A DNA stretch of 37,334 bases from Candidatus Woesearchaeota archaeon. GTDB lineage: Archaea; Nanobdellota; Nanobdellia; UBA10117; GCA-020343615. The stretch is taken from contig CP070803.1 of assembly GCA_020343615.1 (NCBI GenBank), positions 530,606 to 567,939 of the forward strand. Direction: 5' to 3'. How positions within the stretch are numbered: position 1 is the first letter of the stretch; each line of letters opens with the position of its first letter. Under the pieces are notes generated by a model. The model was given only the letters and a program-made list of their open reading frames with translations, was not told the origin of the DNA and did no database searches. The position numbers and the translations under genes are program-made. Below, in pieces: positions 1 to 37,334 of the stretch.

Positions 1-141
1 CAAATAATTGATGGTGAAGTAAAAATGATATTTGAAACTTCTGCTAAGAAGTGTGGTAATGGAGCCATTGTTTATGTTCCTAAAGAGAACATAAATGATA
101 AATTCTATGTTATTGTTGCTAAGAAATCAGCAATAGCTTAA
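1..141 (+). CDS. DUF2080-type transposon-associated protein, C-terminal fragment
   Basis: The first 46 codons read without interruption to a TAA at 139-141, so the gene enters from outside the window and only its C-terminus is present. The fragment carries the pattern KKCGNGAIVYVPKE, which resembles the GNGAxVxxPKE core of DUF2080 proteins. These small proteins are encoded in archaeal transposons; their function is not known to me. An identical copy in the opposite direction ends the window at 37195. The last 15 bases overlap, tail to tail, the end of the minus-strand lipoprotein at 127-792. The family call rests on a short fragment. Confidence 0.6.
   Translation, partial: QIIDGEVKMIFETSAKKCGNGAIVYVPKENINDKFYVIVAKKSAIA
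2..141. repeat. Left copy of 140-bp terminal inverted repeat
   Basis: Bases 2-141 are the exact reverse complement of 37195-37334. Identity stops at 142 (A here, G in the other copy). The repeat coincides with the DUF2080-type gene end. It may be two genuine inverted copies of a mobile element, or a repeat boundary where an assembler with k near 141 stopped. Confidence 0.95.
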
Positions 142-792
142 AATCTCATTAGCTACATTCTTAATTCTATTCTCGGTGTTTACATCATTACAAGAATATG
201 TTGTAATTAATTCAATAACGTATTTATTTCTGCAAGGGAATCTCAATGTAATCCCATTTTCACATGTATCGCTATTTATTATTTTAAAAGAAATTACATC
301 TCCGTTTGTAAGTCCTTCTCTACTAACTCGGTATATTACATTTTTCATAGATTCGTCATCCTTGTATTCTTCTCTATAATCATCGGCAGCTTCCTCATAC
401 GCTGTATATAATTCATCAAGTGTATAAGCTTCTCCTTCCTCACAAACCTGAACTCTAGGATAGGGGGCTAGCAAGTTCTCATCTACATCGAAATACCACT
501 CATTTCCACATTTTTTATTTAGGTCTCGGTGCTTGAAGTCCTCGATTGAAGAGGTACGGGCTATCTCTGGGAACTCTTTTTTTATGGCGTTGTAAACAAT
601 AGATTTAATTTGACTTTCTGAAAGTTCTTGTGTATCTTTGTCCCCTGTGGAACTAGCACCCATTCTCTCTGTAACCTCAATGTTCTTCTCTTTGTCAACA
701 CCTGAAGACGGTTCTAAACCGACATTTTGACTGCATCCACTAATAAAAATAAGACCTATTACCAGAATTGGTATTATTATTCTTAGGTTCAT
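127..792 (-). CDS. Lipoprotein of unknown function
   Basis: A 221-residue protein with a type II signal peptide: a hydrophobic N-terminus ends in the lipobox ISGC (Cys20), so it should be lipid-anchored outside the cell membrane. The mature part is acidic and rich in charged residues, with a few cysteines (one near residue 95, a cluster after residue 175) that could form disulfides; I recognise no domain. The signal peptide closely resembles those of the lipoproteins at 4786, 9426, 9747 and 16419. The start ATG lies 37 nt from its promoter BRE (base 829), which fits a leaderless mRNA. The 3' end runs 15 bp into the terminal inverted repeat. Confidence 0.8.
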   Translation of the reverse strand: MNLRIIIPILVIGLIFISGCSQNVGLEPSSGVDKEKNIEVTERMGASSTGDKDTQELSESQIKSIVYNAIKKEFPEIARTSSIEDFKHRDLNKKCGNEWYFDVDENLLAPYPRVQVCEEGEAYTLDELYTAYEEAADDYREEYKDDESMKNVIYRVSREGLTNGDVISFKIINSDTCENGITLRFPCRNKYVIELITTYSCNDVNTENRIKNVANEILSYC

Positions 793-814
793 TATTCTAA
801 AATTAGAATAACTT

Positions 815-853
815 ATATTAAAATTTTGCTAATAACAAGATTTTTAATACTGA
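815..853. promoter_or_regulatory. Divergent promoter pair
   Basis: Minus strand: GCAAAATTTTAATATAAG (BRE starts at 829), 37 nt from the lipoprotein ATG. Plus strand: CAAGATTTTTAATAC (starts at 836), 44 nt from the ATG at 880. The two BREs lie 7 bp apart, back to back. Confidence 0.6.
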
Positions 854-879
854 ATATTAAATTAACATGAGTGATTAAA

Positions 880-1620
880 ATGAAATATTCTTTACAAGGA
901 ACAACTATGCAACTTCTTAATATAGAATTAGATCAAAATGAGACAATTTATTCTGAATCTGGTAGATTAATATTTATGAGTGAAAATGTTAGCATGGAGA
1001 CCACAACTAAAGGCGGGATCTGGAAGGCTATCAAAAGAAAATTCGCTGGCGAATCATTCTTCTTGGTTAATTTTAAGTCAGCAGCTGGCAAGGGGCTAGT
1101 AAGCTTCGGATCAGAGTTCCCAGGGAAGATTATTCCTCTAAAACTAGCAGCTAATCAAGAATTAATAGCTCAAAAAGATGCTTTCCTCTGTGCTGAGGAA
1201 ACCATTACTTTTGATGCCACGTTTACTAGGAAAATAGGCGCTGGCTTCCTCGGAGGGGAGGGTTTGATTCTAATCAAAATTAAAGGGCCTGGAATGGTTT
1301 TCCTCAATGTTGGTGGAGAAGTTTCTGAGGTTACTCTAAAAAAAGGTGAAAAGATAAGAGTAGATACTAGTAATTTAGCAGCATTTGACTACAGTGTAGA
1401 CTATTCTGTTGAGAGAGTTAAAGGTATAAAAAACATAATTTGGGGCGGAGAAGGTTTATTCTTAGCAACGTGTATCGGCCCTGGTAGAGTATGGGTTCAG
1501 AGTCTACCTGTATCTGAATTTGCTAGTAAAATAGCGCAATACCTGCCCCATCAAGGAGGGGGCAATGTTGCAGCTGCAGGAGCAATAGGTGGAATAGTAG
1601 GAGGTATGATGAGGAGGTAA
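880..1620 (+). CDS. AIM24/TIGR00266 family protein
   Basis: A 246-residue protein of the AIM24 (TIGR00266) family: soluble beta-sandwich proteins of unclear function, widespread in bacteria and archaea. Family features are the N-terminal YSLQG...ESGRLIFMS stretch, the central GGEGL repeats (about residues 123-128 and 190-195) and the GPGRVWVQSLP segment near residue 200. The C-terminus is a Gly/Ala-rich tail ending in GGMMRR. I chose ATG 880 because the GTGATTAAA before it matches the SD spacing seen elsewhere in the window and the family usually starts there; GTG 871 is the alternative. The next gene follows after 2 bp, so the two are probably cotranscribed. Confidence 0.9.
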   Translation: MKYSLQGTTMQLLNIELDQNETIYSESGRLIFMSENVSMETTTKGGIWKAIKRKFAGESFFLVNFKSAAGKGLVSFGSEFPGKIIPLKLAANQELIAQKDAFLCAEETITFDATFTRKIGAGFLGGEGLILIKIKGPGMVFLNVGGEVSEVTLKKGEKIRVDTSNLAAFDYSVDYSVERVKGIKNIIWGGEGLFLATCIGPGRVWVQSLPVSEFASKIAQYLPHQGGGNVAAAGAIGGIVGGMMRR

Positions 1621-1622
1621 AA

Positions 1623-1922
1623 ATGATATTAAGATTAACTGCAGCATTAGCACTGGGTTTTATATTATTTTTAGTTTGTCTGTTGATTGCAGTCGTAGCA
1701 TTTCCTATCTTAGTGATATTACTCCCATTCCTAGCAATCCTAACATTCGGAGTATTAGCAATATTAGTAGCTGCTTTCGTACTTTGGCTAATACTTTACC
1801 TACTGATAATGATAGGTGTCGGATTCTATTACTTTATAAAGAAACCAATGAGAGTCAGTAAGAAGAAGGGAAAATACAGTATAGGCAAAGTAGAGGAGTC
1901 TGGGAGAAGAAGTGAAGGTTAA
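1623..1922 (+). CDS. Small membrane protein downstream of AIM24 homologue
   Basis: 99 residues. Nearly all of residues 5-75 are hydrophobic and could form two or three membrane helices; the tail is basic and hydrophilic (KKPMRVSKKKGK...). It starts 2 bp after the AIM24-family gene, behind the SD-like GAGGTAAAA at that gene's stop, so it is translated from the same mRNA. No family recognised. The pairing suggests it anchors or partners the AIM24-like protein at the membrane, but nothing in the sequence proves this. Confidence 0.75.
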   Translation: MILRLTAALALGFILFLVCLLIAVVAFPILVILLPFLAILTFGVLAILVAAFVLWLILYLLIMIGVGFYYFIKKPMRVSKKKGKYSIGKVEESGRRSEG

Positions 1923-1930
1923 CTATTTTT

Positions 1931-2434
1931 TTATCTTCTTAATTTATTTATTAGATTGTAAACTGCTTGTTCTACATTTCTTGGATTTTTTATATACTTT
2001 AAAGTCAGATCAGGGACGTCATTTTCTGCAGTATGTAGTGTTACATCTCCTGCTTTACAAAGACGATCCCATAGTGAGATTTTCACTTTAATATCTGCTA
2101 TCCTATTGTATATAACAGCATGTGTTTTTATTACAATAAACTTAAACTCTGAAATTGCGCGATCTCTAAAAAAATAATACTTAGTAAAATATAAAATAAG
2201 TATGTTTATAGTGAGAGGTAGAATCGCGATTACCAATATTGAAATTAGAATCAACCAAGCTGTGTGTATTTGATATTCCATAATAGACCATGTTGTATAA
2301 ATTGGTAGGCCAAAAAACTGTAGAATCGCATATGCGGCAAAGAGAAGTGCACATAAAAAAACAAGATTTCTGATAAAAATAGGCACTATAGCATTAGTTA
2401 TGCTGGGTTTTAGTATTGCTATGGGTCTTTCCAT
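1931..2434 (-). CDS. Membrane protein with bacterial-type PH domain (YdbS/bPH2-like)
   Basis: 167 residues. Two hydrophobic segments (about residues 20-45 and 58-85) are followed by a soluble region that looks like the bPH2 fold: YYFFRDRAISEF, then RIADIKVKISLWDRL, then GDVTLHTAEND, ending in a helix (PRNVEQAVYNLINKL). This order, with the 'I-x-D-I' strand and the 'G-D-V/I' strand, is typical of bPH2 membrane proteins. Their role is unclear, possibly lipid or protein binding at the membrane. The ATG is 36 nt from the BRE at 2470, a leaderless arrangement. It is convergent with the 1623 gene. Confidence 0.7.
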   Translation of the reverse strand: MERPIAILKPSITNAIVPIFIRNLVFLCALLFAAYAILQFFGLPIYTTWSIMEYQIHTAWLILISILVIAILPLTINILILYFTKYYFFRDRAISEFKFIVIKTHAVIYNRIADIKVKISLWDRLCKAGDVTLHTAENDVPDLTLKYIKNPRNVEQAVYNLINKLRR

Positions 2435-2532
2435 TAAGGTAAATTATTACTTTATTCTATTAAAAACTTCCTAATTATAGACAATAATATTTATAAACAC
2501 AGAAAATCTCTTTTTCTATGAGGTTTAGTATA

Positions 2533-2730
2533 ATGTCAGAAGGTAGTGTAAAATTCTTTAACAAGACTAAACATTTCGGTTTTATTGCTGGAGATGACGG
2601 AAAAGATTACTTTGTACATATAAGCGGAATAAAAGATGGAGAATTCCTAAGAGAAGGGGACAAAGTCAAATTTAAGATTGTCGAAGGTGAAAGAGGACCT
2701 AAAGCCGAAGATGTTGAGAAAATTGAGTAA
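2533..2730 (+). CDS. CspA-family cold shock protein
   Basis: 65-residue cold-shock domain that binds single-stranded nucleic acid. RNP1 is KHFGFI and RNP2 is DYFVHI; it ends with the usual GPKAEDV strand. The canonical RNP1 glycine (KGFGFI) is replaced by His. The start was placed at ATG 2533 because GAGGT lies 8 nt upstream; ATG 2518 is in frame and near the predicted transcription start, so a five-residue N-terminal extension is possible. Monocistronic, behind a TATA box TTTATAAA near 2490. CspA-type proteins are patchily distributed in archaea and this one was probably acquired from bacteria at some stage. Confidence 0.93.
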   Translation: MSEGSVKFFNKTKHFGFIAGDDGKDYFVHISGIKDGEFLREGDKVKFKIVEGERGPKAEDVEKIE

Positions 2731-2807
2731 TTCATTAAGAATTCTTAGTGTTTTTTAGTTTTTAATCTATTTGAATTTTTTAATTAAGAATTTCTTGTAT
2801 TTTCATT

Positions 2808-3308
2808 TTAAAATAAAAAGTCAGAGCTTATGTAAAAATAAGAAGTATGTTCTCCAGATATGGACCAAAATGTATTTTGGTCCATATCTATCCTTTTTCC
2901 ATTAATATACATTGAAACAGTTATAGAACCTCTTTGATTTACGTTATAATTTCCTCGAGAATATGAATATCTTAGATTATATGACGTTCTCTTTTCAAAT
3001 TCTATTCTAGCAATTTCTTTAGTAAATTCTATCTCAATAGGCTGTTCTACAGATAAATAATGTTCTTGATTATTTGAGTAAAAACTTCCGTTAGAATGCT
3101 CTGGGTCGTAATATGAATATTCATTAACCTTTATGCCGCTAATTCTAACATTATTTTCATCAGTTTCAAATTTAAATTTAAAAGTATATGTATCTTTTTG
3201 ATTAGCGTAGAAATAACCTAATACGGCCAACACAATTATTAAAATAAGTAGCACTAATACAATTATAAAATTCCTGTCCTTTAACAATTTTGAATTATCT
3301 CCGTTCAT
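2808..3308 (-). CDS. Single-pass membrane protein with extracellular domain
   Basis: 166 residues: a short cytoplasmic head, one strongly hydrophobic helix (about residues 14-35) and an ectodomain rich in Tyr, Ser and Asn with alternating hydrophobic residues, probably beta-strand. No family recognised. The start is ATG 3308, which overlaps the stop of the upstream gene by 14 bp; a longer reading from 3422 would only translate the neighbour's DNA in another frame. Third gene of a three-gene overlapping unit (3854 to 2808). Confidence 0.7.
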   Translation of the reverse strand: MNGDNSKLLKDRNFIIVLVLLILIIVLAVLGYFYANQKDTYTFKFKFETDENNVRISGIKVNEYSYYDPEHSNGSFYSNNQEHYLSVEQPIEIEFTKEIARIEFEKRTSYNLRYSYSRGNYNVNQRGSITVSMYINGKRIDMDQNTFWSISGEHTSYFYISSDFLF

Positions 3309-3681
3309 TTTGATAATCTTGCTGATTTTGAGGGTAATTTCGCATGTTTTGACCCATATTTTGATTTTGAGGATAGTTTGGCGGAATATATTGTTGTCTT
3401 TGTGGTTGATACGTTTGAACAACAGGTCTTTTAGGAGATTCCGTTTTCTTTAAAGAATGACCTATAAGTATCATTAATACTGCAGATAATATAAAGGATA
3501 GTAGAATACCACTTCCTCCTAAATTAAATTTACTAATAGCGTATATAATAGAAACAAAGTAAGTAATTATTGAAATTGCAAAGAACATATTAGATAATTT
3601 TTTGGTTTTGTGATATACTATTCCACATACTATTATATAAAGCGGTATTATATAAAACAAAATCCCTGATAAGAAACTCAT
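3295..3681 (-). CDS. Membrane protein with Gln/Asn/Pro-rich tail
   Basis: 128 residues. Three hydrophobic helices fill residues 1-80; the remaining 48 residues are low-complexity, rich in Gln, Asn, Pro and Tyr (for example PPNYPQNQNMGQNM), a composition often seen in disordered, self-associating tails. No family recognised. It begins with ATGA overlapping the stop of the 58-residue gene upstream, behind the SD GGGAGGGG, and ends 14 bp inside the next gene, so the three genes are translationally linked. Confidence 0.7.
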   Translation of the reverse strand: MSFLSGILFYIIPLYIIVCGIVYHKTKKLSNMFFAISIITYFVSIIYAISKFNLGGSGILLSFILSAVLMILIGHSLKKTESPKRPVVQTYQPQRQQYIPPNYPQNQNMGQNMRNYPQNQQDYQNERR

Positions 3682-3854
3682 TTACCCCTCCCTCTTAGAA
3701 AGAGTCCAATGAAAAACAATAGAGCAGTAACTGTAAACAATATCGCAACTTTAAATTCTTTTGTAAGATCCATAATAAAATCCCAAGCGAAGAAAATAAC
3801 GGCGATTACTATAAAAATGCCTCCAACAATGTAGAATAATTGATGTGTTTCCAT
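3678..3854 (-). CDS. 58-residue membrane protein, first gene of three
   Basis: Reading from ATG 3854 gives METHQLFYIVGG..., two hydrophobic helices and a basic end (FLRGRGK), then TGA overlapping the next ATG as ATGA. The overlap, the hydrophobic pattern and the position directly behind an AT-rich promoter region (3855-3905, with a repeated ATTTAAGAATAT) support a real gene. No family recognised. Confidence 0.65.
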   Translation of the reverse strand: METHQLFYIVGGIFIVIAVIFFAWDFIMDLTKEFKVAILFTVTALLFFIGLFLRGRGK

Positions 3855-3905
3855 TATTTATATATATTCTTAAATATATTCTTAAATATAATATAAATAC
3901 TTTGT

Positions 3906-4505
3906 TTACCTCTTAACAAAAGTTAATGGTAGAACAATATCACTTAAACAACAAGGAATTACTACTGAGAATGCTACTATTACAATTATTCCAATAGCAG
4001 ATGTTAGTGTGATTATTGGACCGAATACTACAAGATAGAACAAACTCGCAAATGTTGAAAGGAAAACATGAAAGAAGTGAGGTATTTTAGTTACCTTCTT
4101 CTTTATACCGATTAAGGATCCTATTATTGCTATTGCAAATACAGGTATAGGTTCTTCTATTACTGTCAGATGAAAGTGCATGTCGAATCTCATAATTAAT
4201 CCACCTAAATATGGAAATATTATATCTGACAGCATACAGATGATTATTGTACTGAATACTCCTACTACCAAAGCTTGAGCAAACTTATTCTTGTATTTAT
4301 AGAATATCGCTGCTGAAACTATAGATGAAAAGAATATGTGAGCATAGTGGAATATTTCAAATGATTCTACATTATAGCTAAGAAACGTGCTTTCACTTAG
4401 AGAATACCACCCTGCTACTAGTATGAATGCAATTAATGTTGCGAATATCGCAAATGGAATATGCTCCTTTAACTCATGTAGTATTTTATTCTCACTTAGC
4501 TTCAT
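3906..4505 (-). CDS. Polytopic membrane protein with duplicated SDI-x-x-P motif
   Basis: 199 residues with about six membrane helices. Two motifs look like an internal duplication: CMLSDIIFP near residue 91 and CCLSDIVLP near residue 186. Histidines cluster at helix ends (HYAHIFFSS, MHFHL, HFFHVF), which could bind a metal or haem, but that is speculative. No family recognised. The ATG is 38 nt from the BRE at 4543, a leaderless arrangement. It stands alone, with a promoter region on each side. Confidence 0.75.
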   Translation of the reverse strand: MKLSENKILHELKEHIPFAIFATLIAFILVAGWYSLSESTFLSYNVESFEIFHYAHIFFSSIVSAAIFYKYKNKFAQALVVGVFSTIIICMLSDIIFPYLGGLIMRFDMHFHLTVIEEPIPVFAIAIIGSLIGIKKKVTKIPHFFHVFLSTFASLFYLVVFGPIITLTSAIGIIVIVAFSVVIPCCLSDIVLPLTFVKR

Positions 4506-4543
4506 TTTATGAGAAATTAGAACTAGTTATTTTAAAAACTTAC

Positions 4544-4560
4544 TAAAAAAGAAAAAAAGA
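4544..4560 (-). terminator. Oligo-T terminator for the 4742-4563 gene
   Basis: The plus strand reads AAAAAAGAAAAAAAGA just past the stop codon, giving TTTTTTT and TTTTTT runs in the minus-strand transcript. Archaeal RNA polymerase terminates at such U-tracts. Confidence 0.5.
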
Positions 4561-4562
4561 AA

Positions 4563-4742
4563 TTATTTTTTGTAGTATGCGTGTTTTGCTAGCATACCTA
4601 TTGAAAGTATTATCACTATTAACGGTAACCAAGGTACGTTTGCACTAAATACTTCTAAATCAGCTAAAAACCAAAGTATTGCAATTATTAAAATCAAAAT
4701 TGCAAATATTGAGAACTTTCCTCCACATCCTTCTTTATCCAT
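4563..4742 (-). CDS. Small two-helix membrane protein
   Basis: 59 residues: a short head (MDKEGCGGKF) and two hydrophobic helices separated by a short loop (NVPWLP), ending in KHAYYKK. The pattern resembles small DUF-type membrane proteins common in archaea (LiaI/LiaF-like two-helix units), but I cannot name a family. Start ATG 4742 was chosen over GTG 4751 because AGGTGAG lies 4 nt upstream. Confidence 0.7.
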   Translation of the reverse strand: MDKEGCGGKFSIFAILILIIAILWFLADLEVFSANVPWLPLIVIILSIGMLAKHAYYKK

Positions 4743-4785
4743 AAAGCTCACCTATGAAATATAATAAACTAAGATATTAAAAAGT

Positions 4786-5325
4786 TTATTCTTGAATTAC
4801 TTTTATTGTTGGCTTCATAATGTACTTGCCATTACCTGTAGCATGTATGGATTCATTTGCATCGAAATCAATGGTTAAAGTCGTTGTCTCATTAGTATTA
4901 ATAGTAAATGATTTTGTTAATTTAATGGTCCTTGATGGAATAGTTAAGTCGTGATCTGTTCCGTTGATTGTTGCGAGTGCGCTCTCTACATCTAATCTTA
5001 TCTGAGTATATTTCCCAGATTCTAATTCTGTACTTCCTAAGAATTCTTTGACATCCTTTATTTCTATAAGATCAAATGTCTGAGATTCCTCAACAACCGT
5101 ATACCAGCCAGCTTCACTCTCATTACTTTCGTTGTCTCCTTCATTATAATCTGCTTTGTGAACCTTAATGTTGGAAATAGTTACTATAGCTTTTTCTATT
5201 TCAAAATCAGCAGGTTTATCTGTTATTTGCATTACTAGAGTCCCTGTTCCGCTCTCAGTTTGAATGCATCCACTAACAAAAATAAGACCAATAATCAAGA
5301 TTGGTAGTATCAGTTTTAATTTCAT
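4786..5325 (-). CDS. DUF4382 lipoprotein
   Basis: 179 residues. The signal peptide ends in the lipobox VSGC (Cys20). The mature part matches the DUF4382 pattern: GTLVMQITDKPAD at the start, a strand ending in I.NIKVHKA, TFDLIEIKDV, then SGKYTQIRLDV and a final strand containing TLTIDFDA. DUF4382 proteins are extracellular beta-sandwich domains of unknown role. The SD GGAGGTAAAA sits before the ATG, 10 bp after the stop of the YbjQ-like gene, so it is the third gene of the unit 5880-4786. Its first 50 bp are identical to the 5' end of the lipoprotein gene at 9426-9680. Confidence 0.85.
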   Translation of the reverse strand: MKLKLILPILIIGLIFVSGCIQTESGTGTLVMQITDKPADFEIEKAIVTISNIKVHKADYNEGDNESNESEAGWYTVVEESQTFDLIEIKDVKEFLGSTELESGKYTQIRLDVESALATINGTDHDLTIPSRTIKLTKSFTINTNETTTLTIDFDANESIHATGNGKYIMKPTIKVIQE

Positions 5326-5328
5326 TTT
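5278..5328. repeat. Lipoprotein signal-peptide DNA repeat, copy 1
   Basis: 51 bp identical to 9633-9683. It covers the start codon and most of the signal-peptide coding sequence of two lipoprotein genes whose mature parts are unrelated (DUF4382 here, a Cys-rich domain there). Confidence 0.9.
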
Positions 5329-5335
5329 TACCTCC

Positions 5336-5650
5336 TTACTTTAATTTAACAGCTGTTCCGTAGGCAAGTATTTCTGCTGCTGCCTGCATAATTGCTGATG
5401 TCATAAACCGAACATTAATCACCGCATCTGCCCCTAATTTCTCTGCTTTTTTCTCCATTCTCTTCAGAGCCACTTCTCTTGCTTCTGCTAGCATCTCTGT
5501 GTATTCTTTTATTTCTCCTCCTACCATGTGCCGAATTCCTGCTGTAAAGTCTTTCTTGATACTCTTAGCCTGTATTGTATTCCCTCTAACTACTCCTAAA
5601 ACTTCTTTTATTTCCTTACCTGGAACAAAATCAGTATTTGTTAGTATCAT
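5336..5650 (-). CDS. YbjQ/UPF0145 family protein
   Basis: 104 residues covering the whole YbjQ (UPF0145) family: the N-terminal GKEIKEVLGVVRGNTIQ, the central GGEIKEYTEMLAEAREVALKRM and the C-terminal LGADAVINVRF...YGTAVKL. These small proteins form pentamers and were proposed to bind heavy metals, though their role is uncertain. The start overlaps the stop of the membrane-protein gene upstream as ATGA, and the DUF4382 lipoprotein follows 10 bp after its stop. Confidence 0.92.
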   Translation of the reverse strand: MILTNTDFVPGKEIKEVLGVVRGNTIQAKSIKKDFTAGIRHMVGGEIKEYTEMLAEAREVALKRMEKKAEKLGADAVINVRFMTSAIMQAAAEILAYGTAVKLK

Positions 5651-5880
5651 GGTTCTAAATCCTCCTTTTTTATTTCCTTCTTCTTCTTTTGTATATCATT
5701 CTTTTGTTGTTTATATACAACAATGATTAGATATACTATTCCTATAAAGAATATCAAGAATAATATCCCAGCAATTACATCGAATTCTCTCATACTCTGA
5801 AAGCCTTTGTATAATCCATATGCGATTAACAGTATAGCGCTTATTAAAATAGTTAAAATTCCTATATTTTCTTTTTTCAT
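5647..5880 (-). CDS. Two-helix membrane protein upstream of YbjQ homologue
   Basis: 77 residues: two membrane helices (about residues 6-25 and 36-57) and a highly charged tail (KQQKNDIQKKKKEIKKED). No family recognised. Translationally coupled to the YbjQ-like gene through an ATGA overlap; small membrane proteins often accompany UPF0145 genes, so it may recruit that protein to the membrane (inference). Confidence 0.7.
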   Translation of the reverse strand: MKKENIGILTILISAILLIAYGLYKGFQSMREFDVIAGILFLIFFIGIVYLIIVVYKQQKNDIQKKKKEIKKEDLEP

Positions 5881-5925
5881 TTTATTGTTTTGTTGAAAAT
5901 AGGCATATATAAATCTTAGTAATTA

Positions 5926-6099
5926 CTAATCTTTTGATATTTTAAAGTAAATAATCAGAAAAACGATAATTACTGCTGCTAATAGAAAATACATCCATCC
6001 TTGCTTAAAGCCAAAAAGCATACTTTCAAAACCATACAATATAAATGAAGCTATGATAAACAGTATTATAATTAGCGGCGCTTTACTTAATAGTTTCAT
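5926..6099 (-). CDS. 57-residue membrane protein coupled to hemerythrin gene
   Basis: From ATG 6099 the frame reads MKLLSKAPLIIILF..., two hydrophobic helices, and ends KISKD with TAG. Its ATG shares one base with the stop of the hemerythrin-like gene (TAATG), a typical re-initiation junction, so it is probably translated from the same mRNA. No family recognised. Confidence 0.65.
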   Translation of the reverse strand: MKLLSKAPLIIILFIIASFILYGFESMLFGFKQGWMYFLLAAVIIVFLIIYFKISKD

Positions 6100-6542
6100 T
6101 ATTCTTTACACGTGATTTCTCTTATTCTTTTAATAATAATATCTTTCTGAGACTTGTCTAAGTTTCTATCTAATTTAGGATATAGTGAATTCTCTTCAAA
6201 GTTCTTGTGTTTCTCTAATACCCTCTTGAATTCAGAGATATCTATATTTCCCGTATCAGTTAATTGCTTATCTAATTTAGATAACATATCCAAGATTAAA
6301 TTGTGCTCTTCAAGTATGCAGGGTATTTCTCTATAATCTTCCTTTATTTTAGGATTAAAGAATGTAAATATTGCCTTTTCTTCTACAAAAATATGCTTCT
6401 CAAGCACCCACTTGAGTTTATCAAATAATTCACTTACTAAATTAGAGCCTTCTCCTGTGCTATGTTTGATTCTATTAAGACAATCTATAATCTCCTTATG
6501 ATCTTTTATCATTAAATCAGTTATTTCATAAGTTTCTCCCAT
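6099..6542 (-). CDS. Hemerythrin-like (HHE) protein
   Basis: 147-residue four-helix protein with the hemerythrin/HHE ligand pattern: DH at residue 15, H50 followed by EE at 54-55, EEH ending at residue 80, and HKNFEE with H112 and E116. These residues would hold a di-iron site that binds oxygen or senses oxygen, NO or iron. Length is normal for a single-domain member. The SD GGAGGT lies a few bases before the ATG. It is followed by a coupled 57-residue membrane protein. Confidence 0.92.
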   Translation of the reverse strand: MGETYEITDLMIKDHKEIIDCLNRIKHSTGEGSNLVSELFDKLKWVLEKHIFVEEKAIFTFFNPKIKEDYREIPCILEEHNLILDMLSKLDKQLTDTGNIDISEFKRVLEKHKNFEENSLYPKLDRNLDKSQKDIIIKRIREITCKE

Positions 6543-6588
6543 TCAACACCTCCACAGGATTAAAGGTCAGAAGAATATTAAAAACTTA

Positions 6589-6966
6589 CTATTTTAGAAG
6601 AGGTATGTTTTTCTCAGCGTGTTCTATTTCCTGTTCTGCTCTTTCTAATAAACTTTCAATAAATTTCTCAAGCTTTGCTTCCTCTTTCTCTTCTTCGAGG
6701 ATATGCTCTGCTTCTTTTTTTAGGTTTTCTACTTCTTCTCTTAAGTGCTTCAGGAATTTTTCAGCAGTTACCTTGCATTTTTTCTTGTACATTGCTATTT
6801 CTAATGCTTTGATTTGTGATAATATGTTAAAACCCCTGTTTTTTATATTACGAATCAGTTTTAATGTCTGAAATATTTCAGTTTCTTCTTTAGAGATTGT
6901 CTTCTCTATAAGTTTAAAGAGATTCTCTTCGTCTTTTACCAGATTTATAAGCGCGGGCTTTTTCAT
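6589..6966 (-). CDS. Helical, coiled-coil protein of unknown function
   Basis: 125 residues, almost entirely helical and rich in Glu and Lys, with long heptad-like stretches (about residues 60-120, for example EEVENLKKEAEHILEEEKEE). It may be a ferritin- or hemerythrin-like helical bundle, but no metal-ligand pattern is clear. Start ATG 6966 was chosen because AAGGAT precedes it and it lies about 37 nt from the BRE; GTG 6984 is too close to the TATA box. It lies just upstream of the hemerythrin gene in the same direction but has its own promoter. Confidence 0.65.
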   Translation of the reverse strand: MKKPALINLVKDEENLFKLIEKTISKEETEIFQTLKLIRNIKNRGFNILSQIKALEIAMYKKKCKVTAEKFLKHLREEVENLKKEAEHILEEEKEEAKLEKFIESLLERAEQEIEHAEKNIPLLK

Positions 6967-7006
6967 CAAGTTATCCTTAAACACTTATTATATTAAAAGT
7001 TAATTA

Positions 7007-8233
7007 TTATTTCCATAAGTAGTAAATCACTTCTATTATTATGATAATCATACAAATTAGTAAGATGATCTTCTGTAAAAGAGATAATTCTAACTTAACT
7101 GGATTAGCCACTGCATACCCTTGTATTAATAAGTTTTCTTGTTCTTCTTGAACTACGCATTCTCCTTTTTCATAATTATAATCTCTTTCACAATCTTGGG
7201 GACATTCCTTTACTTTCATAATCTCAAGTTCACAGCTTCCTTTATATTCTCCCCATGGTCTGTAAATATTACATTTCCACGTATTTAATGTGTCTTCTTC
7301 ACAAGTGTCTTCTCCAAAGAGTTCCTTACATTCAGGAGTAGAATCGCACCATCTTGTCTGTTCACAACTCCATGTATCTGGATCACATACATACTTTTCT
7401 CCTAGATGCTCACAATCAGAATCAAAGCAGCATTCTAAGCCAGATGAATATATAGCAATTGGTACATCGTAGCATTTTCCATTAGGATCATATATTCTTT
7501 CTGCTTCATATATAATCCTAGATTCTTTTTCTCCACCACACCAATAATAGTTATTGTATTTATCATAAGTAAAAGTAATATCTCCTAATTCGGTCTCCCA
7601 TGCTCTGACGTAAGTATAATAATCACCAACTCTCCAGTTTTCAGGAAATTTTCCAAGGGATTCATAAGTACTATCAGGTTTTAATCTAATTGTCCCATCT
7701 GTAGGGTCTAAAAAAACATCTACTTCTGCCCTTTTGAAGGTCTTATAAGAACAATCCGTAGTATTTCCTATAGGTTTTTCTAACGTGGTCTCGTTCCAAC
7801 CTTCATAAAAAATTATTACTCTTTGATTATATTCTATATAGGACCCTTCTCTAAGATTATAGGTGTTATTTTTAGCTGTACATCTAACTTTAAAGATTAA
7901 TTTATCACCCCTTCCCCATGTTATAGGAAAGGTATTATTTATTTGTTCACCGTTCTTGATAAATTGATATTCTTCAGTGTGGCTACTCCTACAGTTAATA
8001 TCAATATATTTCTTTTTTATTATACAATAGGACAGACATTTAAGTGTATTAATCGACCAATCCCCTTTGTACTCTTCACCAATATCAAGTCTAATTGTCT
8101 TTTCTTCAGATGCATTCACACACTGTATAATCCCGTATCTAGGAATTGCTAATTGACAATCTTGAGCATATGTAATTATAGGTAGGAATAAGAAAGTCAA
8201 AATTAATAGAATTATCTTTGGATTCAATCTCAT
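7007..8233 (-). CDS. Secreted, membrane-anchored Cys-rich surface protein
   Basis: 408 residues. An N-terminal signal peptide (residues 1-23, ending TYAQ) and a C-terminal hydrophobic helix (about 385-405, before YYLWK) suggest a protein displayed outside and anchored at its C-terminus. About 25 cysteines and several N-glycosylation sequons (NxS/T) lie between them. Residues 265-345 contain the DSDCxxxxxxYxCDxxxxxC type of Cys module that recurs in other proteins of this window. No catalytic motif recognised. Its ATG is 41 nt from the BRE at 8274. Confidence 0.75.
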   Translation of the reverse strand: MRLNPKIILLILTFLFLPIITYAQDCQLAIPRYGIIQCVNASEEKTIRLDIGEEYKGDWSINTLKCLSYCIIKKKYIDINCRSSHTEEYQFIKNGEQINNTFPITWGRGDKLIFKVRCTAKNNTYNLREGSYIEYNQRVIIFYEGWNETTLEKPIGNTTDCSYKTFKRAEVDVFLDPTDGTIRLKPDSTYESLGKFPENWRVGDYYTYVRAWETELGDITFTYDKYNNYYWCGGEKESRIIYEAERIYDPNGKCYDVPIAIYSSGLECCFDSDCEHLGEKYVCDPDTWSCEQTRWCDSTPECKELFGEDTCEEDTLNTWKCNIYRPWGEYKGSCELEIMKVKECPQDCERDYNYEKGECVVQEEQENLLIQGYAVANPVKLELSLLQKIILLICMIIIIIEVIYYLWK

Positions 8234-8277
8234 TATCCAGAAATCTCTAAAATCTACTCATATTAAAAAGTTGCTGA

Positions 8278-8649
8278 TTAGGTAAGTTTAGAGTGGTGTT
8301 GGAAATATCTTTCTTCAATATGAGTAATTTCAACTAATCTGTTCAATAACTGATGTATCTCGTTTACTAAAGCTACTTCTTTTTTTAATTCATTTATATC
8401 CCTTTTCATAACCTTTAAATCTCCGTTTATATGCTTAGTAACTTGAACTACGCCATCTCCTTTTTTAATTAAGTGTTCTACACCTTCTACATCGTGAAGC
8501 AGTTTCTTCTCTATTTTTTCGTCATTTACGTGATCTCTCATTAACTCTTCCACCAGTTCTTCAACTTCTTTTCCTATTTCTAGCTTCTCTTTGGTTAACT
8601 TCTCTATTCTTTGAATATTATATAAATCTCCATCTATATTAAGAGGCAT
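8278..8649 (-). CDS. Helical coiled-coil protein
   Basis: 123 residues, predicted all-helical, rich in Glu, Lys, Leu and Val, with four His near the end (THIEERYFQHHS). No family recognised; size and pattern resemble the protein at 6589, but I see no clear sequence similarity. It has an SD (GTGAT) and a leader: its ATG is 44 nt from the BRE at 8693, which lies back to back with the promoter of the STT3-like lipoprotein. Confidence 0.65.
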   Translation of the reverse strand: MPLNIDGDLYNIQRIEKLTKEKLEIGKEVEELVEELMRDHVNDEKIEKKLLHDVEGVEHLIKKGDGVVQVTKHINGDLKVMKRDINELKKEVALVNEIHQLLNRLVEITHIEERYFQHHSKLT

Positions 8650-8680
8650 ATTATCACATCAAATTATAGTTTATTTTAAT

Positions 8681-8712
8681 ATTAAAACCTTACTAAAAGA
8701 AGATTTATTAAT
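8681..8712. promoter_or_regulatory. Divergent promoter pair
   Basis: Minus: GTAAGGTTTTAATATT (BRE at 8693) for the 8649 gene, 44 nt, with SD. Plus: GAAGATTTATTAATTATT (BRE at 8699) for the 8735 gene, exactly 36 nt, leaderless. The BREs are 6 bp apart. Confidence 0.65.
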
Positions 8713-8734
8713 TATTATCTATTATTAAATACTG

Positions 8735-9412
8735 ATGGACTGGAAAGATAAGAGAATATGGGTCGGAGTCTTAATTACATCTATATTCTTAATTAGTGGA
8801 TGCAGTCAAAAAGAACCTGAGGTTACAGTTGACCAGTCTTATGAACTAGCACACTTTAATTATACTAAGGATAACGAGACCTTTACTTCTATAAAATACG
8901 AAGACATGGCTCCTGCAGTTGAATGGATAAGACAAAATACTCCTGAAGATGCGGTGTTCTTGAATTGGTGGGATTATGGTCATATTATAAGAGGGCAAGC
9001 TGAAAGAGAGGCAATAGTATGGGAACCTTCAAAAGAGATTCTATTCACAGTTGCTAGATATGCTGCTATGTCAAATGAGGAAAGAGAAAAAGTTGAATGT
9101 CCTCAATGTAATCCGCATGATAGGATATTAGATGTCGTAAATGCTTTGATTGCTGAGGATGCTTCTGAAACTATAGAAATAATGTCTAAATATAATGCTA
9201 CTTATCTCTTAGTAAGGTGGGAAGACAAACACAAGAGCTATGTTATCTTTTTAATTTCAGATAAGGACCCTGCAGATTATGTAACTGAATATTACGAGCC
9301 TAAAGAAGCTGCTCTAAGTACTACACTATTCAGAGCCATAAACAGTGAGGACATTGAAGGTTTTGAACTAGTTTATTCTGACGATTCAGTAAACATATAT
9401 CAAAAATCTTAA
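8735..9412 (+). CDS. Lipoprotein carrying a free-standing STT3/AglB catalytic-type domain
   Basis: 225 residues. Residues 1-23 form a lipoprotein signal ending ISGC. The rest looks like the soluble C-terminal part of the oligosaccharyltransferase STT3/AglB: AVEWIRQNTPEDAVFLNWWDYGHII, written here as AVEWIRQNTPED (residues 61-72) and the WWDYG motif (78-82), then a region with NATYLLVRW and a final strand ending in VNIYQKS. In normal STT3/AglB (600-1000 residues) this domain follows 13 membrane helices that bind lipid-linked glycan and carry the catalytic acidic residues; those are absent here. WWDYG recognises the acceptor sequon Ser/Thr, so this protein might bind sequons rather than catalyse transfer (inference). 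Leaderless promoter, 36 nt. Confidence 0.85.
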   Translation: MDWKDKRIWVGVLITSIFLISGCSQKEPEVTVDQSYELAHFNYTKDNETFTSIKYEDMAPAVEWIRQNTPEDAVFLNWWDYGHIIRGQAEREAIVWEPSKEILFTVARYAAMSNEEREKVECPQCNPHDRILDVVNALIAEDASETIEIMSKYNATYLLVRWEDKHKSYVIFLISDKDPADYVTEYYEPKEAALSTTLFRAINSEDIEGFELVYSDDSVNIYQKS

Positions 9413-9425
9413 AATATAATAAAAA

Positions 9426-9680
9426 TTAAGCCCTAGGTTTACAAGAACAGACTACTTTACTGGTTTCTGTATTACATTCCCACTCTCCAACGTATTCCCA
9501 GTTCTTAACTTCACATGCAATTCTACACCCTACGTCTAAGGCTCCAGGTTTTTCTGGATTTGAAGTTTCTGGATCGCATTGCATATCAGTCTCTAATTTT
9601 TCATATCTTGATAGTTCTGTACACCCGCTAATAAAAATAAGACCAATAATCAAGATTGGTAGTATCAGTTTTAATTTCAT
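9426..9680 (-). CDS. Small Cys-rich lipoprotein
   Basis: 84 residues: signal peptide with lipobox ISGC (Cys20), then a 64-residue mature domain with seven more cysteines (for example DVGCRIACEV and VVCSCKP), likely disulfide-bonded outside the cell. No family recognised. The first 51 bp around and after the start are identical in DNA to the DUF4382 lipoprotein gene at 5325. The ATG is 43 nt from the BRE at 9723. Confidence 0.75.
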   Translation of the reverse strand: MKLKLILPILIIGLIFISGCTELSRYEKLETDMQCDPETSNPEKPGALDVGCRIACEVKNWEYVGEWECNTETSKVVCSCKPRA

Positions 9681-9683
9681 TTT
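9633..9683. repeat. Lipoprotein signal-peptide DNA repeat, copy 2
   Basis: 51 bp identical to 5278-5328; see that entry. The identity extends 3 bp upstream of the start codon and ends inside the signal peptide. Confidence 0.9.
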
Positions 9684-9746
9684 AACCAGTATAATATTAG
9701 AATTCCATTATATTAAAAACTTCCTGATACACTTAAATCAGTAATA

Positions 9747-10307
9747 TTAACTCGTAAATTGAGTGTCCTCACATTCCTCTAAAGTATCTTTCATTATTTG
9801 TCTTGCCTTGCAGTCAATCATAGTTAAGGTGACTCCATATTTACTTGTTGATAACTCTACTACAGCTGCTCCTTCTATATTAATAGGACTTGCTTCCTTT
9901 TCTTCAGCAGATACATCATAGGTCAAGTATATCTTACCTTTTATGTATTTTCCATTTTGTTCAAGACATGGAGAAATATAAATACAATATAGCTTGGTAT
10001 CATCTTCTCCCTCTTTGTTTCCCATGTGACAGGGAGCTTCATTATTCACAGGTATATCTAGAATAGGTACCTGTTTTTCAGAATACCAATCAGATGACTT
10101 GTCGAAGGGGGAGGTATCTGAATAAATAGTGGTTTCTTCTAAGAAATATTGAAGTACTTGTTTTGGGCATGGTACTTCAACTTTATCGCCTGTCTCTTCG
10201 GCTACCTTAAATACTATATCTGTGATTATTTCTTTTAATGAATCAATACATCCGCTAGTAAAAACTAGTCCAATAATTAGAATTGGAATGATTATCTTGA
10301 GGTTCAT
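9747..10307 (-). CDS. Lipoprotein of unknown function
   Basis: 186 residues. Lipobox TSGC (Cys20), then an extracellular domain with about eight further cysteines and mixed beta/alpha character (KIYLTYDV, AAVVELSTSKYGVTLTMIDC). No family recognised. Its ATG overlaps the stop of a 59-residue membrane-protein gene as ATGA, so the two are coexpressed from the promoter near 10531. Confidence 0.75.
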   Translation of the reverse strand: MNLKIIIPILIIGLVFTSGCIDSLKEIITDIVFKVAEETGDKVEVPCPKQVLQYFLEETTIYSDTSPFDKSSDWYSEKQVPILDIPVNNEAPCHMGNKEGEDDTKLYCIYISPCLEQNGKYIKGKIYLTYDVSAEEKEASPINIEGAAVVELSTSKYGVTLTMIDCKARQIMKDTLEECEDTQFTS

Positions 10308-10483
10308 GTTCCTATTATCAACAAAACGATAAACAGTATGCTAGCAAACATAAATACATGGCTCAATGCGTATTTAAGTTTTCCATATTTTTTATCAGAC
10401 AACACTGCTTCTTTATCAATCAAGGTAACAAGACCCATTAGAAATAGGAAACTAACCATACATGCTAAGATGAATTCTAGCAT
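10304..10483 (-). CDS. 59-residue membrane protein upstream of lipoprotein
   Basis: From ATG 10483 the frame reads MLEFILACMVSFLFL..., a charged loop (DKEAVLSDKKYGKLKY) and a second hydrophobic helix, ending with TGA inside the ATG of the next gene (ATGA). GGTGAT lies 6 nt before the start and the start is 48 nt from the BRE at 10531, both typical of leadered genes in this window. No family recognised. Confidence 0.7.
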   Translation of the reverse strand: MLEFILACMVSFLFLMGLVTLIDKEAVLSDKKYGKLKYALSHVFMFASILFIVLLIIGT

Positions 10484-10564
10484 CTACTATCACCATATAT
10501 TTATGAGTATTTTGTTATATTAAAAACTTACTAAAATGAATAATCGTGAATAATAATAAAAAAA

Positions 10565-10693
10565 TTATTTCTTCATGCCTTTCTTTACTCCTTTGGTAAA
10601 TCCTTTTGCTATTCCTAGACCTTTTTTAAAACCCTTGCCTATTATCTTTCCTGTTTTACCGGCAACTTCCTCAGCTTTTCCTTTTTTTGCCAT
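10565..10693 (-). CDS. 42-residue Gly/Lys-rich basic peptide
   Basis: From ATG 10693 (SD GGGGT upstream) the frame encodes 42 residues: MAKKGKAEEV then a stretch in which Gly recurs about every four residues between Lys and a hydrophobic residue (KGFKKGLGIAKGFTKG), ending KKGMKK. The pattern is an amphipathic, strongly cationic helix with Gly stripes, like membrane-active or nucleic-acid-binding peptides. No signal peptide. It has its own promoter (BRE near 10744) and stands alone, so it is probably a real gene; its function is unknown. Confidence 0.65.
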   Translation of the reverse strand: MAKKGKAEEVAGKTGKIIGKGFKKGLGIAKGFTKGVKKGMKK

Positions 10694-10748
10694 TTTTAAG
10701 ACCCCTAATTAGGATAATATGAATATCATATATTAAAATTTTGCTGAA

Positions 10749-10762
10749 TAAAAAAAGAAAAA
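10749..10762 (-). terminator. Oligo-T terminator for the subtilase gene
   Basis: The plus strand reads AAAAAAAGAAAAAG a few bases past the TAA, that is TTTTT-C-TTTTTTT in the minus-strand transcript. The same A-run/G/A-run layout follows several other minus-strand genes here. Confidence 0.5.
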
Positions 10763-10767
10763 GAGGT

Positions 10768-12777
10768 TTATTGGCAATCTGGGCAATCTAGACCTTCTTT
10801 CCTAGGATGACATGATCCGTCACAAACTCCTTTGAAACAAGCTGAGCAATCTGGGCAATCTGGGTCATTACCTGGATCACAAGTTGGTCCGCAACATCCG
10901 TCACTTATTCCACAAGATGGCCATGTATTCTCACAAACTCCTGCGTTACAAACATCTGTAGTACAAGATTCTCCATCGTTACAATCAGCATCTGAAGTAC
11001 AACCACAGTCTACAAAACAGTAGTTTACATCTTCTGCTCCTTCACAAGTTCCATCGCCACAACAGTAACTTGGTGCACAATCTGCACAATCTGGGCCTTC
11101 TTTCCTAGGATGACATGATCCGTCACAAACTCCTTTGAAGCAAGCATCACAAGTCCCGCCTTGTCCGCTTATACAATCAGCTGGACAAGTATTACAGTCC
11201 TCACCATTTGCTGAACCAGCGCAGTAACCGTCTCCACAAGCTGGACAGTCTATATCATTTATCCAATCGCAAGCTGGTCCACAGCAACCATCAGATACTA
11301 TTAGATCACATGCGGCCCATGTACTTTCACAGTATGCAGTACAAGTTCCTGCAAAATAACAGATATCTGTTGTACATGATTCAGAGTCATCACAATCTAT
11401 ATCTATAGAACAATACGGAGTTGTACAAGTTCCAGAACAGCAAACATTCCCTTCTACACCGCAAGGAGTGTTATCAGCTACTGGTGGATTGCTACACTCT
11501 CCTGTTTCTGTGTTACAGATATCCTCTGTACACTCATTTCCATCGTAACAATCTTCATTTGACGTGCATCCTCCTGAAACTGCTTGCCATGCTGCATATG
11601 CATCCACTCTTCCATAACCTTGTCTGTTAAAAGGTTGTCCTAGATCTACAGAAGTATTTCTTATCCACATTCTTATATCGTATGGTGTTAATGCTGGATT
11701 TTCTTCAAGCATCAAAGCAGCTATTCCTGCAACATGTGGAGTTGACATAGAAGTTCCTGACATGTCATCAATTCCATTGTTCGGAGCTAATGATGTTATG
11801 ACTGAGCCTGGGGCTACAACATCTAGTTGAGAGTTTCCATTGCTAAAACAAACTATCTTATCTGCATTAGTTGTTGAATCTGTACAATAAGAACTACACA
11901 TCCAATTACAACACCAAGATTTAGAACCTACGTTATCATCGTAAACTGCTCCTACTGACATTACACCTGAACCGCATGCAGGATTACCTATTTGTGTTTC
12001 AGAACAATCATTTCCTGAAGCAGCTACTACAAATACACCGTTAGCAACAGCTGTATTTGCTGCATTTGCAGCAGGTTGAGAATCACATGTTCCGCTGTGT
12101 AAAGAGAATCCTAAACTTATTGTAATTACATCTGCTTCATCTCCAGTTCCATAAACTCCATCAGGACCTTTAGCACACCATAATATTCCATCTACTGTAT
12201 CAGATTCATAACCACTTCCTTGGGAATTAATTGTCTTTGCTGCCATTATATCTGCTCCTGGAGCATTTCCTTTGTAAGTATTATGAGCAGATGCTACAAT
12301 ACCTGCACAATGTGTTCCATGACCGTGATCATCTGATGCATCATTATCATTATTATAGAAATCATATTCAGCTACAACATTCAAATCAGAATGTGGTCCT
12401 ACTCCAGTATCTACGACACAGACTCTTATTCCGTTACCTGTAACTCCTTGAGCCCATACATCATCGCTATTTATCAAAGCAGCTGATTCATCTAGAGCTA
12501 AAGCATATACTAGATTATCTTCAAAAACTCTGACTCCTGGGATGTTCTCTATGTTTTTCTGAAGTCCTTTTGGCAAGTCTCTTATTGCAACCATGTTCAA
12601 TTCTGTCCAATCGTATTTTATATTACCGCCAATCTTCATTATAGCATTGATATTTGCTTTTTGTATTGCATTATCATATCCTACTATTAGATTTACTTTA
12701 TCTCCTTCAGCAGATATCAAATTGGGCACTAGTAATAAACCTGTAATTACTAAAATTAATGGAATATATTTTCTCAT
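10768..12777 (-). CDS. Secreted subtilisin-like (S8) serine protease with Cys-rich repeats
   Basis: 669 residues. Signal peptide (1-23); a short I9-type propeptide (about 27-93); an S8 catalytic domain with Asp123 (VVDTG), His153 (HGTH), oxyanion Asn256 (SGND) and Ser343 (GTSMSTPH); then a C-terminal region (about 400-669) made of Cys-rich modules of the CxxxxDCxxxxxCxxxxC type. A block near residues 545-565 (CFKGVCDGSCHPRKEG) recurs at the very C-terminus. All catalytic residues are present, so it should be an active extracellular protease, perhaps for surface-protein maturation or scavenging of peptides. The SD GGAGGT precedes the ATG. The catalytic domain has extra cysteines, which suggests disulfide stabilisation. 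Confidence 0.95.
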   Translation of the reverse strand: MRKYIPLILVITGLLLVPNLISAEGDKVNLIVGYDNAIQKANINAIMKIGGNIKYDWTELNMVAIRDLPKGLQKNIENIPGVRVFEDNLVYALALDESAALINSDDVWAQGVTGNGIRVCVVDTGVGPHSDLNVVAEYDFYNNDNDASDDHGHGTHCAGIVASAHNTYKGNAPGADIMAAKTINSQGSGYESDTVDGILWCAKGPDGVYGTGDEADVITISLGFSLHSGTCDSQPAANAANTAVANGVFVVAASGNDCSETQIGNPACGSGVMSVGAVYDDNVGSKSWCCNWMCSSYCTDSTTNADKIVCFSNGNSQLDVVAPGSVITSLAPNNGIDDMSGTSMSTPHVAGIAALMLEENPALTPYDIRMWIRNTSVDLGQPFNRQGYGRVDAYAAWQAVSGGCTSNEDCYDGNECTEDICNTETGECSNPPVADNTPCGVEGNVCCSGTCTTPYCSIDIDCDDSESCTTDICYFAGTCTAYCESTWAACDLIVSDGCCGPACDWINDIDCPACGDGYCAGSANGEDCNTCPADCISGQGGTCDACFKGVCDGSCHPRKEGPDCADCAPSYCCGDGTCEGAEDVNYCFVDCGCTSDADCNDGESCTTDVCNAGVCENTWPSCGISDGCCGPTCDPGNDPDCPDCSACFKGVCDGSCHPRKEGLDCPDCQ
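10784..10842. repeat. Direct repeat inside subtilase gene, copy 1
   Basis: About 59 bp, nearly identical to 11087-11145 (offset 303 bp, or 101 codons); within the 50-bp core 10793-10842 I see one mismatch. It encodes the CFKGVCDGSCHPRKEG module. Confidence 0.85.
11087..11145. repeat. Direct repeat inside subtilase gene, copy 2
   Basis: Partner of 10784-10842. The 303-bp spacing preserves the reading frame, so loss or gain by recombination would remove or add exactly 101 residues. Confidence 0.85.
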
Positions 12778-12852
12778 TATATACCTCCTTGTGAACTTAG
12801 AATAAGTAGCTATATTTAAACTTTCCTAAAAGAAGATTAGTAATTTTCAGTA

Positions 12853-13176
12853 CTAATTATTGAGATCTATATCTTTTATTTCTTCTAACATCTCTTTTTC
12901 TAAATCATCAAGACGATCTATTTCGCACTTTGAGGAAGAATCATATGCTTTACTCGCTGTTTTAAATGACCACGCACCGCAATATTTTTTACATTTTTCT
13001 CGTAGGTTTGCCGTGTCATAAGCCCATACACAATCTTCTTCTGATTCTTTTGTCATTTCTTCAACTACTTTTTCAGTTTCTTTAGTATCATCTATTGATA
13101 AATCCCCTGTCTCGGTACACCCGCTAGCAAATATGATAAAAATAATAAACAAGGGGACTAATATTCTCCAGTTCAT
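12853..13176 (-). CDS. Small lipoprotein with shared acidic linker
   Basis: 107 residues. Lipobox ASGC (Cys20), then a Glu/Asp/Lys linker containing KVVEEMTKESEE, then a short Cys-containing domain (CVWAYDTANLREKCKKYCG) with four cysteines. The lipobox-proximal 35 residues are clearly related, in DNA and protein, to the start of the large lipoprotein at 17765, while the domains after the linker differ. A GTGAT SD lies before the ATG; BRE at 13221, 45 nt away. Confidence 0.75.
   Translation of the reverse strand: MNWRILVPLFIIFIIFASGCTETGDLSIDDTKETEKVVEEMTKESEEDCVWAYDTANLREKCKKYCGAWSFKTASKAYDSSSKCEIDRLDDLEKEMLEEIKDIDLNN
13035..13135. repeat. Shared lipoprotein linker DNA, copy 1
   Basis: Partner of 17622-17722. 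Boundaries are approximate because I aligned them by eye. Confidence 0.75.
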
Positions 13177-13207
13177 TATTTATCACGGTTATTTTTTAAC
13201 TTTTGTT

Positions 13208-13240
13208 ATATTAAAACTTTCCTAATTAGAAGATTTTATT
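13208..13240. promoter_or_regulatory. Divergent promoter pair
   Basis: Minus: GAAAGTTTTAATATAAC (BRE 13221) for the 13176 lipoprotein. Plus: GAAGATTTTATTAACC (BRE 13229) for the 13266 gene, 37 nt. The BREs are 8 bp apart. Confidence 0.6.
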
Positions 13241-13265
13241 AACCATTAATTATTAGTCTACTTAA

Positions 13266-13790
13266 ATGGAAATACTTCAAAGGCTCGTGGATATTATTAT
13301 TTCACCTTTTAAAGATCCTGCGATGTTGTGGGAAGTATTGCCTCTCGTAATAACTGTTCTTATTATAGTACTATACTTTGGAAGATATAAAAATGAGCAA
13401 TTAGGTTGGAATAGTGCATTGACAAATTCACTTGTTCTTTTATACGTAGGTACAAATCTCCTGTATTATTTATACCTCAATGACTCACTTTCAATATTTA
13501 GTGAATATACTCTAGTTGCTATAGCTGTTGCTTTAGTTGGACTTTCGCTTGCTTTCCTAAATTATCATCATATTTTACCAAAGAAGATAAGTTTCGGTAT
13601 AGCCTCTGTTTTACCTATTAATTTTCTAGCCTTTTTAAGTATAGTATTTGTACATGGTCATCTAAAACTAGATTTATCTAGCCTTTTTGCAGCTATAATA
13701 TTGTTCGTTATAATTTTTTCTATAGTAAAGTTAGTTCAATCACGTGAAGAAGAAGCTATTGATGATATAGGAGAAGTAATTAAAATCTAA
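13266..13790 (+). CDS. Polytopic membrane protein of unknown function
   Basis: 174 residues with five predicted membrane helices (about residues 22-40, 50-70, 78-98, 105-125 and 135-155) and a short acidic tail (SREEEAIDDIGEV). No family recognised. Leaderless arrangement: the ATG is 37 nt from the BRE at 13229. It is convergent with the small membrane-protein gene ending at 13806. Confidence 0.75.
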   Translation: MEILQRLVDIIISPFKDPAMLWEVLPLVITVLIIVLYFGRYKNEQLGWNSALTNSLVLLYVGTNLLYYLYLNDSLSIFSEYTLVAIAVALVGLSLAFLNYHHILPKKISFGIASVLPINFLAFLSIVFVHGHLKLDLSSLFAAIILFVIIFSIVKLVQSREEEAIDDIGEVIKI

Positions 13791-13805
13791 TATAAACGTT
13801 TTATA

Positions 13806-13982
13806 TTATTCATTTAAAACTAAAAAAATAAGCGTAGTTATCCCTACCCAGATTGGTGCAGATGTAGGTAAAACGGTTGTTGTTGGGATATCAACTCCTT
13901 TCATAAGTAACCCTAAGATTGTCGTAAATACTGTTGATATCAAAAATCCGCTAATTAATGCTTTACATTTATCGATTGCCAT
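13806..13982 (-). CDS. 58-residue two-helix membrane protein
   Basis: From ATG 13982: MAIDKCKALISGFL..., one helix, a Thr/Pro-rich loop (DIPTTTVLPTSAP) and a second helix ending VLNE. It overlaps the last 28 bp of the gene upstream in a different frame and has no obvious SD, so it would depend on re-initiation. No family recognised. Confidence 0.5.
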   Translation of the reverse strand: MAIDKCKALISGFLISTVFTTILGLLMKGVDIPTTTVLPTSAPIWVGITTLIFLVLNE

Positions 13983-14239
13983 AGTTGGGGTATAGGCCAG
14001 TAAATATAATCTATAATTGGTGAACAAGTACTACAGTCACAAGACCTATCATATCTTTTAATTGCTCCTAACTGAATAGCTCCCTCGCTCTCCAGTCTCA
14101 TTAATAACTCCTCTAGTGTTAACTCATCGTTTGGTTCATGCACAAAAACCTTAACTATATCTTGATATCTTGCTCCAATTTTGTTTTTTTTTGTTTCTAA
14201 TTCTATGTATTTTTCAACTTGTTTTTCAGATACAGTCAT
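13955..14239 (-). CDS. Small protein with CDCSTC motif
   Basis: 94 residues. Residues 1-60 are helical and look like a short winged-helix-type unit (LTLEELLMRLESEGAIQL), followed by RSCDCSTCSP, a Cys cluster that could bind a metal, and an aromatic end (IYWPIPQLW). I cannot name a family. Start ATG 14239 was chosen because GAGGTGAT lies 4 nt upstream; ATG 14266 is in frame but has no SD. Its strong promoter (14283-14300) is divergent from the ArsR-like gene, so the two may be co-regulated. Confidence 0.6.
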   Translation of the reverse strand: MTVSEKQVEKYIELETKKNKIGARYQDIVKVFVHEPNDELTLEELLMRLESEGAIQLGAIKRYDRSCDCSTCSPIIDYIYWPIPQLWQSINVKH

Positions 14240-14282
14240 TTTTATCACCTCTATTTCGAGTTTCATATTAATATAGAAATTA

Positions 14283-14332
14283 ACTTATATATAAATATTT
14301 CGGTTTTTCTAATATAATCGAAACATTTTTAT
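14283..14332. promoter_or_regulatory. Strong divergent promoter with inverted BREs
   Basis: Minus: ACCGAAATATTTATATATAA, a near-consensus archaeal BRE and TATA box, for the 14239 gene. Plus: TCGAAACATTTTTATACT, with G at 14320, exactly 36 nt before the ArsR-like ATG. The outer TTTCG and CGAAA form an inverted repeat around a 17-bp AT-rich centre, so a dimeric regulator could bind here. Confidence 0.75.
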
Positions 14333-14355
14333 ACTACTAAATAAACTAAGTCCTT

Positions 14356-14727
14356 ATGCCTCCGTTATTTGATGAAATAGTTCATAAAGCATTAGCAAGT
14401 GATGTAAGAAGGAACATATTGTTAAGCATATCCGAAAAGGAAAAGTATCTTACAGAAATTTCTAAGGATATTAATAAAAAGCCTCAGACTGTTGATTTTC
14501 ATCTTAATCTATTAGAAGAAATAGGAATAGTCGAAAGTTCATTGAAGGATGGTAAGAAGTATTATTTTCTTAAAGATAAAAGAATTCTGGATTTTCTTAG
14601 AGATAGGAAGCCTATACCTGCTAATCTTAGACCTAAACCTCCTCATGAGATCATGTTAGAAGCATGGGAAGATATAAAAGAACGACTGGATAGAATTGAA
14701 AAGAAGATAGATGAATTATCTAAATAG
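14356..14727 (+). CDS. ArsR-like winged-helix transcriptional regulator
   Basis: 123 residues. Residues 5-75 form an ArsR/HTH_20-type winged helix: LASDVRRNILLSIS, then the recognition-helix region ISKDINKKPQTVDFHLNLLEEIGIV, and the wing KDGKKYYFLKD. The C-terminus (about 95-123) is a short coiled coil (DIKERLDRIEKKIDEL), probably for dimerisation. No metal-binding cysteines, so it does not look like a classical metal sensor. It is divergent from the 14239 gene and could regulate both from the shared promoter. Its TAG stop forms the first three bases of the next gene's promoter motif. Confidence 0.88.
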   Translation: MPPLFDEIVHKALASDVRRNILLSISEKEKYLTEISKDINKKPQTVDFHLNLLEEIGIVESSLKDGKKYYFLKDKRILDFLRDRKPIPANLRPKPPHEIMLEAWEDIKERLDRIEKKIDELSK

Positions 14728-14738
14728 AAAGCTTTTTA
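14725..14738 (+). promoter_or_regulatory. Promoter of the 14763 gene, overlapping a stop codon
   Basis: TAGAAAGCTTTTTAC: TAG is the stop of the ArsR-like gene, GAAA (from 14727) is the BRE and CTTTTTAC the TATA box. The next ATG lies exactly 36 nt downstream of the G. Confidence 0.65.
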
Positions 14739-14762
14739 CATTTTTAGGTCTTATTAAAAACC

Positions 14763-14930
14763 ATGAAAAAGTTTAAACAAAAGAAAGATTTAGGTGGAAT
14801 AGCTTTCGTAGGTTTTTTCTTTATTGGAATGGCTATAGGCGCTGCTTTTAGTAGATGGGATGTAGGACCTTTTTTAGGCCTTGGTATGGGCTTTATAGCA
14901 ATGTTAGTAGTGATGATGAAGGCTAAATAA
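14763..14930 (+). CDS. 55-residue two-helix membrane protein
   Basis: From ATG 14763: a basic head (MKKFKQKKDLGG), two hydrophobic, Gly-rich helices around a short SRWDVGP loop, and a MMKAK end before TAA. The start is exactly 36 nt from a GAAA/CTTTTTAC promoter. No family recognised. Confidence 0.65.
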   Translation: MKKFKQKKDLGGIAFVGFFFIGMAIGAAFSRWDVGPFLGLGMGFIAMLVVMMKAK

Positions 14931-14978
14931 AAAAATAAAATTAAGATAAATAATATTTAAGAATATTATTAGTTAATC

Positions 14979-15137
14979 TTAATATTTCCTATGTTTTCTA
15001 AAACACTCTTTACAATAGACAGGTCTACCTTCGGTTGGTTTGAAAGGAACTTCACATTCCTCACCGCAATCTGCACAAACTGCTTTATGCATTTCACGAG
15101 GTCTTCCGAAATCGCCTTTATCTTCTCTAAACGCCAT
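14979..15137 (-). CDS. Small zinc-ribbon (CxxC-CxxC) protein
   Basis: 52 residues. It contains VCADCGEECEVPFKPTEG then RPVYCKECF: two CxxC knuckles (CADC and CKEC) that should hold one zinc ion. This 'CxDCG...VPFxPxxxRPVYCxxCF' pattern is common in small zinc-ribbon proteins of CPR bacteria and archaea, with unknown partners (probably nucleic acid or translation). GAGGT lies 7 nt before the ATG, and the start is 44 nt from the BRE at 15181. Confidence 0.85.
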   Translation of the reverse strand: MAFREDKGDFGRPREMHKAVCADCGEECEVPFKPTEGRPVYCKECFRKHRKY

Positions 15138-15187
15138 TTTTTACCTCGATTTAAGCTATTTTACTTAGTTTAAAAAGCTTCCTATAG

Positions 15188-15325
15188 TCAAACAAACATT
15201 GGTAAAAAAATCCCTATAAGAGTTATAATTAATGCAATAATCAGTATTTTCATCCTATGTTTGGATTTTTTACTTAGAATAAGTAGAACTGCACCTACAC
15301 CTATAAGTGCTAATCCCCAAATCAT
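15188..15325 (-). CDS. 45-residue two-helix membrane protein
   Basis: From ATG 15325: MIWGLALIGVGAVLLIL, a basic loop (SKKSKHRMK) and a second helix ending FLPMFV, then TGA. It starts 3 bp after the stop of the helical protein gene upstream, so the two form a small operon. No family recognised. Confidence 0.6.
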   Translation of the reverse strand: MIWGLALIGVGAVLLILSKKSKHRMKILIIALIITLIGIFLPMFV

Positions 15326-15328
15326 ATT

Positions 15329-15541
15329 TTAATATTTACCTTCCTTTGAAAGGCCTTCAATTGCTGCTCTTAATTTTTCAATGTTCTTATCTATATCGGC
15401 CTTCATTTCTTTATACATTTCTATACTTAACTTATGTCCAGCTCTTTTTGCGTCTCTGATAGCATGTTTTTGTATGTACCAAGAAATCTTGCACAGTTTA
15501 TAGAGTAATTTTGTGTATGAATAGCTTTCATTTTTTAACAT
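15329..15541 (-). CDS. Small helical basic protein
   Basis: 70 residues, basic and probably fully helical (KLLYKLCKISWYIQKHAI...RDAKRAGHKL...EMYKEMKADIDKNIEKLRAAIEGL). No family recognised. GGTGA lies before the ATG, and a TTATAAATAAG promoter lies about 45 nt upstream. It is followed by the 45-residue membrane protein after 3 bp. Confidence 0.65.
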   Translation of the reverse strand: MLKNESYSYTKLLYKLCKISWYIQKHAIRDAKRAGHKLSIEMYKEMKADIDKNIEKLRAAIEGLSKEGKY

Positions 15542-15618
15542 TTAAATTTCACCTTAATAAAATAAGAAAAAGACTTATTTATAATTTATTGATTACTACT
15601 TTGACCTAAAAGAATTGT

Positions 15619-16419
15619 CTAATTCTTGAGAAGTTTTCCTGATCCTCTCCAGCTTACTCCTTTATATGAGGACATATGAATATCGCTAAATTCCTTGGGA
15701 TCAAACCATTCCTTCAAAGTCTCTTTTTTAATAAAAAAGGTTGTAGGAGCATTTAACTTATCAAATACATTCATGGTGTTTCTTTTGAAATTTAGCTTTC
15801 TCCAGTTTTTAAAGTAAAGATAGAATGGTAGAGAACGAATGGGTAAGAGATAGATTGTATATATAGGTAAATACATAAATGCGGTGGTAAGTCTGGATAG
15901 CCTCCAAAGGTTCTTTTTACTCATTCTTAAGAATATCTTCCTCTTTAAATCCTCTAACAAAGTTCTATTCAGATAGTTTCCTTCATAAGAATATACCCAA
16001 ACTATTACTTTACCACCTTCCTTAGCAAATTTCTTGATATTGTTAAAGGATTTAGTTGGATCATCTGTGTGATGTAAAACTCCTATTGAATAAACAATAT
16101 CAAACTTCTTTTTTAAGGTTACATTCGCTATGTCCCCTTCGACTATTTTAACGTTTTTATTGTTTGCAAAATCTTTTGCTATTTTAGTAGTATTAAGATC
16201 TACACCGTAGACTTCTTTACAAAAAGGTACTACGAGATTTATGAATCTTCCATCACCACAGCCACAATCTACTGCTGTTTTACCCTTAAAATCATCTAAT
16301 TTATTGGGGTGAATCCAATCCTCAAACAACCATTTATTGCTATCTCTAATCTTCTTATCTTCTATTTCTGAAATCTTACTTGCTCTCCACGTCCAATCTG
16401 CTTGTTTTTTCTGCTTCAT
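15619..16419 (-). CDS. Class I SAM-dependent methyltransferase with membrane-associating segment
   Basis: 266 residues. The Rossmann methyltransferase signature is clear: motif I VDCGCGDGRF (about residues 50-59), the acidic end of strand 2 in YGVDLNTTK, EGDIAN as the third motif, and VYSIGVLHHTDDP as motif IV. Residues 175-205 are hydrophobic (FMYLPIYTIYLLPIRSLPFYLYF) and may associate with the membrane, which suggests a lipid or lipid-linked substrate such as glycan precursors (inference). Its ATG shares one base with the stop of the large lipoprotein upstream (TAATG), so it is translated after that gene. Confidence 0.88.
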   Translation of the reverse strand: MKQKKQADWTWRASKISEIEDKKIRDSNKWLFEDWIHPNKLDDFKGKTAVDCGCGDGRFINLVVPFCKEVYGVDLNTTKIAKDFANNKNVKIVEGDIANVTLKKKFDIVYSIGVLHHTDDPTKSFNNIKKFAKEGGKVIVWVYSYEGNYLNRTLLEDLKRKIFLRMSKKNLWRLSRLTTAFMYLPIYTIYLLPIRSLPFYLYFKNWRKLNFKRNTMNVFDKLNAPTTFFIKKETLKEWFDPKEFSDIHMSSYKGVSWRGSGKLLKN

Positions 16420-17765
16420 TACTCAATAAGTTCACATTCACCCTCAACGCATGTATAGTTTTCTAAGCAATCAGTATCATTCACACATTCTGGTTCTTGC
16501 GAATCAACACAATTATATTCTAAACATATTTGATTTGTCTCGCAGTCTTCATCAACTTTACATTCTACTTCTTCACATTCGCCAGCTTCACATATTTCTA
16601 ATTCAGCACAGTCGGTGTCATTTATACATTCGGGTTCTTCACACTCACCATTTACGCATATTTTATCACCTTCACAATCTTCGTCAACAGTGCACTCTTC
16701 TTCTTCTGGCTCATCTATATCCTCACCAACTGTTCCGCTCTTAGCAATAACTGGAAGTAAATTGTACTCATTTCGATGTCCTTTCTTTACTATATTTATG
16801 TCAAACACGAATTTAGTTGTTTCATTTGCTTTTATTTCAAATTCCCTTACGATTTGTAGCTTATCACTTGGAACTTCTACATCTGCAACTGTTCCGTTGG
16901 TTCCATTTAGAATACCTTCAACTTCAGATACGTATAATTCAATTTTAGTGTAGGAACCTTCTTCGAGACTTATGTTAAGGACTGAGATTGCTTTTTCTCC
17001 TACAACTTGAGTAAGGTCAACTGAAGTTCCACTTAATTCAAACTCTTCAAAACCACCTGATTCTCCTGACTGGAAAATCCTTGTTTTTGAGAAGCTTACT
17101 ACCAAACTTTCAAAATCTCCAATATCTGCCTCTTTGTCTGAAATAAAAAGTACAAAGTTTCCAGTTGGTGAACCTGTACCTTCAGTTTCTGTGAATGAAC
17201 CGGATACTGAAGCATCGCCTTCAAATTCTATTGAATAATAATAGATTTTTCCAGATGCCAAGGCTTCACAATTACTAAAATCTATTTTTAATCGTTGAGC
17301 ATTGCCAGCATCTACATGTCCCCCACATCCGCTATAACATCTTATAACTCCTGAAGCTAAATTACCAGAACATACATCGTTCTCATTATTATCTTCAATA
17401 ACTACAAATATATCTTCAGACCCTAAGCTTAAATCTGAATTAGCTGTGTTCCTTATATAAAGCTCAAGAATCTTATTACTGTAATCTTGAGATATTAAAG
17501 ACACTGAGGTTATTTTTTCTTTCATGTATATACATTTCTCTCCGTCCCAACCATCATAACCTTTTCTTTGGCAACATTCAATTCTACCTGCTGGGGCAAC
17601 TGTACCGCAATCGTCTCCGATTATTTCTTCTGATTCTTTTGTCATTTCTTCAACCACTTTTTCAGGCTCTTTAGTCTCATCTGTTGATAGATCTTTTGTC
17701 TCAGTACACCCGCTAACAAAAATGAGTCCTATTATTAATATAGGGAGTATTAATTTAATTTCCAT
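16419..17765 (-). CDS. Large lipoprotein: acidic linker, DUF4382-like domain and four Cys repeats
   Basis: 448 residues. Lipobox VSGC near residue 20; an acidic linker with KVVEEMTKESEE shared with the 13176 lipoprotein; an unnamed beta-rich domain with several cysteines (about 50-190); a DUF4382-like domain (about 195-345, GNFVLFISDKEAD ... FEIKANETTKFVFDI); then four tandem Cys modules of the form CxxDxDCxxxxxCxxxxCE to the C-terminus. The start is ATG 17765 (SD AGGTG, BRE at 17812, 47 nt), not GTG 17774. It is an extracellular, lipid-anchored, probably disulfide-rich surface protein. Coupled to the methyltransferase gene by a TAATG junction. Confidence 0.85.
   Translation of the reverse strand: MEIKLILPILIIGLIFVSGCTETKDLSTDETKEPEKVVEEMTKESEEIIGDDCGTVAPAGRIECCQRKGYDGWDGEKCIYMKEKITSVSLISQDYSNKILELYIRNTANSDLSLGSEDIFVVIEDNNENDVCSGNLASGVIRCYSGCGGHVDAGNAQRLKIDFSNCEALASGKIYYYSIEFEGDASVSGSFTETEGTGSPTGNFVLFISDKEADIGDFESLVVSFSKTRIFQSGESGGFEEFELSGTSVDLTQVVGEKAISVLNISLEEGSYTKIELYVSEVEGILNGTNGTVADVEVPSDKLQIVREFEIKANETTKFVFDINIVKKGHRNEYNLLPVIAKSGTVGEDIDEPEEEECTVDEDCEGDKICVNGECEEPECINDTDCAELEICEAGECEEVECKVDEDCETNQICLEYNCVDSQEPECVNDTDCLENYTCVEGECELIE
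17622..17722. repeat. Shared lipoprotein linker DNA, copy 2
   Basis: About 100 bp strongly similar (roughly 85 percent by eye) to 13035-13135 in the other lipoprotein gene. It encodes the acidic linker right after the lipobox cysteine. The similarity fades in the following domain. Confidence 0.75.
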
Positions 17766-17831
17766 ATCCAACACCTAAATTAATTATATTTAAACCATAT
17801 TAAAAAACTTACTAATTAGTCGAGTTTCAAA

Positions 17832-18020
17832 TTATTTATAGCACTTTCTTATAATAGGACAAAAGATAAATGATAGATTAAGAAGCAATAGCAATACTAG
17901 TGCATGATTAAACAGATTACCTCTAATTCCTTGTAAGTATAATACATAATAAAGGAATACGAATAATGAAGCTTCAGCAATAATTCCTGAAACCACATCT
18001 TGTGCTTTAATTTCTGCCAC
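17832..18020 (-). CDS. 62-residue two-helix membrane protein
   Basis: Two hydrophobic segments (about 17-32 and 38-55) between short charged ends; cysteines near the C-terminus (FCPIIRKCYK). No family recognised. It begins with GTG at 18020, which is 39 nt from the BRE at 18059, consistent with a leaderless GTG start. Confidence 0.6.
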   Translation of the reverse strand: MAEIKAQDVVSGIIAEASLFVFLYYVLYLQGIRGNLFNHALVLLLLLNLSFIFCPIIRKCYK

Positions 18021-18073
18021 TTTAGTTTGTATTAATATTTTATTATATTAAAAACTTACTGAAAAGAGTTTAG

Positions 18074-18202
18074 TTAAGGTAGAGCATCTATTACCTTCAA
18101 TAAGAGTGGTTTATCGGATAAAAATAAGACATATAAAATTGTGATGATTATAAAAACAACTATAAGAAAGAGTATCCTTCTATCTATTAGTTCTCCTTCC
18201 AT
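18074..18202 (-). CDS. 42-residue single-helix membrane protein
   Basis: From ATG 18202: MEGELIDRRILFLIVVFI..., one membrane helix and a short tail (KVIDALP). It overlaps the last 23 bp of the upstream gene in another frame, with GAGAGG as SD, suggesting translational coupling. No family recognised. Confidence 0.55.
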   Translation of the reverse strand: MEGELIDRRILFLIVVFIIITILYVLFLSDKPLLLKVIDALP

Positions 18203-18626
18203 TTTTTTCCTCTCTATCTATCTCAAGTGAAGAATCAATATACTCATCTAATTTTTCACTTACTGTTTTTATCTTTTTGTCTAATAGTTTAATATAAGAG
18301 TGGATATAAATATAAAATGTTAAAATAAGAAATGCGCCGAATGCACATACACTCAAACCTAACATTAACATTCCTTTTGAGGCTACGATTAGACCTATAA
18401 TAAAATATACTGAAGCAATGGCCGTTACTATGTAAAGTAATATATTAGCCTTATTTTTGAAACCAATGTAATCTTCTTTAACCTGAGAAAGAAGCATTTT
18501 TAAGTCTACTCTTTTGGTATTTAATACAGACATTTTAAGATTCACTTTACGTTTTTTTTCTTTTAGAATAGAAGCTAATTTTTTTAACTCATTAGCTTTC
18601 TTGGTGACTTTCTTATCTAGAGCCAT
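18180..18626 (-). CDS. Membrane protein with flanking coiled coils
   Basis: 148 residues. A basic N-terminal coiled coil (about 1-58), two membrane helices (about 62-82 and 87-108), and a second helical charged region (LLDKKIKTVSEKLDEYI). No family recognised. The ATG is 37 nt from the BRE at 18663, a leaderless arrangement. It overlaps the small membrane-protein gene downstream by 23 bp. Confidence 0.65.
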   Translation of the reverse strand: MALDKKVTKKANELKKLASILKEKKRKVNLKMSVLNTKRVDLKMLLSQVKEDYIGFKNKANILLYIVTAIASVYFIIGLIVASKGMLMLGLSVCAFGAFLILTFYIYIHSYIKLLDKKIKTVSEKLDEYIDSSLEIDREEKNGRRTNR

Positions 18627-18685
18627 TAATTTATCTTAGTCTTTAATTATATTAAAAAGTTGCTAAAGACCTAGGCTTTTCAATA

Positions 18686-19000
18686 TTACATTTTATATCT
18701 ACTTTTTAAAATAACAGAAATTAAAACAAGGATTAGTGCTGTTGTAAGTATAAGGTCTAGACGTATTAAATGCATGCTTTGTGTGAATATAATCGCAACT
18801 CCTAAGATAACAAGGATTATTGCTCCTATTAAGAAAAACTTGTAATGGGGGAGCTTGCTTGTTTTTTTTACATATTTTAATGCTTCACTAATTTCTTCAG
18901 AATCATAACCTTGAGAAACTAGATAGTCTACTACCTCTCTAGAACTATAGCCTCTTTTTTTGTATCTTTTTATATAATCTACTAATTGTTGATTTACCAC
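18686..19000 (-). CDS. Membrane protein with small N-terminal helical domain
   Basis: 104 residues. Residues 1-42 form a compact helical domain (YIKRYKKRGYSSREVVDYLVSQGYDSEEISEAL), written in pieces: YIKRYKKRGYS, EVVDYLVSQGY and EEISEALKYV. This 'G-Y-S-x-x-x-I/V-x-x-x-L-x-x-x-G-Y' pattern is frequent in archaeal membrane proteins and resembles UBA/SHOCT-like helical units. Two membrane helices follow. It begins with GTG exactly 36 nt from the BRE at 19036, so a leaderless GTG start is likely. Confidence 0.65.
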   Translation of the reverse strand: MVNQQLVDYIKRYKKRGYSSREVVDYLVSQGYDSEEISEALKYVKKTSKLPHYKFFLIGAIILVILGVAIIFTQSMHLIRLDLILTTALILVLISVILKSRYKM

Positions 19001-19021
19001 ATTATTAAATACTAGATTATA

Positions 19022-19055
19022 ATATTAAAACCTTACTAAATAGAAACCTTTTTAC
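19022..19055. promoter_or_regulatory. Divergent promoter pair
   Basis: Minus: GTAAGGTTTTAATATT (BRE 19036) for the 19000 gene, 36 nt. Plus: GAAACCTTTTTACATC (BRE 19043) for the 19079 gene, 36 nt. The BREs are 7 bp apart, and here the two CCTT blocks form a direct rather than an inverted repeat. Confidence 0.7.
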
Positions 19056-19078
19056 ATCTTTTCTAGTTTTTAGGTAAG

Positions 19079-19360
19079 ATGGGTAAATCAAAACCTAAAG
19101 GTTCTCTTGAAAAAACAGTGGATAAATTAGTAGGAGATATAAAAAAATTTGGAGGTCCTTCAGAATTAGTAGAAGGTATAAAAGATCTACTTAGTGGGAA
19201 GATTAAGAAACCTGAAGGTCCTTGCATTGTTTGTGGTAACAAAGATGCTAAGTATGATAGAGATTTGGGCGGTCCTTATTGTCCAACTCATTTAGAAGAC
19301 GCTAGAATGAATGCGCTTTTAGATTCTTGTAGTTATAATAAAAATTCGAAAAAGAGATAG
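19079..19360 (+). CDS. Small zinc-finger protein (CxxC...CxxH)
   Basis: 93 residues. A helical basic N-terminal half with two Gly-rich 'FGGPSELVEGIKDLL' type turns, then PCIVCGNKDAKYDRDLGGPYCPTH: CxxC followed by CxxH, a likely zinc site (Cys49, Cys52, Cys68, His71). No family name recognised; the zinc knuckle suggests nucleic-acid or protein binding. Leaderless promoter, 36 nt. Its TAG stop begins the next promoter-like motif at 19358. Confidence 0.7.
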   Translation: MGKSKPKGSLEKTVDKLVGDIKKFGGPSELVEGIKDLLSGKIKKPEGPCIVCGNKDAKYDRDLGGPYCPTHLEDARMNALLDSCSYNKNSKKR

Positions 19361-19365
19361 AAACC

Positions 19366-19385
19366 TTTTTCATAATAAAAGAAGA
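19366..19385 (-). terminator. 3'-end element, copy 1
   Basis: TTTTTCATAATAAAAGAAG, a variant of the eight-copy element, 10 bp past the minus-strand stop at 19395. It has a short TTTT/AAAA stem. Confidence 0.4.
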
Positions 19386-19394
19386 GTTTGAGTG

Positions 19395-19619
19395 TTATTC
19401 GTCTTCAGAAGGCCATACCATCATAGCATTACCTTCACTGTCCCATAATATAATATTATCAGGATCAGTTATATTATCAGAAGAAGGGTATTTTCCTAAA
19501 TCTCTATATTCAGTTAATATTGCTCTTGAAGGTTTTGCTGAATCGAGTTGTGAATGGACCTGTGTTGAAATTAAAATTATAGCTAAAATAATCATGATTA
19601 TCTTTAATACATCATTCAT
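19395..19619 (-). CDS. Small secreted or membrane-anchored protein
   Basis: 74 residues: an N-terminal hydrophobic segment (about 6-22, ending HSQ, a possible signal-peptidase site) followed by an acidic extracellular part rich in Asp, Pro and Trp (DPDNIILWDSEGNAMMVWP). No family recognised. AAGGTG lies before the ATG and the start is 46 nt from the BRE at 19665. Confidence 0.6.
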   Translation of the reverse strand: MNDVLKIIMIILAIILISTQVHSQLDSAKPSRAILTEYRDLGKYPSSDNITDPDNIILWDSEGNAMMVWPSEDE

Positions 19620-19664
19620 TATGCACCTTATAGTAAGTATATACCTAAAAACTTTAAAACCTTG

Positions 19665-19856
19665 CTAATCAAAGATAAACAAATCATCTATTGTGGTTTT
19701 CAAGGATTTTGCTATGTCATGAGCTAATTTAAGAGAAGGGTTATACTTCCCTTTCTCTAGAAAAACAATGGTTTCTCTTCTAACACCTACTTCTCTTGCT
19801 AGGTCTTCTTGAGTCATATCATACTTTGCTCGGAATTCTTTTATTCTTGTTTTCAT
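19665..19856 (-). CDS. XRE-family (HTH_3) transcriptional regulator
   Basis: 63 residues, a complete Cro/CI-type helix-turn-helix: [18 protein letters not shown], then [20 protein letters not shown], then the closing helix [16 protein letters not shown]. Typical of the short XRE regulators that accompany DUF2178 proteins in archaea and Firmicutes. Its ATG overlaps the stop of the DUF2178 gene as ATGA. It probably represses its own operon: two 16-bp dyads with 21-bp periodicity lie over the predicted transcription start at 20285-20321. Confidence 0.93.
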
Positions 19857-20272
19857 AGTTCCTTTTTATTGTAGTATGCCCAAAAGACAGCAAATAAAAT
19901 AGCCATTATAGCTACTGAAATACCTGTTGCTTGGCTCACATCTCTAAAATGAATTATATCATCTGAAAGGAATCCAATTGCTAAGAGTAAATAAAGCGAC
20001 ACAAGGAATGCCTTTGAAGTTGCCTTTTCAATTACTTTTCTGCTTCGCTCATCTTTTAATGGAAGTCCTTTCTTTAGATCTTTATTTCCTCTAATATAAA
20101 CAAATATTGCAAATATAAATATTATAATTGCAATAAGGATTCCCATAATTCCTCCATATATATCTCCTTTTATAAAAGCCGTTAGTGAGAACAAAGCTCC
20201 AGTTGCAATCACAAGTAAGCCTATTATGATTATTGCGGCTATTCGGAGTTTATCTTTACTTTTTGTTTCCAT
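19853..20272 (-). CDS. DUF2178 membrane protein
   Basis: 139 residues with four membrane helices in two pairs separated by the conserved cytoplasmic loop [22 protein letters not shown] (about residues 68-89), here in pieces: [11 protein letters not shown] and EKATSKAF. The DERS/T motif and order are those of DUF2178. The function is unknown, but these proteins are nearly always encoded beside a small XRE regulator, as here, and are thought to modulate it or sense a membrane signal. GAGGTGAAAA lies before the ATG. Confidence 0.88.
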
Positions 20273-20284
20273 TTTTCACCTCAT

Positions 20285-20321
20285 GTTAGATATTTTTAAC
20301 TTAATGTTAGAAATATATAAC
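20285..20321 (-). promoter_or_regulatory. Tandem dyad operators of the DUF2178/XRE operon
   Basis: Two 16-bp sequences, GTTAGATATTTTTAAC (20285-20300) and GTTAGAAATATATAAC (20306-20321), begin and end with the inverted GTTA/TAAC. Their spacing is 21 bp, two helical turns, so two dimers could sit on one DNA face. They lie between the TATA box and the start codon. Likely binding sites for the XRE regulator encoded in the operon (inference). Confidence 0.6.
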
Positions 20322-20322
20322 T

Positions 20323-20347
20323 TTTAGTATATAAATCTTTCGGTTTT
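20323..20347 (-). promoter_or_regulatory. Promoter of the DUF2178/XRE operon
   Basis: On the minus strand ACCGAAAGATTTATATACT, a near-ideal archaeal BRE and TATA box, stronger by eye than most promoters in the window; the other near-ideal one is at 14283-14300. Confidence 0.75.
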
Positions 20348-20363
20348 AAGATTTAGGTATAGA

Positions 20364-20385
20364 TCTTTTTTCATCATAAAAGAAG
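20364..20385 (-). terminator. 3'-end element, copy 2
   Basis: TCTTTTTTCATCATAAAAGA plus AG, directly adjacent to the minus-strand stop at 20386. TCTTTT and AAAAGA can pair around CATCAT. Confidence 0.45.
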
Positions 20386-20589
20386 TTAATTAAGATCAAC
20401 TGGATTGCATAGATTTTTTCTATTATTTGCAGTTCTACCACAGCAAGTACAGATAAATTTTGGATTTGAAGTCAATTTTTTAACTTTTTCTACATCAAAT
20501 TTATTCGCTGGTTGAGTAAGTTTACACATTTTATGTTCGGGTATATTCTCACAATCGCATTCTGAACTACTACAACATTTGTTTTCCAT
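20386..20589 (-). CDS. Small Cys-rich, probably metal-binding protein
   Basis: 67 residues with twelve cysteines: CCSSSECDC at the N-terminus, C22, and FICTCCGRTANNRKNLCNP at the C-terminus. The 'F-x-C-x-C-C-G-R-x-A-x...L-C-x-P' ending is one I have seen in small anaerobe proteins of unknown role; it should bind zinc or an iron-sulfur cluster. The ATG is 37 nt from the BRE at 20626, leaderless. It stands alone upstream of the DUF2178/XRE promoter. Confidence 0.7.
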   Translation of the reverse strand: MENKCCSSSECDCENIPEHKMCKLTQPANKFDVEKVKKLTSNPKFICTCCGRTANNRKNLCNPVDLN

Positions 20590-20627
20590 ATTTTCAATAT
20601 TTAAATTGGTTATATTAAAACCTTGCT

Positions 20628-20645
20628 AAATAAAAGAAAAAAGAA
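20628..20645 (-). terminator. Oligo-T terminator for the SPFH gene
   Basis: A-rich plus strand (AAATAAAAGAAAAAAGAA), giving TTTTTTC and CTTTTATTT in the transcript just past the stop at 20648. Confidence 0.5.
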
Positions 20646-20647
20646 GT

Positions 20648-21439
20648 TTATTTTTTCTTAGGTATTTTGTCTAACTCAGCCTTTCCTAATGCTGCTAATC
20701 CTGTAACTTCTTTAGAAGCCACATCCGCTGGAATTACTATCATCAGAGAATTCTGTTCAGCTCCAATTTCCTGCCAGGTCTGTAGTTGTCTCAGTGAAAA
20801 TGAATATTTAGATTTGGCTAATGTTTCACTTGCTTCCTTTAACTTCTTTGAAGCTTCTAATTCTGCTTCAGCTTTGATGATTCTAGCTCTCTTTTCTCTG
20901 ACTGCTTCAGATTCACGAGCCATAGCTCTCTTTAAATCTTCAGGAATAGTTACATCCTCTATTTCAACATTACTTACTTTAATCCCCCATTCATCAGTTC
21001 CTTTGTCTAGTATTGTCTTTATAGCTTCACCTATCTGATCTTTTTTCATTAATAACTGATCAAGAGTTGATTTACCTACTATGTCTCTCAACGTTGTCTG
21101 TGCAAGTTTAATTGCAGCTTTTTGGAATTCTTCTACGTCTAATACTGCTTTTTTAATATCCTGAACTTTGTAATAGATAACTGCATCAACATTTACCGGA
21201 ACAGTATCTCTTGATATTGTCTCCTGGGGTTCTACATCTATTGTTCTTATTCTTAAGTCAACTCGATATGCTCTTTCAATAATGGGGATAACATATCTTA
21301 ACCCTGGCTTTATTATTCTCTTGTATTTACCTAATCTAAGGACTACTGCTTGTTCATATTGTTTGATTACTCTTAGACCTGCGAGGATTATTAATAATAC
21401 AAATAATCCTATTACCCATGAAGTAATAGATAATGCCAT
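20648..21439 (-). CDS. SPFH-domain protein, stomatin/slipin type
   Basis: 263 residues. One N-terminal membrane helix (about 8-24), then the SPFH/PHB domain: QYEQAVVLRLGKYKRIIKPGL, in pieces EQAVVLRLGKY and PGLRYVIPII, then RTIDVEPQETISRDTVPVNVDAVIYYKV and TLRDIVGKSTLDQLL, and a C-terminal coiled coil (about 170-215). It scaffolds membrane microdomains and often works with an NfeD-type protein and a membrane protease; neither is next door here. SD GGAGAC, start 45 nt from the BRE at 21484. Length is normal for the family. Confidence 0.95.
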   Translation of the reverse strand: MALSITSWVIGLFVLLIILAGLRVIKQYEQAVVLRLGKYKRIIKPGLRYVIPIIERAYRVDLRIRTIDVEPQETISRDTVPVNVDAVIYYKVQDIKKAVLDVEEFQKAAIKLAQTTLRDIVGKSTLDQLLMKKDQIGEAIKTILDKGTDEWGIKVSNVEIEDVTIPEDLKRAMARESEAVREKRARIIKAEAELEASKKLKEASETLAKSKYSFSLRQLQTWQEIGAEQNSLMIVIPADVASKEVTGLAALGKAELDKIPKKK

Positions 21440-21473
21440 TTTGTCTCCAACACGTTAAAGAATAAACAAATAT

Positions 21474-21506
21474 TTAAAGGTTGCTAAATAGAAACCTTTT
21501 TACATT
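21474..21506. promoter_or_regulatory. SPFH promoter with facing orphan half (inverted repeat)
   Basis: Minus: GCAACCTTTAAATATTTG is the SPFH promoter. Plus: TAGAAACCTTTTTACATTTC faces the other way but has no start codon at +36. AAAGGTT and AACCTTT form a perfect 7-bp inverted repeat around a 10-bp loop. Confidence 0.6.
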
Positions 21507-21510
21507 TCTA

Positions 21511-21529
21511 AAAAATAAAAAAGAAAAAA
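21511..21529 (-). terminator. Oligo-T terminator for the 22468-21536 gene
   Basis: Plus-strand AAAAATAAAAAAGAAAAAA past the minus-strand stop at 21536 gives three U-tracts in the transcript. Confidence 0.55.
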
Positions 21530-21535
21530 TTAAGT

Positions 21536-22468
21536 TTATTGTCCTATTGGTCTTCCTGACCAAATACTATTTCCTCTAACTCTTGACATTGCAGATTGTC
21601 CTGCGTCCCAGGTATGGGCAGTTGCTGCACCTAGCTTTTGGCACTCCTTTTTAGCGTCTTCTATGCATTTGTCTGTATCATCTCCACTTGCATCAAAACA
21701 TCCGTCAGGCATGTTCTGCTCGCATGCATCCCTTAGCTTGTGGATGTCTTTGGCATCATCCTCTGAAATCTGAACAGAGTACGAGATGATAGGACCTTCC
21801 CAAATGCAGTCTTTACGGTATATTTCAGTGCCGTTAATGTCTCTGCAATATACGCCTGTCCAATGATCTGCTCTACATTCACAGAAAACCGTTACCTTCG
21901 TCTCTCCAGAGCATGGTTCACCTTTATTATTGTTGCTTATTTCTTGGCATTCGGTCTCGCCAAGGAAATGGTGTGGAAGTCCGTGGTCGCCTTCATTTAT
22001 TAAAACAATATGTTCTTCTGCAGAGGCAACTATTAAACCGTCTTCTAATTCAATATCGAATGTAACATCAAAGAAACTCTCTGCTGGAAAATAAGGCAAT
22101 TCAAACTCAGGTCTAACAATTATTGGGCTTGTTCCAATAAGTTCAAGTGCTATTATCTCTGTGTGAATAACAGTTCCGTCTCTGCCCTTAAGCTCACCGC
22201 GTGTGACTAGGGTTGGTGGTTCTGGTTCCTGTTCTATGGTTTGGTCAACTATTATTGAAGGGATTGTCACTGAAACTGGCACAGGGACGGTAATGTTTCC
22301 TGATGAATCTGAATTCACAAGTAATTTTCTGTCATTGAGAGGCGTTATGCTGTATTCACCAAACCCGATAATCGCCGTTACTATAGAATCGCTAAATAAC
22401 AAAAGGGCTGAAATAATCACAGCTAGGACTGCTAGGATTATCCACAATGAAGAGAAAATCCTTTTCAT
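21536..22468 (-). CDS. Secreted or signal-anchored protein of unknown function
   Basis: 310 residues. An N-terminal hydrophobic helix (about 8-28) exports or anchors it. A Pro/Val-rich stretch (VPVPVSVTIPS) and a beta-sandwich-like region (about 85-155, with EIIALELIG and FDVTFDIELEDG) follow, then a Cys-rich C-terminal half with ten cysteines in short spacings (for example FCECRADHW and CIEDAKKEC). No family recognised. By eye it uses more G/C-ending codons than its neighbours (around 21890-22000), which may hint at separate origin. It may be a structural surface or pilin-like protein, but I found no class III signal motif. Confidence 0.65.
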   Translation of the reverse strand: MKRIFSSLWIILAVLAVIISALLLFSDSIVTAIIGFGEYSITPLNDRKLLVNSDSSGNITVPVPVSVTIPSIIVDQTIEQEPEPPTLVTRGELKGRDGTVIHTEIIALELIGTSPIIVRPEFELPYFPAESFFDVTFDIELEDGLIVASAEEHIVLINEGDHGLPHHFLGETECQEISNNNKGEPCSGETKVTVFCECRADHWTGVYCRDINGTEIYRKDCIWEGPIISYSVQISEDDAKDIHKLRDACEQNMPDGCFDASGDDTDKCIEDAKKECQKLGAATAHTWDAGQSAMSRVRGNSIWSGRPIGQ

Positions 22469-22526
22469 TGTTACCCCATGAAATATTTAATTATAATACT
22501 TTTAAGTCTTTAGAAGATTTTTTATA

Positions 22527-22548
22527 GAATATTTTTCATCATAGGAGG
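22527..22548 (-). terminator. 3'-end element, copy 3
   Basis: GAATATTTTTCATCATAGGA plus GG, 21 bp past the minus-strand stop at 22569, separated from it by an A-rich tract at 22550-22567. Confidence 0.4.
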
Positions 22549-22549
22549 T

Positions 22550-22567
22550 AAAAAAAGAAAAAAGAAA
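22550..22567 (-). terminator. Oligo-T terminator for the beta-propeller gene
   Basis: Plus-strand AAAAAAAGAAAAAAGAAA at the minus-strand stop, the same layout as at 36210 and 10749. Confidence 0.55.
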
Positions 22568-22568
22568 T

Positions 22569-23870
22569 TTATTTTTCTAAAACCCATACACAATCTTGAC
22601 CTTCGAATGCTGTACTACCAAACTCTTCTAATAAGTTACCAGTTATTGTAAATGGTAGTGTTTCACCCATGTAGTCATCTAATCCTAATATGTCAATTGC
22701 CTCTTGCTTATCGAATTTCAATGTTAAGTCTAGGTATCCGTCGCCATTTAGGTCATGACAATCACAAAGTTCTCCTTCGAAAGGTGTGCCTACATCTTCA
22801 TAAGCCCAACGAAGTGGTGAAACTCCATTATCTTCTAGAGTTAATTGTACGGTTGCTGGGTCAATGGTTGTTACATCAAAGTCTTCAGTGCCTAAGATTG
22901 CAACAGGTATAACTCCCTTACCTTTTGGATTTATTGGGTTTGGACATGAACTTGGTTTAATGTCAACGTAAACTTCAAGTCCTGGTTCTTCGCCTCCAAA
23001 ACCACAGGTTTCTGGTTCAATCTCGTAAGCTGTAATTACGTCTGGATAGAATCCTCCTTGAGTTGTAGTTCTAACCCACATAACTTCTATTGGTGCAAAA
23101 GTATATGGATCACATTCCATGTCTTCTTGTCTGTCATCTCCACTAGTAAACTGATCAAGTAGAGTAAAAGTTGCTACATCTGCTCTAAAAACATCTCCGC
23201 CGCCATTATTAGCTAAGTATAGGTTTGAACCGCCAATTGCCACACCACTTGTAGTGCTAAGTGATGGATCAATTGTTGTTGCATCGTATCCTGTTACAAA
23301 TGTTCCGTCTGGTCTAAATACACCGAGATCATTGTCTACATCGTCACTGAACCATATTTCATCATCAGCTTCTCCTGGACCATTTGCATTAAATGCTAAT
23401 CCGTCTGTAAAGCAATACCCGAGGAAACTTGTATTTGTTGCTGGATTTATTAATGTAAATGGAACGTGGAACATCAAAGTCGTAGAGTTATCATCAAAAT
23501 CCCAGAAGTAAATAGGCATTCCGGTTTGATCACAATCTTGTACTCCGAACCAAATACCATTTCTTGTTGCATCGTATGCCATTGCATTTGGATGGGAATC
23601 TCCAATTAATCCACTAGTGTTTTTTGTTCCTCTAAGTGATGCATTAAGAGGATCAATCTCATATATCATTGAGTCATCACATATATCGTAGTATAAGGAA
23701 TTTCCATCGAATGCAACACCTATACTACACCAATTGGGTGCGCTTGGAACGGGGAGTGGATCATCTGCATCTCCCAAAACTTTCACAACGTCTCCTACTG
23801 CTGCGTTCGCTGTTGTCATACAAAGTATTAGCGCAAGAGCTAATACACTAAAAGGTATATATTTTTTCAC
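22569..23870 (-). CDS. Secreted beta-propeller-like protein with Ca-binding C-terminal domain
   Basis: 433 residues. Signal peptide (about 1-24, ending ANA); a central NHL/YVTN-type beta-propeller (about 45-280: repeated 'AYDATRNGIWFG', 'GLAFNANG...DEIWFSDD', 'GVAIGGSNLYLAN' units); then a C-terminal domain of about 130 residues beginning VYVDIKPSSCPNPINPK and containing PVAILGTEDFDVTTIDPATV, with a DLNGDGYLDL calcium loop. That C-terminal module is common at the end of secreted proteins of methanogens and environmental bacteria. GTG 23870 was taken as start because AAGGTGAG lies 4 nt upstream; an in-frame TTG at 23891 is unlikely. It probably acts outside the cell, binding or degrading an unknown ligand. 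Confidence 0.85.
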   Translation of the reverse strand: MKKYIPFSVLALALILCMTTANAAVGDVVKVLGDADDPLPVPSAPNWCSIGVAFDGNSLYYDICDDSMIYEIDPLNASLRGTKNTSGLIGDSHPNAMAYDATRNGIWFGVQDCDQTGMPIYFWDFDDNSTTLMFHVPFTLINPATNTSFLGYCFTDGLAFNANGPGEADDEIWFSDDVDNDLGVFRPDGTFVTGYDATTIDPSLSTTSGVAIGGSNLYLANNGGGDVFRADVATFTLLDQFTSGDDRQEDMECDPYTFAPIEVMWVRTTTQGGFYPDVITAYEIEPETCGFGGEEPGLEVYVDIKPSSCPNPINPKGKGVIPVAILGTEDFDVTTIDPATVQLTLEDNGVSPLRWAYEDVGTPFEGELCDCHDLNGDGYLDLTLKFDKQEAIDILGLDDYMGETLPFTITGNLLEEFGSTAFEGQDCVWVLEK

Positions 23871-23885
23871 TTTTCTCACCTTGCC

Positions 23886-23899
23886 ATGCAATATTGCAT
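23886..23899. promoter_or_regulatory. 14-bp perfect palindrome in the leader of the beta-propeller gene
   Basis: ATGCAATATTGCAT is its own reverse complement and lies just upstream of the SD and start codon of the 23870 gene. It could be an operator or an RNA hairpin that hides the SD. Confidence 0.5.
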
Positions 23900-23968
23900 T
23901 GCAATAGATGAATTACAAAAAGTGCTTGTATATAAATCTTTTGTTTTATTGAAGCTTTGAGTTGTAAA

Positions 23969-23982
23969 TAGAAACATTTTTA
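23969..23982 (+). promoter_or_regulatory. Promoter of the 24007 gene
   Basis: TAGAAACATTTTTAG with G at 23971, exactly 36 nt before the ATG. Confidence 0.65.
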
Positions 23983-24006
23983 GATTAAAACTGTTGAGTA
24001 ATCTGT

Positions 24007-24375
24007 ATGGCTATGCCTTGGATAATATTAATGGTTTTGATTCTAATAATTATAGTTACTCTAGCAATCGCATTCTTGTATAAAATTAAGGGTATAAAAC
24101 ATGAACCTGATTACTATGCTTTCTTTACAATAGGTATAATTTGGTTATTTTTTGGAATAATTATGCTCATCCAAAATCCATCCTTTTCCTTCTTTTTCAT
24201 TATAGGTCTAGTATTCACAATAGTAGGTCTAGCTAATAAAAATAAATGGAAAAAGCCAAAGAAGTGGAAAGACTTAAGTGAAGAAGAAAGAAAAGTTAAG
24301 ATGATAGCTATTATTGGTGGTCTTATGGCCTTAGTAATAGGAGTTGTTGTATTTTTGTTAGTATCTTTTTATTAA
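24007..24375 (+). CDS. Four-helix membrane protein
   Basis: 122 residues: helices at about 4-24, 36-54, 60-77 and 98-120, with a basic cytoplasmic loop between the third and fourth (KNKWKKPKKWKDLSEEERKVK). No family recognised. Leaderless start (36 nt). The next gene's promoter begins immediately after the TAA, so the two genes are transcribed separately although they are in tandem. Confidence 0.7.
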   Translation: MAMPWIILMVLILIIIVTLAIAFLYKIKGIKHEPDYYAFFTIGIIWLFFGIIMLIQNPSFSFFFIIGLVFTIVGLANKNKWKKPKKWKDLSEEERKVKMIAIIGGLMALVIGVVVFLLVSFY

Positions 24376-24391
24376 TAGAAACCTTTTTACA
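24376..24391 (+). promoter_or_regulatory. Promoter of the 24415 gene
   Basis: TAGAAACCTTTTTACA directly after the TAA of the previous gene; G at 24378, 37 nt before the ATG. Confidence 0.65.
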
Positions 24392-24414
24392 TTTCTAACT
24401 ATTATTGAATATTT

Positions 24415-24891
24415 ATGAATTTAAAAGATAAGAGATTGTGGATTGTAATCTTAATAGTAATCTCGATATTTATTGTTGTTTTGTTTTTTCCAAAGTACCC
24501 TGAAAATCAATGTTATCAAAAGGGAGATTCTTGTTGTATTAATGATAATTGCAATACTGCTAAAGTTTTCTGTGACTTTAATAGCACTCCAAAGTTTTTA
24601 GGTTGTGATCCTAAAGATTGTACTCCCATTGTGCCATGTGAGCCTATTTGTAAAGAAGATTCAGATTGTGTACTTACATATATAAAAGTAGCATTTCCTT
24701 GTAACCTTTGCGATCTTTCTGATCCTAATTATCAATGTGTTTCTTTAGAATATAGCGACTATATATGGAATAAAACGATGGAAAAATATGGACCAATTGC
24801 ATGTGAGCCTTGTGCTCCACCTACTAAAGCATTTTACTGCATTTGTAAGGACGGTTTTTGTGTTAAAACTTCAAGAAGCCTTATTGGTTGA
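24415..24891 (+). CDS. Signal-anchored Cys-rich extracellular protein
   Basis: 158 residues. One N-terminal hydrophobic helix (about 8-25), then a mature part with about 19 cysteines in close spacing (for example CCINDNC, CKEDSDC and CNLCDL, CEPCAPP, YCICKDGFC), probably a disulfide-rich surface protein. The N-terminal NLKDKRLWIVILI resembles the start of the STT3-like lipoprotein (DWKDKRIWVGVLI), in DNA as well. It shares the xDSDC module with other surface proteins here. No enzymatic motif. Confidence 0.75.
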   Translation: MNLKDKRLWIVILIVISIFIVVLFFPKYPENQCYQKGDSCCINDNCNTAKVFCDFNSTPKFLGCDPKDCTPIVPCEPICKEDSDCVLTYIKVAFPCNLCDLSDPNYQCVSLEYSDYIWNKTMEKYGPIACEPCAPPTKAFYCICKDGFCVKTSRSLIG

Positions 24892-24896
24892 CTAAA

Positions 24897-24912
24897 TAGA
24901 AACCTTTTTACA
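24897..24912 (+). repeat. Orphan promoter-like motif between convergent genes
   Basis: TAGAAACCTTTTTACA between the stop codons of the 24891 (+) and 24916 (-) genes. No start codon lies at +36. Confidence 0.5.
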
Positions 24913-24915
24913 TTT

Positions 24916-26253
24916 CTAAGCTCTCTCTAAAAGATTATCTAATTTACTGATCCAATAAGGTAATGCTACTGGAGCAGCTGGATATTCTTCATAAAGTTCA
25001 GTAATTTCTTTTACGAGTCTATTAGCTTTAAGGAGCTTTTTAGCAGCAAATATTCCATCCTTGCGAAATTTTGCTCTCACTCCTCTACGAATCTTATCAA
25101 AAGTGGGAATTTTTAGTTCTTGGCCCATACTTATCTTTTCTATGTCTTCGTCTTTTATTATACCGCCGCACATGGCAGCATCTATCTCATGATTATTACT
25201 TTTCCTTATTTGCTTCATCAGCATTAATTGTTTTACTTGTTTGTATCCATAGGCATCAAGATAGCCGCTATTGTATGTAAACAAGTTGTCTAGTTCTCCG
25301 GTTTCATGGGTCAAAATCATTGCTTCAGCAGCTGCTTTGCCTGCTTTCATGGAAGAACCTATTCCTCCATCGTGTATGGGACTTACAGTATTGCCTGCAT
25401 CTCCAGCTAGAAGAATACCATTTGGTTTAAGGTGCTTGTCTAATCCTACCAAGGTTTCCTGGGGATGGCTTATGGGTACTTCTCCTCCTCCAGATTCCAA
25501 TACTTCTGAACCTGAGAAGATATCCGGCAGTAATTCTTTGTAATTTTCAAGCCTTTGTTTAATCATTGGATTTTCCTGTTTTGCCATGCCAATTCCCACA
25601 TTTGCGACAACTGAATCATCTGTTTCATACATAGGAAAAGTCCAGCAATAGCCTACTGGTGCAATTTCCTGATTAAGATGAATCATTAGGTATTTTGTAT
25701 CCATGTCTTTTGGCTTAAGCTTGAGAATCTGTCGAAAAGCAATTACTGTTTCCTTGTTTTTATCAGTTTGAAATGAAGATAGTTCTTTAATATTCCTAGA
25801 AAAATTAGACATTCCTGAAGCAACCAGAGTCATGTCTGCTTTAATTTTTTTACCTCCTACCACAATGCCTGAGGAGAGCGATATTTCAGCTTTGTGATTG
25901 TCCAGGAATTCTGCTCCCTGATTCCTCGCACGATTAAGTAAATAAGAACCGAATTCCTTTCGATCTAGCATGTAGCCATGAGTCCCTTCTAATTCTAGAT
26001 TTAAAGATGCCTTAAGGTTGGGTGAGTAAAGCCTGATTCCCTTGACTCTCTGATAGTACGTGTAATCTGGTAGGTCAGGTATTCCTATCGTCTCTAGGTG
26101 TTGTCCTCCTAGGGCATTCCCACAGACCTTTTTTCCTATTTCTTCTTTAGGCTTGGCGTCCACTAATAGAGTTTCCAAACCACTGCCTGCTAGATTGCTA
26201 GCGGCAATAGTGCCTGCCGGGCCTGCTCCTATGACTAAAACATCGTATTTCAT
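24916..26253 (-). CDS. Geranylgeranyl reductase family FAD enzyme
   Basis: 445 residues. N-terminal FAD-binding GAGPAG (residues 9-14) with the acidic end of strand 2 (LLVDAK), the conserved KVCGNAL (42-48), the GYCWTFP motif (201-207) that in this family positions the isoprenoid, and the second FAD motif LLAGDAGNTVSPIHDGGIG (281-299). These are hallmarks of the geranylgeranyl reductase group, which saturates the isoprenoid chains of archaeal membrane lipids using a reduced ferredoxin-type donor. Length is normal. Monocistronic, convergent with the 24891 gene and divergent from the VIT-like gene. Other family members act on other polyprenoids, so the exact substrate is not certain. Confidence 0.93.
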   Translation of the reverse strand: MKYDVLVIGAGPAGTIAASNLAGSGLETLLVDAKPKEEIGKKVCGNALGGQHLETIGIPDLPDYTYYQRVKGIRLYSPNLKASLNLELEGTHGYMLDRKEFGSYLLNRARNQGAEFLDNHKAEISLSSGIVVGGKKIKADMTLVASGMSNFSRNIKELSSFQTDKNKETVIAFRQILKLKPKDMDTKYLMIHLNQEIAPVGYCWTFPMYETDDSVVANVGIGMAKQENPMIKQRLENYKELLPDIFSGSEVLESGGGEVPISHPQETLVGLDKHLKPNGILLAGDAGNTVSPIHDGGIGSSMKAGKAAAEAMILTHETGELDNLFTYNSGYLDAYGYKQVKQLMLMKQIRKSNNHEIDAAMCGGIIKDEDIEKISMGQELKIPTFDKIRRGVRAKFRKDGIFAAKKLLKANRLVKEITELYEEYPAAPVALPYWISKLDNLLERA

Positions 26254-26301
26254 TGTTGCTTCTTGATAAGTAGGTAAAAACTTATATGTTTATCGGATTA
26301 A

Positions 26302-26316
26302 TAGAAACCTTTTTAC
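26302..26316 (+). promoter_or_regulatory. Promoter of the VIT/CCC1-like gene
   Basis: TAGAAACCTTTTTAC with G at 26304, exactly 36 nt before ATG 26340. Confidence 0.65.
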
Positions 26317-26339
26317 CTTATTAATTATTGTTTTAACAT

Positions 26340-26816
26340 ATGAGAGAATCCGTTAGAACAGGCTTTTGCTTCGGTACAACATCAGGTATAATTACAACTC
26401 TTGGGCTAATGGTTGGTTTGCATGCTGGAACTAAGTCACAGCTTGCAGTTGTAGGTGGTGTTTTAATTATAGCTATAGCAGATGCTTTTTCTGATGCTTT
26501 AGGTATACATGTTTCAGAAGAATCTGAGAACAGACATACAACAAAAGAGCTATGGGAATCTACATTTTGCACCTTTGGTTCTAAATTTATATTCGCATTA
26601 ACATTTATCATCCCTCTGCTCTTATTTGAATTATATACTGCAATTATTGTAAGTGTTATATGGGGTTTGTTTTTATTAGGAGTACTCAGTTTTTATATAG
26701 GAGTTAAAGAAAAGACAAAGACTTGGAAGGTTGTTGCTGAGCATTTGGTTATTGCTATTATAGTCATAATAATAACTCACTATGTTGGTGATTGGATAAG
26801 GTTAACATTCATTTAA
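26340..26816 (+). CDS. VIT1/CCC1-family-like membrane protein
   Basis: 158 residues with five membrane helices. The N-terminal half has the VIT/CCC1 signature: GTTSGIITTLGLMVGLHAGT, in pieces GTTSGIITTLGLMVGL and ADAFSDALGIHVSEESE, where an acidic, His-containing segment leads into a cytoplasmic helix (HTTKELWESTF). VIT1/CCC1 proteins move Fe2+ or Mn2+ across membranes. This version is shorter than plant and yeast members (around 250-320) and lacks the long metal-binding helix insert. Leaderless (36 nt). Its TAA overlaps the stop of the convergent methyltransferase gene. Confidence 0.82.
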   Translation: MRESVRTGFCFGTTSGIITTLGLMVGLHAGTKSQLAVVGGVLIIAIADAFSDALGIHVSEESENRHTTKELWESTFCTFGSKFIFALTFIIPLLLFELYTAIIVSVIWGLFLLGVLSFYIGVKEKTKTWKVVAEHLVIAIIVIIITHYVGDWIRLTFI

Positions 26817-27565
26817 ATAGAAACCTTTTTACAAATTATTAGAGATCTTGAAGCATTAGTTTTTATTCTGTCTCCTACATTATGCTCTCTCTCGAGTTTT
26901 TCTAAGAGCAGATAATCTTTCTTAATATCTATACCGTCGACTATGGGTGTATTTTTTAATAGAAATACTAGATCTCCAGGAATATAATATTCTATGATAT
27001 TAAATTTATCTTCTCTGATAATTCTGAATCCTGCCTCTTTTAGTTCTTTGACATACTTGTTCATCAAAGTGCCTGGTTCTTCACCATAAGATTGACCTCT
27101 TTCAAAAACCTTCTTGATATTTATTTTATCGTTTTCAGCAACTTGTTGAGTAATAAAGATTCCTTTTGGTTTTAAAACCCTAAAAACTTCTTTTGCATAA
27201 AAAGGAGCGTGTCTACAAATAACAATATCAAAATATTCATCTTTAAATGGGATTTTTTTGGAATCTGCTACTGAGAATTCAACATTTGATACCTTGGATT
27301 CTTTCAGATTCTTATTTGCCGTTTTTATCATTTTAGGGGAGACGTCTATGCCATAGGCTTTTCTAAAGTAATTTGCTACTTCTAGCAATAATTCACCGCC
27401 TCCTGTGCCAATATCTAAAAGAAAACTATCTCTATTTCCATAAGTTTTAACTAGTTCTATGTAGTTCCACTTTCTACCTTCAGTCTTGAGCCTCTTCCGA
27501 ATATCGCTGAAATCCCAGCCTATTACAGAACTAGCTTTATCGTATAACTCCTTATAATCTTCCAT
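26813..27565 (-). CDS. Class I SAM-dependent methyltransferase
   Basis: 250 residues. Motif I is LLDIGTGGGELLLEV (about 46-60), followed by AYGIDVSPKMI (motif II), EFSVADSKKIPF (motif III) and YFDIVICRHAPFY (motif IV, with HAPFY in place of the usual HxF/D). Motif order is that of small-molecule or tRNA-like class I methyltransferases; the substrate cannot be told. Start ATG 27565 was chosen because the N-terminus MEDYKELYDKAS matches such proteins and it lies one base after the stop of the upstream gene; a reading from 27601 would start inside that gene. It probably shares an mRNA with it. Confidence 0.85.
   Translation of the reverse strand: MEDYKELYDKASSVIGWDFSDIRKRLKTEGRKWNYIELVKTYGNRDSFLLDIGTGGGELLLEVANYFRKAYGIDVSPKMIKTANKNLKESKVSNVEFSVADSKKIPFKDEYFDIVICRHAPFYAKEVFRVLKPKGIFITQQVAENDKINIKKVFERGQSYGEEPGTLMNKYVKELKEAGFRIIREDKFNIIEYYIPGDLVFLLKNTPIVDGIDIKKDYLLLEKLEREHNVGDRIKTNASRSLIICKKVSI
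26818..26832 (+). repeat. Orphan promoter-like motif at convergent stops
   Basis: TAGAAACCTTTTTAC lies two bases past the VIT-like TAA and inside the last codons of the minus-strand methyltransferase. No start codon at +36. Confidence 0.5.
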
Positions 27566-27566
27566 A

Positions 27567-28067
27567 TTATAAATTCCAATCCCATTGGGATCTACTATCA
27601 ATAATTATTCCAGCATGATAAAATAATTCATATATCTTTTTGCCTTTGAAATGTATCTCTTCTGTTCCCTTTGCAAATTCCAGATCCCCTTTAATTTTAT
27701 TTATGTATTTGAATCCTTTTTCACTAAATCCATCCAATCCTCTGAATAATACCTTGCCGTGACCTGCAGCTAATGCCTTACTTAGAAAATCATACATAGT
27801 TTTTATATTGAATTTTTTATCAATAATATAGCCAAAATAATTTGCGACAAATACTGGTATCTCTTTATAGAATATTACATTTTCTCCTGCAAAATTCTCT
27901 CCGCCGGTATAACGATCAATAGCTCTGTAATCTCCGATTGAATATTCAATTTTCTTAAATCTTGGTAGGAAAGGGTCTTTAGTTTTTGTTTTAGATGCCT
28001 CGTAGACGTATTGCTGGTATTTGCCAGAAGTTTTGAACTTTTCGAGGTCTTTTAAGTTGATTTTCAT
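27567..28067 (-). CDS. DUF5680-like protein
   Basis: 166 residues, no membrane helix or signal. The pattern YVYEASKTKTK, DYRAIDRYTGGENFAGENVIFYKEIPVFVANYFG (in pieces DRYTGGENFAGEN and PVFVANYFG), a middle VLFRGLDGFSEKGFKY and the C-terminal GTEEIHFKGKKIYELFYHAGII resembles DUF5680, a small domain of unknown function often found beside methyltransferases or regulators. The methyltransferase gene begins 1 bp after its stop, so the two are one operon. Confidence 0.65.
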   Translation of the reverse strand: MKINLKDLEKFKTSGKYQQYVYEASKTKTKDPFLPRFKKIEYSIGDYRAIDRYTGGENFAGENVIFYKEIPVFVANYFGYIIDKKFNIKTMYDFLSKALAAGHGKVLFRGLDGFSEKGFKYINKIKGDLEFAKGTEEIHFKGKKIYELFYHAGIIIDSRSQWDWNL

Positions 28068-28105
28068 TTCAGTTTAATTGTGGATAATAGCTTATTAAAA
28101 TGTTA

Positions 28106-29203
28106 CTAATTAAGCATAATACCTGAAAAATCATCATCAATCGTACATCCTGCACAACCTATACAACCCGGAGAATTTCTTCTGTTTAAACCATACTTAC
28201 GTAGCAACTGAGATACCTTCTTACCTATAATCAGTAATTCTTTAGGGTTAGGGGGCAGTTTATCCTCATACTCGCTGCCATCAAAGGGTCTGAATGTGAG
28301 AATAGAAGGGATAACTCCTCTCTTTGTTATTTCTTTTGCTCCTTTGAGCGTTGATTCTAATGGCTCCAAGCCAGCTATCAAAACAGTGCATACATTGCTT
28401 TTACCTACTTTACTTAGAGCATATTCCCAAGTGTCAAAATATCTCTGTCTACTAATCTCTGACTTACCCGGACAGATTTTTTTTCTAAGAGACTCATCCC
28501 ATAATTCTATATCGAAGCCAAAAGAGTTGCTTCCGCTCTTAACCAGTAGGTCTATATACTCATTGGTATCTGGTGGAGAAAGTTCTGAGAAAATAGGTAT
28601 TTTTGATAGTTTTCGTATCGCTTTAACATATTTAGACAGGTGACCTGCTGATTTATCTGGTGTAAGTGTAGTACCTCCGCTAAGGCTCACTGAAGATGAT
28701 GGGTTTTCTCTAAATGCTGCTGCTGCTGTTTCAGCAACGTCTTGTGGGTTTCTCTCGACTATCTTACTAGAAGAAATTGAGCAAAATTTACATTGTCGTC
28801 CAATAGCAGAGTAGCCACATGGCATATAATAAGGACTATGCAGTGTGTTAATTCCTTCTAACAGAAATAATTTATACATTGGGATTCCATTGCTTGTTTT
28901 TTTAGAATACCATTTAGGCGGCTTGACAATTTCTATCTCACAAGCTTTATTATCGTTTTTGTATAAAAACCATTTCTTTCCTTCTTGTTTTAGTTCATAC
29001 GGAGAACTTCGTGTGTACTTGTGTCCGAGTATCGCCATCACGTAAGAATTGTAACCTAAATCTATATGTAAGCCAACATTACCTGTTTTTCTATGATCAA
29101 ATGGATTCTGGATTCTGAAGGCTTTATAAGCTACCTCGGTAGGTTTAATACTCCAGCATAAAAGCTCTGCTTTTATTTTGATTATTTCTTCAGGGCAATT
29201 CAT
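28106..29203 (-). CDS. Radical SAM protein with atypical CX8CX2C motif
   Basis: 365 residues. The cluster-binding cysteines are C129, C138 and C141 (CGYSAIGRQCKFC), a CX8CX2C arrangement in place of the usual CX3CX2C. The TIM-barrel continues with SLSGGTTL (the GGE-like motif), ELSPPD and FGFDIELWDE. A C-terminal CIGCAGC (C347, C350, C353) could bind an auxiliary cluster. The product and substrate are unknown; this atypical spacing occurs in a few minor radical SAM families. It is the third gene of a unit joined by ATGA overlaps to a D-2-hydroxyacid dehydrogenase and an FMN reductase, so it probably acts in the same pathway. Confidence 0.85.
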   Translation of the reverse strand: MNCPEEIIKIKAELLCWSIKPTEVAYKAFRIQNPFDHRKTGNVGLHIDLGYNSYVMAILGHKYTRSSPYELKQEGKKWFLYKNDNKACEIEIVKPPKWYSKKTSNGIPMYKLFLLEGINTLHSPYYMPCGYSAIGRQCKFCSISSSKIVERNPQDVAETAAAAFRENPSSSVSLSGGTTLTPDKSAGHLSKYVKAIRKLSKIPIFSELSPPDTNEYIDLLVKSGSNSFGFDIELWDESLRKKICPGKSEISRQRYFDTWEYALSKVGKSNVCTVLIAGLEPLESTLKGAKEITKRGVIPSILTFRPFDGSEYEDKLPPNPKELLIIGKKVSQLLRKYGLNRRNSPGCIGCAGCTIDDDFSGIMLN

Positions 29204-30135
29204 GTGGGCACCTTGTTCTGAACATTACCTTTTAGATAACTGTCGGCATTATCTATAACAATTTGAGTCAAGTTTTTTATGGAGCTCTTAGTATAAAATC
29301 CGATATGAGGTGTTAAAACAGTCCTGTCTTTCATTTTTATGAAAACTTTCTTTGCTTTTTCATCTTGAATGTCATCTATAACTGCTTTAATCTTACCCTT
29401 TTCAACAAATTTAGCTAAAGCAGTTTCATCAACGACTCTACCATGAACAAAATTAATGAATATAGAATCGTCTTTCATTAACTGAAACTCTTTCTCTCCA
29501 AGTAATTTCTCTGTTTGAGAGTTCAAGCTCGTATTTATACTTACAACATCAGATTTTTTTAATAAGTCTCTTAATTCGCAGAATTCATAAGATACATCTT
29601 TTTTAGTTCTACTGCTATAAATTATATTCATGCCAAAAGCAGATGCAAGTTCAGCAACTCTCCGCCCTATTTCACCAAGTCCTATTATACCGATAGTCTT
29701 ACCCTTCAGATTTTCACCATAGAGATCTTCTTTTTTACCTTCCCCACTTCTAGTAAATTTATCTGCTTTTAAGGTATTCCTTGACAAAGCAATTAAGTTA
29801 CCTATAATCAATTCCGCTACTGATTCTGTAGCATAGTGTGGAACATTAGTAACAGTAATCCCCTTATCAATAGCAGTCTTAACATCAATCCAACCATAAC
29901 CTGTTGCATATACTCCCATATATTTTACATTAGACCATTCTTTAATTATAGAACCGTCTAAATCGGTCCAAGAAGTAATAACTGCATCAGCATCTCCTAC
30001 CCTTTTGATTATTTCTTCTCTTGTTTTTGCAGTATCATCATATATTATTACTTCGTCTGCTAATTCTTTTAATTGATCTTTTTGATTTCCAAAGAAGTCT
30101 ACTTTATCCAAGATTACTAATTTCTTGAATTTCAT
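29200..30135 (-). CDS. D-isomer-specific 2-hydroxyacid dehydrogenase family protein
   Basis: 311 residues. Substrate domain (about 1-95) with the family's AVITSW segment; NAD-binding domain with GKTIGIIGLGEIGRRV (about 142-157); catalytic region with VHGRVVDETAL (the Arg) and the final LTPHIGF (His). Acts on a D-2-hydroxy or 2-keto acid with NAD(P)H. The start is ATG 30135, which overlaps the upstream stop as ATGA; a longer reading to 30240 lies inside the FMN reductase gene. It is the middle gene of the three-gene redox unit, whose substrate is not known. Confidence 0.9.
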   Translation of the reverse strand: MKFKKLVILDKVDFFGNQKDQLKELADEVIIYDDTAKTREEIIKRVGDADAVITSWTDLDGSIIKEWSNVKYMGVYATGYGWIDVKTAIDKGITVTNVPHYATESVAELIIGNLIALSRNTLKADKFTRSGEGKKEDLYGENLKGKTIGIIGLGEIGRRVAELASAFGMNIIYSSRTKKDVSYEFCELRDLLKKSDVVSINTSLNSQTEKLLGEKEFQLMKDDSIFINFVHGRVVDETALAKFVEKGKIKAVIDDIQDEKAKKVFIKMKDRTVLTPHIGFYTKSSIKNLTQIVIDNADSYLKGNVQNKVPT

Positions 30136-30728
30136 TTTGGATAAAACCACCTCCCCTGCTTTTCCTTCACAAGTTCGGTTAGCATTATTAGATTCTTTGC
30201 AAGCCTTTTTACTGGTTTTACACCGAATTCTTCTCTCCATACCTTTCCATTATTAGCAAATAGGTCATTATATGGTGCTATAATTGCTCCCATTGAAGAC
30301 ACAGGTGCTAACATCTGGAGCGTAACTCCTGCTGCACCATCAAGGTATGCTGTTGTAACAAAACCAAAGACTTTTCCGTCTAAAACAGGAGGTTCAGCCA
30401 CATCACAACTAGTTAATCTGTCAATGAAGTTCTTCATTAAGCCAGACATAGCGTACCAATACACTGGAGAAGCCAAAATAACACAATCTGCTTTTTTAAT
30501 TAACTCAATTAATCCATGCATATCGTCCTTAATAGAACAAGGGTAACTACAGGTTGTTCCTCCTTCTGCACAATAGCTGAGGCATGGTTTTATCTTCTTA
30601 TCAACTAAATGTATGGTTTTTACTTTAGCGTCTTTTTCTATGAAACCTGTGAGTTTCTTTAGTAACTTAGCAGTATTGCCGTTCTTTTTGGCAGAACCAT
30701 TAAATGCTAAAACAGAGATTTTTTCCAT
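30132..30728 (-). CDS. NADPH-dependent FMN reductase / flavodoxin-like protein
   Basis: 198 residues. Flavodoxin-like fold: the FMN phosphate loop NGSAKKNGNTAKLLKKL (10-26), the SPVYWYAMSGLMKNFIDR segment (about 92-110) that contacts the flavin, and SMGAIIAPYNDLF. A Cys-rich stretch (KPCLSYCAEGGTTCSYPC, about 48-65) resembles the iron-sulfur flavoproteins of archaea, though not their compact four-Cys motif. It may supply electrons or reduce a product for its operon partners. The SD AGGTGAAG precedes the ATG; the start is 47 nt from the BRE at 30775. Confidence 0.9.
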   Translation of the reverse strand: MEKISVLAFNGSAKKNGNTAKLLKKLTGFIEKDAKVKTIHLVDKKIKPCLSYCAEGGTTCSYPCSIKDDMHGLIELIKKADCVILASPVYWYAMSGLMKNFIDRLTSCDVAEPPVLDGKVFGFVTTAYLDGAAGVTLQMLAPVSSMGAIIAPYNDLFANNGKVWREEFGVKPVKRLAKNLIMLTELVKEKQGRWFYPK

Positions 30729-30764
30729 TTCTTCACCTCGAATAATTAACTGTATTGGTTATTT

Positions 30765-30796
30765 TAAAACCTTGCTAAATAGAAAGGTTTTTACAA
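30765..30796. promoter_or_regulatory. Promoter of the redox operon with facing orphan half (inverted repeat)
   Basis: Minus: GCAAGGTTTTAAAAT is the promoter. The plus half TAGAAAGGTTTTTAC has no gene. AAAACCTT and AAGGTTTT form a perfect 8-bp inverted repeat around a 10-bp loop. The TTA of TTTTTAC is the stop codon of the RelE-like gene. Confidence 0.65.
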
Positions 30797-31054
30797 ATAT
30801 GCTTTATCGTGGTGTTTAAAGGCTAAAAATCTAACAACTTTTCTTTTTTCATTAATTTCATAAACTAAAACGAAATGACCTATATGAACACTTCTTAAAT
30901 TCTGCATTGGTTTTCTTAAAGGCTTATAGTGTTTAGGATGTAAACAAATTTCATCTATCTTTTTCTTTATGGCTTTTATCAGACTTCTGTCTTTCTTTGA
31001 AATCTTCATAAGAGTTTTGTCGAGTTTTTCTGAAATTTCAAAATCATAAGTCAT
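30791..31054 (-). CDS. RelE/ParE-type toxin
   Basis: 87 residues with the RelE fold order: FEISEKLDKTLMKISKKDR, in pieces EISEKLDKTLMKI and KAIKKKIDEICLHPKHYKPL, then the antiparallel strands LRSVHIGHFVLVYEI and KVVRFLAFKHHDKAY. This matches archaeal RelE-like toxins, which cut mRNA in the ribosome. It follows the DUF2683 antitoxin gene by an ATGA overlap. Its stop lies within the inverted-repeat promoter element of the next operon. Confidence 0.9.
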   Translation of the reverse strand: MTYDFEISEKLDKTLMKISKKDRSLIKAIKKKIDEICLHPKHYKPLRKPMQNLRSVHIGHFVLVYEINEKRKVVRFLAFKHHDKAYL

Positions 31055-31284
31055 TTCAATCCGTATCTCTCACCGAAATTCTTTACTTTAATGAACTTAC
31101 CTTTTCTAGCTTCTTCTATCTCTTTTATAAATTCAGGTCTTAATTCAGGTTCCATAATTTCTTCTTCGTATTGTTTTACTAATAGATTTATTGCTTCTGA
31201 TTTGTCTATCAAACCATACTTCGCTTTAACTATGTTTATCACTCTATTTGCTCTTTCACTTATAGTTACGATTGCTTGTACCAT
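31051..31284 (-). CDS. DUF2683-type antitoxin
   Basis: 77 residues: VQAIVTISERANRVINIVKAKYGLIDKSEAINLLVKQYEEE, in pieces RANRVINIVKAKYGLIDKSE and INLLVKQYEEE, then a C-terminal toxin-wrapping segment rich in charged and aromatic residues (EIEEARKGKFIKVKNFGERYGL). This is the DUF2683 antitoxin pattern known from archaeal TA pairs. It precedes the RelE-like toxin and overlaps it by ATGA. Two 11-bp direct repeats between TATA box and start codon are likely its own operators. Confidence 0.88.
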   Translation of the reverse strand: MVQAIVTISERANRVINIVKAKYGLIDKSEAINLLVKQYEEEIMEPELRPEFIKEIEEARKGKFIKVKNFGERYGLK

Positions 31285-31295
31285 ATTAACATCAC

Positions 31296-31317
31296 ATTAA
31301 TATAGTATTAATATAGT
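31296..31317 (-). promoter_or_regulatory. Tandem operator repeats of the toxin-antitoxin operon
   Basis: ATTAATATAGT occurs twice without a gap (31296-31306 and 31307-31317), between the TATA box (TTTATAAA, near 31320) and the antitoxin ATG. Each repeat contains a partly symmetric ATTAAT. Likely sites for autorepression by the antitoxin. Confidence 0.6.
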
Positions 31318-31344
31318 ATTTATAAATCTTTTGTTCTTAAGGTA

Positions 31345-31369
31345 TAGGATTTTTCATAATAATAGAAAG
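31345..31369 (-). terminator. 3'-end element, copy 4
   Basis: TAGGATTTTTCATAATAATA plus GAAAG, 4 bp past the minus-strand stop at 31374. A diverged copy. Confidence 0.4.
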
Positions 31370-31377
31370 GTTTTTAC
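31363..31377 (+). repeat. Orphan promoter-like motif that supplies a minus-strand stop codon
   Basis: TAGAAAGGTTTTTAC. The TTA in TTTTTAC (31374-31376) is the TAA stop of the minus-strand 52-residue gene. The nearest plus-strand ATG at +37 (31402) opens only 19 codons. Confidence 0.5.
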
Positions 31378-31532
31378 TTTTTCTTATATGACAATATGGC
31401 CATGGAACCTAGAGAAACTACTAAAACAATTGCTCCTAGAAGCGTAATAATGCTTCCATGAAACTCGCTGCCTAATAATAACCCTAATCCTAAGCCTCCA
31501 AATATTCCTACAGTTAGAGCTGACTTATCCAT
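31374..31532 (-). CDS. 52-residue Gly-rich two-helix membrane protein
   Basis: From ATG 31532: MDKSALTVGIFGGLGLGLLLG, a short SEFHGS loop, a second helix ending MAILSYKKK and TAA. The start is exactly 36 nt from the BRE at 31568. No family recognised. Confidence 0.65.
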   Translation of the reverse strand: MDKSALTVGIFGGLGLGLLLGSEFHGSIITLLGAIVLVVSLGSMAILSYKKK

Positions 31533-31557
31533 AATGTGCTGTGAATATTCAAAGTAT

Positions 31558-31588
31558 TAAAAGCTTGCTGAATAGAAAGATTTTTACA
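31558..31588. promoter_or_regulatory. Divergent promoter pair
   Basis: Minus: GCAAGCTTTTAATACT (BRE 31568) for the 31532 gene. Plus: GAAAGATTTTTACATC (BRE 31575) for the Nudix gene. Both starts are exactly 36 nt from their BREs; the BREs are 7 bp apart. Confidence 0.7.
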
Positions 31589-31610
31589 TCTTTTCTAGTT
31601 CTTAACTAAT

Positions 31611-32054
31611 ATGGAAGTTGAGAGAGAGTTTATTTCAACTGTATTTATAGTTCAAGAAGGTAAAGTCCTTATGACCTGGAACAATAAGATAAATAACTGG
31701 ATTCCTGTTGGTGGGCATATCGAACCTAATGAGCTTCCTTGTAGTTCAGTCATAAGAGAAGCAAAAGAAGAATCTGGGTTAGACATTGAATTGGTGTCTC
31801 CTTTTAATAATTCAAAAACTGCTAACTTAATTCAACCAGCTCATGTTCATTTAGATCATATAACTGATAATCATAAACATATCAATCTTATTTATTTTGC
31901 AATTGTAAAGGGTGGTAAGTGTTTTAAAATAGATGATGAAGGTAAAGAATTACGTTGGTTTACTAAAGAGGACTTAGAAAAAGAAGATTTAGCTCCTAGC
32001 ATTAGAGAGTGGGCGAGTAGAGCCTTGGATTATCTTGGAAATAATACTAAATAG
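31611..32054 (+). CDS. Nudix hydrolase
   Basis: 147 residues. The complete Nudix box runs from Gly35: GHIEPNE, then seven residues, REAKEESGL (Arg49, Glu50, Glu53, Glu54), so all metal-binding residues are present. It hydrolyses an X-linked nucleoside diphosphate; substrate unknown. Leaderless start, 36 nt. Its TAG stop forms the start of the next promoter motif. No neighbour suggests a pathway. Confidence 0.95.
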   Translation: MEVEREFISTVFIVQEGKVLMTWNNKINNWIPVGGHIEPNELPCSSVIREAKEESGLDIELVSPFNNSKTANLIQPAHVHLDHITDNHKHINLIYFAIVKGGKCFKIDDEGKELRWFTKEDLEKEDLAPSIREWASRALDYLGNNTK

Positions 32055-32065
32055 AAAGGTTTTTA
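32052..32065 (+). promoter_or_regulatory. Promoter of the 32093 gene overlapping the Nudix stop
   Basis: TAGAAAGGTTTTTAG: TAG is the Nudix stop; G at 32054 is 39 nt before ATG 32093. Confidence 0.6.
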
Positions 32066-32092
32066 GATACTATTGTGTTCATATAATTTGGG

Positions 32093-32491
32093 ATGGAAAA
32101 ATTTCCTGGAACATCGGAATTACTTACTAAAACTCCCGCTCTGGAAAATATAATAGATCTTATACCTTCAAACAAAGTTATAGATCCAATTTTAGATGAC
32201 GTTATAATTAAAGCACTGGAAGAAGAAGGTGGAAGGGCTAATAAAGATAAAATAATAAGGAAGTTTCCTAAGAAAGTTATATACTTTTTGGAATCTGCGT
32301 ATAACACAGATATTTCAAATATTGTAGCTAACAGAGGCGAAGCAATGGTTACTGAAGGAAAATTAATAGTTTATGGCCTTCATGACTCTTATCAAATTAA
32401 AGACTCCCCTATAAAAATACAGGATATTGTTACTGAAGAACTCCGTAACGCTATTACCCCTGGGCCTGAAGGTGCACGAAATTATATTTAG
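32093..32491 (+). CDS. Soluble protein of unknown function
   Basis: 132 residues, no signal peptide or membrane helix. Alternating helices and short strands (DPILDDVIIKALEEEGG; KKVIYFLESAYN; GKLIVYGLHDSYQI). It does not match a family I know. Promoter 39 nt upstream within the Nudix stop. Followed by a gap of about 75 bp that contains only the next promoter. Confidence 0.65.
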   Translation: MEKFPGTSELLTKTPALENIIDLIPSNKVIDPILDDVIIKALEEEGGRANKDKIIRKFPKKVIYFLESAYNTDISNIVANRGEAMVTEGKLIVYGLHDSYQIKDSPIKIQDIVTEELRNAITPGPEGARNYI

Positions 32492-32527
32492 AGTGGTGTT
32501 ATAGTGCGAGAAGAGTTTTAGTCGTAG

Positions 32528-32541
32528 TAGAAACCTTTTTA
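32528..32541 (+). promoter_or_regulatory. Promoter of the 32566 gene
   Basis: TAGAAACCTTTTTATA with G at 32530, exactly 36 nt before the ATG. Confidence 0.65.
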
Positions 32542-32565
32542 TAAATTCTAATAACCTTATAGGTT

Positions 32566-32892
32566 ATGACACTAAAAGAAAAATTAGGTAATATTAAAGC
32601 TACTACTAAAATTAAGGCTAAAGGTGCATGGGAGTTTTATCGCGATATTCCGAAGAAGTTTGATGAAAAAGCATATGAAAGCACTTCTAAAAACTGGGCA
32701 GTAGCATATAGACTTGGAGGAGCTGCTTATGTTGTTGGTGAAGGTGTTGGTTATGGTGCTTTAGGTTGTATAATAACTGGTTCTCTATGGGGTGCAATTT
32801 CGGGTGTGCCTGTATTATTTGCAAGATTTTACCACGGAGGACTATCAGAAAAAACTAAATCTGATTTAGAAAGTTGCATTGCATGTCATTAA
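32566..32892 (+). CDS. Gly-rich, possibly membrane-associated protein
   Basis: 108 residues. A basic helical head (1-45, EKLGNIKATTKIKAKGAWEF), then a Gly/Ala-rich hydrophobic part (LGGAAYVVGEGVGYGALG and GSLWGAISGVPVLFARF) that could form one or two membrane helices, then a CIACH end. No family recognised. Leaderless start (36 nt). Confidence 0.65.
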   Translation: MTLKEKLGNIKATTKIKAKGAWEFYRDIPKKFDEKAYESTSKNWAVAYRLGGAAYVVGEGVGYGALGCIITGSLWGAISGVPVLFARFYHGGLSEKTKSDLESCIACH

Positions 32893-32902
32893 TATTTAAG
32901 GT

Positions 32903-32927
32903 TAGGATATTCTTTCATCATGGAAAA
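32903..32927 (-). terminator. 3'-end element, copy 5
   Basis: TAGGATATTCTTTCATCATG plus GAAAA, 33 bp past the minus-strand stop at 32961, between convergent genes. Confidence 0.45.
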
Positions 32928-32960
32928 TAAAAAATGGAAGATAGAAATTCCCTTATCTTC

Positions 32961-33398
32961 CTAGAAATTTTTAACTGCGTACATTGGAGGTTTCATTCTA
33001 CCTTTATGCTTGAAGGGCATATCAAGTTCTTGTTTTAGAGCCTTGGTAGCTTTATATTCTCCTTCTTCATTAAGTGCATGTATTTCAACTAATATTTCAA
33101 AGTCTGCTTCTGTCACGGTCTCCCTAAGATTTTCAGGAGCATGCGGAAGAGCAGATACAGCCTCGATCCATGCATCATAATCTCCTAGTTTTAGAGCTTC
33201 GTGAATAACTTCGTGAGTGCGATGTTTTTGTACTATCTTTTCAAAATTTTTAAGACTCGGCCAGTCTGCAGATACTGCAGACTTAAAGGCTTCATTGTCT
33301 TTATTTTCTATCACCTCTTTTATACAAAACGCGGATACATTTGATTCTGCTAAAATCCCTAAAAGGGAAGGCAATGCAATTAAAGCTTTACTCATCAT
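32961..33398 (-). CDS. Exported helical protein, CPR/DPANN type
   Basis: 145 residues. A weakly hydrophobic N-terminus (ALIALPSLLGILAES) may be a signal peptide. The rest contains repeats of the type 'H-E-A-L-K-x-G-D-Y-D-A-W' and 'H-A-L-N-E-E-G-E-Y-K-A-x-K-A-L-K-Q-E-L', followed by a Met/Lys-rich end. This pattern resembles small exported proteins that are abundant in CPR bacteria and DPANN archaea; their role is unknown. An 11-codon upstream reading frame (33430 to 33395) ends in a TGA that overlaps the start ATG, behind the SD AAGGTGA. A TATA box TTTATAAA lies near 33455. Confidence 0.65.
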   Translation of the reverse strand: MMSKALIALPSLLGILAESNVSAFCIKEVIENKDNEAFKSAVSADWPSLKNFEKIVQKHRTHEVIHEALKLGDYDAWIEAVSALPHAPENLRETVTEADFEILVEIHALNEEGEYKATKALKQELDMPFKHKGRMKPPMYAVKNF

Positions 33399-33530
33399 AT
33401 TTTTTCACCTTTTGGATCTTTTACATCCATAATATCTTGTGAATTAGTCTTTTATAAACAAGAACAACACTAAATATACATTTAAAATCCATATACTTTA
33501 TAAATAACCATAGTTACTACTTATGTAGAG

Positions 33531-34217
33531 ATGAACCCTTATATATTACCTGTAAAAGAATTTTTCGCAATAGAAATAATCTATTTTTTAATAATTGCTG
33601 CTTTATGTTTGGCTATCTTTCTAAGAACTCGTGAAATATACAAGCTCACGGGGCATAGGAGTATAGGATTTTTTAGGAACATATTCCTTTACTTTACAAT
33701 TGGTTATTTCTTCAGATTTTTACACTTAGCTATAATAATTGCTAAAATGAATACTGGATTAGTACCTCTTTTCCATAGGTTCAATTTCATATTTATAGGT
33801 TATTTCAGTACATTAGCTGTTTTCAACATTTGTTTAGCTACACTAGCCAAAAAAATAAAGTTTTCAGACATTCAAATAATTATATGGACTCAAACAATAG
33901 CAATAGTATCCAGTATAATATTATTCATGACTAAGTCCCTTGGATTTATTGTATTAATCCAAATGACAATATTCATAGTTACTCTTATCTATAGTCTAGT
34001 AACTTCTAAGAGGCCTACCTTGTCCTCTAAATTATTCTCTAGTAATTCTATAACCTACGGGATGCTCTTTATGTTTTGGGTAATTAGTGTTATCTTATTC
34101 AATAGAAGAATGTTTACCATGAATATGCGTATTGTTTTGTATATAATTTCAATCCTGGTTTTTGTTTCTATATTCATAAGAGTTCATAAGAGGTTAAAGT
34201 ATGTCCAAGAGAGGTAA
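33531..34217 (+). CDS. Seven-helix membrane protein
   Basis: 228 residues with seven membrane helices (starting near residues 12, 50, 82, 112, 137, 168 and 200) and a basic C-terminal end (RVHKRLKYVQER). No long soluble domain. I cannot name a family. Its last 17 bp overlap the start of a winged-helix gene, so the two are coupled, which suggests a membrane sensor paired with its transcription factor (inference). Start ATG 33531 is about 40 nt from a CTTTATAA box. Confidence 0.75.
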   Translation: MNPYILPVKEFFAIEIIYFLIIAALCLAIFLRTREIYKLTGHRSIGFFRNIFLYFTIGYFFRFLHLAIIIAKMNTGLVPLFHRFNFIFIGYFSTLAVFNICLATLAKKIKFSDIQIIIWTQTIAIVSSIILFMTKSLGFIVLIQMTIFIVTLIYSLVTSKRPTLSSKLFSSNSITYGMLFMFWVISVILFNRRMFTMNMRIVLYIISILVFVSIFIRVHKRLKYVQER

Positions 34218-34473
34218 GCTGGAGATTATTTATACTATGCTCATAATTATACGGGAGCATGATAACTCTATAAAGCCGACTCCTCTTTTAAGGTATACTA
34301 ATATTTCTTCTCAAAGCTTTTCTGAGTACTATAATGAGTTACTAAATAAGGAATTGATACGTGAGGAGTTTGACAATAAGAAGAGGAAATATGTTACTCT
34401 AACTGATAAGGGTTTTGAGTACATTGAAAAGTATAAGATGATTCTTGGATTTATTGAAGAGTTTGAGTTGTAG
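34201..34473 (+). CDS. Winged-helix regulator, HTH_45-like
   Basis: 90 residues: KRGKLEIIYTMLIIIREH, then KPTPLLRYTNISSQSFSEYYNELLNKELI (in pieces PTPLLRYTNISSQSFSEYY and NELLNKELI), then the wing KKRKYVTLTDKGFEYIEKYKMI. This matches HTH_45-type archaeal winged-helix proteins, usually 80-100 residues and DNA-binding. Starts 17 bp before the stop of the seven-helix membrane gene, a tight coupling. Its TAG stop is followed at once by a 3'-end element. Confidence 0.85.
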   Translation: MSKRGKLEIIYTMLIIIREHDNSIKPTPLLRYTNISSQSFSEYYNELLNKELIREEFDNKKRKYVTLTDKGFEYIEKYKMILGFIEEFEL

Positions 34474-34497
34474 GATACTCTTTCATCATAAAAGAAG
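34471..34497 (-). terminator. 3'-end element, copy 6
   Basis: TAGGATACTCTTTCATCATA plus AAAGAAG, beginning with the TAG stop of the plus-strand gene and 34 bp past the minus-strand stop at 34532. TCTTT and AAAGA pair around CATCATA. Confidence 0.5.
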
Positions 34498-34531
34498 GAC
34501 TGTTAGATAAAGATGATAAGTTAATTATACC

Positions 34532-34645
34532 TTATCCTTCTTCTGTTTTTTCTTTAGGCTCTTCTTCTGTTTCTGATCCTTCCAGTTCTTCTTTCTTTTC
34601 CTCTTCAGGTTTTTTCTTTCCTAGTAACTTACCTAGTATTCCCAT
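34532..34645 (-). CDS. 37-residue amphipathic/acidic small protein
   Basis: From ATG 34645: MGILGKLLGKKKPEE, then a Glu/Lys-rich tail to TAA. The N-terminal GILGKLLGKKK could form an amphipathic membrane-binding helix; the rest looks disordered. AGGTG lies 4 nt before the start and the BRE at 34692 is 47 nt away, so both initiation signals of the leadered class are present. No family recognised. Confidence 0.6.
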   Translation of the reverse strand: MGILGKLLGKKKPEEEKKEELEGSETEEEPKEKTEEG

Positions 34646-34678
34646 ATTGCACCTAATATTAATACTCTAAATTACTTA

Positions 34679-34708
34679 TATTAAAACCTTGCTAAATAGA
34701 AACTTTTT
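34679..34708. promoter_or_regulatory. Divergent promoter pair
   Basis: Minus: GCAAGGTTTTAATATAAG (BRE 34692) for the 34645 gene. Plus: GAAACTTTTTTAACCC (BRE 34699) for the TraB-like gene, whose ATG at 34770 is much further (71 nt), leaving a leader with a 6-codon reading frame at 34741-34761. Confidence 0.6.
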
Positions 34709-34769
34709 TAACCCATTTTTTGTCACTAATTTTAGATAGTATGGTAAGATTTCAAGAGTAGAGGAAAAT

Positions 34770-35465
34770 ATGAAATATAAAGAATACTTAACTAAGTTAG
34801 ACGGAACTGATAAAAAGTTAGGTATACTTGGAGAAGCACATTTATACACAAAAGATGAAAGTAAATTCGCCAAAGAACTTGTTCCTAATTTTGATATTGT
34901 AGCATCTGAAGGATCAAATAGAGAAGCTTATCTTCATCAAATAGGTATTCTTTATGTTCCACTTATTTTAGCATATGTTGCTGCAACAAATAGATCATTT
35001 AATAATAAAAGAGCGATTGATATTGCAGAAAGACATGGAAAAAAAATTATAACTCTTGATGATTCTGTAGAAGAACTGTTTTCTATACCTCAAAAACTAG
35101 CTATAGGCTTAAGTGGTGCTATTTCTATACCTCTTTCACCATTTATTTATGTATATTATAAATTACTTAATGATCCATCAAAAAGAAATAATAAAGCATA
35201 TAAAAGAATAGTTGAAAGACGAAAAAAAGGTAAGAAGAGTTTATCTTCAAAATTTTTTTCATATGCTTTTACAAAAAACATGAACGTTAGAGATAAAGTT
35301 ATGGCAGAAAACTCTGTTAAAATTCTAAAAGAACGTACTGGAGACTTATTGGTTGTTTGTGGAGAATTACATCTGGATGGAATAATTGATAATTTACAAA
35401 AAACTTTAGAACTATCAGAAGTAAGAAGTTTTCCAGAGGAATCTAATGAAAATCCGCAAAATTAG
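34770..35465 (+). CDS. TraB/PrgY-like protein
   Basis: 231 residues. The order LGILGEAHLYTKDES, VASEGSNREAYL, then RDKVMAENSVKIL and VVCGELHLDGII follows the TraB/PrgY (Tiki/EreA-related) superfamily, whose conserved His, Glu and Arg residues suggest a metallo-hydrolase. A middle hydrophobic segment (QKLAIGLSGAISIPLSPFIYVYY) may be a membrane hairpin. Call is by motif order only. The leader from the promoter (34699) is long for this window and contains the short frame MVRFQE; the SD AGAGG precedes ATG 34770. Confidence 0.55.
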   Translation: MKYKEYLTKLDGTDKKLGILGEAHLYTKDESKFAKELVPNFDIVASEGSNREAYLHQIGILYVPLILAYVAATNRSFNNKRAIDIAERHGKKIITLDDSVEELFSIPQKLAIGLSGAISIPLSPFIYVYYKLLNDPSKRNNKAYKRIVERRKKGKKSLSSKFFSYAFTKNMNVRDKVMAENSVKILKERTGDLLVVCGELHLDGIIDNLQKTLELSEVRSFPEESNENPQN

Positions 35466-35489
35466 GATATTCTTTCATCATAAAAGAAG
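35463..35489 (-). terminator. 3'-end element, copy 7
   Basis: TAGGATATTCTTTCATCATA plus AAAGAAG, beginning with the TAG stop of the TraB-like gene, 31 bp past the minus-strand stop at 35521. The most complete copy: TTCTTT and AAAGAA form a perfect 6-bp stem with a 7-base loop. Confidence 0.55.
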
Positions 35490-35520
35490 AGATTAAAATG
35501 TTGTTAGAATGAGAAGAGGA

Positions 35521-36168
35521 CTAAGTACCCATAGCTATTCCTGCTGCAATAAATGAAAAAATAATTGTAAATATTATAAATACAATAATAAATATATGTG
35601 TTACAGTTTTACCTTTCTTTTTTAATAAATAATCAGCTATAGAACCTATAAATAATCCATAAATTATCCATATACTGGCTTGCAATAGCCGAAACAACAT
35701 ATTCTTAATCATCCATCCATTCGTAACTATTGTATTCCCATACAGCTGAATAATGTAACCATACTTAGTTAATAGAAAGAATACAGGTGGTGAGAGTATT
35801 GCCAAAAAAATGAACATAATTGATAATGAACCCATAATTAAACCAATTATTGCTCCAATACGGGTATATTTTTTACTTTCTTTCCAATTCTCAAATTTTT
35901 TATTTAAATATATATACATAAGTAATCCAGCAATTATGAATATAATTGATAAGTAAAGTGAATAATAACGTATGCGAGTCATAGTAGCTCTTTGAAGAGA
36001 ATAAGTTGAAGCATAACTACATTTATTATCAAAACATCTACCTTCATATCCTTCTTTTTGACAATCAGAGTTTTCTAAACATTCAACATCTTGAGTTGTT
36101 CTTTCAACTTCAGCACTCGCACTAATAAATATAAGTACAATTAGTAGTATTGGAAGTATGTATTTCAT
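35521..36168 (-). CDS. Membrane protein with Cys-rich extracellular head
   Basis: 215 residues. Signal peptide (1-19, ending SASA, a signal-peptidase I type site rather than a lipobox), a short extracellular part with the CLENSDCxxxxxxGRCxxxxC Cys module (about 30-51), then five membrane helices. The signal sequence resembles those of the lipoproteins but lacks the cysteine. No family recognised. The ATG is 37 nt from the BRE at 36205. Confidence 0.7.
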   Translation of the reverse strand: MKYILPILLIVLIFISASAEVERTTQDVECLENSDCQKEGYEGRCFDNKCSYASTYSLQRATMTRIRYYSLYLSIIFIIAGLLMYIYLNKKFENWKESKKYTRIGAIIGLIMGSLSIMFIFLAILSPPVFFLLTKYGYIIQLYGNTIVTNGWMIKNMLFRLLQASIWIIYGLFIGSIADYLLKKKGKTVTHIFIIVFIIFTIIFSFIAAGIAMGT

Positions 36169-36209
36169 TAATTCATCTTAGTCTTTGATTATATTAAAAC
36201 CTTGCTAAA

Positions 36210-36227
36210 TAAAAAAAGAAAAAAGAA
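36210..36227 (-). terminator. Oligo-T terminator for the acidic-protein gene
   Basis: Plus-strand TAAAAAAAGAAAAAAGAA, placed just beyond the second stop (36229-36231) rather than the first one at 36274, which is the expected place for a gene ending at 36229. Confidence 0.5.
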
Positions 36228-36273
36228 ATCAGTATTCTTTATCTTCTTCAGAGGTGTCTTCCTCTGTAGTTTC

Positions 36274-36546
36274 CTATTCAGTATCTTCTTCTGTTTCGTC
36301 GGATTCGTCTTCTGATTCTTCATCTTCAGACTCTTCCTCAGATTCGTCTTCGTCAGAACCCTCTTCGGATTCGGTTTCTTCATCGTCTGATTCTGTATCT
36401 TCTTCATCTTCAGACTCTTCAGTTTCAGTAGACTCCTCTTCTGTTTCTTCACTATCGGAGTCAGTTTCTTCTTCAGTGGATTCCTCTTCTACAGCTTCTT
36501 GTTCTTCGGAATCTTCACCTTCCACTCTTTCTTCATCTTCAAACAT
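36274..36546 (-). CDS. Acidic low-complexity protein, possibly truncated by an amber codon
   Basis: 90 residues, almost all Glu, Asp, Ser and Thr (for example ESEDEEDTESDDEE), probably disordered and strongly negative. Start ATG 36546 was chosen because GAGGT lies 6 nt upstream; ATG 36552 directly abuts the SD. The frame ends at TAG (36274-36276), but the next 14 codons continue in the same composition (ETTEEDTSEEDKEY) to TGA at 36229-36231, and the terminator lies beyond that second stop. A single G-to-T change in a GAG codon would explain it, as would occasional readthrough. Repeats in such low-complexity DNA also make sequencing or assembly errors possible. Confidence 0.6.
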   Translation of the reverse strand: MFEDEERVEGEDSEEQEAVEEESTEEETDSDSEETEEESTETEESEDEEDTESDDEETESEEGSDEDESEEESEDEESEDESDETEEDTE

Positions 36547-36600
36547 TTTCATACCTCTTACGACAATTCAGACCCAAAAAAGAACACACTTTATTAATTA

Positions 36601-36636
36601 TTCGGTTTTCTAGGATATAATAGAAACCTTTTTACA
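36601..36636. promoter_or_regulatory. Divergent promoter pair
   Basis: Minus: ACCGAATAATTAATAAAG for the acidic-protein gene. Plus: TAGAAACCTTTTTACATTTT (BRE 36623) for the 36659 gene, exactly 36 nt. Confidence 0.6.
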
Positions 36637-36658
36637 TTTTCAAACATATTTATATAAT

Positions 36659-37144
36659 ATGGAGAAAAAAAGGTTCTGGTTATCAACCATAACGGCATGG
36701 TTGTTATTCGTTGGAATAGATTTTCTATTTCATGCTTCAATATTACAAAATATTTGGAAAGAAATTACGGCGGCGAAACCTTTAGAAGAACTCGCATTAC
36801 TCATACCTGTAGGTTATACAGGTTTTTTATTACTAACTATTCTTATTGGATATCTATTTGTTAATATTTATAAAGAAAAACTTCAACTGAAAGAAGTTGT
36901 AAAATTTGGTATAATCTTTGGAGGGCTATATTCATTAAGCAGCTTTTTAGGTTCATTCTCCTTCATAAATATACCTATATTTTTCTTAACTCTAATTAAC
37001 ATAGTGAACTTTATTGAAATTTTTGGGGTAGTAATTGTATATAACAATTTACTTTACGGTAATAGATTCCGAAGAAAGACAGGGATCATAATAAGCGTAT
37101 TTATTATATTATTGATATTTGGTATAATCATTCAAAACATTTAG
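36659..37144 (+). CDS. Polytopic membrane protein of unknown function
   Basis: 161 residues with four to five membrane helices (about 8-26, 45-68, 78-100, 105-127 and 140-158) and few charged residues. The layout resembles small DUF-type membrane proteins (for example DUF2177-like), but I see no decisive motif. Leaderless start (36 nt). Convergent with the DUF2080-type fragment at the window end. Confidence 0.65.
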   Translation: MEKKRFWLSTITAWLLFVGIDFLFHASILQNIWKEITAAKPLEELALLIPVGYTGFLLLTILIGYLFVNIYKEKLQLKEVVKFGIIFGGLYSLSSFLGSFSFINIPIFFLTLINIVNFIEIFGVVIVYNNLLYGNRFRRKTGIIISVFIILLIFGIIIQNI

Positions 37145-37155
37145 AAGAAGTCTTT

Positions 37156-37183
37156 AGCATATTCTTTCATCACAAATAGAAAG
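37156..37183 (-). terminator. 3'-end element, copy 8
   Basis: AGCATATTCTTTCATCACAA plus ATAGAAAG, 11 bp past the minus-strand stop at 37195. It merges into an orphan TAGAAAGCTTTTTAC (37177-37191). Confidence 0.4.
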
Positions 37184-37194
37184 CTTTTTACATC

Positions 37195-37334
37195 TTAAGC
37201 TATTGCTGATTTCTTAGCAACAATAACATAGAATTTATCATTTATGTTCTCTTTAGGAACATAAACAATGGCTCCATTACCACACTTCTTAGCAGAAGTT
37301 TCAAATATCATTTTTACTTCACCATCAATTATTT
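37195..37334 (-). CDS. DUF2080-type transposon-associated protein, C-terminal fragment (second copy)
   Basis: Reading inward from the right end, the minus strand encodes the same C-terminus as bases 2-141, ending at TAA (37195-37197). The N-terminal part lies outside the window. The two fragments point inward from opposite ends. The family call rests on the short GNGAIVYVPKE core. Confidence 0.6.
   Translation of the reverse strand, partial: IIDGEVKMIFETSAKKCGNGAIVYVPKENINDKFYVIVAKKSAIA
37195..37334. repeat. Right copy of 140-bp terminal inverted repeat
   Basis: Exact reverse complement of 2-141. The neighbouring base 37194 differs. See the left copy for interpretation. Confidence 0.95.

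Follow-up and report, generated by a model that had tools for sequence, protein, structure and literature searches.

A stand-alone STT3/AglB core domain with a predicted lipid anchor in a woesearchaeal genome and its relatives in other archaea

In our study, a gene of a Candidatus Woesearchaeota archaeon was found to encode a true C-terminal core domain of STT3/AglB, which is non-catalytic and for which a lipid anchor is predicted by sequence. The gene lies in the window, that is, the whole stretch of 37,334 nucleotides analysed here (Table 1). The best explanation, to which we give a probability of about 0.5, is a lipid-anchored, extracytoplasmic core that would bind Ser/Thr-containing (sequon-like) segments without glycan transfer, the same domain probably being the input of a HAAS-PadR pair in some relatives. 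The computed parts of this explanation are the fold, the homology, the type of anchor (by sequence), the single clade, the absence of the catalytic part, the retained WWD and DK-like motifs and the P-S replacement with its family-typical H and R.

Table 1. Positions of the features in the window (no prefix) and in loci of relatives (L numbers).
Feature	Position	Strand	Basis or remark
Stand-alone STT3/AglB core-domain lipoprotein, 225 aa	8735..9412	+	ORF; AF2 model; Foldseek matches to AglB/STT3
Signal helix (residues 3-20) and lipobox LISGC (L19-I-S-G-C23)	8741..8803	+	Sequence; relatives also keep lipoboxes
WWDYG, residues 78-82, then family-typical H83 and R86	8966..8980	+	In known OSTs, one half of the pocket for the +2 Ser/Thr (PMC8342417)
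P98-S99, replacing the AglB DGGK/DN lipid-linked-glycan motif	9026..9031	+	Alignment of stand-alone and AglB cores
DK-like motif D164-KH-K167-SYV-I171	9224..9247	+	Family alignment and pattern count
C-terminal EGFELVYSDD strand; the genome's own AglB has EGFEEVYSDD	9356..9385	+	BLASTP/alignment
Putative TATA-like, AT-rich stretch ahead of the start codon	8704..8717	+	Sequence
HAAS-5TM proteins with an STT3-type outer core, adjoining PadR	L075:4646-6495; L078:5053-8477; L198:7409-9248; L203:3815-5652		

The open reading frame starts with an ATG codon and its product has the layout of an archaeal lipoprotein, a signal helix followed by the lipobox cysteine C23, at which lipidation is predicted. 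The sequence-only reading had described a WWDYG motif (78-82) and a lipobox with no membrane helices before the motif, and the ORF, with LISGC at C23, bears this out. A frameshift that might have removed an upstream membrane part was looked for and none was found. Numerous stops close the frame upstream of the ORF (8384-8734), and the gene stands alone between two genes of the opposite strand, so that no membrane part was lost here in this way. The putative TATA-like stretch, TTTATTAATTATTA, has a single exact occurrence in the window and is only weakly unusual when compared with chance.

Lipoboxes of this type (FISGC, FVSGC, FTSGC, FASGC) were present in six further ORFs of the window. The lipoproteins at 127-792, 4786-5325, 9426-9680, 9747-10307, 12853-13176 and 16419-17774 contained near-identical signal peptides, close to LILPILIIGLIFxSGC, so that the stretch is rich in lipoproteins. 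A secreted subtilase-like protein with cysteine-rich C-terminal repeats (10768-12777) was found to contain 1 sequon, against 6.8 in shuffles. The window had been called rich in secreted proteins with NxS/T sequons, but a richness in sequons is not sustained by the counts: its secreted proteins and lipoproteins hold 26 N-X-S/T sequons, whereas 22.8 are expected from shuffles.

The host genome, a single contig of 919 kb, encodes elsewhere one full-length AglB of 865 aa, and PF02516, the multi-span membrane domain, has one match in the whole genome, outside the ORF of the window. The likeness of the protein to this enzyme goes beyond the WWDYG string. BLASTP against its own AglB gave E=2e-11 over residues 64-179 and a separate match at EGFExVYSDD; phmmer against the PDB returned STT3 and AglB chains, with STT3 at 2e-8. 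With the profile of the stand-alone family (A3, 19 sequences), 20 of 23 PDB matches were STT3/AglB/PglB, the best of them human STT3A (3.7e-12). In Pfam (PF21436/PF22627), the protein reached 18.5 bits against a curated cut-off of 27 bits, and two relatives (L064, L070) stood above the curated cut-off of PF21436 (26.2 vs 23 bits). The expected fold of the STT3 C-terminal domain was recovered by modelling: the AlphaFold (AF2) model had a pLDDT of 91.8, a pTM of 0.82 and one signal helix only, and all 24 Foldseek matches at E<=0.001 were STT3/AglB or DPY19. The best small-domain match was the globular core of AfAglB-S2 (PDB 3vu0; TMt 0.77, rmsd 3.5). The C-mannosyltransferase DPY19, matched in structure at E of about 3e-5 and with a sequence identity of 14-17%, is a membrane enzyme, unlike the protein of the window.

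The protein shares with the AglB/STT3/PglB core (PF21436, PF22627; 3vu0) the fold, WWDYG, the DK-like motif and the C-terminal FxxVYSDD strand, and differs from it in carrying a lipid anchor instead of the N-terminal multi-span membrane domain. The motifs of this missing domain, DXD and TIXE/SVSE, are part of the catalytic site in known OSTs, where WWDYG and DK/MI form the +2 Ser/Thr pocket and the presumed binding motif for the lipid-linked oligosaccharide is DGGK or DNXT (PMC8342417). In the stand-alone family, W78 was conserved in 18/19, W79 in 19/19 and D80 in 18/19 members (WWD in 18/19), followed by D/E164 in 19/19 and K167 in 11/19. The DK pattern was found in 10/19 members, as compared with 3.9% in shuffled tails. 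The place of DGGK/DN was occupied by P-S (once P-N) in 18 of 19 members, and neither DGG nor a DN-type sequence was present there (0/19 each), whereas the 76 AglB cores compared contained DG/DN/RN-type sequences. H83 was conserved in 17/19 members and was also present in 44/76 AglB cores. R86 was conserved in 15/19, and neither R86 nor P-S was found in the 76 AglB cores, in which Trp84 was common (67/76) and position 86 was mostly Gln/Asn/Thr; the protein of the window has R86 and no W84. As WWD and a DK-like motif are kept while the catalytic membrane part and the glycan motif are gone, the acceptor half of the site is largely kept and the donor half is lost. The label 'catalytic-type' given to the domain earlier is therefore unfit.

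A scan of the genome contigs with the single protein found no relatives; the family was therefore reached stepwise, through the NCBIfam model TIGR04392 (HaoB) within the phylum and then with alignment A2 against the genome contigs and the order of G121. A3 comprises 19 of the stand-alone or fused sequences reached in this way. Among the matches listed, members were found in Aenigmatarchaeota, Nanoarchaeota, Woesearchaeota, Pacearchaeota, Altiarchaeales, Undinarchaeales, Methanomassiliicoccales and another euryarchaeon. The distribution was patchy: of the 242 genomes from the order that includes G121, about 15 carried a stand-alone core, none was found in the 17 same-order relatives of the genome studied here, and plasmids, phages and viral contigs yielded no relatives. 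The lipobox architecture recurs in other archaeal genomes (L064, L065, L069, L070, L076, L126, L128-L132, L204). A single helix was the anchor in L067, L074, L134 and L144, HAAS with about five helices in L075, L078, L198 and L203, and seven helices were predicted in L073. In L076 (5851-7563), the lipoprotein core and a C-terminal region fused to it share one ORF of 571 aa. The NEP and TES motifs of this region resemble those of clan GH-A glycosidases; Pfam and PDB searches with this region gave no match confirming a glycosidase.

In a tree built from 19 stand-alone cores and 38 cores of AglB by a quick search over 170 columns, and containing several long branches, the stand-alone cores were found on one side of a branch with an SH-aLRT of 98. 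One clade apart from the AglB cores argues against repeated local truncations of AglB. A frameshifted or truncated AglB was rejected on this ground and on the closed upstream frame. Full-length STT3 was present in 20 of 22 genomes holding the stand-alone form; in G208 and G177, of one genus and 92-93% complete, the lipoprotein was present and STT3 was not detected. No operon shared with AglB was found across the relatives, and no conserved gene neighbourhood either, except that PadR adjoins the HAAS forms and that members of one genus are syntenic. The AglB gene of L075 is situated some 3 kb downstream, with two opposite-strand genes between. In the open-access literature, as far as it was covered, neither stand-alone STT3 cores nor a fusion of STT3 with HAAS were found to be described.

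Genes for a HAAS-5TM protein with the core were found beside PadR genes five times in four euryarchaeal genomes (two in L078). In L075, L198 and L203, the PadR gene and the gene for the HAAS-5TM-core protein overlap or abut, and in L078 one PadR gene is flanked by two such genes. The PadR matches of these loci ranged from E 1e-22 to 3e-24 and the HAAS matches from 1e-4 to 8.5e-9, the latter above the Pfam cut-off in 3 of 5. The part of a previous study that was available proposes HAAS-PadR as a two-component-like alternative for envelope stress and names FtsX, FtsW and Toastrack as HAAS fusion partners, the STT3 core not being among them (PMC11237479). With PadR beside the HAAS forms, the core looks like the sensor input in those genes, and a sensing role in the HAAS-PadR lineages is plausible by analogy with that dyad. 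In contrast to these relatives, neither a HAAS domain nor a PadR gene was found in the protein of the window or among its neighbours.

The best NCBIfam match of the protein was HaoB (TIGR04392; 8.9e-9), at 35.4 bits and so far below the curated cut-off of 200, with an alignment covering residues 48-166. Across the family, TIGR04392 was also the NCBIfam model matched most often (13/19 members, namely this protein and 12 others of A3), so that HaoB may itself be a stand-alone STT3-core-like protein. HaoB, compared here through its profile model, is a protein of unknown function adjoining hydroxylamine dehydrogenase in the bacterial hao operon of ammonia oxidisers, whereas the protein of the window is archaeal.

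The domain might instead be a sensor or regulator that reads the state of the envelope, for example unglycosylated or misfolded surface proteins, with the lipoprotein as one half, the input, of a split system that has its transducer encoded elsewhere. The adjacent or overlapping PadR genes and the envelope-stress role proposed for the dyad (PMC11237479) speak for this reading; we consider it rather unlikely for the protein of the window, which lacks a HAAS domain and extra helices and is encoded by a single gene between opposite-strand genes, none of its neighbours being PadR-like. The sequence-only reading had offered three roles, an acceptor-presenting subunit, a regulator of AglB and a binder of unglycosylated surface proteins; all three are still conjecture, and the HAAS-PadR relatives lend support to that of a regulator or sensor.

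The STT3 fold could also have been repurposed for another ligand, such as a glycan, a lipid head group or a redox or metal partner, H83, R86, P98 and S99 forming the real pocket and WWD being structural. The conservation of the family-typical H83, R86 and P98-S99 is nearly that of WWD, and the HaoB match points the same way. WWD is missing in the divergent relatives L144 (YSDSA), L133 (WWPHA) and L163, and the top structural matches of the L144 model were still AglB cores and DPY19, that is, the fold is kept without WWD. In the HAAS-fused members, WWD is mostly kept and the DK lysine mostly missing. In view of these two groups, the ligand could be a different one and perhaps no sequon at all. 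With WWD in 18 of the 19 aligned members and a DK-like motif in roughly half of them, clearly more often than in shuffles, we nevertheless regard repurposing as improbable. That the small and patchily distributed gene is a functionless remnant of an AglB paralogue minus its membrane domain is very hard to reconcile with an intact ORF that has a signal and a lipobox of its own, with a single clade spanning distant archaea and with conserved residues absent from AglB, and we give it hardly any credence.

Under the favoured explanation of a non-catalytic core binding sequon-like segments, the protein would sit lipid-tethered on the outside of the cell surface. Going beyond the computed parts, we infer that the core may bind Ser/Thr-containing stretches of proteins emerging there, that the bound protein would receive no glycan from it, and that it would act beside AglB as an acceptor-binding partner, a chaperone or a status reader. 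In some euryarchaeal relatives, as their gene architecture suggests, the same domain would serve as the external input to a transcription switch of the HAAS-PadR type. It is a more doubtful proposal that surface proteins which read sequons, derived from a dead OST core, form a family in the archaea, in which lipoproteins bind unglycosylated N-X-S/T and the HAAS-PadR versions report glycosylation status to transcription.

The stand-alone STT3 core is a variant of the known OST core domain, with related genes scattered across the archaea, and the family offers a structural lead for HaoB. If the binding of sequons is true, acceptor recognition would be split from catalysis in N-glycosylation, and a soluble domain of ~200 aa that is easy to assay would be available. 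If the HAAS-PadR forms sense the glycosylation state, they would form an archaeal feedback loop for surface glycosylation, of which we know no report.

Follow-up and report, generated by a model that had tools for sequence, protein, structure and literature searches.

A minus-strand run of three consecutive genes, encoding in order a flavodoxin-like FMN reductase, a D-2-hydroxyacid dehydrogenase and a radical SAM protein, looks like a single translationally coupled operon in the genome of a Candidatus Woesearchaeota archaeon, and the combination appears, as far as we have searched, to be private to this lineage. The novelty lies in this combination of genes, not in the kind of enzyme. We propose, tentatively, that the operon is a redox cassette private to this lineage, coupled in translation and centred on a variant radical SAM enzyme related to NitD, which the flavoprotein would reduce while the dehydrogenase would handle a related carbonyl or alcohol.

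Organization of the three-gene operon and its surroundings

The window, i.e. the whole stretch of 37,334 nucleotides that was analyzed, belongs to a genome of 919,375 bases assembled in one contig and 83.84% complete. The three genes (Table 1), their protein classes and the two ATGA overlaps that join them are as a previous sequence-only reading of this DNA had described. The stop codon of the FMN reductase gene and the ATG of the dehydrogenase gene share ATGA at 30132-30135, and the dehydrogenase stop is shared in the same way with the ATG of the radical SAM gene at 29200-29203. Each protein scored above the cut-off of its Pfam model (FMN_red, 2-Hacid_dh_C and Radical_SAM). Translation of the dehydrogenase probably starts at the ATG at 30135, since the earlier in-frame ATG at 30240 falls well within the FMN reductase gene.

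Table 1. Location of the genes and sequence features of the operon in the window
Feature	Position	Strand	Evidence
FMN_red/Flavodoxin_2 flavoprotein, first gene, 198 aa (P0003)	30132..30728	-	Pfam FMN_red 101.3 bits; nearest PDB chains are flavodoxin-fold oxidoreductases
D-2-hydroxyacid dehydrogenase family protein, second gene, 311 aa (P0002)	29200..30135	-	Pfam 2-Hacid_dh_C 153.9 bits; 2dbq E 2e-47
Variant radical SAM protein, third gene, 365 aa (P0001)	28106..29203	-	NF045502 204.7 bits; Pfam Radical_SAM 41.3 bits
Shine-Dalgarno-like GAGGTGA, 4 bases 5' of the ATG of the first gene	30733..30739	-	Upstream sequence
Four-Cys loop C49-X3-C53-X6-C60-X3-C64 at the iron-sulfur-flavoprotein site	30537..30584	-	Alignment with 29 homologue rows
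Codon of His231, at the catalytic Arg position	29443..29445	-	phmmer alignment to 2dbq; Arg in 27/31 homologue rows
Radical SAM cluster motif CX8CX2C (C129, C138, C141)	28781..28819	-	Invariant in 15-sequence alignment
C-terminal CIGCAGC (C347, C350, C353), candidate auxiliary-cluster site	28145..28165	-	CX2CX2C in 28/28 NitD and 5/11 archaeal relatives; invariant in 25-row alignment

A DUF5680 gene begins 38 bases 3' of the radical SAM gene and is followed by a methyltransferase gene. Given that the gap ahead of the DUF5680 gene is AT-rich and contains no Shine-Dalgarno-like sequence, we treated these two genes as a separate unit. The class I methyltransferase closely trails the DUF5680 protein (26813-28067), and the pair could still be co-transcribed with the operon. 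Just upstream of the operon, on the same strand, a ParE-type toxin (PF05016) and a DUF2683 protein are encoded by a gene pair with a four-base overlap (30791-31284). Open reading frames overlapping on opposite strands were also observed at 36254-36613, the plus-strand product being Ser-rich and the minus-strand product Glu/Asp-rich.

A radical SAM protein of a known family

The radical SAM protein passed the cut-off of the NCBIfam NF045502 “variant_rSAM” model over its full length (204.7 bits for a cut-off of 125, profile positions 3-357 of 357). NF045502 is a domain-level family whose nearest named branch is MSMEG_0568/NitD of the Nit1C nitrilase cluster, and the gene neighborhood of the window member is new. 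Against TIGR04043 (“MSMEG_0568 family”, NitD), the protein scored 177.5 bits over residues 56-354 and failed the cut-off of 303.7 bits; a true NitD (P0004) scored 583.2 bits. Its place in the radical SAM superfamily is indicated by a PF04055 match above cut-off, a three-Cys motif with an aromatic residue, F140, before the last Cys, and a predicted TIM-type barrel fold. Fifteen aligned sequences all share C129, C138, F140, C141, G177, E233 and K247, and the invariance of the first four across these relatives identifies CX8CX2C as a genuine radical SAM cluster motif rather than a chance spacing. The source genome has 11 Radical_SAM matches, which indicates that radical SAM chemistry is in use in this organism.

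Both cysteine triads, C129/C138/C141 and C347/C350/C353, were located as claimed. The enzyme had also been called atypical on account of them, a description that no longer applies, since CX8CX2C and the C-terminal triad are traits of the known NF045502 family, NitD branch included. All 28 NitD proteins translated from the 80 loci kept carry CX9CX2C and a C-terminal CxxCxxC, and C347, C350 and C353 line up with the CxxCxxC of all 24 NitD rows in a 25-row alignment (A5) of the window protein and 24 NitD. Eleven archaeal relatives of the same phylum vary in the first motif: seven have CX8CX2C, L030 has CX9CX2C, L031 has CX7CX2C, and L027 and L028 share CX3CX2C (these last four counted by eye on the sequence), so that the first gap ranges from 3 to 9 residues over the family; five of the 11 have the C-terminal CX2CX2C triad. 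The suggestion that this triad binds an auxiliary cluster is thus partly upheld: its conservation makes it a plausible site, and the cluster itself is a prediction.

A family tree of 20 proteins was built. The NitD rows formed one clade (support 100/99), and the window protein fell outside it, with a placement support of 76/74 and long branches around. It resembles NitD in domain layout, in the lengthened first motif spacing, in the C-terminal CxxCxxC and in sequence (24-32% identity), whereas it differs by its CX8CX2C instead of CX9CX2C, by its position outside the clade and by the genes around it. The MSMEG_0568 protein is the NitD of Nit1C, as plasmid loci put its gene beside those for Nit6803 nitrilase, GNAT, AIR-synthase-like and nitrogen-starvation proteins. 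None of the Nit1C partners sought (nitrilase, GNAT, AIR-synthase-like) was present among the scanned neighbor genes of the window protein, and the source genome gave no CN_hydrolase (nitrilase) match in a search that was positive in 12 of 14 controls. Membership of Nit1C was ruled out on the TIGR04043 score, the place outside the NitD clade and the lack of CN_hydrolase. From its profile matches and its place in the tree, the protein is a member of a known family, not NitD proper. A literature search with the terms MSMEG_0568, Nit1C, NitD, Sll0785 and CX8CX2C returned no assigned chemistry for the NF045502/NitD family.

Predicted fold and candidate second cluster

The structure of the radical SAM protein was predicted with AlphaFold2 from an alignment of the window protein and 24 NitD (pLDDT 88.2, pTM 0.88). 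Lipoyl synthase 8tsk was the best structural match (Z 18.3 over 241 residues, 3.3 A), followed by HydE (Z 16.6), biotin synthase (15.8) and MqnE (15.6). Foldseek also returned lipoyl synthase as the closest fold, and a sequence profile search likewise reached biotin synthase and MqnE. Pentatricopeptide-repeat matches in the PDB searches were short and confined to one helical stretch, and were disregarded.

The structural alignments end at residue 352 of the model, equivalent to 298 of Mycobacterium tuberculosis LipA (5exi), and at residue 357, equivalent to 358 of human lipoyl synthase (8tsk). In the human enzyme, Ser352 of the C-terminal RSSY is described as an auxiliary-cluster ligand (PMC12246082). 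Judging from these end points, C347-C353 would fall in the region of the RSSY of lipoyl synthase, in a stretch modeled with a pLDDT of about 80. The likeness to LipA and BioB comprises the barrel fold and a suspected second Fe-S cluster at the barrel mouth, whereas both of these enzymes have CX3CX2C and other auxiliary Cys motifs. Lipoyl synthase sequence models matched the window protein with E-values of 0.025-0.03 at best, and the lipoyl synthase marks CX4CX5C and RSSY are absent from its sequence. The archaeal lipoyl synthases LipS1 and LipS2 are reported to use CX3CX2C (PMC9585515), and identity with either was ruled out on this ground. Lipoyl synthesis by the window protein is unlikely, because a search of the source genome for Biotin_lipoyl domains gave none, while being positive in 14 of 14 controls; in a genome that is 83.84% complete such an absence is not proof.

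The flavoprotein carries a four-cysteine loop

The loop cysteines of the flavoprotein differ in their conservation among the 29 homologue rows, which include one protein twice (L122 and L181): C49 and C64 are each found in 22 rows, C60 in seven and C53 in one. Like members of the iron-sulfur flavoprotein (Isf) family, the window flavoprotein is of FMN_red type, and its four Cys lie in the loop that holds the [4Fe-4S] cluster in Isf proteins. The Isf motif is described as a compact CX2CX2CX5-7C (PMC3164229), whereas the spacing here is CX3CX6CX3C, which departs from the strict motif. A putative Fe-S cluster on this loop is possible, and a role of the flavoprotein as reductant of the radical SAM enzyme is plausible; the four-Cys loop would suit electron transfer. 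Four other loci (L123, L124, L125 and L128) encode FMN_red-type proteins that start, as judged by eye, with a rubredoxin-like CxxCG...CPxC and also have a CWCC...TYPC loop.

The dehydrogenase lacks the catalytic arginine

The closest solved structures to the dehydrogenase are glyoxylate reductase 2dbq and glycerate dehydrogenase 6p2i, to which it is similar over nearly its whole length. Catalytic His277 is present, as is a glycine-rich NAD(P) motif, whereas the segment of the catalytic Arg reads INFVHGR against INIARGK in 2dbq in the phmmer alignment, which places His231 at the Arg position. The position of the catalytic Glu is ambiguous by one residue: it aligned in phmmer and was shifted in MAFFT, a one-residue gap making the difference. 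In published work this Arg ranks first among the active-site residues of the family in conservation, and the available part of the same source records substitutions of the catalytic Glu and His and none of Arg (PMC6303947). In 31 homologue rows from the phylum, the position is occupied by 27 Arg, two Pro, one Gln and one Ile. The window dehydrogenase forms a group with precisely the four homologues that lack Arg (support 86/82, with long branches). His231 could mean that the enzyme is inactive, or could be a sequence error.

These Arg-less relatives of the window dehydrogenase are found at L152, L159, L162 and L164, and some also lack the catalytic His. The gene of one of the four follows, with a four-base overlap, a nitroreductase-family flavoprotein gene (genome G067, L201:7307-8898); this pair appears to be a parallel to the flavoprotein-dehydrogenase pair of the window operon, with a different flavoprotein. 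The dehydrogenase had been suggested to process the product of the radical SAM enzyme. The idea is weakened by the missing catalytic Arg, without which 2-hydroxyacid dehydrogenase activity on that product is not to be taken for granted.

Among the loci searched, only that of the window has the gene order

The distribution of the three proteins was assessed in the phylum of the window. A search of 371 phylum genomes with the radical SAM protein matched 21, its own included, the best of the others being 24-34% identical. In 18 genomes of the same order, the only match to the radical SAM protein was its own genome, which is the sole representative of its taxonomic family among them. Relatives of the FMN reductase and of the dehydrogenase occur in 33 and 142 of 279 phylum genomes, respectively, own genome included in both counts. 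A pattern scan of 84,980 species genomes with the radical SAM protein found no close relative, and the best 80 of 120 matches kept from a search of the same collection with alignment A3 were all bacterial NitD.

The gene order was then searched by blastp and tblastn and by profiles of all three proteins on 206 loci, which were taken for the better matches only, many with just about 1.5 kb of flank. The three genes occur together at six of these loci (L001, L003, L121, L151, L184 and L199), all of which are copies of the window's own locus. The three-gene order, whose absence elsewhere the sequence-only reading had named as one possible refutation, was missing from all other loci, so that comparison lends a shared pathway no support. 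None of the 206 loci besides that of the window pairs the radical SAM gene with a flavoprotein or a dehydrogenase gene. The FMN reductase and dehydrogenase genes co-occur, non-adjacent and without the radical SAM gene, at L181 and L182.

Other members of the radical SAM family have unrelated gene contexts. Variant radical SAM genes encoding a C-terminal CxxCxxC are located directly upstream of a histidyl-tRNA synthetase gene at L034:7751-10208 and L037:4252-6375, and are separated from such a gene by one other gene at L031:3093-6621. The gene of a CX3CX2C relative overlaps by one base with an aspartate/ornithine carbamoyltransferase-family gene (L028:2223-5350), and that of a CX9CX2C relative with a C-terminal CSGCGGC lies in a gene run including an Asp/Glu racemase and an aminotransferase (L030:3014-7889).

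Proposed function and alternative explanations

In the cassette that we propose, C129, C138 and C141 are predicted to bind the SAM-cleaving [4Fe-4S] cluster in a barrel like that of lipoyl and biotin synthases, and C347, C350 and C353 a second Fe-S cluster at the C-terminal mouth of the barrel. The FMN flavoprotein, perhaps with an Fe-S cluster of its own on the four-Cys loop, would supply the radical SAM cluster with electrons taken from NAD(P)H or ferredoxin, and the resulting 5'-deoxyadenosyl radical would take a hydrogen from a small substrate. The second cluster may serve in substrate binding, electron relay or sulfur donation. The dehydrogenase-fold protein would form or reduce a related carbonyl or alcohol with NAD(P)H. 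As it lacks the carboxylate-binding Arg, its substrate would be something other than an ordinary 2-oxo acid. A stronger version, which we regard as doubtful, is a new archaeal radical SAM pathway unconnected with nitriles, where a dedicated iron-sulfur flavoprotein would power a NitD-type enzyme that has two clusters and resembles lipoyl synthase. The Arg-less dehydrogenase would be part of that same doubtful version, as a member of a clade of repurposed 2-hydroxyacid dehydrogenases in the phylum.

An operon of convenience, in which a compact genome co-transcribes a general quinone or FMN reductase, a general carbonyl reductase and a separately acting radical SAM enzyme, falls only slightly short of a joint pathway in likelihood. 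No neighborhood is conserved over the 206 loci, both the flavoprotein and the dehydrogenase families occur in the phylum without the trio, and their genes lie near each other without the radical SAM gene at L181, L182 and L201. However, two successive four-base overlaps imply tight translational coupling, and the Cys loop of the flavoprotein suits electron transfer. The operon might also hold two catalysts only, the dehydrogenase being a pseudo-enzyme whose active site has degenerated and which serves as a sensor or scaffold. His231 and the grouping with exactly the four Arg-less homologues are consistent with this, but the retained His277 and NAD(P) motif speak against it, and the grouping may be an artefact of long branches; we consider this explanation improbable.

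Two further explanations concern the radical SAM enzyme. One takes the protein for a divergent NitD whose substrates are nitriles or cyanide, as in Nit1C, which would accord with its partial TIGR04043 match, its identity to NitD and the shared C-terminal Cys motif. It is nevertheless very improbable, with a score far under the cut-off, a position outside a well-supported NitD clade, no adjoining Nit1C partner and a genome that gave no CN_hydrolase match. The other, an unrecognised lipoyl or biotin synthase that inserts sulfur into an acyl chain, would fit the closest fold and the candidate second cluster, yet the missing CX4CX5C, the different motif of LipS1/LipS2 and the undetected Biotin_lipoyl domain make it scarcely credible.

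The NitD/variant radical SAM family is widespread, with 516 plasmid records alone. As a member located outside the nitrilase cluster and accompanied by its own candidate reductant, the window protein would offer a small, expressible system for probing the function of the family, and the same system could show whether the C-terminal Cys triad carries a second cluster.
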